A DNA stretch of 64,000 nucleotides, from positions 124,001 to 188,000 of the forward strand of contig WVSL01000004.1 of NCBI GenBank assembly GCA_015689685.1. The letters are read 5' to 3'. A program made the translations under genes and the position numbers. The notes below the pieces were generated by a model, which did no database searches, was not told where the DNA came from, and worked only from the letters and a program-made list of their open reading frames with translations. Shown here in pieces: positions 1 through 64,000 of this stretch. Each line of letters starts with the position of its first letter. Position 1 is the first letter of the stretch. The stretch is from Rhodobacterales bacterium HKCCE2091 (GTDB lineage Bacteria > Pseudomonadota > Alphaproteobacteria > Rhodobacterales > Rhodobacteraceae).

Positions 1-1
1 A

Positions 2-553
2 CCCGCTGCGGACATCGTCAGATACCTCGGCGACTTCCGCGGCCCGATCTACGGCAACCACGGCGCGGAACTGCACCACGGCGGCAAGTCGATGGTGCGG
101 ACCCGCGTGGCCGGCGAACTGGACGAGATCGCGGAGCGCGCCGAGCGGCTCTGCGCCGCGACCGACGGCCTGCTGCTCGAACGGAAGTCCACCGGCATCG
201 CGATCCATTACCGCCGCGCGCCCGAGGCCGAGCCGATCGTGCGAGGGTTCCTCGACGGCGTCGCGGCCCGTCATCCCGACCTCGAAATGCAACCGGCCAA
301 GATGGCGATGGAACTGCGCCCGCGCGGGGTCGACAAGGCCAGCGCGCTCAACGACGCGGTCGAGCGGTTCGGGTGGGACCACAAGCTGCCGGTTCATATC
401 GGCGACGACGCGACCGATGAATGGGCGTTCCATGCCGCCGACGCCCGCGGCGGGTTCGGCATCAAGGTCGGCGAGGGCGACACCATCGCGCATTACCGAC
501 TGTCTGGCCCGGCGGCGGTGCTCGACCTGCTTCGGGACTGGGCGGGGGCGTGA
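2..553 (+). CDS. otsB: trehalose-6-phosphate phosphatase, 3' part
   Basis: The reading frame is open from the window edge, so the N-terminus is missing; 183 residues remain. The product removes phosphate from trehalose 6-phosphate in the cytosol, the last step of trehalose synthesis. The visible part shows the HAD-superfamily OtsB core. There is a YGNHGAEL motif near the left edge, and an HIGDDATDE motif near residue 133 of the fragment that carries the Mg-binding acidic pair of HAD motif IV. The basic stretch between them fits the cap domain. The TGA stop overlaps the ATG of otsA by one base, so the two trehalose genes form one translationally coupled unit. Identification rests on these motifs and on the otsA neighbour. 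Confidence 0.93.
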   Translation, partial: PAADIVRYLGDFRGPIYGNHGAELHHGGKSMVRTRVAGELDEIAERAERLCAATDGLLLERKSTGIAIHYRRAPEAEPIVRGFLDGVAARHPDLEMQPAKMAMELRPRGVDKASALNDAVERFGWDHKLPVHIGDDATDEWAFHAADARGGFGIKVGEGDTIAHYRLSGPAAVLDLLRDWAGA

Positions 554-2052
554 TGTCGACGCGCGGCCGCCTCCTGGTGATCTCGAACCGGATGGCGGAC
601 GACCGGCCGCCCGCCGGCGGGCTGGTGTTTGCACTGCATGCCTGTCTTTCGGCCCGCGGCGGAACCTGGATCGGCACCGCCGCCGAAACCGTCGAAACCC
701 CGGCGGAGCACCTGCGCGACTCGGGCGGCGAGGCCTACCGGCGGCTCGCCTTCGAGATCACAGAGGAGGAGCACCGCGCGTTCTATCTCGGCTACGCCAA
801 TTCCGTCCTCTGGCCGCTCTTCCATGGCCGGACCGACCTGATGGACCAGCGGCCGGAGGATTACGAAGGCTATCGCCGGGTGAACGCCCGCCTCGCCGCA
901 CATATTGTCGAGCACCTCGATCCCGACGACATGCTCTGGGTCCACGACTACCACTTCCTGCCGCTCGCGGCGGAACTGCGCGCTCGCGGTGTGGCCAACC
1001 GGATCGGGTTCTTCCTGCATATCCCGTTTCCCGCCGCCACCACGCTCCCCGCCCTGACCCACGGCGAAGACCTGCTGGACTGGCTCGGTGCCTTCGACCT
1101 CGTCGGCTTGCAAACGCAGCGGGATGTCGCGAAGTGCCTCGACGCGATGCGCTCGCGCCCCGGCAACGAGATCCTGCGCGCGGGGCAGGTCCGCACCGGC
1201 GACCGTTTCACCACGATCATGTCCTTCCCGATCGGCATCGACGCGGAGGATTTCGCCCGCGCGGCCGACGGCCCGTGCCCGCATCTCGGCCTGCATCGGA
1301 ACGAGAAGCTCGTGATCGGCGTCGACCGGCTGGACTATTCGAAGGGTCTCGTGAACCGGTTCCGGGGCTTCGGCCAGTTTCTCGACGGGCTCGACGACGA
1401 CGATCCGCGGGCGACGCTGTTGCAGATCGCGCCACCGAGCCGGGGGGACGTGACCGCCTACCAGCGTATCCGCGAAGCGCTGGAACGGATGGCCGGCTCC
1501 GTCAATGGGACCCATGCCTGGCTGGACTGGACGCCGATCCGCTACATCTGTCGCCCGGTCGGCCGCGAGGCGCTGGCGCCCCTGTTCCGCCGGGCCGATG
1601 CCGCGCTGGTGACGCCGCTCGCGGACGGGATGAACCTCGTCGCCAAGGAATACGTCGCGGCACAGGATCCGGAGGATCCCGGCGTGCTGATCCTGTCGAC
1701 CCTCGCCGGCGCGGCGGAGCAGTTGACCGAGGCCGTCCTGGTCAACCCCTACGACCCCGACGACATCGCCGCGGGTCTCTCCGCCGCGCTGACCATGCCG
1801 CGGGACGAGCGCGTGGCCCGCCACGCCGCGCTGCGGGAAACGGTGTTCGGCGAGGACATCGGCTGGTGGACCGACCGCTACCTCGACGCCCTGGCCGGCA
1901 GCGCGGCGCCCGGCATCAACGCGACGGACACCATGCACCCCAAGCTCAGGTCCGCCCTTCGTCGGTGCGGTCTGCCGTCCGACACCGCGCCGCAACCCGC
2001 GCCGCTGAGCGGCGCGGCGTCCGACCCGACCGACCTGTCGGGCGTGTCCTGA
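553..2052 (+). CDS. otsA: alpha,alpha-trehalose-phosphate synthase (GT20)
   Basis: This 499-residue glycosyltransferase family 20 enzyme joins UDP-glucose (or another NDP-glucose) to glucose 6-phosphate to give trehalose 6-phosphate, the substrate of the otsB product upstream. The N-terminus has the family motif LVISNRM at residues 8-14, followed by the glycine loop PAGGL. Further on come WVHDYHFLP, the GFFLHIPFP sugar-phosphate region, GVDRLDYSKG (the nucleotide-sugar binding segment) and DGMNLVAKEY. Length and motif order match full-length bacterial OtsA, with a short divergent C-terminal tail. The ATG at 553 is chosen because it overlaps the otsB stop and places the SNR motif at the usual distance. 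Trehalose made this way is usually an osmoprotectant in this group; that role is inferred. Confidence 0.96.
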   Translation: MSTRGRLLVISNRMADDRPPAGGLVFALHACLSARGGTWIGTAAETVETPAEHLRDSGGEAYRRLAFEITEEEHRAFYLGYANSVLWPLFHGRTDLMDQRPEDYEGYRRVNARLAAHIVEHLDPDDMLWVHDYHFLPLAAELRARGVANRIGFFLHIPFPAATTLPALTHGEDLLDWLGAFDLVGLQTQRDVAKCLDAMRSRPGNEILRAGQVRTGDRFTTIMSFPIGIDAEDFARAADGPCPHLGLHRNEKLVIGVDRLDYSKGLVNRFRGFGQFLDGLDDDDPRATLLQIAPPSRGDVTAYQRIREALERMAGSVNGTHAWLDWTPIRYICRPVGREALAPLFRRADAALVTPLADGMNLVAKEYVAAQDPEDPGVLILSTLAGAAEQLTEAVLVNPYDPDDIAAGLSAALTMPRDERVARHAALRETVFGEDIGWWTDRYLDALAGSAAPGINATDTMHPKLRSALRRCGLPSDTAPQPAPLSGAASDPTDLSGVS

Positions 2053-2181
2053 GCGGATACCGGGCCTGACGAAGCCGTCCGTCTCGTCTAAAGTCGCTGC
2101 GACGGCTGGCCCGCGGGTTTCTACGGCGGGATGGGGGATGGAAGTGAGGCTTGGCAAGTCTCTGGTACCTGAGAGGCACGA

Positions 2182-2856
2182 TTGGCCGTGAAGTGGCTCG
2201 CCGTTTTCGCGGCTCTCGCGACAGTCGTCGCGGTCGCCCTGGCCTACGGCGTGGGGTCGCGGGACCGGAGGGTGGAGGACACCCTGCCGGAGACGGGCGC
2301 GGTGGAGCGGATCCTCGTGCTCGGCACCAGTCTCACGGCGCGCACCGACTGGCCCTTGGCGCTGGAGGCCGAACTGCGCAGCTGCAACCCTTTGGTATCC
2401 GTAACCACCCGCGCGCGGTCGGGAGCGAACAGCACCTGGGGCCTCGATGCGCTGCGGGAGGCGCTGGCGGAAGGTGCGGCGCCGGACCTCGTCCTCGCCG
2501 AATTCTCGATCAACGATGCCTCGCCCTTCCGCGGCATGCCGCTTCGCCTCAGCCGGAACCGTCACGAGGCGATGATCGACGCGGCCGGGGCGCCGGTCGT
2601 GTTCCTGACCATGAGCCCGGCCTGGGGCCGCGAGGCGCTGGAACGGCCGGGGCAGGCGGCCTACCGCAACCTCTACCGGCGGCTGGCTGAGGACGGGCGC
2701 GCGGGGCTGGTGGACACGGTGCCGGACTGGCGGGCGCTGTCCGTGGCGGAGCGCCGGGCGATGGTGCCCGACGGGCTGCACCCGACGGCGGAGGCGACGA
2801 TCGGGGTGGCGGTGCCGCGGATCGCGGCGGCGCTTCGCCCGGTGTTCTGCCCGTGA
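2182..2856 (+). CDS. membrane-anchored SGNH/GDSL-type hydrolase
   Basis: This 224-residue protein has a single N-terminal hydrophobic segment (residues 5-23) that looks like a signal anchor, so the catalytic domain should face the periplasm. The SGNH-family blocks are all present. LGTSLT carries the nucleophile Ser50, the glycine of RARSGANS fits block II, SIND carries Asn111, and PDGLHP carries Asp197 and His200. The substrate is unknown; relatives are lipases, thioesterases or carbohydrate acetylesterases. The next two genes encode glycosyltransferases, so an acyl or acetyl esterase acting on a surface glycan is possible but unproven. The start is TTG at 2182, five bases after GAGAGG; GTG at 2188 is an alternative two codons shorter. 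Confidence 0.82.
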   Translation: MAVKWLAVFAALATVVAVALAYGVGSRDRRVEDTLPETGAVERILVLGTSLTARTDWPLALEAELRSCNPLVSVTTRARSGANSTWGLDALREALAEGAAPDLVLAEFSINDASPFRGMPLRLSRNRHEAMIDAAGAPVVFLTMSPAWGREALERPGQAAYRNLYRRLAEDGRAGLVDTVPDWRALSVAERRAMVPDGLHPTAEATIGVAVPRIAAALRPVFCP

Positions 2857-2904
2857 TGGCGCTGCCGCGCCCAGGCTGCTAGGGAACCGGCAGGAGGGCG
2901 CGGG

Positions 2905-3666
2905 ATGGGCCACTGGCCGGTTTTCCTCATCAACATGGCGAAGGACACCGACCGGCTCGCGGCGGCGCGGGCGGAGCTCGACCTCGCGGGCGTTCAGTTC
3001 ACCCGGATCGAGGCCGTGAACGGCCGCGCGCTGTCGCCCGAGGCGCGGGCCGAAGTCTACGATGCCGCCGCCAATGCCCGCCGCGCCCGGCACCCGCTGA
3101 CCGGGCCCGAGATCGGCTGCTACCTGAGCCATATCCGCGCGTGGGAAGCGATCCTCGCCACCGGCGCGCCGGGCGGCGTCGTGCTGGAGGACGACCTGCG
3201 CGTGGCGGGCGATCTCGCGGCGGCACTGTCGGCCCTCGCGGAGGACGGGGGCGACTGGGATCTCGCCAAGCTCTTCACCTTCCGGCCCGACGTGAAGCTG
3301 ATCGCCCCGCGCGAGTTGCTGCCGGGACTGGAGATCGGAACGCCCTACCGGGTGCCCTCGACCACGCTTGCCTACGCGATCCGGGCGGAGGCGGCGTCGC
3401 GGCTGCTCTACCTGTCGCAGCCGTTCTTCCGGCCCATCGACGAAGATCACAAGTTCTTCTGGGAAAAGGACATTTCCGTCGCACTCCTGCGCCCCGCGCC
3501 GATCCGCATGGGCCGGCAGGAGACCGCGGAGGGCACGGTCGGCGAGGCGCGCCGGGCGGCAACGCGCGACGACGGCCGCAGCGCGGCCCGGCGGATCTGG
3601 CAGGGCATCCGCTACCAGGCCGGATACGCGGCCGGGCTCCACTGGCACCGGATGTTCCGCAGGTGA
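2905..3666 (+). CDS. glycosyltransferase family 25 protein (LPS-type)
   Basis: This 253-residue cytosolic protein begins with the beta-strand PVFLINMAKDTDR typical of family 25 glycosyltransferases such as LpsA/Lob-type lipooligosaccharide galactosyltransferases. The acidic metal-binding motif VLEDDLRV lies at residues 93-100, preceded by the family's GPEIGCYLSHIRAW block. The acceptor and the sugar cannot be predicted. Its last four bases (GTGA) contain the start of the following glycosyltransferase gene, so the two are translationally coupled and probably modify the same glycan. The basic C-terminus (ARRIWQGIRYQ) may sit at the membrane surface; that is inference. Confidence 0.85.
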   Translation: MGHWPVFLINMAKDTDRLAAARAELDLAGVQFTRIEAVNGRALSPEARAEVYDAAANARRARHPLTGPEIGCYLSHIRAWEAILATGAPGGVVLEDDLRVAGDLAAALSALAEDGGDWDLAKLFTFRPDVKLIAPRELLPGLEIGTPYRVPSTTLAYAIRAEAASRLLYLSQPFFRPIDEDHKFFWEKDISVALLRPAPIRMGRQETAEGTVGEARRAATRDDGRSAARRIWQGIRYQAGYAAGLHWHRMFRR

Positions 3667-4694
3667 GCCCGCGCATCTTCCATATCCAGATGGGACGGGA
3701 TGGCGGGACGGAACGGTTCTTCGTCACGCTGGCGCAGGCCTTCGCCCGCGCGGGCGCAACGCAGGGCTTCGCGCTCCGCCCCGGGCGCGGGTTCGCCGCG
3801 GAGGTCGCGCCGCTCGGGACCGTCCACGAAGGGCCGTTCATGCGCCGCACGCCCGGCGGGTTCTTGGCCCACGCGCGCCTTCGCCGGGACATCCGGGCCT
3901 TCGAACCGGACGCGGTGCTGGCCTGGCGCGCGCCGGCGGCGCGGCTGATCCCGCGGCTTCACGGGGTCGCGAAGCTGGTTCGCCTGGGCGATTTCCCGGC
4001 CCATGCCCGGCATTTCCGCCATCTCGACGCGGTGATCTGCAACAACCCGGCCATCGCGCGCCACGTCGCGTCGCTCGGCTGGACCGGCCCCGCGCCGGTC
4101 ATCTCGAACTTCGCCCGCCCGGTCGTGCCTTCGCCGGTCGACCGCGCCACGCTCGACACCGGGCCGGGCGATTTCGTCATCTGCGCCGCAGGCCGGTTCG
4201 CGGCCAACAAGGGGTTCGACACGCTGCTTCACGCCGTCGCGGGTGTGCCCGACGCGGTGCTCTGGCTGATCGGGGACGGCGAGGCGAGGGGCGCGCTGGA
4301 GGCGCTTGCGGCATCGCTCGGCATCGCCGGCCGGGTGCGGTTCGCCGGATGGGTGGCGGAGCCGATGGACTACGTGGCGGCCGCGGATGCTTTCGTCATG
4401 CCGTCGCGGGACGAGCCGCTCGGCAACGCGCTGATCGAGGCGTTCCACGCCGGCACCGCCTCCGTCACCACGGCGACGGAGGGGCCGGGCTGGTACGCGA
4501 TGGACGGAACCGATTGCCTGGTCGTTCCGGTCGACGCTCCCGCGCTGATGGCCGCGGCGCTGTTGCGGCTGCAGGGCGACCCGGCGCTTCGGGCGCGGCT
4601 GGCGGAAGGCGCGCGCGCCACGCTCGACGCGAAGTTTTCCGAACAGGCGGTGGTGTCGGCCTATTTCGACCTGATCGCGCGTCTTCGCGGCTGA
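3663..4694 (+). CDS. GT4-type glycosyltransferase (GT-B fold)
   Basis: The 343-residue product fits a GT-B fold, NDP-sugar-dependent glycosyltransferase. The N-terminal acceptor half has the start pattern FHIQMGRDGGTERFF. The C-terminal donor half begins near FVICAAGRFAANKGFDTLL (the usual GRL..KG loop). It continues through RVRFAGWV to the E-x7-E region DEPLGNALIEAFHAGTASVT, where the two glutamates bind the sugar nucleotide. I start it at GTG 3663, which overlaps the family 25 gene by four bases and keeps the methionine-poor N-terminal strand intact. Its partner gene and the SGNH hydrolase suggest cell-surface polysaccharide or LPS-core assembly. It runs head-on into the next gene with only eight bases between the stops. 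Confidence 0.85.
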   Translation: MSPRIFHIQMGRDGGTERFFVTLAQAFARAGATQGFALRPGRGFAAEVAPLGTVHEGPFMRRTPGGFLAHARLRRDIRAFEPDAVLAWRAPAARLIPRLHGVAKLVRLGDFPAHARHFRHLDAVICNNPAIARHVASLGWTGPAPVISNFARPVVPSPVDRATLDTGPGDFVICAAGRFAANKGFDTLLHAVAGVPDAVLWLIGDGEARGALEALAASLGIAGRVRFAGWVAEPMDYVAAADAFVMPSRDEPLGNALIEAFHAGTASVTTATEGPGWYAMDGTDCLVVPVDAPALMAAALLRLQGDPALRARLAEGARATLDAKFSEQAVVSAYFDLIARLRG

Positions 4695-4702
4695 CCCCCG
4701 GG

Positions 4703-5614
4703 TCAGGCCGGGACGCGGTCGGCGATTTTGCGAAGGTCGGGGCCGAGTTCTGCCGGGGCCTGCTCGAACGGCGGCAGCAGGTTCAGCCACCGCGCGTCGC
4801 CCGTGCGCGCCGCCATCACCGACTTCATGGCCGGAATCAGCCCGGCCGCTTGCAGCGTGTCGCGGACCCAGACGGCATCGAGCAGGGCATCGGTGGTCTT
4901 CGCCCGGTCATGTGCGCCGAGCGCGTCGTAGATGCGCCGGATCTCGGCCACGTTGACATTGGTGCTGGCCGAGATGCATCCGGCGCCGCCCGCGGCGAGG
5001 GCCTGCGGCAGCAGCGCCTCGGATGCCGGGAACACCGCGATCCCCGGCGCGGCGCGCAGGATCGACACGGTGTGCGACCACTGCCCCGCGCTGTCCTTGT
5101 AACCCGCGACGATGCCCGGGTAGTCGAGCGCCAGCCGCCGCGTCAGCGCGGGCGAGACGCCGACGCGGGTCATCTGCGGGATGTGGTAGAGGATCAGCCG
5201 CAAATCGCTGCGGCCGATATCCTCGATCAGGGCGGCGAAGTATCGGTAGAGCCCTTCGTCCCCGGCGTCGGCGTAGAAGTAGGGCGGCAGCACCATCACC
5301 GCGGCGACGCCGAGGTCGAGCGCGTGGCGGGTGAGGAAGATGGTGTCGGCCAGCGACGGCTGGCCCGTCCCCGGCATCAACCGGTCGGCGGGCGCCGCGC
5401 CGCTTTCGACCATGCGTTCGAGCGCGACCATGCGCGCGGCCGCCGGAACGCTGGCGGCCTCGCCCGTGGTGCCGAAGGGGGCGAGGTAGTGCGCGCCGTC
5501 CGCCAGCATCCTTCGGGCATGGTCGTGGAACAGGTCCTCCGCGATCGCGCCGGAGGCTTCGAACGGGGTCAGGAGGGGCGTCACGATGCCCGAAATCCGA
5601 GGCTTCTCCGCCAT
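4703..5614 (-). CDS. dihydrodipicolinate synthase-family aldolase/lyase
   Basis: This 303-residue protein is a class I (Schiff-base) aldolase of the DapA/NanA family, expected to be a cytosolic TIM-barrel tetramer. The PFGTTGEAAS loop (residues 46-55) binds the pyruvate-like carboxylate. Tyr143 in YHIP is the conserved proton-relay tyrosine, and Lys173 in GYKDSAG is the Schiff-base lysine. Family members condense or cleave 2-oxo acids: lysine synthesis, sialic acid, 2-keto-3-deoxy sugars or hydroxyproline breakdown. The general enzyme of lysine synthesis is usually placed elsewhere and less divergent, so I favour a catabolic member. It is transcribed away from an ABC importer across a 159-bp gap holding a perfect palindrome, which suggests joint control of uptake and breakdown. 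The substrate is not known. Confidence 0.85.
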   Translation of the reverse strand: MAEKPRISGIVTPLLTPFEASGAIAEDLFHDHARRMLADGAHYLAPFGTTGEAASVPAAARMVALERMVESGAAPADRLMPGTGQPSLADTIFLTRHALDLGVAAVMVLPPYFYADAGDEGLYRYFAALIEDIGRSDLRLILYHIPQMTRVGVSPALTRRLALDYPGIVAGYKDSAGQWSHTVSILRAAPGIAVFPASEALLPQALAAGGAGCISASTNVNVAEIRRIYDALGAHDRAKTTDALLDAVWVRDTLQAAGLIPAMKSVMAARTGDARWLNLLPPFEQAPAELGPDLRKIADRVPA

Positions 5615-5647
5615 GTCGTCCTCCGCCGTGCCCCTCGTCCGGTGCCA

Positions 5648-5664
5648 GTGTAGCCCCGCTACAC
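5648..5664. promoter_or_regulatory. 17-bp palindrome, candidate operator
   Basis: GTGTAGC and GCTACAC flank CCC, giving a perfect inverted repeat with 7-bp arms and a 3-bp spacer. It lies in the gap between the divergent aldolase gene (start 5614) and the importer's binding-protein gene (start 5774), 34 bp upstream of the aldolase start. This is the position expected for a regulator that controls both directions. The length and symmetry suit a dimeric GntR-, LacI- or IclR-type repressor, but no regulator gene is adjacent, so the protein is unknown. Confidence 0.5.
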
Positions 5665-5773
5665 GAACGAGGTAAACGAAACGTGGACGCCGCGGGCAGG
5701 CCAGAGCGTCTGGACGGGCGGGGCGCGATGCCTATGGTAGGCGCGGAACGACGATAACAGGGAGCAAGGGACG

Positions 5774-6913
5774 ATGGGCGCGAGACTGCTTGCGATTGGA
5801 ACGGCGCTGGCACTGACGGCGGGGGCCGCGGCGACGGCACAGGACGTGCGGGTGGGGATGATCACCACGCTTTCGGGCGGCGGCGCGTCGCTCGGGCTCG
5901 ATGCGCGCGACGGCTTCATGCTGGCGATCGAACAGGACGGCCGAGAGGGGCTGGAGATCCTGATCGAGGACGACGAACGCTCGCCCGACCGCGCCGTGCA
6001 GCTTGCCGACCGGCTGGTCCAGGCCGAGGACGTGGACATCCTGACCGGCATCATCTGGTCGAACCTCCTGATGGCCGTCGCGCCCTCGGCGACCGCGCAG
6101 GGCGTGTTCTACCTGTCCGTGAACGCCGCGCCGTCGCAGCTGGCCGGCGCGAACTGCAATCCGCTCTATTTCAGCGTGTCGTACCAGAACGACAACCTGC
6201 ACGAGGCCGCGGGGGCCTACGCCAGCAGCGCGGGCTACGCCAACACCTTCATCATGGCGCCGAACTACCCGGCTGGCACCGACAGCCTCACGGGCTTTAA
6301 GCGCTTCTACGAGGGCGAGCTGGCGGGAGAGGTCTACACCGAGCTCGGCCAGACCGACTACGCCGCCGAGATCAGCCAGATCCGGGCATCGGGCGCCGAC
6401 AGCGTGTTCATCTTCCTGCCCGGCGGCATGGGCATCGCCTTCGTCCGGCAATACGCGGAATCCGGCGTCGACATCCCGCTGATCGGCCCCGCCTTCAGCT
6501 TCGATCAGGGCATCCTGCCCGCGATGGGGGAGGCTGCGCTCGGCGTGTACAACACGGCGAACTGGTCGAACGATCTCGACAACGAAACCAACGCGGCCTT
6601 CGTGGCGAGCTTCCAGGAGGCCTATGGCCGTCTGCCCTCGGTCTACGCGGCCTACGGGTTCGACACCGCGAACCTGATGCTGTCGGCGCTCGACACCGCG
6701 TCGCCCGACGACGCCGAGGCGTTCCAGGCGGCGCTGGAAGCGGCGGAGTTCGACAGCGTGCGCGGCGAGTTCACCTTCAACACCAACCACCACCCGATCC
6801 AGGATATCTACGTCCGCGAGGTGGTGATGGACGGCGACGTGCTGACCAACCGCATCGTCGAGACCGCGATGGAGGATCGCGGAGACGCCTACGCCGACCA
6901 GTGCAGCTTCTGA
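5774..6913 (+). CDS. ABC importer periplasmic binding protein, Leu/Ile/Val-binding (LivJ) type
   Basis: This 379-residue exported protein has a signal peptide (hydrophobic residues 5-20, cleavage probably after AAATAQ). The mature chain is a type 1 periplasmic binding fold, starting DVRVGMITTLSGGGASLGLDARDGF, the usual ligand-cleft entry of the LivJ/AmiC family. SBPs of this class deliver branched-chain amino acids, but also amides, urea or aromatic acids, so the ligand is open. A good ribosome site (GGGAGCAAGGGA) precedes ATG 5774. It heads an operon with the two permeases and two ATPases downstream. Unusually, about 520 bp separates it from the first permease, filled by a small ORF and a remnant. 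The divergent DapA-like lyase may metabolise the imported compound. Confidence 0.88.
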   Translation: MGARLLAIGTALALTAGAAATAQDVRVGMITTLSGGGASLGLDARDGFMLAIEQDGREGLEILIEDDERSPDRAVQLADRLVQAEDVDILTGIIWSNLLMAVAPSATAQGVFYLSVNAAPSQLAGANCNPLYFSVSYQNDNLHEAAGAYASSAGYANTFIMAPNYPAGTDSLTGFKRFYEGELAGEVYTELGQTDYAAEISQIRASGADSVFIFLPGGMGIAFVRQYAESGVDIPLIGPAFSFDQGILPAMGEAALGVYNTANWSNDLDNETNAAFVASFQEAYGRLPSVYAAYGFDTANLMLSALDTASPDDAEAFQAALEAAEFDSVRGEFTFNTNHHPIQDIYVREVVMDGDVLTNRIVETAMEDRGDAYADQCSF

Positions 6914-7092
6914 AGCGCCGGCCGCTTGTGAACCCGGTCGACCGGCGTGCCCTCTTTCAGCGGCACGTCCCGGTCGATCGCGTGGTCGGTGACGCCCATC
7001 GCGCAGGCATCGGCGGCGGTCATCTCGTCCCCGAACGCCTTGCGGATGATCGGGTCGAGGTAGACCGCCCTCGCTTGCAGTTCGCCGCGCGT
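6889..7092 (-). pseudogene. coding-like remnant, unrecognised, antisense to the importer operon
   Basis: On the minus strand a stretch ending at TAG (6889-6891) reads 67 codons with strong GC3 bias. It gives a protein-like sequence (..VYLDPIIRKAFGDEMTAADA..), whereas the plus strand here has no plausible gene. No ATG, GTG or TTG with a ribosome site precedes it; the frame only reaches a GTG at 7218, inside the next gene and without a Shine-Dalgarno sequence. An internal ATG at 7023 would give 44 residues. Its 3' end overlaps the end of the binding-protein gene by 25 bp. I read it as the C-terminal remnant of a larger gene or as a very small gene; I do not recognise the family. Confidence 0.35.
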
Positions 7093-7169
7093 GGCGCGGC
7101 GGGGTCGCGGCAGGACGGTCGTGGGGTGGCGGCAGCCGTTCGGACCCAGTCGCGGCAAGGGAAACGGCC

Positions 7170-7439
7170 ATGCACAGGCGCGTGATCCTGCGGAAACCGC
7201 TGGACGACCCCGACGCACTGCAGGGGTTCGTTGAGCATTGCCTGAAGGGACGTGTCGAGTTCATCGTCCCGTGCGGGCCCGATGGCCTGCGCGTCGAGAC
7301 CGAAATACACGCGGTGCTCGCGAACATTCCGCGTCGACCCCGGTCCCTGCTGACGGGCATCTGCGACACCATTCACGATGCGGAAAGATTTCTCCGCAGG
7401 CTCGATCCGGACGCGCCTTTCCAGGTGGTCGGCCTGTGA
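7170..7439 (+). CDS. small protein of unknown function inside the liv-type operon
   Basis: This 89-residue ORF has a convincing ribosome site (CAAGGGAAACGGCC) before ATG 7170, and its TGA overlaps the GTG of the livH-type permease as GTGA, so translation is coupled. The protein is soluble-looking, basic and arginine-rich in its second half (NIPRRPRSLL, AERFLRRLDP), with three cysteines and no signal peptide or membrane segment. I do not recognise a family. About a fifth of its codons end in A or T, clearly more than in the flanking transporter genes, which hints at a different history or low expression. It might be a regulator or accessory subunit of the importer, or an acquired gene kept by the operon. 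Confidence 0.6.
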   Translation: MHRRVILRKPLDDPDALQGFVEHCLKGRVEFIVPCGPDGLRVETEIHAVLANIPRRPRSLLTGICDTIHDAERFLRRLDPDAPFQVVGL

Positions 7440-8359
7440 CTGCCGCGCTGATCGCCGAGCAGGTGCTGAACGGCCTGCAATCGGGCATCATGCTGTTCCT
7501 GATGGCCGCCGGGCTGACGCTGATCTTCGGCGTCATGGGGCTCATCAACCTCGCCCACGGGTCGCTCTTCATGGTCGGTGCCTTCGTCGCCGCCGCCACC
7601 GCCGCCATGACCGGGCACTTCGTGCTCGCCCTTGCGGCGGGGATGGCCGCCGCCGCGGCCGCGGGCGCGCTGGTGGAGGTCGTGGTGCTCCGGCGGCTCT
7701 ACGACCGCGACCACCTCGATCAGGTGCTCGCGACCTTCGCGCTGATCCTGATCTTCACCGAGGGCACCCGCGCCGTCTTCGGCTCCTTCCCGCTCTACAT
7801 CGACCTGCCGTTGTGGCTGTCCGGTCCGGTCACACTACCCTTCGGCATCCAGTACCCGTTCTACCGGCTGGCGCTGATCGCGCTCGGCCTCGTCGTGGCG
7901 GGTCTCCTGACACTCCTGATCCACCGCACCCGGATCGGGCTCCAGATCCGCGCGGGCGAGAACGACCGGGAAATGATCGCGGCACTCGGCGTCGATATCG
8001 GCCGGCTCTACACGCTGGTCTTCGCGCTCGGCGCAGGGCTCGCGGGGCTGGCCGGGGCGGCGGTCGGGCCGATCCTGTCGGTGCAGATCGGCATGGGCGA
8101 GCCGGTCCTGATCCTCGCCTTCGTGACCATCGTGATCGGCGGCATCGGGTCGATCCGGGGCGCCTTCGTCGGCGCGCTGCTGGTGGGCCTGACCGACACG
8201 CTCGGAGGCATCTTCCTGCCCGAGATCTTCAAGCTGTTCATGGAGCCCGCCGCCGCGACCCGGACCGGGGCATCGCTCGCGTCGATGGCGATCTACATCC
8301 TGATGGCCGGCGTCCTGATCTTGCGGCCGACGGGGCTTTACGGGGCGCGGGCGGCATGA
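7436..8359 (+). CDS. livH: ABC importer inner-membrane permease, LivH type
   Basis: This 307-residue polytopic membrane protein has about eight hydrophobic spans and the LivH hallmark MLFLMAAGLTLIFGVMGLIN near the N-terminus. Near the C-terminus, GAGLAGLAGAAVGPI precedes the cytoplasmic coupling loop. With the LivM-type partner it forms the translocation pore for the ligand delivered by the binding protein at 5774-6913. I use GTG at 7436, which overlaps the small upstream ORF by four bases. A longer in-frame start at 7238 would run through that ORF and add a non-homologous arginine-rich segment. The gene ends in an ATGA overlap with livM. Confidence 0.92.
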   Translation: MTAALIAEQVLNGLQSGIMLFLMAAGLTLIFGVMGLINLAHGSLFMVGAFVAAATAAMTGHFVLALAAGMAAAAAAGALVEVVVLRRLYDRDHLDQVLATFALILIFTEGTRAVFGSFPLYIDLPLWLSGPVTLPFGIQYPFYRLALIALGLVVAGLLTLLIHRTRIGLQIRAGENDREMIAALGVDIGRLYTLVFALGAGLAGLAGAAVGPILSVQIGMGEPVLILAFVTIVIGGIGSIRGAFVGALLVGLTDTLGGIFLPEIFKLFMEPAAATRTGASLASMAIYILMAGVLILRPTGLYGARAA

Positions 8360-9333
8360 GCCGGGAAGGCGCGCTGAACCTCGTCGTGTTGGCGGGCCTC
8401 GTCGCCCTGCCGCTCTGGGCGCACCTCGCGGGCGAGACCTTCACCGTCACGCTCGCCACCCGTGCCGTGATCCTCGCGCTCGCGGGCGTCGGGCTGAACC
8501 TCGCGCTCGGGGCGGGCGGCCTCGTCAGTCTCGGCCACGCCGCGTTCTTCGGGCTCGGCGGCTACGCGATGGGCATCCTCGCCTTCCACGCGCAGTCGAT
8601 GACACCGCTGGTCGACGGGCTGCTGCCGGGAACGAAATCCATGCCGGTGATCTGGCTGACGACCATCGCGGTCTCGGCCCTCGCGGCGCTGGTGATCGGG
8701 CTCCTGTCGCTGCGCACGGCGGGCGTCTACTTCATCATGGTCACGCTCGCCTTCGGGCAGATGTTCTTCTACTTCGCGATCTCCTGGAACGCCTATGGCG
8801 GCGAGGACGGGCTGTCGATCTGGGTCCGGAACGGGTTTCCGGGCCTCAACACGCTTGTCCCGATCCAGTTCTACGGGCTGTGCTTCGCGGTCCTTGCGCT
8901 GGTCCTGCTGCTGTCGCACCTCGTCCGCCGGTCGCCGTTCGGGCTTGTCCTGAACGCCGCCCGGCAGGTGCCCGCGCGGCTGGAGGCGGTCGGTCTGGAC
9001 CCGACGCGCGTCAAGCTCGTGGCCTTCGTCGTGTCGGGTGCGATCACGGGGCTTGCCGGTGCGCTCTTCGCCGATCTCAACCGCTTCGTCAGCCCGGCGA
9101 TGTTCTCCTGGCAATTGTCGGGGGAACTGATGGTGCTGGTGATCCTCGGCGGGGTCGGGCGGCTCTTCGGGCCGGTGGTGGGGGCGGTGATCTTCGTCGC
9201 GCTGGAACACTGGCTCGACGGCGTCTCGGACTACTGGCACGTCTACCTCGGGCTCCTGCTGCTCCTGATCGTGCTGTTCGCGCGGGGCGGGGTAATCGGT
9301 CTCGTCGCGGGGCGGGAGCGGGCGCATGACTGA
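8356..9333 (+). CDS. livM: ABC importer inner-membrane permease, LivM type
   Basis: This 325-residue second permease subunit is recognised from the N-terminal GVGLNLALGAGGLVSLGHAAFFGLGGY motif, read here in parts, which is diagnostic of LivM. The C-terminal half holds SGAITGLAGALFADLNRFVSP and the coupling-loop region GELMVLVILGGVGRLFGPVVGA. About nine membrane spans are visible. ATG 8356 overlaps the livH stop (ATGA) and its own end overlaps livG by eight bases. The subunit pairs with LivH in the inner membrane. Nothing in it narrows the substrate beyond the branched-chain amino acid/amide class. Confidence 0.92.
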   Translation: MSREGALNLVVLAGLVALPLWAHLAGETFTVTLATRAVILALAGVGLNLALGAGGLVSLGHAAFFGLGGYAMGILAFHAQSMTPLVDGLLPGTKSMPVIWLTTIAVSALAALVIGLLSLRTAGVYFIMVTLAFGQMFFYFAISWNAYGGEDGLSIWVRNGFPGLNTLVPIQFYGLCFAVLALVLLLSHLVRRSPFGLVLNAARQVPARLEAVGLDPTRVKLVAFVVSGAITGLAGALFADLNRFVSPAMFSWQLSGELMVLVILGGVGRLFGPVVGAVIFVALEHWLDGVSDYWHVYLGLLLLLIVLFARGGVIGLVAGRERAHD

Positions 9334-10075
9334 CCCGGTCCTCGAAGCCCGCGGCATAACGAAACGCTTCGGCGCCCTGGTGGCGTCGGACGGCGTGTCG
9401 CTCGACCTGCGACCGGGCGAGATCCACGCGGTGATCGGGCCGAACGGCGCGGGCAAGTCCACCCTGATCGCGCAACTCTGCGGCGGGCTGAGGCCGGACG
9501 CGGGCGCGGTGTTCCTGGAAGGCGCGGACGTGACCGCTCTGCCGGTCCGGGCACGGGCGCGGAAGGGACTGGCGCGGACCTTCCAGATCTCGGCGCTGGC
9601 GATGGAGGACACGGTGTTGCAGAACGCCGTGCTGGGCGCGCTCGGGGCCAGCGGGCGGCCGTGGCGCTTCCTGCGCTCCGCGCTGTCCGACACGGAATTG
9701 CGGGACCGCGCGATGGCCGCGCTGACCCGCGTCGGCCTTGCCGATTTCGCCGCCGCCCGCACCGCGGAGGTCAGCCACGGCCAGCGTCGGCAACTCGAAG
9801 TGGCCGTCGCCCTGACCCTCGCGCCCCGCGCCTTCGTCATGGACGAGCCGATGGCGGGATTGGGCGCGGAGGGATCGGCGGCGATGACCGACCTGCTCGA
9901 CGGGCTGCGCGCGGAGGCGCCGATCCTGCTGGTGGAACACGACATGGACGCGGTCTTCCGCCTCGCCGACCGGGTCAGCGTCATGGTCAACGGCGCGGTC
10001 GTTGCGACCGGCAGCGTGGCCGAGATCCGCGCCGACCCGGCCGTGCGCGCGGCCTACCTGGGCGACGCGGCATGA
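9326..10075 (+). CDS. livG: ABC importer ATPase, LivG type
   Basis: The product is a 249-residue cytosolic ATPase. The Walker A sequence is GPNGAGKS (about residues 36-43), the Q-loop region is TFQISALAMEDTVLQNA, and the signature is VSHGQRRQLEVAVAL. The Walker B is FVMDEPMAGLG and the switch histidine lies in LLVEHDMDAVF. The long insert between Walker A and the signature and the MAGLG motif after Walker B are typical of LivG rather than LivF. It should pair with LivF as a heterodimer under the two permeases. It overlaps livM by 8 bp and livF by 4 bp. Confidence 0.93.
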   Translation: MTDPVLEARGITKRFGALVASDGVSLDLRPGEIHAVIGPNGAGKSTLIAQLCGGLRPDAGAVFLEGADVTALPVRARARKGLARTFQISALAMEDTVLQNAVLGALGASGRPWRFLRSALSDTELRDRAMAALTRVGLADFAAARTAEVSHGQRRQLEVAVALTLAPRAFVMDEPMAGLGAEGSAAMTDLLDGLRAEAPILLVEHDMDAVFRLADRVSVMVNGAVVATGSVAEIRADPAVRAAYLGDAA

Positions 10076-10758
10076 GCCTTCTGTCGCTCGATACCGTCAC
10101 CGCCAGCTACGGCGCGACCCAGGCGCTGTTCGGCGTCGGTTTCGACGTGGCCGAGGGCGAGGTCGTCGCGCTCATGGGCCGGAACGGAATGGGCAAGACC
10201 ACAACCGTCAAGGCGATCTGCGGCATGGTCCGCGCGGGCGGGTCGCTGATGTTCGACGGCATGCCGCTTGCCGGGCGGCCGAGCCACCGGATCGCGCGTC
10301 TCGGCATCGGGCTCGTCCCCGAGGGCCGTCGCGTGTTCCGCGACCTGAGCGTGGAGGAGAACCTGCGCGCCGCCGCCCGCCCCGGTGACTGGACCCTGCA
10401 ACGGTTGGCGGATCTGTTCCCCCGCCTCGGCGAGCGGCGCGGCCAGCGCGCCGCCAGCCTGTCGGGCGGGGAACAGCAGATGCTGGCCATAGGCCGCGCG
10501 CTGATGACCAACCCGCGCCTCCTGATCCTCGACGAGGCGACCGAGGGCCTCGCGCCGATCGTGCGGCAAGAGATCTGGGCCGCGCTGACGGGGTTGAAGC
10601 GGGATGGCGGGCTGACCATCCTGATCGTGGACAAGGGGCTGCGCGAGCTTGCGCGCGTGGCCGACCGCGCGGTGATCCTAGAACGCGGTCGCGATGTCTG
10701 GACCGGGGATTTCGACGCGCTGAGCCCGGAGATCGCGGTGCGGCACCTGGGCGTCTGA
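10072..10758 (+). CDS. livF: ABC importer ATPase, LivF type
   Basis: The product is a 228-residue ATPase with Walker A GRNGMGKT, LSGGEQQ signature, Walker B LLILDEATEGLAP and the LivF-typical GLVPEGRRVF block after the Q-loop. The EGLAPI motif after Walker B separates it from LivG. ATG 10072 overlaps the livG stop. One oddity is the H-loop. Where LivF proteins usually have a histidine (VEQN in many LivF and VEH in LivG), this one reads ILIVDKGLREL, so the usual switch residue is replaced. LivG carries a normal histidine, and the pair could work with one canonical and one altered site. The gene ends the core transporter set. Confidence 0.92.
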   Translation: MSLLSLDTVTASYGATQALFGVGFDVAEGEVVALMGRNGMGKTTTVKAICGMVRAGGSLMFDGMPLAGRPSHRIARLGIGLVPEGRRVFRDLSVEENLRAAARPGDWTLQRLADLFPRLGERRGQRAASLSGGEQQMLAIGRALMTNPRLLILDEATEGLAPIVRQEIWAALTGLKRDGGLTILIVDKGLRELARVADRAVILERGRDVWTGDFDALSPEIAVRHLGV

Positions 10759-10774
10759 CAGCAGGGAGGGCGAC

Positions 10775-11362
10775 ATGGCCGAAACCGATCCGCGGATCGA
10801 GCTGTTCTACGACAGCGAACGGGACTGGAACGCCGAACTGCGTGCCCTGCGGAAGATTCTCCTGTCCGCAGGGCTCGGCGAGGAATGGAAGTGGCGCCAG
10901 CCGGTCTACACCGCCCACGGCGGCAACATCGCGACGCTCTGGGGGTTCAGGGACGCCGCCGGGATCGGGTTCTTCAAGGGCGTGCTGCTGACGGACCCCG
11001 AGAAGATCCTGGAACCGGCGGGAGAGAACAGCCGGTCGTCGATGGTGGTCCGTTTCACCGACGTGGCGGCGATCGAGGCGAAGGCCGGGGTTCTGCGCGC
11101 CTACCTGGAAGAAGCGGCGGAGAACGAGCGGAAGGGCCTGAAGGTCGCCTTTCCCAAGGATGACCTCGAGTATCCCGAGGAACTGACCGACCGGCTCGAT
11201 GCCGACCCCGAGTTGCGGGAGGCCTTCGATGCGCTCACGCCGGGACGGCGGCGGAGTTGGGTGCTGCATGTCTCGGGCGCGAAGCAATCCGCGACGCGGG
11301 CCGGCCGCATCGACAAGGCGCGGGACAGAATCCTCGCCGGCAAGGGATTGAACGACCGCTGA
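10775..11362 (+). CDS. YdeI/OmdA-family protein (DUF1801-like domain)
   Basis: The product is a 195-residue soluble protein. The N-terminal half (LRKILLSAGLGEEWKWRQPVYT) fits the DUF1801/YdhG fold. The C-terminal half (PEELTDRLDADPELREAFDALTPGRRRSWVLHVSGAKQ) is the OmdA/YdeI motif, whose basic cluster GRRRSW is highly conserved. YdeI homologues are linked to stress or antimicrobial-peptide resistance in enterobacteria, but the biochemical role is not known. It starts 16 bp after livF with a strong AGGGAGG ribosome site, so it is probably co-transcribed. A functional link to the importer is not implied. Confidence 0.82.
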   Translation: MAETDPRIELFYDSERDWNAELRALRKILLSAGLGEEWKWRQPVYTAHGGNIATLWGFRDAAGIGFFKGVLLTDPEKILEPAGENSRSSMVVRFTDVAAIEAKAGVLRAYLEEAAENERKGLKVAFPKDDLEYPEELTDRLDADPELREAFDALTPGRRRSWVLHVSGAKQSATRAGRIDKARDRILAGKGLNDR

Positions 11363-11376
11363 ACGGAACGGGCTTT

Positions 11377-11391
11377 TGCGACTTATTCGCA
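11377..11391. promoter_or_regulatory. palindromic box 1 upstream of sitABCD (TGCGA-N5-TCGCA)
   Basis: Perfect 5-bp arms TGCGA/TCGCA surround the spacer CTTAT. It lies 65 bp upstream of the binding-protein start and upstream of a TTGACT hexamer (11398-11403) that could be the -35 element. The geometry is identical to a second box 30 bp downstream. GC-rich TGCGA-N5-TCGCA symmetry resembles Fur-superfamily (Fur/Mur) sites in alphaproteobacteria, and Mur is the usual manganese-dependent repressor of sit operons there. That protein assignment is inferred. Confidence 0.55.
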
Positions 11392-11406
11392 TTCCGGTTG
11401 ACTTTC

Positions 11407-11421
11407 TGCGAACGGCTCGCA
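11407..11421. promoter_or_regulatory. palindromic box 2 upstream of sitABCD, inside the likely promoter
   Basis: The second perfect TGCGA/TCGCA repeat has spacer ACGGC, and its start is exactly 30 bp after box 1 (about three helical turns, so the same DNA face). It begins three bases after the TTGACT hexamer at 11398-11403 and covers the region where the spacer between -35 and -10 would lie; a weak CAAATT sits at the -10 position. A repressor bound here would block RNA polymerase. The pair suggests cooperative binding of a metal-responsive repressor. Confidence 0.58.
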
Positions 11422-11455
11422 AATTGAGTGCGGAAGCACGCAAGCGGGGTTTCCC

Positions 11456-12343
11456 ATGCGCCACCTCATTTTCGCCCTGTCCATCGCCGCCACCGCGGGG
11501 CCCGCGGCCGCGCAGGACCGGCTGACCGTCGCCACCACCTTCACCGTTCTCGCCGACATGGCGCAGAACGTGGCGGGCGACGCCGCCGACGTGGTCTCGA
11601 TCACCCGACCGGGGGCCGAGATCCATGGCTACGAGCCGACACCGCGCGACATCCTCCGCGCCTCGGACGCCGACCTGATCCTTTGGAACGGCCTGAACCT
11701 CGAACTGTGGTTCGAGCAGTTCCTGTCCCACCTGGGCGACATCCCGTCGGTCACGGTTTCCGAGGGCATCGACCCGATCCCGATCTCCGCCGGAAGCTAC
11801 GAGGGCCAGCCGAACCCCCATGCCTGGATGGGGCTCGACAACGCGCAGGTCTACATCGCCAACATCGCCGCCGCGCTGGCCGAGGCCGACCCGGACAACG
11901 CCGACACCTATGCCGCGAACGCGGAGGCCTATGCCGCGGAGTTGCGCGCCACGCTGGAACCGCTTCGCGACGCCATCGCCACCATCCCGGAGAACGAGCG
12001 CTGGCTGGTGACCTGCGAGGGCGCGTTCAGCTACCTCGCCCGCGACTTCGGGATGCACGAGCTGTATCTCTGGCCGATGAACGCGGACCAGGTCGGCACG
12101 CCGCAGCAGGTCCGCGCGGTGATCGACGGGGTGCGCGACAACGACGTGCCCGTGGTGTTCTGCGAATCCACCGTCTCCAGCCGCCCTGCCGAACAGGTGG
12201 CGCGGGAGACCGGTGCGGACTTCGGCGGGGTGCTCTACGTCGACAGCCTGTCGGAGCCGGACGGCCCGGTGCCGACCTATCTCGACCTCCTGCGCGTCAC
12301 CGCCGAGACCATCGCGGCAGGCTACGGGGTGGTCGCGGAATGA
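11456..12343 (+). CDS. sitA: Mn/Fe ABC importer substrate-binding protein (SitA/PsaA cluster A-I)
   Basis: The product is a 295-residue periplasmic protein with a signal peptide (cleavage near AAAQD, residue 20). Four metal ligands typical of the TroA/PsaA/SitA fold can be placed: His57 in EIHGYEP, His122 in NPHAWM, Glu188 in TCEGAFSY and Asp263 in YVDSLS. The His-His-Glu-Asp set points to Mn or Fe, not Zn, and the His-rich loop of ZnuA is absent. The [17 protein letters not shown] block is characteristic of SitA. It heads a four-gene operon in which every junction is an ATGA overlap, and the two palindromes upstream suggest metal-dependent repression. Confidence 0.9.
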
Positions 12344-13191
12344 CCGACGCACACGGGATCGACGCCGAACACCTGACGGTGACCTACCGCAACGGCGTGA
12401 CGGCGCTGCACGACGCGACCTTCCACGTGCCGAGAGGGTCCGTCACCGCGCTCGTGGGGGTCAACGGCGCCGGCAAGTCGACGCTGTTCAAGGCGATCAT
12501 GGGCTTCGTTCCCGCTGCCGCGGGCTCCATCCGGATCCTCGGCATGACGGTGCGCGAGGCGCTGAAGAAGAACCTCGTGGCCTACGTCCCGCAGGCCGAG
12601 GAGGTCGACTGGGATTTCCCCGTGCTGGTCGAGGACGTCGTGATGATGGGGCGATATGGGCACATGGGCCTGATGCGCCGCGCGAAGGCCTCCGACCGCG
12701 CGGCCGTGGATGCCGCGCTGGCGCGGGTCGGCATGACCGAGTTCCGCCGCCGCCAGATCGGGGAGCTTTCCGGGGGCCAGCGCAAGCGCGTGTTCCTCGC
12801 CCGCGCTTTGGCGCAGGATGGCCAGGTGATCCTTCTGGACGAGCCCTTCACCGGGGTCGACGTGACCACCGAGGAGCAGATCGTGGCGCTGCTTGGCGAG
12901 CTGCGCGACGAGGGCCGGGTGATGCTGGTGTCCACCCACAACCTCGGGTCGGTGCCGGAATTCTGCGACCGGACGATCTTCGTGAAGGGCACGGTTCTCG
13001 CCTACGGCCCGACCGAGACGACATTCACGCGGGAGAACCTCGAACGCGCCTTCGGCGGAGTCCTGCGGCACCACACGCTCGGCGGGGCCGACCTGCACGA
13101 CGACGACGACGCCCGCGAGGTGGTGATCCTGACCGACGACGAGAGGCCCTTCGTGCAATACGGGGAGAGGGAGGCGCGGGGCGGCGAATGA
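12340..13191 (+). CDS. sitB: Mn/Fe ABC importer ATPase
   Basis: This 283-residue ATPase has Walker [10 protein letters not shown]-loop [14 protein letters not shown], signature LSGGQRKR, Walker [13 protein letters not shown] and switch histidine in LVSTHNLGS. The [11 protein letters not shown]...[10 protein letters not shown] stretch is the form found in SitB/MntB ATPases of the metal-importer family. The C-terminus carries an acidic tail with four consecutive aspartates (HDDDDA), which might sense or bind metal; that is speculation. It powers the SitC/SitD pore. ATG 12340 overlaps the sitA stop by four bases. Confidence 0.92.
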
Positions 13192-14066
13192 CCCTGCTGG
13201 AACCCTTCACCTACAACTACATGCTGAACGCTATGTGGGTATCCGCGCTGGTCGGCGCGGTCTGCGCGTTCCTGTCGGCCTTCCTGATGCTGAAGGGCTG
13301 GTCGCTGATCGGGGACGCGCTGTCCCACTCCGTCGTTCCGGGTGTCGCCGGCGCTTACCTGCTCGGCCTGCCGTTCGCCCTTGGCGCTTTCCTGACCGGC
13401 GGCCTCGCGGCGCTCGCCATGCTGTTCCTGTCCGAACGCTCCGGCCTCAAGACCGACGTTGTGATCGGGCTGATCTTCACCGCCTTCTTCGGGCTCGGGC
13501 TGTTCCTGATCTCGGTCAACCCGGTCTCGATCTCGGTGCAGAGCATCGTCATGGGCAACATCCTCGCCATAACTCCGGCCGACACGCTTCAACTGGCGCT
13601 GATCGGGGGCGTGTCGCTGGCGATCCTGCTGGTGAAGTGGCGCGACATCATGGTGGCGTTCTTCGACGAGAACCATGCCCGCACCATCGGCCTGCGCCCC
13701 GGTGCGCTCAGGGCGGTGTTCTTCACGCTCCTGTCGGCCTCGGTCGTCGCCGCGATGCAGACGGTCGGCGCCTTCCTCGTGATCGCGCTCGTCGTCACGC
13801 CCGGTGCCACCGCATACCTGCTCACCGACCGTTTCCCGCGGCTCATCGCGCTCGCCGTCACGATCGGCGCGGTCACGAGCTTCGTCGGCGCGTATGCCAG
13901 CTATTTCCTCGATGGCGCCACCGGCGGGATCATCGTGGTGCTGCAGACCGCGATCTTCCTCGCCGTCTTCATCCTCGCCCCGAAACACGGACTGATCGCC
14001 GCCCGCCGCCGCGCGGCGGAGGCGCTCGCCGAGGCGCGGGCGCTCGCGGCGGAGGACCCGGTATGA
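13188..14066 (+). CDS. sitC: Mn/Fe ABC importer permease SitC type
   Basis: The product is a 292-residue inner-membrane permease of the ABC-3 (metal) family with about eight spans. Recognisable motifs are [19 protein letters not shown] near residues 34-52, the [16 protein letters not shown] span and [20 protein letters not shown] near the C-terminus. In SitABCD systems the two permeases are separate paralogues, as here, and form a heterodimer. The cytosolic tail is alanine- and arginine-rich ([20 protein letters not shown]) and probably helical. The gene overlaps both neighbours by four bases. Confidence 0.91.
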
Positions 14067-14932
14067 TCTCGGACCTCCTGTTCCCGTTCCAGTGGCCACC
14101 GATGCAGAACGCCTTCCTGATCGGGCTGATCGTGTCGGTGCCGACGGCGCTGCTGTCGTGCTTCCTCGTGCTGAAGGGATGGGCGCTGATGGGCGACGCG
14201 ATCAGCCACGCCGTCCTGCCGGGGATCGTGCTGGCCTACATCGCCGGCATCCCGCTGATCGTCGGGGCCTTCGGCGCGGGCATGGTCACGGCGCTGGCGA
14301 CCGGTTTCCTGACCGACAACAGCCGGGTCAAGGAAGACACGGTGATGGGAGTCGTGTTCTCGGGCATGTTCGGGCTCGGCATCGTGCTCTACGTCTCGGT
14401 CGACACCAACGTGCATCTCGACCACATCCTGTTCGGCAACATGCTCGGCGTGGAGCGGTTCGAGCTCTTGCGTTCGGGCGTGATCTCGCTGGTGGTCGCG
14501 GGTGCGATCCTGCTCGCGCGGCGCGACCTGATGCTCCATGCCTTCGATCCGGCGCAGGCGCGGGCGGCGGGGCTGCACACCGGTCTTCTGCATTACGGGC
14601 TGCTCGCGGCGATCTCTCTGACCATCGTCGCGGTGCTGACGGCGGCCGGGCTGATCCTCGCCGTGGGCCTGCTGATCGCACCCGGGGCCATCGCCTTCCT
14701 GCTCGTGCGCCGGTTCGAGGCGATGCTGGCGGTGTCGGTCCTCGTCTCCGCCTTCGGGCTGACCGCGGGCACCTACCTGTCCTTCTTCCTCGACAGCGCG
14801 CCCGCGCCGACCATCGTGCTGGTCCTGACCGCGATCTTCATCCTCGCCTTCGTCCGCCGGCTGGTCCTGACCCGCCGCGCGTCGGCCCGCCGCGTGGCAG
14901 GGGCGCAAAAACCGGACTTTCCGGCGAACTGA
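14063..14932 (+). CDS. sitD: Mn/Fe ABC importer permease SitD type
   Basis: The product is a 289-residue paralogue of the preceding permease, with the matching blocks LKGWALMGDAISHAVLPGIV, VFSGMFGLGIVLY and AVGLLIAPGAIAFLLVRRF. The loop VSVDTNVHLDHILFGNMLGV, between two spans, is typical of SitD/MntD permeases. It completes a standard A-B-C-D metal importer without an adjacent regulator gene. It ends 18 bp before the 20-bp dyad in front of the efflux genes, and I see no clear terminator hairpin in between. Confidence 0.91.
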   Translation: MISDLLFPFQWPPMQNAFLIGLIVSVPTALLSCFLVLKGWALMGDAISHAVLPGIVLAYIAGIPLIVGAFGAGMVTALATGFLTDNSRVKEDTVMGVVFSGMFGLGIVLYVSVDTNVHLDHILFGNMLGVERFELLRSGVISLVVAGAILLARRDLMLHAFDPAQARAAGLHTGLLHYGLLAAISLTIVAVLTAAGLILAVGLLIAPGAIAFLLVRRFEAMLAVSVLVSAFGLTAGTYLSFFLDSAPAPTIVLVLTAIFILAFVRRLVLTRRASARRVAGAQKPDFPAN

Positions 14933-14950
14933 ATCCGCTGTAAGGAAACA

Positions 14951-14970
14951 ACTGAACCGATTAGTTCAGT
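14951..14970. promoter_or_regulatory. 20-bp dyad upstream of the RND efflux genes, candidate TetR-type operator
   Basis: ACTGAAC and GTTCAGT are perfect 7-bp arms around CGATTA. The dyad ends nine bases before the ATG of the efflux adaptor gene, so a bound repressor would block transcription start or elongation. Arm and spacer length suit a TetR/AcrR-family dimer, the usual regulator of RND pumps. No tetR-like gene lies in this window, so the regulator would be encoded elsewhere. The A/T-rich TAAGGAAACAA stretch just upstream may hold promoter or ribosome-site elements. Confidence 0.6.
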
Positions 14971-14979
14971 GGGGTCCCG

Positions 14980-16035
14980 ATGAGATCGTACCGGGTGCGC
15001 GCAGCCCTCGTGCTGGCGCTTTGCCTGTCCGGGTTCGCCGTGGCAGCGCAGGAAGCCGCGCCGGAGGCGGAGCCACGCCCCGTTCTCGTGACACGGGTCG
15101 AGGCCGGTGCCGGGGGCGAGGAACGGCAGTTCTTCGGCCACGTCGCGGCACGGCAGACGGTGGACCTCGCCTTCCAGGTCGGCGGCCAGGTCGCGCGCAT
15201 TCCCGCCGTCGAGGGCCAGACCATCGCGGAGGGCGAGCTCGTCGCCGAGCTCGACCTCGCCTCCTTCGAACTCGCCCGCGACCAGGCCGCGCTCCGCGCC
15301 GACCAGGCGCAGCGGGCGCTCGACCGGGTCACGCGGCTGCAGGGCTCGACCGCGAGCCAGGTGACGGTGGACGACGCCGAGACCGAAACCGCGCTCGCCC
15401 GGATCGCGTTGCAGGACGCGGAACTGAACCTCGACCGCGCCACCCTGACCGCGCCGTTCGACGCGCTGGTGGCCGAGCGCATGGTCGAGGCCTTCACGAC
15501 GATATCGGCCGGAACGCCCGTGGTCCGGCTGCACGACATGTCCGAACTGCGGATCGAGATCGACGTGCCGGAACTTCTCGTGCAGCGGGCGGGCCACAGC
15601 CAGAACCTGAACTTCGTCGCCCGCTTCCCGGTCTCGGACGAGGAATACCCGGTCACGATCCGCGAATTCACCGCAGAGGCGTCGGACGTGGGCCAGACCT
15701 TCCGCCTGTCGCTTGGGCTGGAACCGCCCGAGGGGCTGACGATCCTGCCCGGATCCTCCGCCAGCATCACGGCGACCATCGGCGACCAGGGCGGCGTGCT
15801 GCGGATACCGGTCACCGCCGTCGCCATCGCGCCGGACGGCGCAACCTCGGTCTTCGTCTACGACGGCAACGGCACCGGCACGGTCACCCGCCGCGCCGTC
15901 GAGATCGGGGCGGACGACAACGGCAACGCCATCGCGCTCTCGGGTCTCGAATCCGGCGAGGAAATCGTCGCGGCAGGGGTCGAGGCGCTGACAGACGGTA
16001 TGGCGGTGCGCCGCTTCACCGGCTTTCCCGACTGA
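14980..16035 (+). CDS. RND efflux periplasmic adaptor (HlyD/MFP family)
   Basis: The product is a 351-residue exported protein with signal peptide residues 5-23 (cleavage near AVAAQE). The first lipoyl half-motif (FQVGGQVARIPAVEGQTIAEGE) is followed by a short alpha-hairpin (ARDQAALRADQAQRALDRV) and the second lipoyl half (LTAPFDALVAERMVEAFTTI). A beta-barrel and membrane-proximal domain follow. No lipobox cysteine is seen, so it is probably periplasmic or held by the pump. It links the inner-membrane RND protein encoded next to an outer-membrane channel, which is not encoded nearby. Expression is probably controlled by the dyad immediately upstream. Confidence 0.9.
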   Translation: MRSYRVRAALVLALCLSGFAVAAQEAAPEAEPRPVLVTRVEAGAGGEERQFFGHVAARQTVDLAFQVGGQVARIPAVEGQTIAEGELVAELDLASFELARDQAALRADQAQRALDRVTRLQGSTASQVTVDDAETETALARIALQDAELNLDRATLTAPFDALVAERMVEAFTTISAGTPVVRLHDMSELRIEIDVPELLVQRAGHSQNLNFVARFPVSDEEYPVTIREFTAEASDVGQTFRLSLGLEPPEGLTILPGSSASITATIGDQGGVLRIPVTAVAIAPDGATSVFVYDGNGTGTVTRRAVEIGADDNGNAIALSGLESGEEIVAAGVEALTDGMAVRRFTGFPD

Positions 16036-16046
16036 CGGCGGCCCCC

Positions 16047-19000
16047 ATGTCCATCGCGCGCTCCTCCATCGACCGGCCGCTCCTGACCTGGCTCCTGATG
16101 CTGTTCTGCCTGTTCGGCGGCATGTGGGGTTTCTTCTCCATCGGCCGGCTGGAAGACCCGGCCTTCACCATCCCGGTCGCGGTGGTGGTGACCGAGTACC
16201 CCGGCGCCTCGGCCGAACAGGTCGCGCGCGAGGTGTCCGAGCCGCTGGAAACCGCGATCCAGGGCCTGGCGGAGGTCGACCGCATCACCTCTGTCAACCG
16301 CCCCGGAAGCTCGCGGATCGAGGTGGAGATCGCGGATACCTTCGGCGGCGACCAGTTGCCGGCGATCTGGACCAAGCTCCGGGCCGAGATCCGGGACGCC
16401 GCCCGCCGCCTGCCGGACGGGGTGGGCGAACCTTTCGTCAACGACAGCTTCGGCGATGTCTTCGGCCTGTTCTACGCGGTCACGGCCGAGGGCCTGACCG
16501 ATGCCGAGCGCCACGACCTCGCCCGCTTTCTCAGGCGCGAGATACTGGCCGTGGAGGGGGTCGCGAACGTCGCGGTCGCGGGCCTTCCGGAGGAAGTGAT
16601 CCACATCAGCTCGGACCTCGTTCTGGCGGTGAACCAGGGCGTTTCCCCCGGTCTCCTGGTGAACGCGGTGGCGACGGCGAACTCGGTAGCCGAGGCCGGG
16701 TCGCTCGGGCCGACGCGGATCGAGGCGCCGGAAGGATCGGACAGCGTGTCCGAGATCTCGCGCCTGACCGTGGGCGTGGGCGGCGAGCTTCTGAACCTCG
16801 TCGATGTCGCCGGCGTCAGCCGCGACCGGGCCGAGGACCCGGACGTCCTGATCCGCTTCGACGGGGAGGAGGCGTTCACGATCGGCGTGGCCGGACAGAC
16901 CGACGCCAACATCGTCGAGGTCGGCCAGAGGGTCGACGCGCAGCTCGAGCAGCTCTTCGCGGACATCCCCTACGGCGTGTCGCTGCACCCGATCTACCAG
17001 CAGCACGTCGTCGTCGACCGGGCCTCCACCGACTTCCTCCTCAGCCTCGCCATGTCGGTCGGCATCGTCGTCGGCGTCCTGACCCTGTTCATGGGCTGGC
17101 GCGCGGCGGTCGTGGTCGGGGTCACGCTGCTGCTGACCGTGGTCGGCACGTTCTTCTTCATGGCGATCTTCGAGATCGAGATGGAGCGCATCTCGCTCGG
17201 GGCGCTCATCATCGCTATGGGGATGCTGGTCGACAACGCCATCGTCGTGGCCGAGGGGATGCAGATCTCCATGCAGCACGGCCAGTCGAGCCGCGATGCC
17301 GCCGAGGATACCGCGAAGAAGACACAGATCCCGCTGCTCGGTGCGACGGTGATCGGGATCATGGCGTTTGCCGGGATTGGGTTGTCGAACGACACCACGG
17401 GCGAGTTCCTGTTCTCTCTCTTCGCTGTGGTCGGCATCTCGCTCCTGCTGTCGTGGCTGCTGGCGATCACCGTGGCGCCGCTCCTGGGCCACTACCTGTT
17501 CCGCCGCGGATCGGCCGACGAGGGCGACGCCTATGGCGGCGTGGTGTTCCGCACCTACGGCGCCATCCTTCGCGGGGCGCTGCGGGTGCGCTGGCTGGTG
17601 CTGGCGGCGCTCGTGGCGGTGACGGCGGTCTGCTACGCGGGCTTCGGCCGGATCGAGCAGCAGTTCTTCCCGAACTCGAACACGCCGCTGTTCTTCGTCC
17701 ACCTGAAGCTGCCGCAGGGAACCGAGATCGCCGAGACCTCCGAACGCATCCGCGTGGTCGAGGACTGGTTGCAGGACCGGCCCGAGGTCCTGTCCACGGC
17801 GACCTTCGTGGGGCAGGGGGCGACCCGGTTCCTGCTGACCTATTCCAGCGAGAGCCCGAATTCGAGCTACGCGCACATCATCATCCGCACCGCGACCATC
17901 GACGAGATCCCGGCGTTGCGGCAGGAGCTGGAGGACTTCGCCGCCGAGGCATTGCCGGTCGGCGAATTCCGGACCGAGCGGCTCGTGTTCGGTCCCGGCG
18001 GCGGTTCCCCGATCGAGGTGCGGTTCTCGGGCCAGGACCCCGCGGTGCTGCGCGCGCTCGGGGCCGAGGCGATGGCGCGGATGCAGGCGGCCACAGATCA
18101 CGTCGAGCACCTCAGGACGGACTGGCGGGAACAGGAGCTTGTCCTGGTGCCGCGTTACGCGACCGACCGGGCGCAGGCCGCGGGGGTCACCCGCGACGAC
18201 GTCGCCCAGGCGCTTCGGTTCGCCACCGACGGGCAGGCAGCGGGCGTCTACCGCGAAGGCGAGCGCCTGATCCCCATCGTCGCACGGGTCGATCCCCGCG
18301 ACGGGATCCGGCTCGGTGACCAGGTGATCTACTCCGACGCGTCGAACAGCTTCATCCCGCTGGTCCAGGTCATCGACGGGTTCGACTACGAACCGCAGAA
18401 CACGCTCGTCCACCGCCGCGACAGGGTGCTGACCCTGACAGTGCAGGCCAGCATACCGCCGGACGTGACGGCGGCCACGGTGCAGGCGGAGGTCAGCGAC
18501 GCGATCGAAGCGATGCCCCTGCCGTTCGGTTACGCGATGGAATGGGGCGGCGAGTTCGAGGCCTCGGGCGACGCGAACGAGAGCCTCGGCGGCAAGCTTC
18601 CGGTGACGCTCCTGATCATGGTCGTGATCTCGATCCTGCTGTTCAACGCGCTGCGCCAGCCGCTGATCATCTGGCTCCTCGTGCCGATGGCGGTGAACGG
18701 GGTGGTGATCGGCCTTCTGGGTACAGGACTGCCGTTCACGTTCACGGCGCTTCTCGGGCTGCTGTCCCTGTCGGGGATGCTGATCAAGAACGGCATCGTG
18801 CTGGTGGAGGAAATCGACCTCGTCCGTGCCGACGGGATGGCGCTGGAACCGGCCATCGTGCGGGCCTCGGTCAGCCGGGTCCGGCCCGTGGTGCTGGCGG
18901 CGGCGACGACGATCCTCGGAATGGCGCCGCTCCTTTCGGACGCGTTCTTCGTGTCGATGGCGGTGACCATCATGGGCGGGCTCGCCTTCGCGTCGGTCCT

Positions 19001-19082
19001 GACGCTGGTGGCCGCGCCGGTGCTCTACCGGGTGTTCTTCGCCCGCGCGGCCCGTTCGGAAGGCGCCGCAAGCCCCGCCTGA
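16047..19082 (+). CDS. RND-family multidrug/solute efflux transporter (inner-membrane pump)
   Basis: This 1011-residue pump has the standard RND plan. TM1 is at residues 10-30, a large periplasmic loop follows, TM2-6 lie in the middle, then a second loop and TM8-12. The TM4 motif GMLVDNAIVVAEGM holds the conserved aspartate of the proton relay, and GMLIKNGIVLVEEIDL is its counterpart in the second half. The N-terminal signature PAFTIPVAVVVTEYPGASAEQV places it in the hydrophobe/amphiphile-like (HAE) branch, not the heavy-metal branch. It follows the adaptor by 11 bp. Substrates cannot be predicted. The long ORF continuing upstream of ATG 16047 is only the unused frame of the adaptor gene. Confidence 0.92.
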   Translation: MSIARSSIDRPLLTWLLMLFCLFGGMWGFFSIGRLEDPAFTIPVAVVVTEYPGASAEQVAREVSEPLETAIQGLAEVDRITSVNRPGSSRIEVEIADTFGGDQLPAIWTKLRAEIRDAARRLPDGVGEPFVNDSFGDVFGLFYAVTAEGLTDAERHDLARFLRREILAVEGVANVAVAGLPEEVIHISSDLVLAVNQGVSPGLLVNAVATANSVAEAGSLGPTRIEAPEGSDSVSEISRLTVGVGGELLNLVDVAGVSRDRAEDPDVLIRFDGEEAFTIGVAGQTDANIVEVGQRVDAQLEQLFADIPYGVSLHPIYQQHVVVDRASTDFLLSLAMSVGIVVGVLTLFMGWRAAVVVGVTLLLTVVGTFFFMAIFEIEMERISLGALIIAMGMLVDNAIVVAEGMQISMQHGQSSRDAAEDTAKKTQIPLLGATVIGIMAFAGIGLSNDTTGEFLFSLFAVVGISLLLSWLLAITVAPLLGHYLFRRGSADEGDAYGGVVFRTYGAILRGALRVRWLVLAALVAVTAVCYAGFGRIEQQFFPNSNTPLFFVHLKLPQGTEIAETSERIRVVEDWLQDRPEVLSTATFVGQGATRFLLTYSSESPNSSYAHIIIRTATIDEIPALRQELEDFAAEALPVGEFRTERLVFGPGGGSPIEVRFSGQDPAVLRALGAEAMARMQAATDHVEHLRTDWREQELVLVPRYATDRAQAAGVTRDDVAQALRFATDGQAAGVYREGERLIPIVARVDPRDGIRLGDQVIYSDASNSFIPLVQVIDGFDYEPQNTLVHRRDRVLTLTVQASIPPDVTAATVQAEVSDAIEAMPLPFGYAMEWGGEFEASGDANESLGGKLPVTLLIMVVISILLFNALRQPLIIWLLVPMAVNGVVIGLLGTGLPFTFTALLGLLSLSGMLIKNGIVLVEEIDLVRADGMALEPAIVRASVSRVRPVVLAAATTILGMAPLLSDAFFVSMAVTIMGGLAFASVLTLVAAPVLYRVFFARAARSEGAASPA

Positions 19083-19206
19083 CCCGGCGGCGCGGCGCCT
19101 GCGGCTCCGGCCCGGCGGCGATGTCCCGCCCAGGCGGGGGAGCTTCGCGGGGGATCGCGGCCGGTCCGCCTTGAAGTCGGGCGGCGCGGACTGCAATCCT
19201 GACGTC

Positions 19207-19947
19207 ATGGCCGAAGCCTCCTTCCCCCTGGTCCGGCTGATGGGCGCGACCGGCGTGCTGGTCCGCTTCGCCGACCGCCTGTCAGAACCCGCCAACCGCG
19301 CCGCGCTCGCCTACCGTGCCGCCGCGGAGGCCGAGGGCTGGACCGGCGTGGCCGAGACCTCGACCGCGCTCGCCTCCGCCTTCCTCCGCGTCGATCCGGT
19401 GACAGCCGATCCGCGCGACGTGGCCGAGACCGCACGGGCGCTCGCGGGCGCGCGCGACTGGACCGCGGAGCCGTTGCCGAAGGGCCGCAGGGTCTGGCGC
19501 ATCCCCGCGGCCTGGGGCGGCGATGCGGGGCCCGATCTGGCGGAGGCCGCGGAGGCCGCGGGCCTGTCCCCGGCCGAGGCGGCGGCGGAGCTGTCGCGCA
19601 GCCGGACCCGCGTCCTCGCGCTCGGGTTCGCGCCGGGCCAGCCCTACCTCGGCGAGTTGCCGGACCGCTGGAACCTGCCGCGCCGGACCGACCTGACGCC
19701 CGAGGTGCCCGCGGGGGCGATCCTGCTCGCCGTGCGCCAGTTCGTCCTGTTCACCGCGCCCGCGCCGACCGGGTGGCGGCACGTCGGACTGACGGCCTTC
19801 CGGACCTTCCGCCCGGAGGCCGAGGCGCCGATCCCCCTGCGTCCCGGCGACGAGATCGAGTTTCCCGATACCGACGCCGACCGCATCCGCGCGCTGATCG
19901 AGGCGGGCGATCCCGATGGCGGCGCGACGGCGGAGGCGATCGGATGA
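19207..19947 (+). CDS. pxpB: 5-oxoprolinase subunit B (KipI/allophanate hydrolase subunit 1 family)
   Basis: This 246-residue subunit belongs to the PxpABC complex, which opens 5-oxoproline (pyroglutamate) to glutamate with ATP. The PxpB-specific region is RVLALGFAPGQPYLGELP followed by LPRRTDLTPEVPAGAILLAV, containing the conserved G-F-x-P-G-x-P-Y-L pattern. I begin at ATG 19207. An upstream TTG (19171) would add 12 residues without similarity and lacks a better ribosome site. The gene overlaps pxpC by four bases, and the order B-C-A is a common arrangement. The 124 bp between the RND gene and this start show no obvious terminator. Confidence 0.88.
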   Translation: MAEASFPLVRLMGATGVLVRFADRLSEPANRAALAYRAAAEAEGWTGVAETSTALASAFLRVDPVTADPRDVAETARALAGARDWTAEPLPKGRRVWRIPAAWGGDAGPDLAEAAEAAGLSPAEAAAELSRSRTRVLALGFAPGQPYLGELPDRWNLPRRTDLTPEVPAGAILLAVRQFVLFTAPAPTGWRHVGLTAFRTFRPEAEAPIPLRPGDEIEFPDTDADRIRALIEAGDPDGGATAEAIG

Positions 19948-20954
19948 CCGCGCTCCTGGTTCGCCGCGCCGGTCCGGGGTTGACCGTGCAGGATGCCGGC
20001 CGCCCCGGATGGCTGTCGCAGGGGGTGTCGCGCGGCGGCGCGATGGACCGCCGGGCGCTGCACGAGGCTGCTGCCCTGCTCGGCCAGTCGCCGGACCTCG
20101 CGGTATTGGAAATGGCCGGCGTCGGTGGCGTGTTCGAGGCAGAGGGCGACATCCGCATCGCCCTGACCGGCGCGCCGATGGCGGCGAAGCTGAACGGTGC
20201 GCCGCTTGCCTGGCATGCAAGCCACGCATTGCGGCAGGGCGACACGCTGGAAATCGGCGCCGCGACATCGGGAAGCTACGGCTACCTCGCGCTCGGTGGC
20301 GGCGTGGACGCGCCGGTGCGGCTCGGCGCCCGCGCGACGCATCTTGCCGCACGGCTCGGCGCGGCGCTGCGACAGGGCGACCGCATCGTGGCCGGGCGCG
20401 ACCCGGGCAAGGGGGCGAACCGCCGGATCGAGGTCGACGACCGCTTCGGCGGTGGCACGTTGCGAATCCTGCCGACGGCGCAGACCGGCGACTTCCCCCA
20501 GGCGATCCGCGACCGCCTCGCGGCCACCCGTTTCACCCGCGATCCACGCTCGAACCGGCAGGCGGTGCGGCTGCGGCAGGACGGGGCGGGCTTCGCGCTG
20601 GACGGCGGCCTCACGGTCCTGTCGGAGATCACGCAGCCCGGAGAGATACAGGTCACCGGCGACGGGCTCTGCGTGATCCTGATGGCCGAGGCCCAGACCG
20701 CCGGCGGCTATCCCCGCATCGCCGCGATCCTGCCCTGCGACCTGCCCGTCGCGGCGCAATGTCCGGCCGGCGGGACGCTGGAGTTCCGCTGGATCGGCAT
20801 GGACGAGGCGCTGGCGGCCGAACGCGCCGAGGCGAAGGCGCTGGCCGCGCTGCCGGGCCGCACCGCGCCGCTCACCCGCGACCCGCGGGAGATGACGGAC
20901 CTGCTCAGCTACGACCTTATCGACGGGATGACCACGGGGGGCGACGAACCATGA
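19944..20954 (+). CDS. pxpC: 5-oxoprolinase subunit C (KipA/allophanate hydrolase subunit 2 family)
   Basis: The product is a 336-residue partner of PxpB. The N-terminal VRRAGPGLTVQDAGRPGWL (GxxxTxQDxGR) is the family hallmark, followed by GVSRGGAMDRRALHEAA and the GYLALGGGVDAP block. The C-terminal half contains SEITQPGEIQVTGDGLCVILMAEAQTAGGYPRIA, also typical. With PxpB it probably forms the kinase-like part that activates 5-oxoproline. The C-terminal 30 residues (TRDPREMTDLLSYDL) are weakly conserved. ATG overlaps on both sides show translational coupling across the three genes. Confidence 0.89.
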   Translation: MTALLVRRAGPGLTVQDAGRPGWLSQGVSRGGAMDRRALHEAAALLGQSPDLAVLEMAGVGGVFEAEGDIRIALTGAPMAAKLNGAPLAWHASHALRQGDTLEIGAATSGSYGYLALGGGVDAPVRLGARATHLAARLGAALRQGDRIVAGRDPGKGANRRIEVDDRFGGGTLRILPTAQTGDFPQAIRDRLAATRFTRDPRSNRQAVRLRQDGAGFALDGGLTVLSEITQPGEIQVTGDGLCVILMAEAQTAGGYPRIAAILPCDLPVAAQCPAGGTLEFRWIGMDEALAAERAEAKALAALPGRTAPLTRDPREMTDLLSYDLIDGMTTGGDEP

Positions 20955-21715
20955 GAATAGACCTGAACGCCGACATGGGCGAAAGCTTCGGCCCCTGGCC
21001 GATGGGGGCGGACGACGTGCTGCTCGGGTTCGTGACCTCGGCCAACATCGCCTGTGGTTTCCATGCCGGCGATCCCGACGTGATGGCGAAGGCGATGGGC
21101 ACCGCGGTGCGGAACGGCGTCGGGATCGGCGCGCATCCGGGGTTTCCCGACCTGCAGGGCTTCGGCCGCCGCCGGATGGACGTACCGCCGGCCACGCTCG
21201 CCAACCTCGTGCGCTACCAGCTCGGCGCGGCGCAGGGCATGGCGAAGGCGGCGGGCGGGCAGGTGCGGCACCTGAAGCTTCACGGCGCGCTCGGCAACAT
21301 GACGGCGGAGGACGAGGAACTCGCGCGCCTGTGCTACGACGCGGCGCTGTCGATCGACCCGGACATCATCGTGATGGTCATCGCCGCCACCGCGCAGGAA
21401 CGCGCGGCGCGCGCGCTCGGCTGCGCCTGGGCCGGCGAGATCTTCGCCGACCGGGCCTACAACGACGACGCGACGCTGGTCGACCGCCGCCACCCCGGCG
21501 CGGTCATCCACGACCCCGCCATCGCCGGGCCGCGCATCGCTCAGATGGTAAAGGAGCGCGCCATCATCACCGAGAACGGCAAGCGGATCGAGACCGAGAT
21601 CGACACGATCTGCCTGCACGGCGACACCGCCGAGGCGGTGGAGATCGCGCGATCGGTCCGCGCCGCGCTGGAAGCCGAGGCGATCGAGATCCACACGCTC
21701 GACGGCCGCCGCTAG
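20951..21715 (+). CDS. pxpA: 5-oxoprolinase subunit A (LamB/YcsF family)
   Basis: The 254-residue catalytic subunit belongs to the LamB/YcsF family. The start MRIDLNADMGESFGPWPMG and the following ANIACGFHAGDP with GIGAHPGFPDLQGFGRR are diagnostic; the Asp, His and Glu residues in them would form the active site. Later blocks are VRHLKLHGALGNM and IFADRAYNDDATLVDR. With PxpB and PxpC it hydrolyses 5-oxoproline, a spontaneous breakdown product of glutamine and glutathione, back to glutamate. ATG overlaps pxpC (ATGA). This closes the oxoprolinase operon, 58 bp before the next gene. Confidence 0.93.
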   Translation: MRIDLNADMGESFGPWPMGADDVLLGFVTSANIACGFHAGDPDVMAKAMGTAVRNGVGIGAHPGFPDLQGFGRRRMDVPPATLANLVRYQLGAAQGMAKAAGGQVRHLKLHGALGNMTAEDEELARLCYDAALSIDPDIIVMVIAATAQERAARALGCAWAGEIFADRAYNDDATLVDRRHPGAVIHDPAIAGPRIAQMVKERAIITENGKRIETEIDTICLHGDTAEAVEIARSVRAALEAEAIEIHTLDGRR

Positions 21716-21773
21716 CACTGGAAGGACGCGGCCGCGGCTGCTACCCAAGCGGAAACCGAAGGAGGACGGTGGC

Positions 21774-22658
21774 ATGGCGAAACTGGCATTTCTCGGCCTC
21801 GGCGTGATGGGTTTCCCGATGGCGGGGCACCTGCAGGCGGCCGGGCACGAGGTCACCGTCTACAACCGCACCGGCGCCAAGGCGCGCGCCTGGGCGGAGA
21901 AGCACGGCGGCACCCATGCCGCGACCCCCGCCGAGGCGGCGCGCGGCTCGGAGTTCGTGATGGCCTGTGTCGGCAACGACGACGATCTCCGCAGCGTCGT
22001 GACCGGCGAGGACGGCGCGCTGGCCGGGATGTCCGGCGGCGCGGTCTTCGTCGATCACACCACGGTTTCGGCCATCGTGACGAAGGAGCTCGCCGCCGAG
22101 GCGGCGGAGAAGGACATCGGGTGGGTCGATGCGCCGGTTTCCGGCGGCCAGGCGGGGGCGGAAAACGGCCAGCTCGCCATCATGTGCGGCGGCGACGAGG
22201 CGCATTTCGCGGCCGCCGAGCCGGTGATGGATGCCTATGCCAAGGCGATCGTGCATTTCGGCCCGGTCGGGTCCGGGCAGCTGGTGAAGATGGTCAACCA
22301 GGTCTGCATCGCGGGGCTGGTGCAGGCGATGTCCGAAGGGCTGTTCCTCGCGATGGAGGCCGGGCTCGACGCGAAGAAGGTCGCGGGGCTCGTCAGCCAG
22401 GGCGCGGGCGGGTCGTGGCAGTTGCAGAACCGGGCCGGGACGATGGTGGACAACCATTTCGATCACGGCTTCGCGGTGGACTGGATGCGCAAGGACCTGA
22501 ACATCGCGCTGGCGCAGGCACGCGAGATGGGCGTTTCGCTGCCGGTCACCGCGATGGTCGATCAGTTCTATGCTGAGGTGCAGCAGCTTGGCGGCGGCCG
22601 GTGGGACACCTCCTCGCTGATCCAGCGCTTCCGCCACATGAAGGGGCAGGAGACCTGA
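21774..22658 (+). CDS. beta-hydroxyacid dehydrogenase family NAD(P)-dependent oxidoreductase
   Basis: This 294-residue enzyme has an N-terminal Rossmann domain, FLGLGVMGFPMAGHL (GxGxMG at residues 7-12), with YNRT after strand 2. It also has substrate-binding DAPVSGGQAGAENGQL and the catalytic lysine in GQLVKMVNQ. The family includes 3-hydroxyisobutyrate, tartronate-semialdehyde and glyoxylate/succinic-semialdehyde reductases. The asparagine after strand 2 is in YNRT, which usually goes with NADP(H). The exact substrate is not decidable. A ribosome site GGAGGACGG precedes ATG 21774. It lies 58 bp after pxpA in the same direction, possibly in one transcript. Confidence 0.88.
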   Translation: MAKLAFLGLGVMGFPMAGHLQAAGHEVTVYNRTGAKARAWAEKHGGTHAATPAEAARGSEFVMACVGNDDDLRSVVTGEDGALAGMSGGAVFVDHTTVSAIVTKELAAEAAEKDIGWVDAPVSGGQAGAENGQLAIMCGGDEAHFAAAEPVMDAYAKAIVHFGPVGSGQLVKMVNQVCIAGLVQAMSEGLFLAMEAGLDAKKVAGLVSQGAGGSWQLQNRAGTMVDNHFDHGFAVDWMRKDLNIALAQAREMGVSLPVTAMVDQFYAEVQQLGGGRWDTSSLIQRFRHMKGQET

Positions 22659-22731
22659 TCCCCCTTTCCGCGCCCACGGCCTGCCGCCCGTCCGGATGCC
22701 GAAGGGGGGCGGGCGCGAGCCCCGCCGCGCC

Positions 22732-23778
22732 ATGCCCGTCGAACTGACCGATCTCGCCACGCCGCCCTGGGACAGGTTCGACGCGATCATCGACGTCCGG
22801 AGCCCGGCCGAGTTCGCCGAGGACCACGTTCCCGGTGCGGTCAACATGCCGGCCCTGTCGAACGAGGAACGCGCGGTCGTGGGGACGATCTACGTGCAGG
22901 AAAGCCCGTTCAAGGCGCGCAAGATCGGCGCCGCGATGGTCGCGCGCAATGCCGCCCGGCATATCGAGGACCACATGATGGGCCATGACGGCGGCTGGCG
23001 ACCGCTGGTCTATTGCTGGCGCGGTGGCCAGCGTTCTGGATCCTTCGCATCGATCCTGCAGCAGATCGGGTGGCGGGCCGAAACCCTGTCAGGCGGATAC
23101 CGAGCCTACCGGCGGGAGGTCGTCCGGCGGCTCTACGAGGATCGGCTGGAAACCCCGGTCTACCGTCTGGACGGGTTCACCGGCACCGCGAAGACGGCGC
23201 TGCTGCCGAGGCTGGCGGAGCGGGGCGTGCAGGTGATCGACCTGGAAGGTCTCGCGAACCACCGCGGCTCCGCGCTCGGGCCCGTGTCGGATCCGCAACC
23301 GTCGCAGAAGGGGTTCGAGACGGCGCTGCTGCAAGAACTCGTCGCGCTCGACCCGTCGCGCCCGCTGGTGGTGGAGGCCGAATCCGCACGGATCGGCGCG
23401 CTTCGCATTCCGCCCGCGCTCTGGACCGCGATGCGGGATGCGCCCCGGCTGGTGGTGGACGCGCCGGAAGCCGCCCGCGCCGCCTATCTCGCCCGCGCCT
23501 ATGCCGACCTGACGTCGGACCTGCCGACGCTGGAAGCCCGGCTCGACCTTCTGCGTCCGCTCGCGGGGCACGAGACGGTCGACACCTGGATCGCTGAAGC
23601 GCGCGCGGGGCAGATGCAGGACCTCGCCGCCGGCCTGATCCGCCGCCACTACGACCCTGCCTACGCGAGGCTTCGCGCCCGCGACCAGGGCAGGGTGGCG
23701 GGGACGTTCCGGACCGAGGCGCTGGATGACGCGGCGCTGGATGCGCTCGCCGACCGGATCGCCGCGCAACTGCCGTAG
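22732..23778 (+). CDS. mnmH: tRNA 2-selenouridine synthase (rhodanese + P-loop)
   Basis: The product is a 348-residue two-domain enzyme that replaces sulfur of 2-thiouridine by selenium at the wobble base of Lys, Glu and Gln tRNAs, via a geranylated intermediate. The N-terminal rhodanese domain carries the active cysteine Cys95 in VYCWRGGQRSGS. The C-terminal half has a Walker A-like GFTGTAKT at residues 148-155 and the SQKGFETALL region. It uses selenophosphate from SelD, whose gene lies convergent 54 bp downstream. The ATG at 22732 is preferred to an upstream ATG at 22696, whose extra residues (PKGGGREPRRA) look non-coding. Confidence 0.93.
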   Translation: MPVELTDLATPPWDRFDAIIDVRSPAEFAEDHVPGAVNMPALSNEERAVVGTIYVQESPFKARKIGAAMVARNAARHIEDHMMGHDGGWRPLVYCWRGGQRSGSFASILQQIGWRAETLSGGYRAYRREVVRRLYEDRLETPVYRLDGFTGTAKTALLPRLAERGVQVIDLEGLANHRGSALGPVSDPQPSQKGFETALLQELVALDPSRPLVVEAESARIGALRIPPALWTAMRDAPRLVVDAPEAARAAYLARAYADLTSDLPTLEARLDLLRPLAGHETVDTWIAEARAGQMQDLAAGLIRRHYDPAYARLRARDQGRVAGTFRTEALDDAALDALADRIAAQLP

Positions 23779-23832
23779 GGGCCGGGGGCCTGATCGCGGC
23801 GTCTCGGCTGCCCTGACCGTCCGGAGGCCAGC

Positions 23833-26001
23833 CTATTCCAGGGTGATGCGAGGCGCGCCGGGAACCAGTCGACCGATCCGCGCGGCGGATTCGAACCCCG
23901 CCTCCCGCAGCGCCGCCACGATCCCGTCCGCGGCATCCGCCGGTACGGCGGCGAGAAAGCCGCCAGCGGTTTGCGGGTCATAGAGCAACGCCTCTCGTGG
24001 TCCATCCTCGCCGCTGACGGCGCCCAGAAGCGCGATCCGGTTCGCAGGCAGGAGGGTTGATCCGACCCCCGCCTCGGACAGCGCAAGCGCGCCCGGTAGG
24101 AGTGGAACATCTTCTACAACAACTTCGGCAGAAACGCCCGAGGCCTCGGCCATGCCGAAGAGATGCCCGAGCAACCCGAACCCAGTGACGTCCGTCATGG
24201 CATGGGCGCGGGTGCGGAGGATCTCGGCCGCCCGCTGCTGGCTACGCTGCATTTCTGTCCAGACCGCAGATACGTCCGCACCGCGCGCGCGTCCCGCCAT
24301 CTCGCCCGCCAGGACCACGCCGGTGCCGATACCCCGCGTCAGGACCAGGGCATCGCCCGGCCGCGCGCCATCCAGCGTCAGCGCGGGGCCGTCGAGCAGG
24401 CCGGTGACGGTGAAGCCGATCATCAGTTCCGCGCCCTCCGCGCTGTGGCCGCCGACGATCTCCGCCCCCGCTTCGGTCACCGCCTCCCCGGCAGCGGACA
24501 GGATCTCCGCCATCGTCCGAGCCTGCAGCCGTTCGGCCATTCGCGGCAGCGTCACCTGCGCCAGCACCGCCTGGGGCGCGGCCCCCATCGCCCAGGCGTC
24601 GCCCATCGCGTGCAGCGCCGCGACGCGGGCGAAGACCGCAGGGTCCTCGCAGAACGCCCGAAGGTGATCCGTCGTCACCACCTGGCGCGCGCCGCCGATC
24701 GCCAGCACCGCCGCGTCGTCGCCCGCACGGGTCAGGACATCCGCGCGCCCGGTTCGGGGTAGGGCCGCCAGCGCGTCGCGGAGAACCGCGCCGCCGACCT
24801 TCGCGCCGCAGCCGCCGCAGGGGGCGGGGCCGGCCATCCGCTCCGCCACGCCCTCCGCGGCACCCTCCGGCACCGGGGGCGGGGGCATGGTCGGCAGGTC
24901 GTCGAACCTCGCCATGAAGCGGCGGTCGATGCGATCCTTCCAGCGCCAGACCCACGGCCCCGACACGACGATCCCCGCCTTCTCGCCAAGCGCCGCCTTC
25001 CGGCCGAGCGAGACCAGCTTCAGGTAATCCTTCTGCGGGCGGAACGGCCGCGCCTGCCCGCCGGTCAGCGCCGCGCGCAGGTTGTGGGCGAGCACGGGGG
25101 CCGCCCGAACCGCGTAGACGCCGGCCTTCGGCCGCGGGTCGTGCGAGAGGTGCGCGCAGTCACCGGCGGCGAATACAGCGGGGTCCGAGGTGCGAAGTTG
25201 CGCGTCGACCACGAGATAGCCGTCCAGGGTCTCGAGCCCGGTATCCGCGATCCAGTTGTGGGGCCGCGCGCCCGCCGCGCCGATCACGCAATCGGCCCCG
25301 ATCGTGCCGCCGCCGGCGAGCGCCAGCCCATCGGAAGCGACCTCCGCCACGTCCCGACCCTCGTGCACGGTGACCCCTGCGGCATCGAGCGCGGTCAGCA
25401 TCCGGGACCGGGCCCCCGGCTTCAGGGCGGACAGCACCTGCCCCCGTTCGACCAGCGAAACCTCGGGCGACAGGTGCCGCAGCCGCCACGCCGCCGCCAT
25501 CGCAAGCTCCGCCCCCGCGACGCCGCCACCCAGGACGGCGACCCGGATCCCGTTCCGCGCGGTCTCGACCACCCGTGCCCAGGCCTCGGCGAAGCGTTCC
25601 AGCGGCTTGGCTGGCAGGGCGTGGGCGGCGAAACCCGGCAGCGCCGGCATCTCGGAGGTCACGCCGATATCGACCGACAGGAGGTCGTAGCCGACCGGCC
25701 CGCGACCCGCGACACGAACCTCGCGCCGGGCGGTGTCGATCCCCTCCGCCGTTCCGATCACGATCCGGGCGCCCGCGAACCGCGCGAGACGCACCATGTC
25801 CATCTGCAGGTCCCGAAGCGCGTAGTGTCCCGCGACGAAGCCCGGCAGCATCCCGGAATAGGCGGCGACCGGGCCGGGATGGATCAGCGTCACCCGCACG
25901 CCGGGCACGGGCCGCATTCCCCACATTCGCAGGACGAGCGCGTGGGAATGGCCGCCGCCGACCAGCACCAGGTCCTTCACCAGCGGCACGTTGGCCTGCA
26001 T
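23833..26001 (-). CDS. selD: selenide, water dikinase fused to an N-terminal FAD-dependent oxidoreductase domain
   Basis: The product is a 722-residue fusion. Residues 1-370 form a pyridine-nucleotide-disulfide oxidoreductase-like domain, with FAD motif LVLVGGGHSHA, a second Rossmann motif VAVLGGGVAGAELA and the FAD-proximal FAAGDCAHL. Residues 391-722 are SelD, which makes selenophosphate from selenide and ATP. Its active segment CGGCGAKVGG (Cys395/Cys398) is followed by AGDDAAVL and the GGHSAEGAELMIGF motif. The reactive position is cysteine, not selenocysteine. The FAD domain may reduce a selenium compound for the kinase; that is inference. ATG 26001 has a strong GGGGGAGGAA ribosome site; a farther upstream ATG at 26076 does not. 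Confidence 0.93.
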   Translation of the reverse strand: MQANVPLVKDLVLVGGGHSHALVLRMWGMRPVPGVRVTLIHPGPVAAYSGMLPGFVAGHYALRDLQMDMVRLARFAGARIVIGTAEGIDTARREVRVAGRGPVGYDLLSVDIGVTSEMPALPGFAAHALPAKPLERFAEAWARVVETARNGIRVAVLGGGVAGAELAMAAAWRLRHLSPEVSLVERGQVLSALKPGARSRMLTALDAAGVTVHEGRDVAEVASDGLALAGGGTIGADCVIGAAGARPHNWIADTGLETLDGYLVVDAQLRTSDPAVFAAGDCAHLSHDPRPKAGVYAVRAAPVLAHNLRAALTGGQARPFRPQKDYLKLVSLGRKAALGEKAGIVVSGPWVWRWKDRIDRRFMARFDDLPTMPPPPVPEGAAEGVAERMAGPAPCGGCGAKVGGAVLRDALAALPRTGRADVLTRAGDDAAVLAIGGARQVVTTDHLRAFCEDPAVFARVAALHAMGDAWAMGAAPQAVLAQVTLPRMAERLQARTMAEILSAAGEAVTEAGAEIVGGHSAEGAELMIGFTVTGLLDGPALTLDGARPGDALVLTRGIGTGVVLAGEMAGRARGADVSAVWTEMQRSQQRAAEILRTRAHAMTDVTGFGLLGHLFGMAEASGVSAEVVVEDVPLLPGALALSEAGVGSTLLPANRIALLGAVSGEDGPREALLYDPQTAGGFLAAVPADAADGIVAALREAGFESAARIGRLVPGAPRITLE

Positions 26002-26097
26002 CCCGTTCCTCCCCCGGAAACCCGTCTGTCGATTTCGCAACCCCCGCGCGGCGCGGTCAAGCGGACGCGCCGTCACGTCCCCGCGACCGCCGTACGT

Positions 26098-26865
26098 CTA
26101 CCGGAACGGGTCTTCCGGGTAGCCGACGCCGGTGAGGTAGAGGCCATCGGGCGGTGCCACCGGCCCGCACCGCGCCCGGTCCGCGGCGGCAAGCGCATCG
26201 GCCACGTCCGACGGAGACCATTTGCCCGCGCCGACCCGTTCCAGCGTGCCGACGATGGACCGCACCTGGTTGTGCAGGAACGACCGCGCGCGCAGGCGGA
26301 AATGGAATTCCCGCCCGCCGGGGCCATCAACCGCGCTGACCTCGACGGCATCCAGCGTCTTGACCGGGCTGTCGGCCTGGCACTGGGCCGCGCGGAAGGT
26401 CGTGAAATCGTGCCGCCCGACGAGCACCGCCGCCGCCTCCCGCATCGGGTCGAGCGACAGGTCGCCCTTCACGGCCCAGGCCTTGCCCACCTCCAGCGCC
26501 AGCGGCGCGCGGCGGTTAGCGACGCGGTAGAGATAGCGCCGCTCGACCGCAGAGAACCGGGCATGCCAGTCGTCGGCCACCCGCGCGCAGGCCACCACGG
26601 CGACGGGCGCGGGTTTGAGGTGGTAGTTCAGCGCCTCCGACAGCCGGAACGGGTCCCAGTCGCGGGTCATGTCGCACTGCGCGACCTGTCCCCAGGCATG
26701 GACGCCGGCATCGGTGCGGCCCGCGGCCGCGATGGACGGCAGGTCGGATTCCAGCTTCGCCAGCGCCGCTTCGAGCGTTCCCTGCACGGTCGGCAGCCCG
26801 TCCTGCCGCTGCCACCCGGCGAATGGCGCGCCGTCATACTCGATCTTCAGGGCATAGCGTGGCAT
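26098..26865 (-). CDS. truA: tRNA pseudouridine(38-40) synthase
   Basis: The product is a 255-residue enzyme that isomerises uridines 38-40 in the anticodon arm of many tRNAs. The N-terminus [19 protein letters not shown] is the standard TruA start. The catalytic aspartate is Asp52 in [11 protein letters not shown], and [22 protein letters not shown] is the second conserved block. Length is normal. It is divergent from ycjX and lies 96 bp upstream of selD in the same direction, so these two RNA-modification-related genes may share a transcript; no common promoter was identified. Confidence 0.95.
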
Positions 26866-26964
26866 TCCCGCCCGCTAGCGCGAAATCCGCGGCACCGCCA
26901 CCCCTGTCATCCGCCCGTCCGAATGCCTATTCTCCGGCGGAACGGCCCGGGAAAGGACGACGGT

Positions 26965-28374
26965 TTGGTCATCGGTGCGATTGCGGACAGCCTCGGGCGG
27001 GGGATCGAGGGCGCGACCTCGGCCGTGTCGGAGGCGTTCTTCGAACCCGTGATCCGTCTCGGCGTCACCGGGCTCAGCCGCGCGGGCAAGACGGTGTTCA
27101 TCACCTCGCTCGTCGCAAACCTGATGGACCGGGGCCGGATGCCGGGGCTGGAGGCTGCGCAGTCGGGCCGCATCCGGGCGGCCTACCTCCAGCCGCAACC
27201 CGACGACACCATCCCGCGCTTCGACTACGAAACCCACCTTGCCGCGATCACCGGGCGCGATCCGCACTGGCCGCAATCGACGCGCCAGATCTCCGAACTC
27301 AGGCTGTCGCTTCGGGTGCGTCCCGCGGGGCTCCTGTCCGGCATCACGGGGCCGTGGACGGTGCATCTCGATATCGTGGACTATCCCGGCGAATGGTTGC
27401 TCGATCTCGGCCTGATCGACACGGGCTACGAGGCGTGGTCCGAGGACGCGCTCGCCCGTGCCGAGGGGCGGCCGGGTGCGGATGCCTACCTCGCGCTCCT
27501 GTCCGGAACCGACCCGGCGGAAAAACTCGACGAGGCGCGTGCCACCGCGCTCGCCCGCGCCTGGGCTTCGCACCTGCAGGAGTCGCGGGAGGCCGGATAC
27601 GCCGATTGCACGCCGGGGCGGTTCCTGCTGCCCGGCGATCTCGAAGGCTCGCCCGCCCTCACCTTCGCACCGCTGCCGCCCGGCGCCGCCCCGCGCGGGT
27701 CGCTCGCGCGGGAATTCGCGCGCCGGTTCGAAGCCTACAAGTCGCAGGTCGTGAAGCCCTTCTTCCGCGATCACTTCTCGCGGATCGACCGGCAGATCGT
27801 GCTGGTCGACGCGCTCGGCGCGATCCATGCCGGCCCGCGCGCGGTCGAGGATCTGCGCCGCGCGATGGCGGGCATCCTCGGCGCGTTCCGGCCCGGGCGG
27901 AACTCCTTCCTGACCGCGATCATGGGCAAGCGGGTGGAGCGGATCCTGTTCGCCGCGACCAAGGCCGATCACCTGCACCACGCACAGCACGCGCGGCTGA
28001 CGGCGATCATGGAGGCGCTTCTGCGCGAGGCCCGCGACCGCGCCGACTTCGCCGGGGCGGAGACCCGCGCGATGGCCATTGCCGCCCTGCGCGCCACGGT
28101 CGAGGAAACCCGCGACGTCGGCGGCAGGCAACTCGACTTCGTGCGCGGTCGGCTGGAGGAGACGGGCAAGGAGGCCGCGTTCCATCCCGGCGACCTGCCC
28201 GCCGACCCCCAGGCCCTGCTCGGCCCCGCGCGAAAGGGGGACAGCGACTGGCTCGACGGCGACTACGGTGCCATGCGCTTCGCGCCCGCCCGCCTGAGCC
28301 TGAAGCCGGGCGAGGGGCTGCCGCACATCCGGCTCGATTCCGCGGCCGAGTTCCTGCTCGGGGGCGCTCTGTGA
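26965..28374 (+). CDS. ycjX: YcjX-family P-loop NTPase
   Basis: The product is a 469-residue member of the YcjX (DUF463) family of GTPase-like proteins, stress- or phage-shock-associated in enterobacteria, with unknown exact function. The P-loop is GLSRAGKT in RLGVTGLSRAGKTVFITSLVANLMDRG, and DIVDYPGEWLLDL fits a Walker B/G3-like aspartate region. FAATKADHLHHAQH contains the base-specifying TKAD motif. I use TTG 26965, which has GAAAGGA seven bases upstream. ATG 26923 would add 14 residues but has no ribosome site. It ends in a GTGA overlap with a small acetyltransferase gene and is two genes from a YcjF-type protein. Confidence 0.86.
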   Translation: MVIGAIADSLGRGIEGATSAVSEAFFEPVIRLGVTGLSRAGKTVFITSLVANLMDRGRMPGLEAAQSGRIRAAYLQPQPDDTIPRFDYETHLAAITGRDPHWPQSTRQISELRLSLRVRPAGLLSGITGPWTVHLDIVDYPGEWLLDLGLIDTGYEAWSEDALARAEGRPGADAYLALLSGTDPAEKLDEARATALARAWASHLQESREAGYADCTPGRFLLPGDLEGSPALTFAPLPPGAAPRGSLAREFARRFEAYKSQVVKPFFRDHFSRIDRQIVLVDALGAIHAGPRAVEDLRRAMAGILGAFRPGRNSFLTAIMGKRVERILFAATKADHLHHAQHARLTAIMEALLREARDRADFAGAETRAMAIAALRATVEETRDVGGRQLDFVRGRLEETGKEAAFHPGDLPADPQALLGPARKGDSDWLDGDYGAMRFAPARLSLKPGEGLPHIRLDSAAEFLLGGAL

Positions 28375-28817
28375 GCCGCCGTGCCCTCAGGCCCGCCATC
28401 GCGCCCGCCGCGCCGTCGGATGCGCCGGACATGGCGGGCATCCTGACCGACTGGGTCGCCGAAACGCCGTGGATGCCGCTGCTGCATACCGAGGCCGACA
28501 CGCTGGAACTGTGCGAGGGACTGGTGCCGGTCACGACCGTCGCGCTTCGGGCCGGCCGGCCGGTCGGGTTCCTGTCGCGGCGCGGGTCGGAGGTGCTGAC
28601 CCTGTTCCTCGCGCGGTCCGAACGCGGGCAGGGCACCGGCAAGCGGCTTCTCGATGCGGCCAAGGCCGAATGCCCGCAGCTTTCGCTCTGGACCTTCGCC
28701 GCGAACGACCGGGCGCGGGCGTTCTACGCGCGGGAAGGGTTCGCGGAGACCGGTGGCACGGCAGGCGACAACGACGAGGGCCTGCCCGACATCCGACTGG
28801 AATGGAGCCGGAGATGA
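28371..28817 (+). CDS. GNAT-family N-acetyltransferase
   Basis: This 148-residue protein shows the GNAT fold: VGFLSRRGSEVLTLFLARSERGQGTGKRLLDAAK contains strand 4 and the acetyl-CoA loop R-G-Q-G-T-G-K. LWTFAANDRARAFYAREGFAETGG is the usual C-terminal NxxARxFYxxxGF block. The substrate is unknown. GTG 28371 overlaps the ycjX stop and the TGA overlaps the next ATG, so it sits translationally locked between ycjX and ycjF. This insertion is noteworthy because ycjX and ycjF are normally immediate neighbours. Confidence 0.86.
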   Translation: MSRRALRPAIAPAAPSDAPDMAGILTDWVAETPWMPLLHTEADTLELCEGLVPVTTVALRAGRPVGFLSRRGSEVLTLFLARSERGQGTGKRLLDAAKAECPQLSLWTFAANDRARAFYAREGFAETGGTAGDNDEGLPDIRLEWSRR

Positions 28818-29818
28818 CCGACCGCAAGGGACCCGTCCTGATCGAGATCGGCGAGGGCGAGGCACCGGCGCCGTCCCCCGCCGAGGCGCCGCCGGTTCCC
28901 GGCAGCCCCGTCCCCCGCGCCCGCGCGATGGAGACGATGGCCGCGCTCGCCGCGCGCCGCACCTCGGCCCTCGCGCGTTTCTTCTGGTGGGCGCTGACGG
29001 CGCTGATCGGCTTCGCGGTGTCCATCGCGGCCTGGCAGTTCGTCACCGGGCTTCTCGAAAGCTACCCGGTGCTCGGCTGGATCGCGACCGTCCTCGTCGG
29101 GCTCTTCGTTCTTGCCGCGGTGCTGGTCGCCCTGCGTGAGGCCGCGGGCTTTGCCCGGCTCGGACGGCTCGACTCGATCCGGCGGGAGGCCGAGCACGCG
29201 GTGTCCGCGGGCGATCTCGCCGCCGCGCGCGACGTGGCGGGGCGGCTTGCCGGGCTCTATTCCGGCCGGCCGGAGTTGCAGGAGGGACGCGCGCGTCTCC
29301 AGGAACTGCGCGGCGACATGTTCGAGGCCGGGGCCATCTTCTCTCTCGCCGAGGCGGAGCTTCTCGTGCCGCTCGACCGTGCCGCCACGCGTGAGATCGA
29401 GGCCGCGGCACGGCAGGTCGCGACCGTGACGGCCCTTGTTCCGATCGCGCTGGCCGATGTCGCGACGGCGCTGGTGTCGAACCTGCGCATGATCCGTCGC
29501 ATCGCGGAAATCTATGGCGGCCGGTCCGGCACGCTCGGCGCCTGGCGGCTGACCCGCGCCGTTCTGACCCACCTCGTCGCGACGGGCGCGGTGGCCGTGG
29601 GAGACGACCTGATCGGGTCGGTCGCGGGCGGATCGGTCCTGTCCAAGGTGTCCCGCCGGTTCGGAGAGGGCGTGGTCAACGGCGCGCTGACCGCGCGGGT
29701 CGGCGTGGCCGCGGTGGAGGTCTGCCGCCCGCTGCCGTTCGGCGAAGGCCGGCGGCCGAGCGTGACCGGCCTGCTGCGCCGCGCCCTGACCGGGCTGTTC
29801 GACCGCGCCGAGGGCTGA
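28814..29818 (+). CDS. YcjF-type inner-membrane protein (TIGR01620/DUF697 family)
   Basis: The product is a 334-residue protein with a cytosolic proline-rich N-terminus (residues 1-50), two transmembrane spans (about 56-78 and 86-107) and a long cytosolic C-terminal helical domain. That domain carries the DUF697 block VPIALADVATALVSNLRMIRRIAEIYGGRSGTLGAWRL and the later VNGALTARVGVAAVEVCRPLPF. Homologues (YcjF, HI0043) always go with YcjX and may act as its membrane anchor in envelope stress. ATG 28814 overlaps the acetyltransferase stop. The three-gene unit ends 22 bp from a convergent DUF1127 gene. Confidence 0.88.
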   Translation: MTDRKGPVLIEIGEGEAPAPSPAEAPPVPGSPVPRARAMETMAALAARRTSALARFFWWALTALIGFAVSIAAWQFVTGLLESYPVLGWIATVLVGLFVLAAVLVALREAAGFARLGRLDSIRREAEHAVSAGDLAAARDVAGRLAGLYSGRPELQEGRARLQELRGDMFEAGAIFSLAEAELLVPLDRAATREIEAAARQVATVTALVPIALADVATALVSNLRMIRRIAEIYGGRSGTLGAWRLTRAVLTHLVATGAVAVGDDLIGSVAGGSVLSKVSRRFGEGVVNGALTARVGVAAVEVCRPLPFGEGRRPSVTGLLRRALTGLFDRAEG

Positions 29819-29840
29819 GCGCGCCGCGGCACGGCACCGC

Positions 29841-30056
29841 TCAGGCGAGCATCCGGCCCAGGATCGCCTCCATCGTGATCCGTGCGCGGTCGGGCGGGGT
29901 CAGCCCCATGTCGCGGAGTTCCGGCGGCACGAGCCGCTGTGCGCAGCGGTATTCCCTGTAGGCGCGGTTCCACGCCACGATCACGGCCTGCACGGGCGAA
30001 CGCGGCAGGTTGCCCCCGGTCCTGACGCGTCGGAATTCGGTCGCGGCTTCGATCAT
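29841..30056 (-). CDS. DUF1127-like small protein
   Basis: The product is a 71-residue basic protein whose middle (AVIVAWNRAYREYRCAQRLVPPELRDMGLTPPDRAR) matches the pattern of DUF1127/YjiS proteins: an amphipathic Arg-rich helix, then L-x-x-M/I-G-L-x-x-x-D. Such proteins are abundant in alphaproteobacteria, and some affect phosphate/carbon metabolism or bind RNA; the role here is unknown. The ATG has a good ribosome site (AGGAGAA, spacing 7). The C-terminus (ITMEAILGRMLA) is longer than in the shortest members. Confidence 0.7.
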   Translation of the reverse strand: MIEAATEFRRVRTGGNLPRSPVQAVIVAWNRAYREYRCAQRLVPPELRDMGLTPPDRARITMEAILGRMLA

Positions 30057-30204
30057 GGCGGTTCTCCTGCGTGTCCGTCCTCCAGCCCTGTCGCATCCGC
30101 CGGGTTAACACGGGGTCAGCGCGAAGAAGGCCGGTCGCGGTTTCACATATGCGGAATGCAGAAAGTGCGGGACGCGGCCGGTCGGGCATGGCAGACCTCG
30201 GGGC

Positions 30205-31158
30205 ATGACCGCACCGGCCCCCGCCATGTCCGCCACGCCCGACCGGCCGCTCCTGGGCATCCTCCTGATGCTCGGTTTCTGCTGCGTGATCCCGTTTTCG
30301 GACGCGCTGGCGAAGCTGCTCGGCGGACAGGTGCCCCTGCTGCAACTGATCCTCGTCCGCTACGTCGCGCAGGCGGGTCTGTTCCTGCCGCTGGCGCTGA
30401 TGATGGGAACGGTCCTGTTCCCGTCGCGTCGCGCCACGCTGCTCGTCTTCATCCGCGGTATCCTGCAGATCCTCGGCATCGGCACGATGTTCACCGCGCT
30501 GCGGCTGCTGCCGCTGGCCGATGCCGTCGCGATCGCCTTCGTGATGCCGTTCATCATGCTGATCCTCGGCAAGTACGTCCTCGGGGAGGAAGTCGGCCCG
30601 CGGCGGCTGTCGGCCTGCGCGGTCGGGTTCTGTGGCACGCTGATGGTCGTCCAGCCGAGCTTCGTGGAAGTCGGCGCCGCAGCGTTCCTTCCGCTCGCCG
30701 TCGCGCTGATCTTCGCGGTGTTCATGCTGGTGACACGCCTGATCGCGAAGGAGGTCGCACCGGCCGCGATGCAGGCGGGTTCGGCGCTGCTCGGGCTGCC
30801 GGTGCTGCTGCCCCTGTTGCTGCTGGACATCCCGGGCGACCCGTCGCCGACGGCGCTGGTCGCGGTTCCGCCGGGGACGGCGGCGCTCCTGGTGGCGCTC
30901 GGGATCACCGGGGCGGTCGGGCACCTGATGATGACCGCAAGCCTGCGCTTTGCCCCCTCGGCCACGCTGGCACCGATGCAGTACCTTGAAATCCCTATGG
31001 CCACGCTGATCGGCTGGCTGATCTTCCGCGAACTGCCGGATGGGCTGGCGCTCGCCGGGATCGCGCTGACCATCGCCTCGGGTCTCTACATCGTCGCCCG
31101 CGAACGCGGTCTCAGCCGCGCCGTGCCGCCGACACCGCCCGGACCGCCCGTGGTGTGA
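30205..31158 (+). CDS. EamA/DMT-family transporter
   Basis: The product is a 317-residue integral membrane protein with ten predicted spans arranged as two EamA repeats. The first starts LLGILLMLGFCCVIPFSDALAKLL and the second near AAAFLPLAVALIFAVFMLVTRLIAK. It ends with the family's conserved APMQYLEIPMATLIGWLIFRE and GLALAGIALTIASGLYIV. Drug/metabolite transporters of this type export amino acids, nucleobases or toxic metabolites; the substrate is unknown. The start could be ATG 30205 or ATG 30226. The last 47 bp overlap the end of the convergent FAD monooxygenase gene. Confidence 0.88.
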   Translation: MTAPAPAMSATPDRPLLGILLMLGFCCVIPFSDALAKLLGGQVPLLQLILVRYVAQAGLFLPLALMMGTVLFPSRRATLLVFIRGILQILGIGTMFTALRLLPLADAVAIAFVMPFIMLILGKYVLGEEVGPRRLSACAVGFCGTLMVVQPSFVEVGAAAFLPLAVALIFAVFMLVTRLIAKEVAPAAMQAGSALLGLPVLLPLLLLDIPGDPSPTALVAVPPGTAALLVALGITGAVGHLMMTASLRFAPSATLAPMQYLEIPMATLIGWLIFRELPDGLALAGIALTIASGLYIVARERGLSRAVPPTPPGPPVV

Positions 31159-32308
31159 GCGCGGGCATCGGCGGCAGGAGATCGCCGCAGACGAGCCGTG
31201 TCAGGATGCGCGGCAGCGGCGGGACCTGGGACATCGGCGCCAGCAGGCGGTCGCGGACCACGGGCAGGAAGCGGCTGTCGGACTGGTATTGCGGGGTGAA
31301 GGACGCGGACAGCGCCTGGTAGGCCGCGACATGCCATCGCCGGGCGGAGGCATAGCGCGGCAGGGCTTCCGACAGCGGGCGGTCGCGCAACGCCAGTTGC
31401 AGGGCGCGAGCGTCGAGCAGCGCCATGTTCGCGCCCTGGCCGAGCTGCGGGCTCGCGCGGTGCGCGGCATCGCCGATGTGGACGATCCCCTCGTCCCATG
31501 TCCGCCGCAGCGAGCCGTGACCGTAGCGGGCGAAGGTGAAGGCGTCGTGGATGACGTCATCGGTGAGGAACGCGGCCATCTGCGGCCAGAGTGACAGGGC
31601 CTCCGCCCGCCAGTCCGCGAAGGGGCGCGCGCGCCATTCGGCCTCGCCGTCCGCGGGCAGGGAATAGAACACGGCGGCAAGCCGCTGCGCGCTGCCGGGC
31701 AGGCGGCCCACGGGCAGGACGCCGATCATCCGGTCGGCGCGGCGGTAGCGCTGGTTCAGCATGTCGGGCGGCATCGGGGCGTCGTCGGGCCAGGGCAGGG
31801 TGGCCCAGACCGCGCCGTAGGGCAGGGGGCGGGCGACGAGCGGCGACAGGACGGACCCCGCGCCGAGCGCATCCACGACCAGGTCGAAAGCATCGCTGCG
31901 GCCGTCCGCGAACAGGAGCCGTAGGCCGTCCCGCCCGATGACACGGTGGCCGAGGGCGAAGCGCGCCCCGGCCCGTTCCGCCGCGCCCAGAAGCGCATGG
32001 TGCAGCGCGGCGCGGTGGATGGCGAGCCCCTGCCGGTCCTCCGTCTTGCCGTAGGCGACCCGCAGGACCACGCGGCCGCTGTCGGACTCCAGCCCCTCCA
32101 TCCGGGTCACGCGCTGGCCGAGCGTCTCGGCGTCCTCCGCGCCGGCGAGCCGCAGCATCTCGCGCCCGACCGGCTGGATCACCAGCCCGGACCCCACGGG
32201 CTGCGGCGTCTCGAAGCGGTCGTGAACCGTCACCTCGTGCCCGTCGGACGCTAGGAAGGCCGCCGCCGCCAGCCCGCCGATTCCGGCCCCCGCGATCCCG
32301 ATCCGCAT
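31112..32308 (-). CDS. FAD-dependent monooxygenase (PHBH/UbiH-like)
   Basis: The product is a 398-residue flavoprotein hydroxylase. MRIGIAGAGIGGLAAAAFLASDGHEVTVHDR is the FAD Rossmann motif (GxGxxG). FDLVVDALGAGSVL carries the DG-like conserved motif in modified form, and IVHIGDAAHRASPQLGQGANMALLDA is the GD motif with the usual C-terminal helix. The fold is that of 3-hydroxybenzoate/salicylate hydroxylases; the substrate is open. I start at ATG 32308, directly before the GxGxxG strand, with GGAGGGG upstream. The in-frame extension to 32422 is arginine-rich and non-homologous. Its tail overlaps the DMT transporter gene. Confidence 0.88.
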   Translation of the reverse strand: MRIGIAGAGIGGLAAAAFLASDGHEVTVHDRFETPQPVGSGLVIQPVGREMLRLAGAEDAETLGQRVTRMEGLESDSGRVVLRVAYGKTEDRQGLAIHRAALHHALLGAAERAGARFALGHRVIGRDGLRLLFADGRSDAFDLVVDALGAGSVLSPLVARPLPYGAVWATLPWPDDAPMPPDMLNQRYRRADRMIGVLPVGRLPGSAQRLAAVFYSLPADGEAEWRARPFADWRAEALSLWPQMAAFLTDDVIHDAFTFARYGHGSLRRTWDEGIVHIGDAAHRASPQLGQGANMALLDARALQLALRDRPLSEALPRYASARRWHVAAYQALSASFTPQYQSDSRFLPVVRDRLLAPMSQVPPLPRILTRLVCGDLLPPMPALTPRAVRAVSAARRG

Positions 32309-32498
32309 GTTCCGCGCCCCTCCGGCCCTTCGCCCCGCGGAGCGCCTTAGCCGCCGCGTCGGGACGCGGCAACCGCTCCGCCCTTGCACCGCAGGCGCCT
32401 GCGGCCTATAGGCATCGCCCATGACGGGACGTCTCGCATATCACACGATACGAATTACGGGCCCGGCGCGCGCCTGACGCCGCCGGGACGATAGGCGC

Positions 32499-32527
32499 TT
32501 GAGCATTCGCGCCGCCCCTCCTATTCC
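32499..32527 (+). promoter_or_regulatory. probable sigma-70 promoter of ileS
   Basis: TTGAGC (32499-32504) and TATTCC (32522-32527) are separated by 17 bp and lie 35 bp before the ATG of ileS. Both keep the strongest consensus positions (TTGA and TAT). The rest of the 250-bp gap after the divergent monooxygenase gene shows nothing else I can name, and there is no T-box-like leader. Confidence 0.4.
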
Positions 32528-32561
32528 CGATTTCGACCCGACAAGATAAGGACGGCCGCCC

Positions 32562-35492
32562 ATGTGTGCCGACACGACCGACACGGTCCCCGACTACAAG
32601 GACACCCTGAACCTGCCCCGCACGGACTTCCCGATGCGCGCGGGCCTGCCCAAGCGGGAGCCGGAATGGCTCGACCGCTGGCAGCGGATCGGGGTCTACG
32701 AACGCCTGCGCGAAGGCGCTGCCAACCGGCAGCCCTACGTGCTGCACGACGGCCCGCCCTATGCCAACGGCAACCTCCATATCGGCCACGCGCTGAACAA
32801 GATCCTCAAGGACATGGTGGTGCGGAGCCAGCAGATGTTGGGCCGCGACAGCCGCTACATCCCGGGATGGGACTGCCACGGCCTGCCGATCGAGTGGAAG
32901 ATCGAGCAGCAGTACCGGGAGAAGGGCCAGGACAAGGACGCCGTCGACCTCGTGGAGTTCCGCCAGGAATGCCGCCGCTTCGCCGAGCACTGGATCGACG
33001 TCCAGCGCGAGGAATTCAAACGGCTCGGCGTGACCGGAACCTGGGACCGGCCCTACCTGACGATGGATTTCCACGCCGAGCGCGTGATCGCGGAGGAATT
33101 CCAGAAGTTCCTGATGAACGGAACGCTCTACCAGGGCTCCAAGCCTGTGATGTGGTCCCCGGTCGAGGAAACCGCGCTGGCCGAGGCGGAGGTGGAGTAC
33201 CACGACAAGGAAAGCTTCACCGTCTGGGTGAAGTTCCGGACGGACGCCGCCGAGGGCGATCTGGCCGGGGCCCATGTCGTGATCTGGACGACGACGCCGT
33301 GGACGATGCCGTCGAACAAGGCCGTGGTCTACGGGGCCGAGGTGGCCTACGGGCTCTACGAGGTCACCGGCACGCCGGAGCAGTCCTGGGCCAGCGTGGG
33401 CGACCGCTTCATCCTCGCCGACCGAATGGCCGACGAGGTGATGCGGCGCGCCCGGCTGGAGCCGTCGATGTACCGGAAACTCCGCGACGTGGCGGTGTCC
33501 GAGTTCGAGGGGATCAGCCTCATGCACCCCCTCGCCGGGGCCGAGGGTGCGGACGGCGAATGGGACGAGCCGCGCATGTTCCTGCCCGCCGATTTCGTGT
33601 CGGACGAGGAGGGCACCGGCTTCGTCCATTGCGCGCCGTCCCACGGGATGGAGGAATACGAGCTGTTCCGCGACCGGGGCGAGCTGGAGAAGGTCATCAC
33701 CTACAACGTGATGGACGACGGCTCCTTCCGCGCCGACCTGCCGTTCTTCGGCGGCAAGCGCATCCTCCGCGCCGAGGCGAAGAAGGGCGACTGGGAAGGC
33801 GACGCCAACAAGGCGGTGATCGACAAGCTCGCGGAGGTCGGCGGCCTGCTCGCGCGTGGCAAGATCAAGCACAGCTACCCGCATTCGTGGCGGTCGAAGG
33901 CGCCGGTCATCTACCGGAACACGCCGCAATGGTTCGCCGCCATCGACCGGCCCGTGGGCGACGGGCAGGACGAGTTCGGCACCACCATCCGCGAACGCGC
34001 CCTGACCGAGATCGACCGGGTGCAGTGGACCCCGCGCTCGGGCCGCAACCGGCTCCATTCGATGATGGAGGCGCGGCCCGACTGGGTGCTGTCGCGCCAG
34101 CGCGCCTGGGGCGTGCCGCTGACCTGCTTCGTGAAGAAGGGCGCGCTTCCCACGGACCCCGATTTCCTGCTCAGGAACGAGGCGGTGAACGCCCGCATCC
34201 TGGAGGCGTTCGAGGCCGAGGGCGCGGATGCCTGGTACAAGCCCGGCGCCAAGGAGCGTTTCCTGGGCACCGACGCGAGCCCCGAGGAGTACGACCAGGT
34301 CTTCGATATCCTCGACGTGTGGTTCGACAGCGGCTCGACCCACGCCTTCGTCCTGCGCGACCGCGCGGACGGGGCGCCGGGCGGGGTCGCGGACCTGTAT
34401 CTCGAAGGCACCGACCAGCACCGCGGCTGGTTCCATTCCTCGCTGCTGCAATCCTGCGGGACGAACGGCCGCGCGCCTTACCGGGGCGTGCTGACCCACG
34501 GCTTCACGCTGGACGAGAAGGGCATGAAGATGTCCAAGTCGCTCGGCAACATCATCGCGCCGCAGAAGGTGGTGGACCAGTACGGGGCGGACATCCTCCG
34601 GCTCTGGGTCGCGCAGTCGGACTACACCGCCGACCAGCGGATCGGCGACGAGATCCTGAAAGGCGTGGCCGACAGCTACCGCCGGCTTCGGAACACGATG
34701 CGGTTCATGCTCGGCTCGCTCGCGGATTTCACCGAGGCCGACCGCGTGGCCCCGGCCGAGATGCCGGAACTGGAGCGGCTGGTCCTGCACCGGCTGGCGG
34801 ATCTCGACGCCACCGTGCGCGAGGGCTACGCGCGCTACGACTTCCAGGGCGTCTGGCAGGCGGTGTTCACCTTCGCGACGACGGACCTGTCGGCGTTCTA
34901 CTTCGACATTCGCAAGGACGCGCTCTACTGCGACGGCGACACGCTGCGGCGGCGGTCGGCGCGGACGGTGCTGGACCTGCTTTTCCACCGGCTGACGACC
35001 TGGCTCGCGCCGATCCTCGTCTTCACGATGGAAGAGGTCTGGCTGGAGCTGTTCCCGGGCGATGACAGCTCCGTCCACCTCGTCGACATCCCCGAAACGC
35101 CGTCGGATTGGCGCGACGAGGCGCTGGCGGCGAAATGGGCGCTGATCCGGCGGGCACGCCGGGTGGTGACCGCGGCCCTGGAAGTGCAGCGGCGGGACAA
35201 GGTGATCGGTGCCAGCCTCGAGGCCGCGCCGGTGGTCCATGCCCGCGATGCCGACCTGCTCGCGGCGCTGAAGTCGGTCGATTTCGAGGACGTGGCGATC
35301 ACCTCGGCCGTGACGCTCACCGGCGATCCGATCCCGGCGGAGGCGTTCCGTCTGCCGGAGATCGAGGGCGTGGGCGTGGTGTTCGAGATGGCCGAGGGCG
35401 AGAAGTGCCAGCGCTGCTGGAAGATCCTGCCCGACGTCGGCCGCCACACGCACCCGGGCGTCTGCGCCCGCTGCGACGAGGCCCTTGGCTAG
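32562..35492 (+). CDS. ileS: isoleucyl-tRNA synthetase
   Basis: The product is a 976-residue class I synthetase that charges tRNA-Ile. The HIGH motif is at residues 73-76 (GNLHIGHALNK) and KMSKS at 656-660 (KGMKMSKSLGN). WDCHGLPIEWK and the CP1 editing domain (VIWTTTPWTMPSNKA) lie between them. The C-terminal zinc-binding module is present as CQRCWKILPD...CARC, typical of the bacterial form of IleRS. The AAGGA ribosome site is about nine bases from the ATG. The gene ends into a convergent gap that contains one copy of the GC-rich repeat. Confidence 0.98.
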   Translation: MCADTTDTVPDYKDTLNLPRTDFPMRAGLPKREPEWLDRWQRIGVYERLREGAANRQPYVLHDGPPYANGNLHIGHALNKILKDMVVRSQQMLGRDSRYIPGWDCHGLPIEWKIEQQYREKGQDKDAVDLVEFRQECRRFAEHWIDVQREEFKRLGVTGTWDRPYLTMDFHAERVIAEEFQKFLMNGTLYQGSKPVMWSPVEETALAEAEVEYHDKESFTVWVKFRTDAAEGDLAGAHVVIWTTTPWTMPSNKAVVYGAEVAYGLYEVTGTPEQSWASVGDRFILADRMADEVMRRARLEPSMYRKLRDVAVSEFEGISLMHPLAGAEGADGEWDEPRMFLPADFVSDEEGTGFVHCAPSHGMEEYELFRDRGELEKVITYNVMDDGSFRADLPFFGGKRILRAEAKKGDWEGDANKAVIDKLAEVGGLLARGKIKHSYPHSWRSKAPVIYRNTPQWFAAIDRPVGDGQDEFGTTIRERALTEIDRVQWTPRSGRNRLHSMMEARPDWVLSRQRAWGVPLTCFVKKGALPTDPDFLLRNEAVNARILEAFEAEGADAWYKPGAKERFLGTDASPEEYDQVFDILDVWFDSGSTHAFVLRDRADGAPGGVADLYLEGTDQHRGWFHSSLLQSCGTNGRAPYRGVLTHGFTLDEKGMKMSKSLGNIIAPQKVVDQYGADILRLWVAQSDYTADQRIGDEILKGVADSYRRLRNTMRFMLGSLADFTEADRVAPAEMPELERLVLHRLADLDATVREGYARYDFQGVWQAVFTFATTDLSAFYFDIRKDALYCDGDTLRRRSARTVLDLLFHRLTTWLAPILVFTMEEVWLELFPGDDSSVHLVDIPETPSDWRDEALAAKWALIRRARRVVTAALEVQRRDKVIGASLEAAPVVHARDADLLAALKSVDFEDVAITSAVTLTGDPIPAEAFRLPEIEGVGVVFEMAEGEKCQRCWKILPDVGRHTHPGVCARCDEALG

Positions 35493-35597
35493 GAAAGCCC
35501 CGGCCGGAGCGATCCGGCCGGACCCCGATACGGCCATCCAAAAATCGTTCAGGGCCGGCCACGTCGCGCGGAATCGGCCCGACGACCCGGGCGCGGG

Positions 35598-35730
35598 CCC
35601 CACGCATCTTTGCCTGCCGAAATACCTCCGCCGGAGGCTCCCCCGCTCTCCAACCCGCGCGCCGGTTGGGGTCGGTCCGGTCGGGCCAGGGGCCCGGCCT
35701 GCGTGGCCGAGGGCTCCCCGGGACGGGGGC
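35598..35730 (-). repeat. GC-rich intergenic repeat, long form, copy 1
   Basis: This element lies between the convergent ileS and aminotransferase genes. Its inverted copy at 40900-41038 is nearly the same along its whole length, sharing the blocks CTTTGCCTGCC, AATACCTCCGCCGGAGG, CTCCCCCGCTCTCC and GGGCCAGGGGCCCGGCCTGC. The internal dyads CTCCGCCGGAG and GGGCC-AGGG-GCCC could fold as strong hairpins in either transcript, fitting a bidirectional terminator. Read on the minus strand, the core GGAGGTATTTCGGCAGGCAAAGA is shared in form with two shorter copies elsewhere in the window. Confidence 0.8.
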
Positions 35731-35747
35731 CGCGAGGCCGCGCATCG

Positions 35748-36926
35748 TCAGTTCGACAGCGCCTCGGCCGCGGCAGCCAGTCCGAGCGGGTCGTGCGGGA
35801 TCTGCAGCGCCGCCATTCCGGCCTGGATGGAGCCGAGGACACCCATCACCATCTGCGCGTTGACATGTCCCATGTGACCGATCCGGAACATGTCCTCCAG
35901 CACGCCCTCGCCCAGCGGGATGCCGAGCGTCACCCCCGCCGCTTCCGGCAGCCACGCCCTGAGCTTCGCGCCTCCACCGGATCCCGCCCGCGCGGTCGTC
36001 ACGGCACGGCTTCGCGCGGCGCGGTCGGCGATGTTCGGCGCCACGGCACCCGCCTGTCCCCAGGTCTCGATCGCCGCCCAGACCGCGCCGACCAGCCGCT
36101 CGTGGCGCGCCCAGACCGCCTCCACGCCCTCCTCGAGGATCATGTCGAGCGCGGCGCGCAGGCCGAACAGGTGGTGGGTCGGCGCGGTGCCGAAGAAATG
36201 CTGGTAATACTCCGCCGGGGCCGAGCGCGGCGTCCAGTCCCAGTACGGCGTGACGAGGCCCGCGGTCTCCCGCGCTGCCGCCGCCCGCGGGCCGAAGAAC
36301 ACGAAGCCGAGCCCCGGCGGCGTCATCAGCCCCTTCTGGCTGCCCGCAACCATCACGTCCACGCCCCAGGCGTCCATCTCGAACCGGTCGCACATCAGGC
36401 TCGCGATGCAATCGACCATCAGGAGCGCCGGGTGCCCGACCTCGTCCATCGCCGCCCGGATCGCGGCCACGTCGTTCAGGACGCTGGTCGCGGTGTCGAC
36501 CTGCACCGTCATCACCGCCTTGATCGCGCCGTCCGCGTCCGTTCGCAGCGCCTCGGCCACGCGGGCCGGGTCCACCGGCGACTGCCATCCGAAATCGATC
36601 ACCTCGACCTCGACGCCGAGCGCCTTCGCGACCATGCCCCATCCCTGCCCGAAGCGCCCGGTGTGAAGCACGAGCACCCGGTCGCCCCGCGACAGGACGT
36701 TGGAGAGGGAGGCCTCCCACGCGCCATGCCCGTTGGCGATGTAGATCGCCACGTCGTGCTCCGTCCGCGCCACGGTCTTCAGGTCCCGCACTATGCTCGC
36801 CGTCGTCTCGACCAGCTCGCCGGTATAGATGTTCGGCGCCGGCCGGTGCATCGCCTGCAACACGCGGTCGGGCATGACGGAGGGGCCGGGGATGGCGAGG
36901 TAGTGGCGTCCGTGATCGAGGCTCAT
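35748..36926 (-). CDS. class V aminotransferase (serine/alanine-glyoxylate aminotransferase type)
   Basis: The product is a 392-residue PLP enzyme. Lys198 in VAGSQKGLMTPPG is the Schiff-base lysine; ANGHGAWEASLSNVLSRGD binds the phosphate, and TVQVDTATSVLND together with MVDCIASLMCD are family blocks. Close relatives are serine-glyoxylate (SgaA) and alanine-glyoxylate aminotransferases and 2-aminoethylphosphonate or (S)-ureidoglycine transaminases, so the donor is not certain. Cofactor fold and glyoxylate-type specificity are well supported by the N-terminal GPSVMPDRVLQAM. It is the last gene before the repeat and has no co-transcribed neighbour. Confidence 0.86.
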   Translation of the reverse strand: MSLDHGRHYLAIPGPSVMPDRVLQAMHRPAPNIYTGELVETTASIVRDLKTVARTEHDVAIYIANGHGAWEASLSNVLSRGDRVLVLHTGRFGQGWGMVAKALGVEVEVIDFGWQSPVDPARVAEALRTDADGAIKAVMTVQVDTATSVLNDVAAIRAAMDEVGHPALLMVDCIASLMCDRFEMDAWGVDVMVAGSQKGLMTPPGLGFVFFGPRAAAARETAGLVTPYWDWTPRSAPAEYYQHFFGTAPTHHLFGLRAALDMILEEGVEAVWARHERLVGAVWAAIETWGQAGAVAPNIADRAARSRAVTTARAGSGGGAKLRAWLPEAAGVTLGIPLGEGVLEDMFRIGHMGHVNAQMVMGVLGSIQAGMAALQIPHDPLGLAAAAEALSN

Positions 36927-37083
36927 CTCGGGTGTCCTGTCGTGGGGTCCGGCGCACGGCCGGGATCGGGGGCAAGCCGGAACTGCCTATGTCCGCCCGC
37001 GCCCGGGGTCAATCGCGCCGCCGCACGGGGGCCTGTGCCCCGGCGCACGCAGGGCCTATATGGCGGAAAAGGAGGCAGCGACC

Positions 37084-37845
37084 ATGACCATCGGCGAAAC
37101 CGTTCCCGTCCGCGCGATCCTCAGGATCACGGGCGCGGACCGACGCAAGTTCCTGAACGGGCTGGTGACGAAGGACCCGGCGCCCGGAGGGCTGGCATGG
37201 TCCGCGCTCCTGACGCCGCAGGGCAAGTACCTCGCCGACTTCTTCCTTCTCGACCGGGACGAGGAGACGCTGCTCGATTGCGCCGCCGCCTTGGCGCCCG
37301 CACTCCTGCAGCGGCTGTCGATGTACAGGCTCCGCGCCGCGGTCGGGATCGAGCCCGCCGACATTCCCGTCACCCGCGGTCTCGGCCCCGTCCCCGACGG
37401 CGCCTTTCCCGATCCCCGCCACCCAGCGCTCGGCTGGCGCGCCTACGGCCGGGACGGCGGCGGGCCGGAGGTCGACTGGGACGCCATCCGCGTCGCCCAC
37501 TGCATCCCGGAGACCGGCATCGAGCTGGTCCCGAACGAAAGCTACATCCTCGAATGCGGGTTCGAGCGGCTGAACGGCGTCGACCACCGCAAGGGCTGCT
37601 ACGTCGGGCAGGAAGTCACCGCGCGGATGAAGCACAAGACCGAGCTCAGGAAGGGTCTCGTGACCGTGGAGGTCGCGGGCGAAGCCGCGCCGGGGACGGA
37701 GATCGCCGCCGGGGACCGGGCCGCCGGAACGCTCCACACCCGCGCCGGCGACCGCGCCATCGCCTACCTGCGCTTCGACCGGGCCGCCGCGCCGATGCAG
37801 GCGGGCGATGCCGTCGTGACCTGGGATGGAAACCAGCCGGGCTGA
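37084..37845 (+). CDS. ygfZ: folate-binding protein YgfZ (GcvT-like)
   Basis: The product is a 253-residue GcvT-fold protein that binds tetrahydrofolate and supports assembly or repair of certain iron-sulfur enzymes such as MiaB. The diagnostic YgfZ signature K-G-C-Y-x-G-Q-E is present as HRKGCYVGQEVTARMKHK, including the redox-active cysteine. The N-terminal RAILRITGADRRKFLNGLVTKD is the usual start of the folate fold. ATG 37084 is chosen because AAAAGGAGG lies eight bases before it; an ATG at 37060 is upstream of that site. The gene ends at a convergent gap with a repeat. Confidence 0.92.
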   Translation: MTIGETVPVRAILRITGADRRKFLNGLVTKDPAPGGLAWSALLTPQGKYLADFFLLDRDEETLLDCAAALAPALLQRLSMYRLRAAVGIEPADIPVTRGLGPVPDGAFPDPRHPALGWRAYGRDGGGPEVDWDAIRVAHCIPETGIELVPNESYILECGFERLNGVDHRKGCYVGQEVTARMKHKTELRKGLVTVEVAGEAAPGTEIAAGDRAAGTLHTRAGDRAIAYLRFDRAAAPMQAGDAVVTWDGNQPG

Positions 37846-37880
37846 ACCCGCGCTTGCGCCGCGGACCCGATGACATCGGC

Positions 37881-37958
37881 CCGGCCCTTCTTCATCCCCC
37901 AAGTATTCCCCGGGGGTGAATGCGGCTAAGCCGCAGAGGGGGCGGAAAGCCCCCTGCC
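37881..37958 (-). repeat. GC-rich intergenic repeat, short form, copy 2
   Basis: This element fills the gap between the convergent ygfZ and ogt genes. Read on the minus strand it contains CCCCGGGGAATACTTGGGGGA followed by GAAGAAGG, the same core as the copy at 49547-49620. It also has two perfect hairpins: TGCGGC-TAA-GCCGCA (37921-37935) and AGGGGGC-GGAAA-GCCCCCT just after it. The position suggests a transcription terminator for one or both genes. Confidence 0.7.
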
Positions 37959-37961
37959 ACT

Positions 37962-38414
37962 TCAAATCAGCAGGCTTGCCGCGCCCTCGTGTTTCAGAAG
38001 CGCGACCTTGGTCTCGATCCCGCCGGGGGCCGAGAAGCCGCCGAGCCCCTCGGCCGCCAGCACCCGGTGGCACGGCACGAAGACCGGCAGCCTGTTGGCC
38101 CCGCAGGCCTGCCCGACCGACTGCGCGGGCGCACCGATCTCCGCCGCGATCTCGCCGTAGGTACGGGTATGGCCGAAGGGGATCGCCGCCATCGCCGCCA
38201 TGACCTTTCCCTGCACGCCGTCCGTCCGGTACCGCAACGGAACGGTGAAATCCTCGATACGGCCGTCGAAGTAGTCTTTCAGCTCGTCCAGCGCCGCCCG
38301 CAGCACCGGGTCGTCCCCGGCCTCCGGCGCGAAACCCCAACCGGAGGACACGACCGCACCGTCCTCGACCTCCGCCCAGAACGGCCCGATCGGCGTCTGG
38401 ATCCCGCCCCTCAC
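37962..38414 (-). CDS. ogt: methylated-DNA--protein-cysteine methyltransferase
   Basis: The product is a 150-residue suicide repair protein that takes methyl groups from O6-methylguanine onto its own cysteine. The active site is Cys115 in VFVPCHRVLAAEG. FGHTRTYGEIAAEIGAPAQSVGQACGANRLP is the helix-turn-helix/arginine-finger region typical of Ogt/MGMT. The start is GTG 38414, whose bases overlap the stop of a 24-codon upstream ORF (GTGA). The N-terminal domain is short, as in Ogt without the Ada regulator part. Confidence 0.93.
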   Translation of the reverse strand: MRGGIQTPIGPFWAEVEDGAVVSSGWGFAPEAGDDPVLRAALDELKDYFDGRIEDFTVPLRYRTDGVQGKVMAAMAAIPFGHTRTYGEIAAEIGAPAQSVGQACGANRLPVFVPCHRVLAAEGLGGFSAPGGIETKVALLKHEGAASLLI

Positions 38415-38485
38415 GGTTGGCCCGGGCGGACGATCCCGGGGGCCGCCACGATCACGCGCGAGTTGCCGTCGGGTTTCGCCGTCAT
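38411..38485 (-). CDS. 24-residue upstream ORF coupled to ogt
   Basis: ATG 38485 is preceded by GAAGGAG nine bases upstream, a better ribosome site than ogt itself has. It reads MTAKPDGNSRVIVAAPGIVR plus four residues and stops in a GTGA overlap with ogt. It has no recognisable domain. It could serve only to couple or tune ogt translation, or be a small protein. A longer in-frame reading (to 38626) exists but its start has no Shine-Dalgarno sequence. Confidence 0.4.
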   Translation of the reverse strand: MTAKPDGNSRVIVAAPGIVRPGQP

Positions 38486-38618
38486 TCGCACCACTCCTTC
38501 AACCGTTCGGTCCGGACACGGTCCTGCCGGGGCCGAGAGGGGCGAGGCAGGAGATGGAGCAAGCGGGGCGTCCTTCATCCGGGTCACGCCGGGACGCTGC
38601 GCCCGGGAAGTGAGGCTG

Positions 38619-38858
38619 TCAATCACGCCCGGCGTAGGCCAGCCGGATCGGCCCGCGCGCGGTGCGCGGATCGACGGGCCGGCCCTTCTGCGTCGCCCTG
38701 AGCGGCAGGTCCGCGGCCACCCGGCGCACGTCTTCCATCAGGGGCCGCCAGTCCGCGGCGAGCGCGCGGGCGGCTTCCGACGGGCAGAAGCTCGCCTTCG
38801 CCTCCCGCTGCCGCGCCAGCGCCATCAGGGCCGCCGCGATCTCCGCGTCCTCAGGCAT
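38619..38858 (-). CDS. DUF3253-family protein
   Basis: The product is a 79-residue protein with the DUF3253 pattern. ASFCPSEAARALAADWRPLMEDVRRVAADL is followed by LRATQKGRPVDPRTARGPIRLA, the strongly conserved C-terminal motif. The fold is a small winged-helix-like domain of unknown function. The ATG at 38858 overlaps the end of the upstream glutathione transferase gene by eight bases, so it is the second gene of a two-gene operon. The 133 bp between its end and the ogt leader show nothing notable. Confidence 0.8.
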   Translation of the reverse strand: MPEDAEIAAALMALARQREAKASFCPSEAARALAADWRPLMEDVRRVAADLPLRATQKGRPVDPRTARGPIRLAYAGRD

Positions 38859-39708
38859 CTTCGCCGATCTTGTCCTGGGTCCGGGTCTCGAAATCCCCGG
38901 CCGAGTGCCGTTCGTGCAGCTGCATCTCCGGCTCGCCTGAGGTACGGTTGACCATTCGCCCGCGCCGGACCGCGGGCCGGGCGTCGATCCGTTCGGCCCA
39001 TTCGACGACGTGGGTGTAGCTTGCCACGTCGAGGAACTCCGCCGCGTTGTACTGCCGCCCGAGAACGAGCTGCCCGTACCAGGCCCAGATCGCGATGTCG
39101 GCGATGGTGTAGTCCCCGCCGGCCATCCAGTCCCGCTCCGCGAGGTGCCTGTCCAGCACGTCGAGCTGGCGTTTCGTCTCCATCGTGTAGCGATTGATCG
39201 GGTACTCGTAGCGTTCCGGCGCGTAGGCGTAGAAATGGCCGAACCCGCCGCCGAGATAGGGCGCGGATCCCATCTGCCACATCAGCCATGACAGCATCTC
39301 GGGCCGGTCGGGTCCGAGGAAGGCGCCGAACTTCTCGGCCAGGTGCAACAGGATCGCGCCGGATTCGAATACCCGGTGCGGGGTGGGGCCGGACCTGTCC
39401 ATCAGGGCGGGGATCTTGGAATTCGGGTTCACCTCGACGAACCCCGATCCGAACTGGTCGCCGTTGCCGATGCGGATCAGCCAGGCGTCGTATTCCGCGT
39501 CGTGGCCCGCTGCCAGAAGCTCCTCGAACAGAACCGTGACCTTCACGCCGTTCGGGGTCGCGAGCGAGTAGAGCTGGAACGGGTGCTCGCCCACGGGCAG
39601 CGCCTTGTCATGGGTCGGCCCAGCGATCGGGCGATTCAGGCTGGCCCATTCGCCGCCGTTTTCCTTGTCCCAGGTCCAGACCCTGGGCGGGGTGTAGGTA
39701 TCGGGCAT
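38851..39708 (-). CDS. glutathione S-transferase, YghU/YfcG-like disulfide-bond oxidoreductase
   Basis: The product is a 285-residue cytosolic protein. The first domain is thioredoxin-like with YSLATPNGVKVTVLFEELLAAG (TPNG motif that holds glutathione) and VNPNSKIPALMD (cis-proline). The second is helical, with MGSAPYLGGGFGHFYAYAPERYEYPINRYTMETKRQLDVLD and AGGDYTIADIAIWAW. The long N-terminal extension before the first strand and the YAPERYEY block are those of YghU. The family reduces disulfides or peroxides with two glutathiones. ATG 39708 has AGGAG eight bases before it. Confidence 0.9.
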   Translation of the reverse strand: MPDTYTPPRVWTWDKENGGEWASLNRPIAGPTHDKALPVGEHPFQLYSLATPNGVKVTVLFEELLAAGHDAEYDAWLIRIGNGDQFGSGFVEVNPNSKIPALMDRSGPTPHRVFESGAILLHLAEKFGAFLGPDRPEMLSWLMWQMGSAPYLGGGFGHFYAYAPERYEYPINRYTMETKRQLDVLDRHLAERDWMAGGDYTIADIAIWAWYGQLVLGRQYNAAEFLDVASYTHVVEWAERIDARPAVRRGRMVNRTSGEPEMQLHERHSAGDFETRTQDKIGEDA

Positions 39709-39923
39709 CGTGATCTCCTGTCTTCCGTCCGAACCTAGCGGCTCCGGCGGGCGGGCCAAGGCACAAGCCGCTGTGCGGTGCCGCACGGCGCAGGCGCGAC
39801 ATGCGGAATTGCTGCAAAACTTGTTCCAAACCTTGCCGAGTTTCCCGCCGGGTCAAAGGGAATTGTTATCCAGCCGGAGGCGATCCTGCGGGCATCACGG
39901 AACTGTTCAGAAGGAACGTGGAC

Positions 39924-40823
39924 ATGGAACTGGGAACGGGTGGCTGGCACGTCGCCTTCGCGGCCGGCAGACACGCGGGGCGGATGCAGGAACGGATCCT
40001 GTCGCGCCTCGACACGGACGGGTCCGGCGGCCTGACGCGGGACGAGATCGGGGATCGCTCGCGCCTCGCCGCGCGGTTCGACCGGATCGACACCGACAGC
40101 GACGGTGCCCTGACCGGGTCGGAGATCGGCGATCACTTCATGCGGCGCTTCGCGCTCGGCGGCCATCATGGCCACGGCATGGGCTGGATGTACGGGGTCG
40201 GGCGGGAAGACCGCGAGGACGCCGCCGCCGTGGCCGAGTTCGACCGTCTCGATCTCGACGGCGACGGAACGATCTCGGACGAGGAACTGCAGGCCGAGGT
40301 CGCGGCGCAGGAGGCCGCCCGCGCGGCCGAGGAGGCACGACAGGCCAAGATCGCCGAGATCGGGCGGATGGACCTCGATGGCGACGGCGCGCTGTCCGTC
40401 GAGGAACTGCAGGCCGAACTCGCCCTCCGTGCCGAGGCCCGCGCGGTGGCGCAGTTCGACGCGCTCGACGGGGACGGCGACGGGGCCATCTCCGACGCGG
40501 AGATCGGCATGGGTATCGAGGTGGCCAACGCGGAAGGCGGAGGCGTCGCGGAAACCGGCGAGGCCGTGGCTGCGGCCGAGACAGGCGCGGCGGAACCCTT
40601 CGACCCTGCCGCTACGGAAGCCGAGGCAGCGGCCGCCGCCGCGGCCGCGGCGCAGGCGTCGCGGGACGAGGCGGTGCTGACGCTGTTCGAGAACGCCTTC
40701 ACAGCGATGCTCGGCGGCGAGGACGTACCCGGCGACCTGCCGGCGATGTCGCAGGCGCTCTACGCCGAGGCACAACAGATCCTCATGCAGTCGATCGCGC
40801 AGGCGGAGCAGACAGCGGCCTGA
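39924..40823 (+). CDS. five-EF-hand acidic protein
   Basis: The product is a 299-residue protein with five consensus calcium-binding loops: DTDGSGGLTRDE (30-41), DTDSDGALTGSE (56-67), DLDGDGTISDEE (110-121), DLDGDGALSVEE (150-161) and DGDGDGAISDAE (182-193). Loops 2 and 3 are linked by a Gly/His-rich segment (LGGHHGHGMGWM) that may bind another metal. An alanine/glutamate-rich low-complexity region (200-255) precedes a C-terminal helical domain. No signal peptide is visible at ATG 39924 (AAGGAA upstream), so unless exported in another way it acts as a cytosolic calcium sensor or buffer. Function is unknown. Confidence 0.85.
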   Translation: MELGTGGWHVAFAAGRHAGRMQERILSRLDTDGSGGLTRDEIGDRSRLAARFDRIDTDSDGALTGSEIGDHFMRRFALGGHHGHGMGWMYGVGREDREDAAAVAEFDRLDLDGDGTISDEELQAEVAAQEAARAAEEARQAKIAEIGRMDLDGDGALSVEELQAELALRAEARAVAQFDALDGDGDGAISDAEIGMGIEVANAEGGGVAETGEAVAAAETGAAEPFDPAATEAEAAAAAAAAAQASRDEAVLTLFENAFTAMLGGEDVPGDLPAMSQALYAEAQQILMQSIAQAEQTAA

Positions 40824-40899
40824 CAGAGGTGTTGCGCGGCGCAACCATAAGCCGCGCAACACACTATCCCCGGACACCTCGGTCAATGCGCGCCCTCGC

Positions 40900-41038
40900 G
40901 CCCCCCGAGGATCGGGGACCCCTCGGCCACGCAGGCCGGGCCCCTGGCCCGACCGGGCCGGACCTGGAACCGGCGCGCGGAATGGAGAGCGGGGGAGCCT
41001 CCGGCGGAGGTATTTTGGCAGGCAAAGACGCGAGGGGC
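40900..41038 (+). repeat. GC-rich intergenic repeat, long form, copy 3
   Basis: This is the inverted, nearly identical partner of the element at 35598-35730, lying between the convergent EF-hand and aminotransferase genes. On the plus strand it reads through GGCCACGCAGGCCGGGCCCC and GAGAGCGGGGGAGCCTCCGG to the core GGAGGTATTTTGGCAGGCAAAGAC. The dyads and their position suggest a two-way terminator. Confidence 0.8.
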
Positions 41039-41049
41039 GCGCGATCCGG

Positions 41050-42153
41050 TCAGGGCAGCGCGGCCAGGGCGTCCGGAAGGGCGTCGGCGAGGATGGCGAG
41101 GTCGGCGTCCGTTCCGCAGGAGATGCGGATGCAGCGGTCGCCCGGCGGAGTGAAGGGCATGCGGACGAAAACACCGCGATAGCCGAGTTCCGCCACCAGC
41201 GCCCTGGCGCGCGCGCCGTCACCGCCGCAGTCGATGGTCACGAAATTCGTGGCGGAGGGCAGCGGGACGAGGCCGTTTGCAAGTGCGATCCCGGCGATGG
41301 CGTCCCGCGACGCGGCGATGCGGGCGACGGTTTCCGCGAGGTAGGTCTGGTCCGAGAGGGCGGCGAGCGCGGCGGCCTGTGCGACCCGGCCGAGGCCGAA
41401 GTGGTTCCGCACCCGGTCGAATGCGGCGACGAGGTCCGGGTGGCCGATGGCGTAGCCCACGCGCATCCCGGCGAGCCCGTAGGCCTTCGAGAAGGTCCTG
41501 AGCCGGATGACGCGACGATCGGACGGATCGAGCGGCGGCAGGGTGCCCGCGGGCGCGGTGTCGCCGTAGGCTTCGTCGAGGGCGAGCAGGCAGCCGTCCG
41601 GCAGGGCGTCAAGCATCGCCGCGATGCGCTCCGCCGGGTGCCACGAGCCCATCGGGTTGTCGGGATTGGCTAGGTAGACGAGCTTCGCGCCGGTCTCGCG
41701 CGCCTTGGCGGCGAGCGCCTCCGGGTCCTCCGCGTCGTCGCGGTAGGGGACCTTGTGAAGAACGCCGCCGAAGCCCGCGACGTGGTAGTTGAAGGTCGGG
41801 TAGGCTCCGTCGGAGGTGGCGACGGGGTCGCCTTTCGCAACCAGGAGGCGCGCGAGGGTGCCGAGCAGGCCGTCGATGCCTTCGCCCGCGACGATGGACC
41901 CCATCGGGACTTCGTGACGGGCGGCGAGCGCGGCGCGAAGGTCGTGGGCCTCGGGGTCGCCGTACATCCATGCCTCGTGCGCGGCGCCGGCGATGGCGGC
42001 GATGGCCTTCGGCGAGGGGCCGAACACGCTTTCGTTCGCGCCGAGGCGGGCGGTGAAGGGCCGGCCGGATCGGCGTTCCAGCGCCTCGGGGCCGACGAAG
42101 GGAACGGTGGCGGGGAGGCTGGCGACGAGCGGGGTAAGGCGGGGTCCGGACAT
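41050..42153 (-). CDS. HisC-like fold-type I PLP aminotransferase
   Basis: The product is a 367-residue enzyme of the histidinol-phosphate aminotransferase branch. LGANESVFGPSPKAI at residues 38-52, YLANPDNPMGSW, ALDEAYGD and Lys223 in RTFSKAYGLAGMRVGYAIG are the substrate, ring-nitrogen and Schiff-base motifs. RISCGTDADL near the C-terminus has the substrate-carboxylate arginine. It may be HisC itself, an aromatic/HisC paralogue or a CobD-like protein; no his genes are near. ATG 42153 is used because farther upstream starts add only a basic non-homologous tail. It is divergent from a small Tat-like ORF. Confidence 0.82.
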   Translation of the reverse strand: MSGPRLTPLVASLPATVPFVGPEALERRSGRPFTARLGANESVFGPSPKAIAAIAGAAHEAWMYGDPEAHDLRAALAARHEVPMGSIVAGEGIDGLLGTLARLLVAKGDPVATSDGAYPTFNYHVAGFGGVLHKVPYRDDAEDPEALAAKARETGAKLVYLANPDNPMGSWHPAERIAAMLDALPDGCLLALDEAYGDTAPAGTLPPLDPSDRRVIRLRTFSKAYGLAGMRVGYAIGHPDLVAAFDRVRNHFGLGRVAQAAALAALSDQTYLAETVARIAASRDAIAGIALANGLVPLPSATNFVTIDCGGDGARARALVAELGYRGVFVRMPFTPPGDRCIRISCGTDADLAILADALPDALAALP

Positions 42154-42241
42154 GGGGCGGAGCCAAGCCCGAAACCGCGCGGGTTTGCAAGCGAAGCCTC
42201 GCGGGACCATATGTTCGGGGCATGAAACCCGAGGATTTGCC

Positions 42242-42406
42242 ATGCCCGGACTGAGCCGCCGCCTGTTTCTCGTCTCCACCGCCGCCGCCGGTGCGGCACG
42301 CGTCGTCCCGCAGATCGCTGCGCGCACGGGCGGCAGGCGGGTGCTGACGCTGGTCTACGACAAGGCGCTTGGCGCGATGCGGGCCGTGGACCGGCTGGTG
42401 CCGTAG
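42242..42406 (+). CDS. 54-residue protein with twin-arginine-like signal
   Basis: ATG 42242 has GAGGA six bases upstream. The peptide starts MPGLSRRLFLVSTAAAGAAR, with S-R-R-L-F-L matching the twin-arginine export motif and a following hydrophobic stretch. The rest is TGGRRVLTLVYDKALGAMRA and a short end. I think short Tat-signal proteins of this kind occur in related genomes, but the function is unknown. The small size means it may be just a signal-bearing microprotein. The gap to the divergent aminotransferase gene contains a poor TTGCAA...TATGTT promoter-like pair. Confidence 0.5.
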   Translation: MPGLSRRLFLVSTAAAGAARVVPQIAARTGGRRVLTLVYDKALGAMRAVDRLVP

Positions 42407-42428
42407 GGCGGGACGCGTCCCGACCGGA

Positions 42429-42758
42429 TCAGCCCATGAATTTCTTGCGGGCTTCGGTGGCGATGGCGAGGCGTTGCATCACCTCGGCCACGCGAGCCAT
42501 CGCGGCCTTCTCGCCGTCCGTCCCCTTCGCGGCTCGGTAAGCCTCGCGCGCGGCTTCGAGTTCCCGGCGGATCAGGATTTCCTCGGGCAGTGCGCCGGCC
42601 TCGGCCATGATGCGGTGGCCGATCGCGGTGCCGGCGTCGATGTAGGCTTCCTCGGGGCGGGCGGGCAGAGGCTTGCCCTCTCCGGCGAGGCCGCGAAGGT
42701 CGCCCTTTGCCTCCGCCGCGCGGATGCGGTTCTCGGTCAGCCGTTCCCATCCACGCAT
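42429..42758 (-). CDS. DUF1992 (YhdN-type, DnaJ-related) protein
   Basis: The product is a 109-residue protein with the DUF1992 pattern. It begins WERLTENRIRAAEAKGDLRGLAGEGKPLP, then has the family's G-H-R-I-M-A-E-A-G-A-L-P-E-E segment and a helical, charged C-terminus. Sequences of this type are called DnaJ-homologue subfamily C28-like, but no J-domain HPD is present and the role is unknown. The start at 42758 has AAGGGGAA; an in-frame GTG/ATG farther upstream (42812) runs into the valS end. It follows valS by 57 bp and may be co-transcribed. Confidence 0.82.
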   Translation of the reverse strand: MRGWERLTENRIRAAEAKGDLRGLAGEGKPLPARPEEAYIDAGTAIGHRIMAEAGALPEEILIRRELEAAREAYRAAKGTDGEKAAMARVAEVMQRLAIATEARKKFMG

Positions 42759-42815
42759 CGCGGTTCCCCTTTCAGTCGTGTGCAGGGTGCCGCATCCGGG
42801 ACGCCCTGTCACCGG

Positions 42816-45800
42816 TCAGGCGATCTCGGCCAACCGTTCCAATGCCGCCCTGATCTTGGCTTCCTCGTCCTCGCGGAGCGCAAGGTTGGCGCGGGTTTCC
42901 TCGATCACGTCCTCCGGCGCGCTTTCGACGAATTTCGGGTTGTTCAACCGGCCGCGTAGGCCGCAGAGTTCCTTGCCGAGCTTGCCGAGCACCTTTTCGA
43001 GCCGGGCCTTCTCCTCGGCCACGTCGATCAGGTCGGCGACCGGCAGGCCGAAGACGCCGCCGGGAACGGCGATGGTGACGGCACCCTTGGGCATCGCATC
43101 GGCCTCGGTGACCTTCGCGATCCGCGCAAGCCGTTCGATCATGGCCGCGTTCCGGGACCACGCCGCGCGTCCGGCCGCGTCGAGTTCGACCTGCAACAGC
43201 TCCACCTGCGCGCCGGCGGGGACGTGCATCTGCTGGCGGATGGAGCGAACGGCCTCGATCAGGCCGATCACCCACGTCATCTCGGCCTCCGCCGCCGGGT
43301 CGACGAGGTCCTCGCCGTAGCCCGGCCAGTCCTCGTGGACGAGCATGTTCGGGCGATCCGCGATCTGGCCCCACAGCGCCTCGGTGATGAAGGGCATGAC
43401 CGGGTGCAGCAGGATCAGGCACTGGTCGATCACCCAGGCCATCGTCGCCCGCGTCTCCGCGATCACCGCGTCGTCGCCGGAGGCGAAGAGGGGCTTGGAG
43501 AATTCGAGATACCAGTCGCAGACCTTGCCCCAGACGAGCGCGTAGAGCCCGTTCGCGGCATCGTTGAAGCGGTAGGCCGCGAGCGCCTCGTCATGGGCGA
43601 TGCGCGCGCGGGCGATCTCGCCGACGATCCACTTGTTGACGGTCTGGGACACCCCCGCGGGATCGAACCCCGCGACTGGCTTGCACTCGTTCATCTCGGC
43701 GAAGCGGGCGGCGTTCCAGAGCTTGGTGCCGAAGTTCCGGTAGCCGGTGATCCGCTCCTTCGACAGCTTCAGAACGCCGCCGATGGCCGCCATCGAGGCG
43801 TTGGTGAAGCGGAGCGCGTCGGCGCCGAACTCGTCCACGATCTCAAGCGGGTCGATGACGTTGCCGGTGGTCTTCGACATCTTCTTCCCCTTCTCGTCGC
43901 GGACGAGCTGGTGGAGGTAGACGGTGTGGAACGGGTCCTGCCCCATGACGGCCTGGGACATCATCATCATCCGCGCGACCCAGAAGAACAGGATGTCCTG
44001 CCCGGTGATGAGCACGTCGGTCGGGAAGAAGCGCTTGAGCTCGTCGGTCTGCTCGGGCCAGCCGAGGGTGCCGAAGGGCCAGAGGCCGGAGGAGAACCAG
44101 GTGTCGAGCACGTCGGGGTCGCGCCAGACGGGATAGACGAGCTCGGTCGGATCCTGGTCGACGTTGTAGGCCGCGAGGCTGGCAGCGAGGGTTTCGGCGG
44201 CCTCATGCCGGGTCGCGACCTCGACCACGCGGGCGTGGTTCAGCGGTGTCGGCAGGGCGGCGAGAACGTCGGAGAATTCGGCGGCGACAGTCGCGAAATC
44301 CGGGCCGCAGTGCTGCCGCTCGTCCCCCTTCAGGAGCGTCTGGTGATTGAGGAGCCGGAACAACTCCACCTCGTCGAGCGCCCCGTCGCCCTCGTCGTCG
44401 CGGAAGCCGTGGCTTTCGAGGTCGAACCCGTACCAGACCGGGATCTGGTGCCCCCACCACAACTGCCGCGAGATCGTCCAGGGTTCGATGTTCTCCATCC
44501 AGTGGTAGAACACCTTCTCCCCGCTCTCGGGCAGGATCTTCACCCGGCCCTCGCGGACGGCCTCCAGCGCGGGGACGGCCAGCCTCTCGCTGTCCACGAA
44601 CCACTGGTCGGTCAGCATCGGCTCGATCACGACCTTCGAGCGGTCGCCGAAGGGCTGCATGATCGATTTCGATTCTACCAGCGGCACGATCGCGTCGGCA
44701 CCCTCGGCATCGGGCTTGAGCGCGGTCTGGCCGAGCCGCGGGTCGTCGGCGCGAGTCGTCACCGAAAGCCCTTCCGCCGTGATCTCCTCGATGACCTTTT
44801 CCCGCGCCTCGAACCGGTCGAGCCCGCGCAGGTGATCGGGCACGAGGTTCAGTGCGTCGACTTCCAGCCCGTCGAACTCCGCGCCCTCCGCGATTGCCTG
44901 CGCGCGCGCCGCGGCCTCGGCGTAGGGCGCGCCGTCGTCGCGCATATGGCCACGCGTGTCCATCAGCCGGTACATCGGGATGCCGCCCCGCTGCGCGACC
45001 GCGTAGTCGTTGTGGTCGTGTGCGCCGGTGATCTTCACGGCGCCCGAACCGAAGGCCGGGTCGGGGTACTCGTCGGTGATGATCGGGATCAGGCGGCGGT
45101 GTTCCTTCGGCCCGACCGGGATCTCGCAGAGCTTGCCGACGATCGGCGCATAGCGTTCGTCGGACGGATGCACCGCGACCGCGCCGTCGCCGAGCATGGT
45201 TTCGGGCCGCGTCGTCGCGATGGAGATGTAGTCGCGCGTCTCGCGCAGGGTGACGTTCCCGTCCTCGTCCTTCTCCACGTATTCGTAGGTTTCGCCCCCG
45301 GCGAGCGGGTACTTGAAGTGCCACATGTGGCCCGGCACCTCGACGTTCTCGACCTCCAGGTCCGAGATCGCGGTCTCGAAATGCGGGTCCCAGTTCACCA
45401 GCCGCTTGCCGCGGTAGATCAGGCCCTTGTGGTAGAGATCGACGAAGACGCGGATCACCGCGTCGTGGAAGTTGCCGGCCTCGCCCTCGGGCGCCGACGG
45501 CGCGCCGGACATGGTAAAGGCGTTGCGGTCCCAGTCGCAGGAGCAGCCGAGCCGCTTCAGCTGGTCGATGATCGTGTTGCCGTACTCGGCCTTCCACTCC
45601 CAGACCTTCGCGATGAACTCGGGCCGGCTGAGGTCGGTCCGGCGCATGTTGCTTTCAGCCTTCAGCTTCTTCTCGACCTGCAACTGCGTGGCGATGCCCG
45701 CGTGGTCCTGCCCCGGCTGCCACAGCGTGTCGAACCCGCGCATCCGGTGCCAGCGCACGAGGATGTCCTGGAGCGTGTTGTTGAAGGCATGGCCCACGTG

Positions 45801-45950
45801 CAGCGCCCCGGTCACGTTCGGCGGCGGGATCATGACGGTGAAGGACGGTTGCCCGGGCTTCGCGTTGGCACCGGCGCGGAAGGCGCCCGCTTCCAGCCAC
45901 CCGGCGGTGATCCGCGGCTCCTCGGTGCCTGCATCGAAGGTCTTTTCCAT
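42816..45950 (-). CDS. valS: valyl-tRNA synthetase
   Basis: The product is a 1044-residue class I synthetase for valine. HVGH at residues 51-54 (GALHVGHAF) and KMSKTTGN represent the HIGH and KMSKS motifs. The editing domain includes [18 protein letters not shown], and [13 protein letters not shown] is a core ValS block. The C-terminal coiled coil ([20 protein letters not shown]...[17 protein letters not shown]) contacts tRNA. Between IPVWYGF (about residue 508) and DVLDTWF (about 610) there is about 100 residues, some 65-70 more than in the Escherichia coli enzyme. I think a similar insert exists in related Rhodobacteraceae. ATG 45950 has GGAGAG upstream. Confidence 0.97.
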
Positions 45951-46093
45951 CGCTCTCCGCCCTCGTCCGGCCATCATTCCGGCGCATGGTCTAGCGAAGG
46001 CGGGGGCAAAGGCCAAGCGGCTCTGGACAGGGGCGTCCGGCCCGCTAGTGTCGCGGGCGGAAAGACCCCACGGACAGAGCGAGGTGAGCGGAG

Positions 46094-48397
46094 ATGGCGA
46101 AGTTCGGAACCAGCCAGGCGGTGACGCGCAAGGAAGACGTGCGTTTCCTGACCGGACACGGACGGTACATCGACGACGTGGCGCCCGAGGGCGCGCTGTT
46201 CGCCTACGTGTTCCGCTCCACCATCGCGCACGGGTCATTCGACGCGCTCGACCTCGACGATGCGAAGGCCGCACCCGGCGTGGCCGCGATCTACACCGCG
46301 GCCGACCTCGCCGAACGCGGGCTTGCCAACGAGATCCGCTATACCGCCGTCAAGAACCGCGACGGCTCGCCCTCGGCGCAGCCGCTGCGGCCGATCCTCG
46401 CGGAGGGACGCGTGCGGTTCGTGGGCGAGGCGCTCGCCTTCATCGTCGCCGAGACGCTGGCGCAGGCGAAGGACGCGGCCGAACTGATCGGCTTCGATCC
46501 CGAGGAACTCCCGGTCCATCTCGGGCTCGAACCCGGCGGCGAGGCGCTGCACCCCGAGGCCCCGGACAACCAGGCCTTCGACTGGGCGCTCGGGGACGAG
46601 GAGGCGACCGATGCCGCGCTGGCCGGCTCCGCGCATCGCGTGACGCTGGAGATCGGCGACAACCGGGTGATCGCGAACTCGATGGAGCCGCGGGGCGGCT
46701 TCGCGGAACCGATCGAGGGCGGCCGGATCCACGTCTCCTACTCGGGCCAGGGGGTCTGGGGGCTGAAGGACGACCTCGCCCACTGGCTTGGCGAGGACGC
46801 GTCGACCTTCCACATCACGACGCCCGACGTCGGCGGCGGCTTCGGCATGAAGGGCGCGCCTTATCCCGAAGAAATGCTGCTCGCGCTCGCCGCGCGGGAT
46901 CTCGGCCGGCCGGTGCGCTGGATCGAGGAACGGACCGAGGCGATGCTGTCGGACAATGCCGGCCGTGACCTCGTGTCCATCGCCGAGATCGGTTTCGACG
47001 AGGACCTGAAGATCACCGGTTACAAGGTCGAGGTGCTGTCGAACCTCGGCGCCTACAACTCGCAGTTCGGCCAGATGATCCAGTCGCAGCTCTTCAGCCG
47101 CGTCCTGACCGGGCCCTACGACATCGGCGCGGCGTTCCTCAACACGAAGGGGTTCTTCACCAACACGACACAGGTGGACGCCTACCGCGGCGCGGGGCGG
47201 CCGGAGGCGATCTACACGCTCGAACGGCTGATGGACCACGCCGCCCGCGTGCTGGAGGTGGACCCGCTGGAACTCCGCCGCCGCAACTTCATCCGCTCCG
47301 ACCAGATGCCCTACCGCACCGTCGCGAAGGAACTCTACGACGTCGGCGACTTCGCGCGGGTGCTGGCGCGCGGCGCGGTCGAGGCCGATATCCACGGATT
47401 CGTGAAGCGGCGCGAGGCCTCGGAAGCCGCCGGGCGCCTTCGCGGCCTCGGGGTCTGCTACTATATCGAAAGCATTCTCGGAGATCCTTCGGAAACCGCG
47501 AGGATCGAAGTCACGGAGACCGGCGCGAAGGTGTATGTCGGCACGCAATCGAACGGCCAGGGCCACGAAACGGTGTTCGCGCAGATGGTGCATGAACGGA
47601 CCGGGGTGCCCTTCGACGCGATCGAGGTCGTGCAGGGCGACAGCGACCTGATCGCGAAGGGCGGCGGCACCGGCGGGTCACGCTCCGTCACCACCCAGGG
47701 AACGGCTATCCGGGCGACATCCACGAAGCTGATCGAGGGGCTGTCGCCTTTCGTCGCAGGCATGCTTGAGACCGAAGAGGTGAGTTTCGACGCCGACGAG
47801 GGCGTGTTCCGCAGCCCCGGCTCCAACACCGTCGTCACCATCCTCGAAGCCGCGGGCGCGGCGCGGGCGGCGGGGCAGGCGGGTCTCGCCGTGGCCGAGG
47901 AAACGACAAAGATCCCCGGCCGGTCGTTTCCCAACGGCTGCCACGTCTGCGAGGTCGAGATCGACCGCGAGACCGGGCAGGTCAGCGTCGACCGCTATGT
48001 TGTCACCGACGATTTCGGCAACCTGATGAACCCGATGCTGGCCGAGGGACAGGTGCATGGCGGCGTCGTGCAGGGGATCGGCCAGGCGCTGTCGGAGCAC
48101 ACCGTCTATGACGAGAACGGGCAGCTTCTGACCGCGACCTTCATGGATTACGGGATGCCGCGCGCGATCGACATGCCGTTCATCGCGTTCCATTCCGAAC
48201 CGGTGCCCTCCACCGCTAACCCGCTCGGCATGAAGGGCTGCGGCGAGGCCGGGACCGTGGGCTCGATGGCCGCGGTGGCGAACGCGGTGCAGGACGCGCT
48301 CTGGCCGCTCGGCATCCGGCAGGTCGACATGCCGTTCACCCCGGCCCGCGTCTGGGCCTACCTGCAGGACGGGGCGGAGGCCGGTGCGGGGGGCTGA
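46094..48397 (+). CDS. molybdenum hydroxylase large subunit (xanthine dehydrogenase/form II CoxL-like)
   Basis: This 767-residue Mo-cofactor-binding subunit has the N-terminal aldehyde oxidase domain ([23 protein letters not shown]) and [18 protein letters not shown] for cofactor binding. The active-site loop is AYRGAGRPE near residue 364, and the catalytic glutamate is Glu718 in GCGEAG. The AYRGAGR loop is the form II type, unlike the AYRCSFR of true CO dehydrogenases, so it oxidises an aldehyde or N-heterocycle. The FAD and iron-sulfur subunits that normally accompany it are not adjacent. Divergent from valS; the GTG of the next gene lies inside its last 14 bp. Confidence 0.9.
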
Positions 48398-49457
48398 GCG
48401 CCTCTGGTCCCGGCTCGCCCGGTTCCGTTCCGCGCCGCCGCGATGGCCCGAGGCGCGGGCGCCCCAGACCCATGTCGTCCTGCTCGACGGCACCGCCTCC
48501 ACGCTGACCCGCGGGCGCGAGACGAATATCGGCCTGACCTACCGGCTCCTGTCCGAGATGGGGCCGGAGGCGGGGATGACGCTCTACTACGAACCGGGCA
48601 TCCAGTGGCGCGGCTGGACGCACACGCTCGAGGTCGTCGCCGGGATCGGGATCGACCGGCAGATCAGGCGCGCCTACCTGTTCCTCGCCCGCAACTACCG
48701 CCCCGGCGACCGCATCTTCCTGATGGGGTTTTCCCGCGGCGCCTACGCGGTGCGGTCGCTCGCCGGCCTGATCGACCGGATGGGGCTCTTGCGCCCCGCG
48801 CAGATCAGCGAGGAGACGCTCGACCGGGTCTACGACCTCTATCGTGCCGATCCGTTCGGGCCCCGCGCGACGGCGATGAAGGCGGCGCTCTGCCACGACA
48901 AGGTGGACATCGCCTTCGTGGGCGTGTTCGACACGGTGCGCGCGCTCGGCCTGCGCTGGCCGGTGCTGTGGCGTTTCGCCGGAACAACGCACCCCTATCA
49001 CAACCACGCGCTCGGCCCCTCGACCCGGATCGGCCGACACGCGCTCGCCATGCACGAAACCCGCGACGCCTTCGCCCCGGTCCTGTGGGAGGTGCCCGAG
49101 GAACGGGTGGGCGACGTGGTGCAGATGTGGTTCCGGGGCACGCATGGCGATGTCGGCGGGCAGCTCAATGGCCGCAACTTCGCGCGGCCCTTGTCCAACA
49201 TCCCGTTCGTCTGGATGCTCGGCGAGGCGGAGGCCGCGGGGCTGAAACTGCCGCTCTACTGGCGGAACCGCTACCTGACCGACAAGAACACGCCGTCGAT
49301 AGGCACGATGGTCGGGTGGGGCAAGCTGTTCCTCGCCCGGCACCGGCGGCGGATCGGGCTCGACCCGTCCGAGATGGTGCATCCCTCCGCCCGGCCCGCC
49401 GCGGAACGGGCCGGGCTTGACATCCCGATCGGCCTGCCGCCGCAACCCGGCACCTGA
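48384..49457 (+). CDS. DUF2235 alpha/beta-hydrolase
   Basis: This 357-residue protein matches DUF2235. The first strand is VVLLDGTASTLTRGRETN; the nucleophile elbow is FLMGFSRGAYAVRSLAGLI (G-F-S-R-G). FVGVFDTVRALG contains the acidic residue and MWFRGTHGDVGGQ the catalytic histidine. Many such proteins are lipases or phospholipases, including type VI secretion effectors, but no secretion gene is near. It has no signal peptide. GTG 48384 overlaps the Mo-hydroxylase gene by 14 bp, so the two are probably coupled; a joint pathway is not proven. Confidence 0.82.
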   Translation: MRGAERLWSRLARFRSAPPRWPEARAPQTHVVLLDGTASTLTRGRETNIGLTYRLLSEMGPEAGMTLYYEPGIQWRGWTHTLEVVAGIGIDRQIRRAYLFLARNYRPGDRIFLMGFSRGAYAVRSLAGLIDRMGLLRPAQISEETLDRVYDLYRADPFGPRATAMKAALCHDKVDIAFVGVFDTVRALGLRWPVLWRFAGTTHPYHNHALGPSTRIGRHALAMHETRDAFAPVLWEVPEERVGDVVQMWFRGTHGDVGGQLNGRNFARPLSNIPFVWMLGEAEAAGLKLPLYWRNRYLTDKNTPSIGTMVGWGKLFLARHRRRIGLDPSEMVHPSARPAAERAGLDIPIGLPPQPGT

Positions 49458-49546
49458 GCCGACGGGCGGATCGGCATGCTCGAGCCCCCCGTTCCGGGGA
49501 GCCGTCGCACGCCGATTGGGCGCGCGGTTCGCGGCGACTGGCAGGC

Positions 49547-49620
49547 TGTCGGGGGTGGGGGGGGGCGCTGCCCCCCGCCTTCGGCTCCCCCCGGGAATAT
49601 TTGGGGGACAAAGACGGGAC
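49547..49620 (+). repeat. GC-rich intergenic repeat, short form, copy 4, in a 306-bp gap
   Basis: In the gap 49458-49763 between convergent DUF2235 and hrpB genes, a run of G (interrupted once by T) leads to the hairpin GGGGGC-GCT-GCCCCC (49561-49575). Then come CCTTCGGCTCCCCCCGGGAA and the core ATATTTGGGGGACAAAGACG. The core is shared with the repeat at 37881-37958 and, in part, with the two long copies. The remainder of the gap holds no gene; a few codons-like stretches in it have no start or ribosome site. Confidence 0.7.
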
Positions 49621-49763
49621 GTGCGTCCAGCGGCTTCTTCATCCTTCAAGTATCCATCAAGCATCGAAGCCTTCGCGGCGCCGGGACATCGCCCGCGGGT
49701 CCGCCGGAGCCGCGTCGGTTCGGCGATGGCACCGCCGGGGCCTGAGGCGGAGCGAAGTCCGGT

Positions 49764-52172
49764 TCAGCCGCGGGGCTTGGCGCGGAGCGTTGGGTCGGCC
49801 TCGCGCGGGTTCTCGGGCCAGGGGTGCCTCGGGTAGCGCGCCCGCATGTCCTTGCGCACGTCGGCATAGCTGCCGTCCCAGAACCCCGGCAGGTCGGTCG
49901 TGACCTGCACCGGTCGGCCCGCGGGCGACAGGAGCGACATGCGGAGCGGCGTACGGTCACGTCCGATGCGGGGGTGCTCGGTGGTGCCGAACACTTCCTG
50001 CAGTCTCAACGCCACCTCCGGGGTCTCCCCGGAATAGTCGATCGGGACCGCGCGGCCGAGCGGACTTCGCCAGGCCGCGGGGGCGACGCGGTCGAGTTCC
50101 TGCGTCTCATCCCAGGTGAGCCAGGCCCGGAGCGCGGGTTCGGGGTCCAGCCGGGAGAGATCGGCCGCGCTGCGGGCAGTAGCGAGATAGGGCGAGAGCC
50201 AGTCCTCGAGCGCGCCGAGAAGCCCGGCGTCGCCGACATCGCGCAGGCCGGCCATCGCGATGCGGGCGCGAAGGCGGCTGGCGGCAGGCGTCCAGTTCAG
50301 GATCCCGATGCCGAGATCGCGGATGCCGTCGAGCAGGGCCGCGGTCACGGCCTCCCCGGGCGGGTCGGGCCAGGGGCGGTCGTCGAGCGCGATGGCGCCG
50401 AGCATCTCCTGCCGCCGTGCGAGGACGCGGCGGTCGCGGCGGGACCAGGCGCAGGTTTCGACCGGGTGGATGCGGTCCGCGAACAAGTCCCGCAGGGCCG
50501 ACTCCGCGATCGGCAGGGCGGAGCGGATGCGGGCCTGTCGCGTGTCCCCGTCGAGATCCGTGACCACCAGCAGGCGCTGCCCGGCCAGGGCGTCGCCCGG
50601 GTCGAGGACTGCCCCCTTGCCCCCCGACAGAAGGAACCGGGGATCATCGCCCGGTCGGTGGAGCGCGATGCGGTCGGGATAAGCCAGCGCGGCGAGTTCG
50701 GCCGGCGGGCGGCCGGGCCCGGCCGCGAACCGGGCGAGGCGCTTCGCCTCGGTCCGTATCTGCGCCGTCACCGCCCTGTCGCCACTCCCGTCCAGAAGCG
50801 CGCGAAGGCGGAGCGACAGGTCGGCCGAGGCGCCGCCCGCCGCGCCCCGCAGCGGATCGCGTTCGGACAGCAGCGCCGCCATTTCCGCCGCCCCACGCCC
50901 GCCCCGCGCCAGCATGTGGCCGAGCCGGGGGTGCAGCGGCATCGCCGCAAGCTCGCGCCCGTGCGCGGTGATCCGCCCGTCGTCGTCGAGCGCGCCGAGA
51001 CCCGCGAGCAGCGCCTTCGCCTCCGCCATCGCGCCTTCCGGCGGCGCGGTGAGGAAGGCCAGGCCCTCGGTGCCGCCCCACTGCGCCAGTTCCAGCGCGA
51101 AACCGGCGAGGTCTGCGGTCTCGATCTCCGCCGGGGGGAACATCGGCAGCGCGCCTTCCGCGCCCTTCGTCCAGTTGCGGTAGCACACACCCGGCGCGAC
51201 ACGGCCGGCGCGTCCGCGGCGCTGGTCGGCCTCAGCGCGGGACACGGGTTCGGTCACCAGCCGCGTCATGCCCGAGCCGGGATCGTACCGCGCCCGCCGT
51301 GCGCGGCCGCCATCCACGACCACGCGGATGTCCTCGATCGTCAGCGAGGTTTCCGCGATGGCGGTGGCGAGCACCAGCTTGCGGCCGGTTCGAAGCGGAC
51401 GGATCGCGGCGCGTTGTTCGGAAAACGGCAGGGCGCCGTAAAGCGGCTGCACCGTCACGCCCGCCGGAACGCGCAGGGCGGATGCGACCCGCCGGATCTC
51501 GCCCTCCCCCGGCAGGAAGGCGAGCACGCCGCCCTCGGTTTCCGCCAGCGCCGTCCCGATCAAGTCAGCCATCACCGTCTCGTACCGCGCGGCCTTCGGC
51601 GGCGGGGTATCCCGCCACGTCGTCTCCACCGGGTAGGCGCGGCCCTCGGACGACACGCGCGGCGCGTCGTCCAGCATCGCCGCGACCGAGCCCGCGTCGA
51701 GCGTCGCGGACATCACCAGGAGCGCGAGGTCGGGGCGCAGGGCCTGCCGGACCTCCCATGCCAGCGCGAGGCCGAGATCGGCGTTCAGCGAGCGTTCGTG
51801 GAACTCGTCGAAGATCACGACCGATACGCCGGGCAGGTCGGGCGCGTCCTGAAGCATCCGGGTCAGGATGCCCTCGGTCACGACCTCGATCCGGGTGGCT
51901 TTCGACACCGCGGTCTCCCCCCGGATGCGGTAGCCGACGGTTTCGCCTGCCTTCTCGCCCAGGGTTTCGGCCATCCGCTCCGCCGCGGCGCGGGCCGCGA
52001 GCCGCCGTGGTTCCAGCATCACGATCCGGCCCGGCCAGTGGCCCGCATCCAGCAGCGCAAGGGGGACCCGCGTGGTCTTGCCCGCGCCCGGCGGGGCCTC
52101 CAGCACCGCGCGCCCGGCACGCGCGAGCGCCGCGGTCAGCTCGGGGAGCACCGCTTCGATCGGCAGCGTCAT
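49764..52172 (-). CDS. hrpB: ATP-dependent helicase HrpB (DEAH family)
   Basis: The product is an 802-residue superfamily 2 helicase of the HrpB type, probably acting on RNA. Walker A is APPGAGKTTRVPLALL near residue 30, and motif II is FDEFHER. MSATLD is motif III, TAIAETSLTIEDIRVVVDGGRAR covers motifs IV-V, and QRRGRAGRVAPGVCYR is motif VI. The HrpB-specific C-terminus (LSPAGRPVQVTTDLPGFWDGSYADVRKDMRARYPRHPWPE) is complete. The ATG at 52172 is four bases after the stop of the DUF3108 gene, so they form an operon. The role of HrpB in bacteria is not well established. Confidence 0.95.
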   Translation of the reverse strand: MTLPIEAVLPELTAALARAGRAVLEAPPGAGKTTRVPLALLDAGHWPGRIVMLEPRRLAARAAAERMAETLGEKAGETVGYRIRGETAVSKATRIEVVTEGILTRMLQDAPDLPGVSVVIFDEFHERSLNADLGLALAWEVRQALRPDLALLVMSATLDAGSVAAMLDDAPRVSSEGRAYPVETTWRDTPPPKAARYETVMADLIGTALAETEGGVLAFLPGEGEIRRVASALRVPAGVTVQPLYGALPFSEQRAAIRPLRTGRKLVLATAIAETSLTIEDIRVVVDGGRARRARYDPGSGMTRLVTEPVSRAEADQRRGRAGRVAPGVCYRNWTKGAEGALPMFPPAEIETADLAGFALELAQWGGTEGLAFLTAPPEGAMAEAKALLAGLGALDDDGRITAHGRELAAMPLHPRLGHMLARGGRGAAEMAALLSERDPLRGAAGGASADLSLRLRALLDGSGDRAVTAQIRTEAKRLARFAAGPGRPPAELAALAYPDRIALHRPGDDPRFLLSGGKGAVLDPGDALAGQRLLVVTDLDGDTRQARIRSALPIAESALRDLFADRIHPVETCAWSRRDRRVLARRQEMLGAIALDDRPWPDPPGEAVTAALLDGIRDLGIGILNWTPAASRLRARIAMAGLRDVGDAGLLGALEDWLSPYLATARSAADLSRLDPEPALRAWLTWDETQELDRVAPAAWRSPLGRAVPIDYSGETPEVALRLQEVFGTTEHPRIGRDRTPLRMSLLSPAGRPVQVTTDLPGFWDGSYADVRKDMRARYPRHPWPENPREADPTLRAKPRG

Positions 52173-52176
52173 GGGG

Positions 52177-52890
52177 TCAGTTCCGGGTGATCCGCACCGC
52201 GCCATAAAGCGATTGCAGGTCGACCCGGGTCAAGACCCATCGCCCCTCCGCGGTTTCGGAGAAGAAGGCGGTGAAGGGGAAGTCCCTGCGCTCGGCGAGG
52301 TCTTCGGGCGGGAAACCGGCGACGCGGCGGTAGAGACCCTCGCAGGCCACGCCGCCTGCCATCGGGACCGGCGGGCCGACCACTAGGTCGGAGCGGCGGC
52401 GGCCGTCGAACACCGCCTCGCTCCAGCCGCAGAGCGCGTCGGACAGGCGCGGGCGGGCGAGCCGGTAGAGCGCCGACAGCGGGTCGACCGCGCCCGCCTG
52501 CGCCGCGGGGTCGACATCCCAAGGCTGCGGCGGATCGGCGGGCGTGATCGCGTCGACGACGGGCCGACCGCCGGAAAACCGCAGGGTCACGGTCGAGACG
52601 CGCCGGCCGGTATCGACGTCTTCGGCGTAGCTGGCGGGAACGGGCCGTTCCCCGTCGATCCGGCCCGCGGCCTCCATGTCGAAGCGGAGACTGCGGAACA
52701 CCGCGACCATGCCCGTGCTTTCCGCCCGTCCCGCCACGGCATAGGCGCCGCCATCCTCCCGCGCCGCGAGAACCAGCCGTGCGACGCGGACGCCGCCGAA
52801 CCGCACGTCGAACTCCTGCTGCGCCGTCTGCGCCGGGACGCCTGCGGCCATCAGGACGAGCCCGAGCGTGACGGCGACGATGCGGATCAT
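52177..52890 (-). CDS. DUF3108 exported protein
   Basis: The product is a 237-residue protein with a signal peptide at residues 1-20 ([19 protein letters not shown]). The mature part is beta-rich, in the DUF3108 pattern: [20 protein letters not shown]...[21 protein letters not shown]. Then come [11 protein letters not shown] and the C-terminal [34 protein letters not shown]. It is probably periplasmic or outer-membrane-linked; function unknown. I use ATG 52890, which places the signal peptide at the N-terminus; an upstream GTG (52923) adds charged residues. It is co-transcribed with hrpB. Confidence 0.8.
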
Positions 52891-52992
52891 GGCACTGCTC
52901 TGACCTCTGTTCTTTCGCGCCACTGGACATCATCGGCAGGCCTGGGACAAGGTCTGCCCGACCAGAGCCTAGGCCGGGATGACGATGTTTCC

Positions 52993-53979
52993 ATGACGAC
53001 CGTGACCGATACCGGCGACCTCGCCGCGCGGCTGGCCCGCGGCGACCGCAGGGCGCTCGCGCGGGCGGTGACGCTGGTCGAAAGCACCCGCGCCGACCAC
53101 CGTGAGCAGGCGGCGGAGTTGATGGAGGCGGTGCGCGGCGCCGGCCGGGAAGCCCTGCGGATCGGCCTGTCCGGCACGCCGGGCGTCGGCAAGTCGAGCT
53201 TCATCGAGGCGTTCGGGTCGATGCTCGTGGAGGAAGGAAAGCGCGTTGCCGTCCTGGCGGTCGATCCGTCCTCGGCCCGGTCCGGCGGCTCGATCCTCGG
53301 CGACAAGACGCGGATGGAGCGGCTGTCGCGGATGCCGGAGGCCTTCATCCGGCCCTCGCCCTCGGCCACCCATCTCGGCGGCGTCGCCCGGCGCACGCGC
53401 GAGGCCGTGGGCCTGTGCGAGGCGGCCGGGTTCGACGTGGTGCTGATCGAGACCGTCGGCGTCGGCCAGTCCGAGACGATGGTCGCCGCGATGTGCGACC
53501 TGTTCGTTCTTCTGCTCGCGCCGGCCGGCGGGGACGAGTTGCAGGGAGTCAAGCGCGGGATCATGGAAATGGCCGACCTCGTCCTCGTGAACAAGGCGGA
53601 CGGCGATCTGAAGGCGACCGCGACCCGCACGGTCGCCGATTACGCCGGTGCCCTACGGCTTCTTCGGAAGCGGCCGCAGGACCCCGACGGCTTCCCCAAG
53701 GCGATGCCGGTCTCGGCGATGGAGGAGGCCGGGCTCGACACGGCCTGGGCCGAGATGCGGGCGCTGGCGGACTGGCGGCGGGCTTCGGGCTGGTGGGCCC
53801 GGACCCGCGCGGAACAGGCGGCGCACTGGTTCGAGGAGACCGTGCGCGAAGGCCTCCTGGCGCGGCTGCGGGACCCGGCCGCGCGGGCCGAGATGGACAG
53901 GCTGGCCGACGCGGTCGCACGCGGAGAAATCAGCGTGGAGGCCGCGGCGGCGGACATGCTCGGGCGGCTCGGCGGCTGA
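52993..53979 (+). CDS. meaB: methylmalonyl-CoA mutase-associated GTPase MeaB
   Basis: The product is a 328-residue G3E-family GTPase that protects and reloads adenosylcobalamin in methylmalonyl-CoA (or ethylmalonyl-CoA) mutase. The P-loop is GTPGVGKS at residues 61-68. [23 protein letters not shown] contains the Mg-binding and switch residues, ETVGVGQSE is the G3 motif, and LVNKADGD is the guanine-specifying NKxD. Many related bacteria use the ethylmalonyl-CoA pathway, which would require it; no mutase gene is in this window. ATG 52993 follows a 102-bp gap from the divergent DUF3108 gene. Confidence 0.95.
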
Positions 53980-54081
53980 CCCGGCGACTGGCCCGGCGGC
54001 CGGCACCGGCCCTGCATTAACGGCACCTTAACCAGCCGTCGGGAATCTGGGGCCGAACCCGATCATCGCACCCCGCCCGCC

Positions 54082-54960
54082 ATGTCCCGCGACCAGACCG
54101 ACAGCCCCCAGCTTTCCCTCGGCTTCTCGGAAGAGGCCCTGCGCGGCCTTGCCGATCTCGACGCGCGGCTGCCGCCCGCCGATGCCCGGACACGCCCCGC
54201 CTTCGATCGCGGCTACAGGATGACCGACCGCCTGTCGCCCGACGCCGCGGCCGGGGGCGGGCTGGTGACCGGCAAGGACGGAAGCAAGCGGCCGCATTAC
54301 TGGGGCCACCGAGAGCGTCTGCGCACCCGGTTCCTGTCCGGCGGTCACAAGGCCATGCCCGACTACGAGATACTCGAACTGCTGCTGTTCAACGCGATCC
54401 CGAAGATCGACGTGAAACCGCTGGCAAAGCGCCTTCTCGACGCGTTCGGGGACCTGAACGGCGTCGTCGCGGCGTCCGAGCATCGGCTCTGCCAGATCGA
54501 GGGCGCGACGCCGCGGGTCTACCTGCAACTCCGGATCGTCGAGGCCTTCGCGCACCGGATGGCGCAGGCGCAGGTCATGAACCGGGAGGTCGTGTCCTCA
54601 TGGGACGCGCTGATCTCCTACTGCCGTACCGCGATGGCGCACCGCGAGACGGAGCAGTTCCGCATCCTGTTCCTCGACCGGAAGAACGTGCTGATCGCGG
54701 ACGAGGAACAGGCCAAGGGCACCGTCGACCACGTCCCGGTCTACCCGCGCGAGGTGGTGAAGCGGGCGTTGGAACTTTCCGCATCGGCGCTCATCCTCGT
54801 CCACAACCACCCGTCCGGCGACCCGACCCCGAGCCCGCAGGACATCGAGATCACAAGCAGGATCGTAGAGGCCTGCGGGATCGTGGACATCACGGTGCAC
54901 GACCACGTCATCGTGGGGAAGGCGGCGGAGGTGTCGTTCCGGTCGGAGGGGTTGATGTGA
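54082..54960 (+). CDS. radC: RadC-family JAMM/MPN+ protein
   Basis: The product is a 292-residue protein with an N-terminal helix-hairpin-helix region ([30 protein letters not shown]...[15 protein letters not shown]). The C-terminal JAMM domain holds the metal-binding motif H-x-H-x7-S-x2-D, present as [14 protein letters not shown] near residue 241. The old DNA-repair name is not supported; natural transformation or other DNA functions have been proposed, and the biochemical role is uncertain. The ORF starts at ATG 54082 (alternatives farther in, e.g. MTDRLSP, are less likely). It converges with the next gene, 26 bp between stops. Confidence 0.92.
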
Positions 54961-54986
54961 GCGAAGAGTGGGCGCTGACAGCAAGG

Positions 54987-55624
54987 CTAGAGTTCCCGGA
55001 TATCCGGATGAACGTGATGGATATGTTTCGCCAGCCTGTGGCCGGCCGGCAATCCAAGCGCGTGGTCCGCCACGGCGAAGGCGGCGTTCCAGGTCTCCGC
55101 GCGCTCCGGGCCTTTCATGTCCGCGTCGTTGAGGAAGCTCACGAAGACAAGCTCCGCCGGGACGCCGTTGGCGCGCAGGAACCACAGATGCGCGATCCGG
55201 TTCGCGTACTGGAACAGGATCTCGGTCCACCTTGTCTCGGTTCGCACGCCCAGATCGGCGCGAACGAGATCGAACGATTTCTCGATCATCTCGCGCGATG
55301 ACGGGCTTGCCTGTGTGGGCGGTGAGAGAAATTCGGACAGGTGCGCCTTGGCTTCGACCAACACCACGCGGTCGCCCGCACGGCCGAGGGCATCCCATTG
55401 CGGACCGCGCCGGGGCCAGAAATCGGCGAGGGCAGCTCTTAGCTGCCCTGCGCCGACGAGTTCCAGGAAAGACCCATCGCGATATTCGGCGTAGTCGTCA
55501 TCTTCGAGCGGTGACAGCCATTCGACGACTGGAAACCCGTCGAGTCTGAGCCGGTCGGAGTTGGATGCAACAGCCCGCTGTATCCATTTCAGGCTACCCC
55601 GCGTGCCCTCCGGCTGGACGACCC

Positions 55625-55628
<4 letters not shown>
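54987..55628 (-). CDS. unknown protein, PD-(D/E)XK nuclease-like, coupled to rpoD
   Basis: The product is a 213-residue protein of a family I do not know by name. The strand [14 protein letters not shown] has the E-x-K core of PD-(D/E)XK nucleases, with an acidic residue before it ([10 protein letters not shown]). [35 protein letters not shown] and [12 protein letters not shown] are conserved-looking blocks that fit the end of the fold. The nuclease role is inference. The start is GTG 55628, whose bases overlap the rpoD stop (GTGA), so it is read from the rpoD message and follows the housekeeping sigma factor. No signal or membrane segment. Confidence 0.7.
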
Positions 55629-57607
<1,979 letters not shown>

Positions 57608-57667
57608 TCAGGCGGCTCCTTTCGGGGTGCAACTGATTCGGGCTGCCGATTAAGTGCCCTATCTAGC

Positions 57668-57684
57668 GCGAATCGCTGATTCGC
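57668..57684 (-). other. stem-loop in the dnaG-rpoD gap
   Basis: GCGAATC-AGC-GATTCGC is a perfect 7-bp stem with a 3-base loop, lying 9 bp after the dnaG stop in the transcript. There is no U-run behind it, so it looks less like an intrinsic terminator than a processing or attenuation element. The same gap in Escherichia coli carries a terminator and RNase site that set the dnaG/rpoD ratio; that parallel is inference. Confidence 0.45.
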
Positions 57685-57692
57685 ACAGCGGA

Positions 57693-59618
57693 TCAGCCCT
57701 TTTTTTCCTTCTTCCCCGCGCCCTTTATGACATCGAGGAAACGCTTTCTCTGGCTGGCGTAGTCCGGGCCGTCACTGGCCCCGGCGCCGGCCCCGTCGGG
57801 AACGGCCGGGCCTTCGGCGGCGTGCCGGGCCTGCACCGCGTGGTTGATGCGCCACGCCAGATGCGGATGAACGTCCGGCGAGGAGAGCTCCTCGCGCCCC
57901 TCGTCCCACTCGTGCTCGATCCCGCGACGCGCTGCCAGCTTGGCGAATTCCCCGTGGAGACACTGCTCTGCGATCGGGGTCGTGTCCTCGGCGCGGATCC
58001 ATGACTGCAGGCGCACATGGCCAAGTCCCATCAGCTTTTCAAGGCTTTCCGTCAAATTAGCGTCGTTCAGGCCGGAAAGGAGCGATTCGCGGTCACGGGC
58101 CTCGGTCCAGAGCAGGTGCCGCGCGATCGCGGCCTGGTCGGCATCGCCGGGCGAAAGCCGTTCGAGATCGGCCTCGAACCGGTCGATGAGACGGGGGTGA
58201 TGGGCCAGCGTGGCGAGGATGAGGGTGGTCCGCAGATCGGTTTCCGACAGCGTTCCGGCGGCCAGCGGCGACCCCGCCGTCTCGGCCCTGGGCGCGGTGC
58301 CGTCGGGCCGCGCCTTGCGGTCCCGCCGGGTCGTGGTGCGGAAGAATTGCCACAGCCGGTCGCGCAGATCCTGCCGGTAATACCTTTTCAACCCCTCGTC
58401 GGGGATCGCCGCGACCGCCGCCTGAAGCGCGGTTTCCAGCCCCGCGCGGCGTTCGGGCGTGTCGAACACGCCACCCTCGGTCTCGCGCCGCCACAGCATG
58501 TCGATCATCGGCTCGGCACGGTCGATCAGCGCCGTCATCGCCTCCGCGCCACCGGCACGGATCACCTCGTCGGGGTCCTGTCCCGCCGGCATCATCGCGA
58601 ATCGCAGGGTCTTGCCGGGCCCGAGCCGCGGCAGGGCGAGGTCGATCAGGTCCCGCGCCGCCTTCAGCCCGGCGCGGTCGCCGTCGAGCGCGATCACCGG
58701 CTCGTCGGCCATCCGCCACAGATGCGCGAGCTGGTGTTCGGTGATCGCCGTGCCGAGCGGGGCGACCGCGCCGCCGAAGCCGGCCTGGCTCAGCGCGATC
58801 ACGTCCATGTAGCCCTCGGCCACGATCAGCGTCGCGCCCTTCGCCACCGCCTCGCGCGCGGGCCCGTGGTTGTAGAGCGCGCGGCCCTTGTCGAAGAGGT
58901 CGGTCGCGCGGGTGTTGAGATACTTTGCCCAGGCATCTGCCGACATGGCGCGGCCGCCGAAGCCGATGCAGCGGCCCTGCGGGTCGCGGATCGGGAACAT
59001 GATGCGGTCGCGGAAGCCGTCGTAGGGCGCGCCGCCGTCGTCGGGCCGGGTCGCGATCCCGGCAGCGACGATCATGTCGGCGGGCATCCCCTTGTCGCGC
59101 AGCGCCCGGAACGCGCCTTGCCGGTCGTTCGGGGCGAAACCGATCTCGAACCGCGCCTGCGTCTCGGCCGACAGGCCCCGGCGTTCGAGATAGGCCCGCG
59201 CGTCGGCGGCGGCGCCGGTGCGCAGTTGCAGCCGGTAATGTGCGACTGCGGCCTCGGTGACCTCCGACAGCTCGGTCCGGCGGTCGGCCCGCGCCTTTTC
59301 CCGCGGGTCGGGTTCGGGCATTTCCATGCCCGCCTCGGCCGCGAGTATCTTCACGGCCTCCATGAAACTGACCTTTTCCGTTTCCTGAACGAACTTGAAA
59401 AGGTCGCCCTTCGCGTGGCAGCCGAAGCAGTAGTAGAACCCCTTCCGGCCATCGACGTGGAAGCTCGGCGTGTCCTCCTGGTGGAACGGGCAGGGGGCCC
59501 ACATATCGCGCTTGGTGGTGTTGGATTTGCCCCTGTCCCACATCACCTTGCGTCCCGCCACGTCCACGAGAGACACGCGGTTGCGCAGGTCGTCGATGAA
59601 ACCGGGGGGGAGACTCAT
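57693..59618 (-). CDS. dnaG: DNA primase
   Basis: This 641-residue replicative primase makes RNA primers at the fork. The N-terminal CHC2 zinc finger is CPFHQEDTPSFHVDGRKGFYYCFGCHAKGD (Cys, His, Cys, Cys). The TOPRIM catalytic core has VAEGYMDVIALSQAG and VIALDGDRAGLKA, whose Glu and Asp residues bind Mg. The C-terminal helicase-binding domain is divergent, as is normal. MSLPPGFIDDLRNRVSLVDVAGRKV is the typical start. The following gene is rpoD, the common macromolecular-synthesis order; rpsU is not adjacent here. Confidence 0.97.
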   Translation of the reverse strand: MSLPPGFIDDLRNRVSLVDVAGRKVMWDRGKSNTTKRDMWAPCPFHQEDTPSFHVDGRKGFYYCFGCHAKGDLFKFVQETEKVSFMEAVKILAAEAGMEMPEPDPREKARADRRTELSEVTEAAVAHYRLQLRTGAAADARAYLERRGLSAETQARFEIGFAPNDRQGAFRALRDKGMPADMIVAAGIATRPDDGGAPYDGFRDRIMFPIRDPQGRCIGFGGRAMSADAWAKYLNTRATDLFDKGRALYNHGPAREAVAKGATLIVAEGYMDVIALSQAGFGGAVAPLGTAITEHQLAHLWRMADEPVIALDGDRAGLKAARDLIDLALPRLGPGKTLRFAMMPAGQDPDEVIRAGGAEAMTALIDRAEPMIDMLWRRETEGGVFDTPERRAGLETALQAAVAAIPDEGLKRYYRQDLRDRLWQFFRTTTRRDRKARPDGTAPRAETAGSPLAAGTLSETDLRTTLILATLAHHPRLIDRFEADLERLSPGDADQAAIARHLLWTEARDRESLLSGLNDANLTESLEKLMGLGHVRLQSWIRAEDTTPIAEQCLHGEFAKLAARRGIEHEWDEGREELSSPDVHPHLAWRINHAVQARHAAEGPAVPDGAGAGASDGPDYASQRKRFLDVIKGAGKKEKKG

Positions 59619-59783
59619 GGCGCCAATATCGGGCCCGCGCCGGGCGGTGTCCAGCGGGCGCGGCGGGCTGGAAACGGGCTGTTCGGTAACCCCTTGTTCG
59701 CCAAGCTATTGTCAGACTCCTGCCACAATGTGATAGTCGGCGCAGGTGGGGCGTGTTTGTATCTGGTGTTCGGGGTAAGTGTC

Positions 59784-60359
59784 ATGACCCGTGTTCGGGA
59801 TGGCCTCTTTCAGGATTTTCTTTCCGACGAGAGCGGGGCGGTCAGCTCCGAAATGGTGGTGGTCGCGGCGATCGTGGTCGGGCTCGGGCTCGCCGCGGTG
59901 GTGGCGGTGAGCAGTGGCGCGCAGGGCCTGACGGAACGGATGTCCTCCGACGTCGGCAGCGTCACCCGGTTCACGCCGGTCCGCAGCCTGGTCAGCCCGC
60001 CGCCCGCGACCGAGCTTGCGAATTCCGCGCAGGCGCTGGCGCCGGGCACGGTGGTCAATCTCTACCAGATCTACGCCAACCCGGACATGCGGACGGTGAC
60101 CGAGCTCAGCGAATACGTCAGCTACTGGAGTTCGGTCGCGACCGGCGCGACCTCCGGCGGCTCCGGCGCGTCCGACGACAGCGCCGAGGAGGACGAACCG
60201 GTTCAGGATCCGCAGGTCCTGGCGGAGGCTCGGGATCACCTGATGATCGCGCTGGCCGCGCTGGAGGCCCGTGGGCTGGAGATCGAGGACCTCGACCTCG
60301 CGGACTTCGATCCAGCAGACTACGACATCGACTCGATCGTCGTCTTCACCAACGACTAG
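59784..60359 (+). CDS. pilin-like membrane-anchored protein
   Basis: The product is a 191-residue protein with a short basic leader, then DESGAVSSEMVVVAAIVVGLGLAAVVAV. This gives glycine 18 followed by a hydrophobic helix (24-44) with a glutamate at position +5 of the mature chain (Glu23). It is the pattern of type IVb/Flp prepilins and TadE-like pseudopilins. The remaining domain is soluble, Ser/Gly-linked (GATSGGSGASDDSAEEDEP) and ends in a very acidic helix (EIEDLDLADFDPADYDIDSI). No pilus genes are nearby, so export by a Tad system would rely on genes elsewhere. Function unknown. ATG 59784 has only a weak ribosome site. Confidence 0.6.
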   Translation: MTRVRDGLFQDFLSDESGAVSSEMVVVAAIVVGLGLAAVVAVSSGAQGLTERMSSDVGSVTRFTPVRSLVSPPPATELANSAQALAPGTVVNLYQIYANPDMRTVTELSEYVSYWSSVATGATSGGSGASDDSAEEDEPVQDPQVLAEARDHLMIALAALEARGLEIEDLDLADFDPADYDIDSIVVFTND

Positions 60360-60380
60360 GTCGCCAACGACTAGGTCGCC
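60351..60380. repeat. 15-bp direct duplication across two convergent stop codons
   Basis: AACGACTAGGTCGCC occurs twice in tandem (60351-60365 and 60366-60380). The first copy contains the TAG of the pilin-like gene; the second contains, on the other strand, the TAG of soxG. CTAG reads TAG on both strands, so a single ancestral copy would have served as the end of both genes. Confidence 0.85.
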
Positions 60381-60925
60381 AGCGACGCCCGCGCGGCGAC
60401 CCCCTTCATCGCGGTTTCGATCTCGTGGGCGGCGGTTGCCGCCATCGACCGGAACACCAGCAGAAGGTAAACGGCGTCGCCCGTGCGCATGATGAGCGCC
60501 GGCATGTGGCCGATCAGGCTGCGCGCGGTGTGACCGGGTTCGAACACGCCCGGCCGCAGGTCCAGCGGAGAGAGCCGTGCCAGGACTTCGCGCGCGTCCT
60601 CCCCGACGATCTCGATCCCGGCCCAGGCGTCGGACTGATCCGTGACCGCCGCGCCGTCGATGGCGTCGAGGGCCGGTCCGAAGACGAAACACTGGTCGAG
60701 CCCGGACCACGCAGCCAGCGAGCCGTCCGCACCGGTGGTGCTGCGTCCCGGCGCGGGGAAGGGTGCGCCGATCCGGTCCTTGAGCGCGGCCGAGACCGCC
60801 GCCTCCTGCCCCGGGTAGGGCGCGACCGACGTGATGGCGTCCGGCTGGAATGGCGCCGCCGCGCAGTTGCCGTGACGGATCGGAAGGATGCCGTCGAAGG
60901 GGTGTGTCGCGATCAGCTCAGCCAC
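60371..60925 (-). CDS. soxG: sarcosine oxidase gamma subunit
   Basis: The product is a 184-residue small subunit of the four-subunit sarcosine oxidase. It is recognised by position after soxA and by blocks such as DQCFVFGPALDAI, WAGIEIVGEDAREVLARLSPLDLRPGVFEPGHTARSLIGHM and VFRSMAATAAHEIETAM near the C-terminus. It packs against the alpha and beta subunits. I start it at GTG 60925, which overlaps the soxA stop by eight bases; a longer frame to 61045 lies wholly inside soxA. Its stop is in the second copy of a 15-bp duplication. Confidence 0.9.
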   Translation of the reverse strand: MAELIATHPFDGILPIRHGNCAAAPFQPDAITSVAPYPGQEAAVSAALKDRIGAPFPAPGRSTTGADGSLAAWSGLDQCFVFGPALDAIDGAAVTDQSDAWAGIEIVGEDAREVLARLSPLDLRPGVFEPGHTARSLIGHMPALIMRTGDAVYLLLVFRSMAATAAHEIETAMKGVAARASLAT

Positions 60926-63833
60926 GCATCCGCCCTCCGTCTGGGTCGTAGGCCACCGGGTCGATGACTTCGCAGATGACTTCCGACCCCCGCAGGTGGT
61001 CGACCGCCCGGACCCGCGAGCCGATCCGTTTCCGACCGCCGGCAAGGAAGCCGAGCGCGAGGTGGCAATCGAGCGTCGGGGAGTAGCAGGCGGAGGTGAC
61101 GTGGCCCTTCAGGTTCGTCCGCACCGGCGCGTCGCTGCCGTCGTAGAGCTGCGATCCGGCGAGGATCGGCTGCTCCAGTACCGCCGGGCGAAGACCGACG
61201 AGCGCGGTGCGCGCGAGATCGGTCAGGCCGGGCCGCGCGGCGGCGGCCTTGCCGATGAAATCCTTCTTTTTCGACATCATCCCCGCCATGCCAAGATCGC
61301 CCGCGGTGATCCGTCCGTCGATCTCCGCGTGGGTGATGAAGCCCTTCTCGATCCTCAGGACGTTCAGCGCCTCCATCCCGTAGGCGCCACCGCCGAGAGT
61401 TTCGGCCCGGGCGACGAGATCGCGGAACAGACCGGCGCCGTAACGGGCCGGAACGGCGATCTCGTATCCTTCCTCGCCCGAGAAGGAGATTCGGAAGAGC
61501 CGTGCAGGCGTGCCGGACAGCGTGGTTTCGGTGCAGCCCATGAACGGCAGGTCCGGCGGCGCACCGAACACGCTGGCGAGCAGATCGCGCGCCTTCGGAC
61601 CGGCGACGGCGAACTGCGCCCATTGCTCGGTGACCGAGATGTGCCGCACGGCGAGGTTGGGGCGAAGCCCCTGGGCGACGAAGTCGAGATGCGCCATGAC
61701 CTGTCCGGCCGCGGCAGTCGTCGTGGTCATGACGTAGCGGCCGGGGCCGAGGCAGGCGGTGGTGCCGTCGTCCATGACGTGCCCGTCCTCGCGCAGCATC
61801 AGGCCGTAACGAACCTTGCCGGGCGCGAGGGTGGAGTAGGTGTTCGTATACAAGAAGTCGAGGAATGCCCCCGCGTCCGGCCCCTGGATATCGATCTTGC
61901 CGAGCGTCGAGACATCGCAGACCCCGACCGCCTCGCGCACCATGCGAACCTCCCGGTCGCAGCTTTCGCGCCAGTGGTTTTCGCCGGGGCGGGGGAAGTA
62001 GCTTGGCCGGTACCAGAGTCCGGCGGCGATCATCGGCGCGCCGCGGTCGAGACTGGCCGCGTGGGAGGTCGTCAGCCGCTCCGGCGCGAAGCCCTTGCCG
62101 CGCGCCCCGGCCCCCATCGCGGCGATGGAGACTGGGTGGAAGGGCGGGCGGTAGGTCGTCGTCCCGGTCTCGGCGATGGTGCGCCCGGTGGCATCGGCCA
62201 GAACGGCGAGCGCGGCGATGTTCGAGTTCCGCCCCTGGTCCGGCGCCATGCCCTGCGTCGTGTAGCGCTTCATGTGCTCGACGGAGCGGAAGTTTTCCTG
62301 CGCCGCCAGCTTCACGTCCTTGGTCGTCACGTCGTTGGCGAAGTCGAGCCAGGCGCGGCCCTTGCCCTCCACCTGCCAGAGCGCGCGGGCGCGGCCGGGA
62401 TCGTCGGAGGCTGCGGGCAGGGGGATGTCTGGGGCGGTGAGGCCGAGCGCGGAAAGCGCGGTGCTTGCGGCGGCGATGCCCGAGGCGAGGCAGGCGGCGG
62501 TGGAGAAGTCACCCTTCGCCGCGCCGCAGACGGTGAGGCCCGGGACGTGGGTTTCGGGCGGGACGAAGGCGTCGATGCCGTCGTCCCAGACCGGCCGGTG
62601 GCCCATGTGGCACGTCAGGTGGACGTTCGGATTCCAGCCGCCGGACATGCCCAGGGCATCGACTGCGATCCGTTCCTCGCCCGCATCGGTCGCGACCGTG
62701 ATCTCGCGAAGCGCACGGCGCCCCCGCGTGCCCGTGACCTCGCCCCGGATGAGGCGGTAATCGCCCCGCGCGGTCGCATCCGGCCGCGGGTCGATGACCG
62801 CGACGACCTCGATCCCGGCGGCGGCCAGGTCGGCGGCGGTGCGGTGCGCGTCGTCGTTGGCGGCGAAGAGTGCGATCCGTTCGCCCGGCACGACGCCGTA
62901 GCGGTGGAGGTAGGACCGCAGGCCCGAGGCCATCATCACGCCGGGGCGGTCGTTCATCGGGAAGGCGATGGGGCGCTCGATTGCACCTGCGGCCAGAACC
63001 GCTGCGTTCGTCGCGATCCGCCAGAAGCATTCGCGGGGCAGGTCCGCGGATTCGGGCAGGTGCAGGCCGACACGTTCCAGCGCGCCGTAAGTCCCGCCGT
63101 CATAGGCCCCTGTGACGGTGGTGCGCGGCATGATTCGGACGCCGAGGCCACGAAGTTCCGACAGCGTGGCAGCGACCCAGTCGGCGGCTGGCTGTCCGTC
63201 GATCTCCTCCCGTTCCGACAGGAGCCGCCCGCCGGGTTCGGTCTGCTCGTCGGCGAGGATCACGTCCGCCCCCGCCCGGGCCGCTGTCAGCGCCGCCATC
63301 AGACCGGAGGGCCCCGCGCCGATCACGAGAAGGTCGCAATGGGCGAAGGCCTTTTCGGTCCTGCCGTCGTCATGTTGGCCGGAAAGCCGCCCGAGTCCGG
63401 CGGCGCGGCGAATGAGGGGTTCGTAGAGCTTTTCCCAGAAGGCGCGCGGCCACATGAAGGTCTTGTAGTAGAACCCGGCGCCCAGGAACGGCGCGGCGAG
63501 ATCGTTGACCGACAGGAGGTCGAGGTCGAGCGGCCCGAGCCGGTTCTGGCTGCGGGCGGTCAGCCCGTCGAACAGCTCCTGCATTGTGGCGCGGGTGTTG
63601 GGGGTGGTGGCGGCACCTTCGCCGATTTCCACCAGCGCGTTCGGCTCCTCCGACCCGGCGGTCAGGATCCCGCGGGGGCGGTGGTACTTGAACGACCGGC
63701 CAACCAGGGCGACGCCGTTCGCGATGAGCGCCGAGGCGAGGGTGTCGCCGGCGAAACCGGTGAACGTCTTGCCGTCGAAGGTGAAGGACAGGGGCCGGGC
63801 GCGGTCGATGCGCCCGTAACCGTCAACGCGCAT
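60918..63833 (-). CDS. soxA: sarcosine oxidase alpha subunit
   Basis: This 971-residue subunit demethylates sarcosine to glycine with tetrahydrofolate and oxygen together with SoxB, SoxD and SoxG. The N-terminal 2Fe-2S-like fold (residues 1-100) includes FKYHRPRGILTAGSEEPNAL. The NAD/FAD Rossmann motif is VIGAGPSGLMAAL (172-177 GxGxxG), and GGWNPNVHLTCHMG follows. The C-terminal part is the GcvT-like aminomethyltransferase that uses folate: LGKIDIQGPDAGAFLDFLYTNTYSTLAPGKVRYGLM, GEEGYEIAVP and EKGFITHAEIDGRITAGDLGM. Overlaps soxD by 11 bp and soxG by 8 bp. Role: glycine betaine/choline breakdown. Confidence 0.96.
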   Translation of the reverse strand: MRVDGYGRIDRARPLSFTFDGKTFTGFAGDTLASALIANGVALVGRSFKYHRPRGILTAGSEEPNALVEIGEGAATTPNTRATMQELFDGLTARSQNRLGPLDLDLLSVNDLAAPFLGAGFYYKTFMWPRAFWEKLYEPLIRRAAGLGRLSGQHDDGRTEKAFAHCDLLVIGAGPSGLMAALTAARAGADVILADEQTEPGGRLLSEREEIDGQPAADWVAATLSELRGLGVRIMPRTTVTGAYDGGTYGALERVGLHLPESADLPRECFWRIATNAAVLAAGAIERPIAFPMNDRPGVMMASGLRSYLHRYGVVPGERIALFAANDDAHRTAADLAAAGIEVVAVIDPRPDATARGDYRLIRGEVTGTRGRRALREITVATDAGEERIAVDALGMSGGWNPNVHLTCHMGHRPVWDDGIDAFVPPETHVPGLTVCGAAKGDFSTAACLASGIAAASTALSALGLTAPDIPLPAASDDPGRARALWQVEGKGRAWLDFANDVTTKDVKLAAQENFRSVEHMKRYTTQGMAPDQGRNSNIAALAVLADATGRTIAETGTTTYRPPFHPVSIAAMGAGARGKGFAPERLTTSHAASLDRGAPMIAAGLWYRPSYFPRPGENHWRESCDREVRMVREAVGVCDVSTLGKIDIQGPDAGAFLDFLYTNTYSTLAPGKVRYGLMLREDGHVMDDGTTACLGPGRYVMTTTTAAAGQVMAHLDFVAQGLRPNLAVRHISVTEQWAQFAVAGPKARDLLASVFGAPPDLPFMGCTETTLSGTPARLFRISFSGEEGYEIAVPARYGAGLFRDLVARAETLGGGAYGMEALNVLRIEKGFITHAEIDGRITAGDLGMAGMMSKKKDFIGKAAAARPGLTDLARTALVGLRPAVLEQPILAGSQLYDGSDAPVRTNLKGHVTSACYSPTLDCHLALGFLAGGRKRIGSRVRAVDHLRGSEVICEVIDPVAYDPDGGRMRG

Positions 63834-63999
63834 GACCGGCCTCCCGGGCGAGGGACGCGCCGGTGATGGCGTGGGTGATTGTGTTGCGCTGCACCACGAG
63901 CCAGGCGGTGCAGCCCGCGGTGTGGTGCCAGAGCTCCCGCGTTTCGCCCGCGGGGTTGTCCCGAAGGTGCAGGTAGTTGTGCCATGCCTGCGGTTGGGC
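63823..63999 (-). CDS. soxD: sarcosine oxidase delta subunit, 3' part
   Basis: The frame is open at the window's right edge; 58 residues of the C-terminus remain. They read QAWHNYLHLRDNPAGETREL and WHHTAGCTAWLVVQRNTITH followed by a short end, the typical SoxD pattern (the N-terminal zinc-binding cysteines are outside the window). SoxD is a small zinc subunit bridging the others. The TGA overlaps the soxA start by 11 bp. The order D-A-G on this strand implies soxB next, outside the window. Confidence 0.93.
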   Translation of the reverse strand, partial: AQPQAWHNYLHLRDNPAGETRELWHHTAGCTAWLVVQRNTITHAITGASLAREAGHAR

Positions 64000-64000
64000 G

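Follow-up and report, generated by a model that had tools for sequence, protein, structure and literature searches.

The predicted sitABCD promoter region

The window analysed here is a 64,000-bp stretch of DNA from Rhodobacterales bacterium HKCCE2091. It contains the four genes of a SitABCD metal importer, and two palindromes and promoter elements lie ahead of the first gene. The features are listed below in window coordinates; box scores are from a weight matrix built from 96 boxes of other loci.

11377..11391, no strand assigned: box 1, a palindrome of Mur type (TGCGACTTATTCGCA) on the 5' side of the -35 element; exact match, 20.8 bits
11398..11403, forward strand: -35 element TTGACT, from the sequence and the family layout described below
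11407..11421, no strand assigned: box 2, Mur-type palindrome TGCGAACGGCTCGCA, in the promoter spacer; exact match, 18.0 bits
11422..11427, forward strand: -10-like position AATTGA; weak match, placed by analogy with the family alignment
11456..12343, forward strand: sitA, periplasmic metal-binding protein; PF01297, 287 bits
12340..13191, forward strand: sitB, ATPase; NF011630, manganese/iron ABC transporter ATP-binding protein, 460.4 bits (cut-off 393)
13188..14066, forward strand: sitC, permease; best NCBIfam match NF040927, below its cut-off
14063..14932, forward strand: sitD, permease; best NCBIfam match NF040927, below its cut-off

From the end of box 2 to the start of sitA there are 34 bp. 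The gene upstream of box 1 (10775-11362), which encodes OmdA and DUF1801 domains, ends 14 bp before the box and is co-directional with sitABCD, and therefore no divergent gene adjoins box 1 in the window. The original prediction of two perfect TGCGA-N5-TCGCA palindromes with starts 30 bp apart was confirmed, and the TTGACT after which box 2 was said to begin ends 3 bp before it. The spacer had also been described as GC-rich. This is true of box 2, with the centre ACGGC, but not of box 1, with the centre CTTAT. Both boxes fit a 15-bp 7-1-7 palindrome of the type TGCRAAT-N-ATTYGCA, which is a consensus drawn from the loci analysed here rather than from the published Mur logo.

The -35 element of the window is good and its -10 hexamer is poor. 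A promoter at box 2 is a predicted one, because a consensus promoter scan of 11200-11600 found no promoter. Terminator-like sites were not found in the same interval.

Conservation and layout of the paired boxes ahead of sitA

Matches to sitA at E ≤ 1e-60 were found in 60 of 198 same-family genomes, including that of the window. The weight matrix, for which 96 boxes of the named loci L037-L116 served as training set after five near-duplicates had been dropped, was applied to these 60 genomes; the training and test sets may share species. Boxes scoring at least 8 bits were present in 56 of the 60, compared with 3.6% of shuffled 350-bp regions, which supports the predicted metal operator of Mur/Fur type at the promoter of sitABCD. 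The original prediction had itself proposed a search for the paired motif upstream of sitA orthologues. At least two boxes of this score were found in 39 of the 60 genomes, in support of a paired motif ahead of the orthologues, although the 8-bit threshold admits weak second sites, for example those of 8.7 to 9.4 bits in L033, L172, L175 and L181. Exactly one box was found in 17 genomes, and 4 had none.

Counts were also made on larger sets of loci. When boxes of the form TGMRA-N5-TYKCA with a total of no more than one mismatch were sought, a pair was found in 84 of 110 sitA loci (the window and 109 others), a single box in 23 and none in 3. The spacing of the 84 pairs was 27-33 bp in 62 and 47-49 bp in 10, and the 12 pairs with other spacings probably include some that are due to chance. 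Among 140 loci, at least two boxes within 220 bp were found in 100, a count that includes training loci and some near-duplicates such as L008/L040 and L021/L110, one box in 36 and none in 4; the 100 pairs were spaced by 27-33 bp in 82 cases, by 47-50 bp in 10 and otherwise in 8. Since relatives often share the paired layout, the window contains an ordinary, well-conserved switch and not a new system. Loci with the 47-49 bp layout (L012, L017, L032, L038, L039, L042, L044, L061, L076 and L106) have TTGCA soon after box 1, and two of those named are labelled Paracoccus.

The motif is rare outside the family. In a test on 10 class-level loci, 5 had no site of 8 bits and in 4 the sites were weak or single; the usual pair was seen in L119 alone, which itself belongs to the same family. 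Loci that carry the labels Roseibium, Pseudovibrio and Pseudohoeflea have pairs or a strong and a weak box. In three loci of another family (L121, L122 and L124), the region upstream of sitA carries a different palindrome, TTTAAGAATAATTCTAA, together with a TGAGAATG-type site. We take the TTTAAGAATAATTCTAA palindrome to resemble an Irr-type motif.

The suggestion that the exact arms and spacer are a lineage-specific variant did not hold, since the boxes fit the family consensus TGCGAAT-N-ATTCGCA. The box 1 15-mer is present somewhere in nine fetched loci from other genomes (L010, L056, L065, L086, L104, L113, L130, L131 and L147), of which L010 and L065 have identical upstream regions. The box 2 15-mer also occurs in L024 and L156 (both from G076), L035 and L133, and it stands upstream of sitA in G076 and G109. 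In the G076 locus, two boxes lie 32 bp apart, and the 15-mer is box 1 there, whereas it is box 2 in the window; this genome may be close to Rhodobacter sphaeroides. The published forward primer for R. sphaeroides sitA carries the same 15-mer (PMC3413700), and the sequence is therefore not specific to one lineage.

The usual layout in the family is box 1, TTGAC, box 2 and TTTACA, and the claim that box 2 covers the promoter core is supported. In this layout box 2 lies in the promoter spacer. Among the 83 loci with a box spacing of 27-35 bp, TTGA[CA] was found between the boxes in 73. In 50 of these 73 it lies 6 bp after box 1, and in 50 its start lies 8 bp before box 2. A hexamer resembling the family consensus TTTACA is commonly found directly 3' of box 2. 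These distances and hexamers indicate that box 2 fills the spacer and that box 1 lies just upstream of the -35 element. The high information of the arms in the alignment arises partly by construction, because the aligned boxes were picked by consensus. Conservation extends, however, to the centre of box 1, whose bases were free to vary in the search (0.4-1.1 bits, compared with 0-0.3 bits in most of the upstream flank). A search of 61 genomes with a 131-bp region returned the window itself and one marginal match of 28 query positions, in G045; little is therefore conserved beyond the boxes and promoter elements.

The palindromes are very probably tandem operators for Mur, a manganese-sensing Fur-family repressor, on the sitABCD promoter. 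When manganese is sufficient, manganese-bound Mur dimers would sit on box 1, just upstream of -35, and on box 2, within the -35/-10 spacer. With both boxes occupied, RNA polymerase would be kept from the promoter. When manganese is low, Mur would leave the boxes and the importer would be made. The protein that binds both boxes would be the bacterium's own Mur, with manganese as its co-repressor, and binding would lead to repression.

Two variants of this reading differ in the role given to the pair. The first, which follows the original prediction, is that the boxes are phased and cooperative and so form a steep manganese switch. The start-to-start spacing does cluster, at 29 bp in 13 and at 30 bp in 13 of the 39 pairs in the test set (26 of 39 together). 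However, the two boxes of the window are not on the same helical face as had been claimed; at 10.5 bp per turn, 30 bp is 2.86 turns, about 51 degrees short. A spacing of 29 bp (2.76 turns) is 86 degrees off the same face, and spacings of 47 and 48 bp (4.48-4.57 turns) are 171 and 154 degrees off. The modes at 29-30 bp and 47-48 bp are thus not restricted to whole helical turns, and the case for strict helical phasing is weak. What is constant is the distance to the promoter. Because the distances to TTGAC are fixed, they account for the box spacing without cooperativity, and we consider a phased, cooperative pair unlikely.

The second variant is that box 2 is the sole working operator, and that box 1 contributes little or is left over from the promoter of a divergent regulator. 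It would agree with the single box in 17 of the 60 sitA genomes, and a divergent Fur-family gene does share the region beside sitA in 36 of 140 loci (in two of them, L076 and L106, closer to Irr), a count that likewise includes training loci and some near-duplicates. For R. sphaeroides, the passage mentions a single box, the one between -10 and -35 (PMC6956336). On the other hand, at least two boxes are found about equally often in loci without a linked Fur-family gene (72 of 104) and in loci with one (28 of 36). The window also has a pair and no divergent gene beside box 1, and the free centre bases of box 1 are conserved above most of its upstream flank. We consider a role for box 2 alone unlikely.

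The candidate Mur protein and the other Fur-family regulators

The candidate regulator is a Fur/Mur-type protein (L003, gene G000:C17:13211-13567; PF01475, 131.7 bits). Its nearest solved structures are PDB 4ray (4e-54) and 5fd6/5fd5 (about 1e-49), which were deposited as Fur-type regulators. No NCBIfam model reached its cut-off, and the best match, ferric uptake regulator, fell below it; the name Mur therefore rests on the target and on papers on relatives. The sequence alone does not settle between Mur and Fur for this protein. The divergent Fur-family genes beside sitA in relatives speak for a regulator of this family. The one linked to sitA in L149 encodes a protein with only 54% identity to L003, and so the regulator may differ between lineages.

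Papers on relatives favour manganese as the signal. The sitA promoter of R. sphaeroides has a nearly perfect Mur box between its -10 and -35 elements, where box 2 is predicted to lie in the window, and Fur/Mur is needed for an approximately 50-fold induction of sitA on manganese limitation (PMC6956336). The likeness extends to the 15-mer of the sitA primer, which equals box 2 of the window (PMC3413700); the passage names one box (PMC6956336), whereas the window has two. In Rhizobium leguminosarum, where a manganese-responsive Fur-family repressor acts ahead of sitABCD, a mur mutant keeps sitA expression high at any manganese level (PMC5575495). The same regulator and transporter, mur and sitABCD, are described as experimentally validated in Ruegeria pomeroyi DSS-3 (PMC4334477). 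The original prediction had left the metal as manganese or iron. Of the two, manganese appears to be better supported, judging from the passages on relatives (PMC5575495, PMC6956336), and Fur/Mur of R. sphaeroides is reported to have a role in iron as well as manganese homeostasis (PMC6956336).

The regulator, its target and a promoter-embedded box are thus already in print for relatives, and the family-wide paired layout is documented here. A literature search found no account of paired Mur boxes in the same family, which is no proof of absence, as key papers lay outside the search. Two Mur sites, MRS1 and MRS2, were reportedly described at the R. leguminosarum sitABCD operon by Diaz-Mireles in 2005. 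The pair described here indicates the probable regulator and operator of a main manganese importer in this bacterial group.

The genome also encodes Irr- and Zur-type proteins, and SitA belongs to the ZnuA Pfam family (PF01297), so the boxes might instead be read by Zur or Irr, with zinc or iron status setting sitABCD expression. Irr (L004) is above two Irr cut-offs. A search of the genome with PF01475 listed two Fur-family proteins, and it undercounts, since a Zur-type gene seen later at a znu locus was missing from the list. At that locus (L207, G000:C41 near 247496), the Zur-type gene is divergent from a histidine-rich ZnuA-type gene, with a palindrome, GTAATGTTATAACAT, between them. The Zur-type protein scores 103 bits with the NCBIfam Zur model, below the cut-off of 167, and its nearest solved structures include the zinc uptake regulator 4mtd (5e-23). 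The ZnuA-type protein is the other PF01297 match of the genome; it contains a long histidine-rich stretch and has an NCBIfam ZnuA match below cut-off. No Mur-type box was found at the znu/zur region, where the best matrix score was -2.3, and the boxes ahead of sitA are unlike the GTAATGTTATAACAT palindrome. Zinc uptake thus appears to be under a switch of its own, and the separate palindrome makes Zur an unlikely reader of the sit boxes. SitB, moreover, passes the manganese/iron cut-off. As for Irr, the R. sphaeroides study reports that it did not bind a sitA fragment, for which the primer carries the box 2 15-mer (PMC3413700). We regard control by Zur or Irr as highly improbable, and Mur as the likely regulator.

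A regulator of the DtxR family, MntR, was considered and rejected on the one match over the cut-off among three partial matches to PF01325. This match lies in a 231-aa frame, which is presumably of the GntR type. No useful match came from scanning a 40-residue fragment against NCBIfam.

Box patterns in the genome and beyond sitABCD

In the whole genome (4,443,497 bp; 4.44 Mb), the perfect TGCGA-N5-TCGCA pattern occurs only at box 1 and box 2. When up to two mismatches were allowed, the window gave 49 matches, compared with 57.4 expected from shuffles, and therefore only the two perfect sites stand out in it. A chance origin in GC-rich DNA might be considered, as the base composition alone would yield about 4 perfect single sites in a genome and a reversed control pattern occurs once in this one. 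For pairs whose starts lie 15-60 bp apart, however, the expectation is only about 0.0002 per genome, and paired boxes recur ahead of sitA orthologues; on this conservation chance was rejected as having a negligible probability. A looser consensus with one mismatch returned 184 forward matches and its control 160, and is too weak to list a regulon. A tighter consensus gave 3 matches against 1 for its control, and among the 3 only box 1 was perfect.

The paired pattern, with starts 27-33 bp apart, was found in 169 of 394 same-family genomes, mostly once in each, and the control columns were zero. Thirty of these loci, which are not a random sample, were fetched. In 20 of them the pair stands before a second family of binding proteins, with about 31% identity to SitA, and in 8 before SitA itself (7 by BLAST, and L156, the sitA place of G076). 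Of the other two, one precedes a membrane protein of PF11449 and the other appears to be due to chance. The second ZnuA-family binding protein behind a paired operator is seen in L127, L131, L139, L155 and others.

We tentatively propose that a two-box Mur clamp on the promoter is a fixed module of the family's manganese importers, serving both SitABCD and the second, about 31%-identical family, with a rearranged form in a Paracoccus-like group in which the boxes are 47-49 bp apart; that the two forms differ in their range of repression is part of the proposal, which we hold to be possible rather than probable. If it is true, box 2 would sit in the spacer between -35 and -10 while box 1 caps its upstream side, and repression would span a different range in each form although both are built of the same parts. 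The promoter layout may also allow manganese uptake genes to be recognised, including ones that are annotated otherwise.

Mur-type boxes were also seen before genes of PF11449, a family of putative heavy-metal exporters. In a scan of the 14 loci L187-L200, with the two fragment loci L201-L202 left out, a box of at least 17 bits was found in 11. The box lies 156-203 bp before the match, and one locus has two boxes 31 bp apart. L142 and L189 are among the loci concerned. The boxes are hints that these genes may encode manganese transporters. We assume that they could be the MntX of roseobacters.
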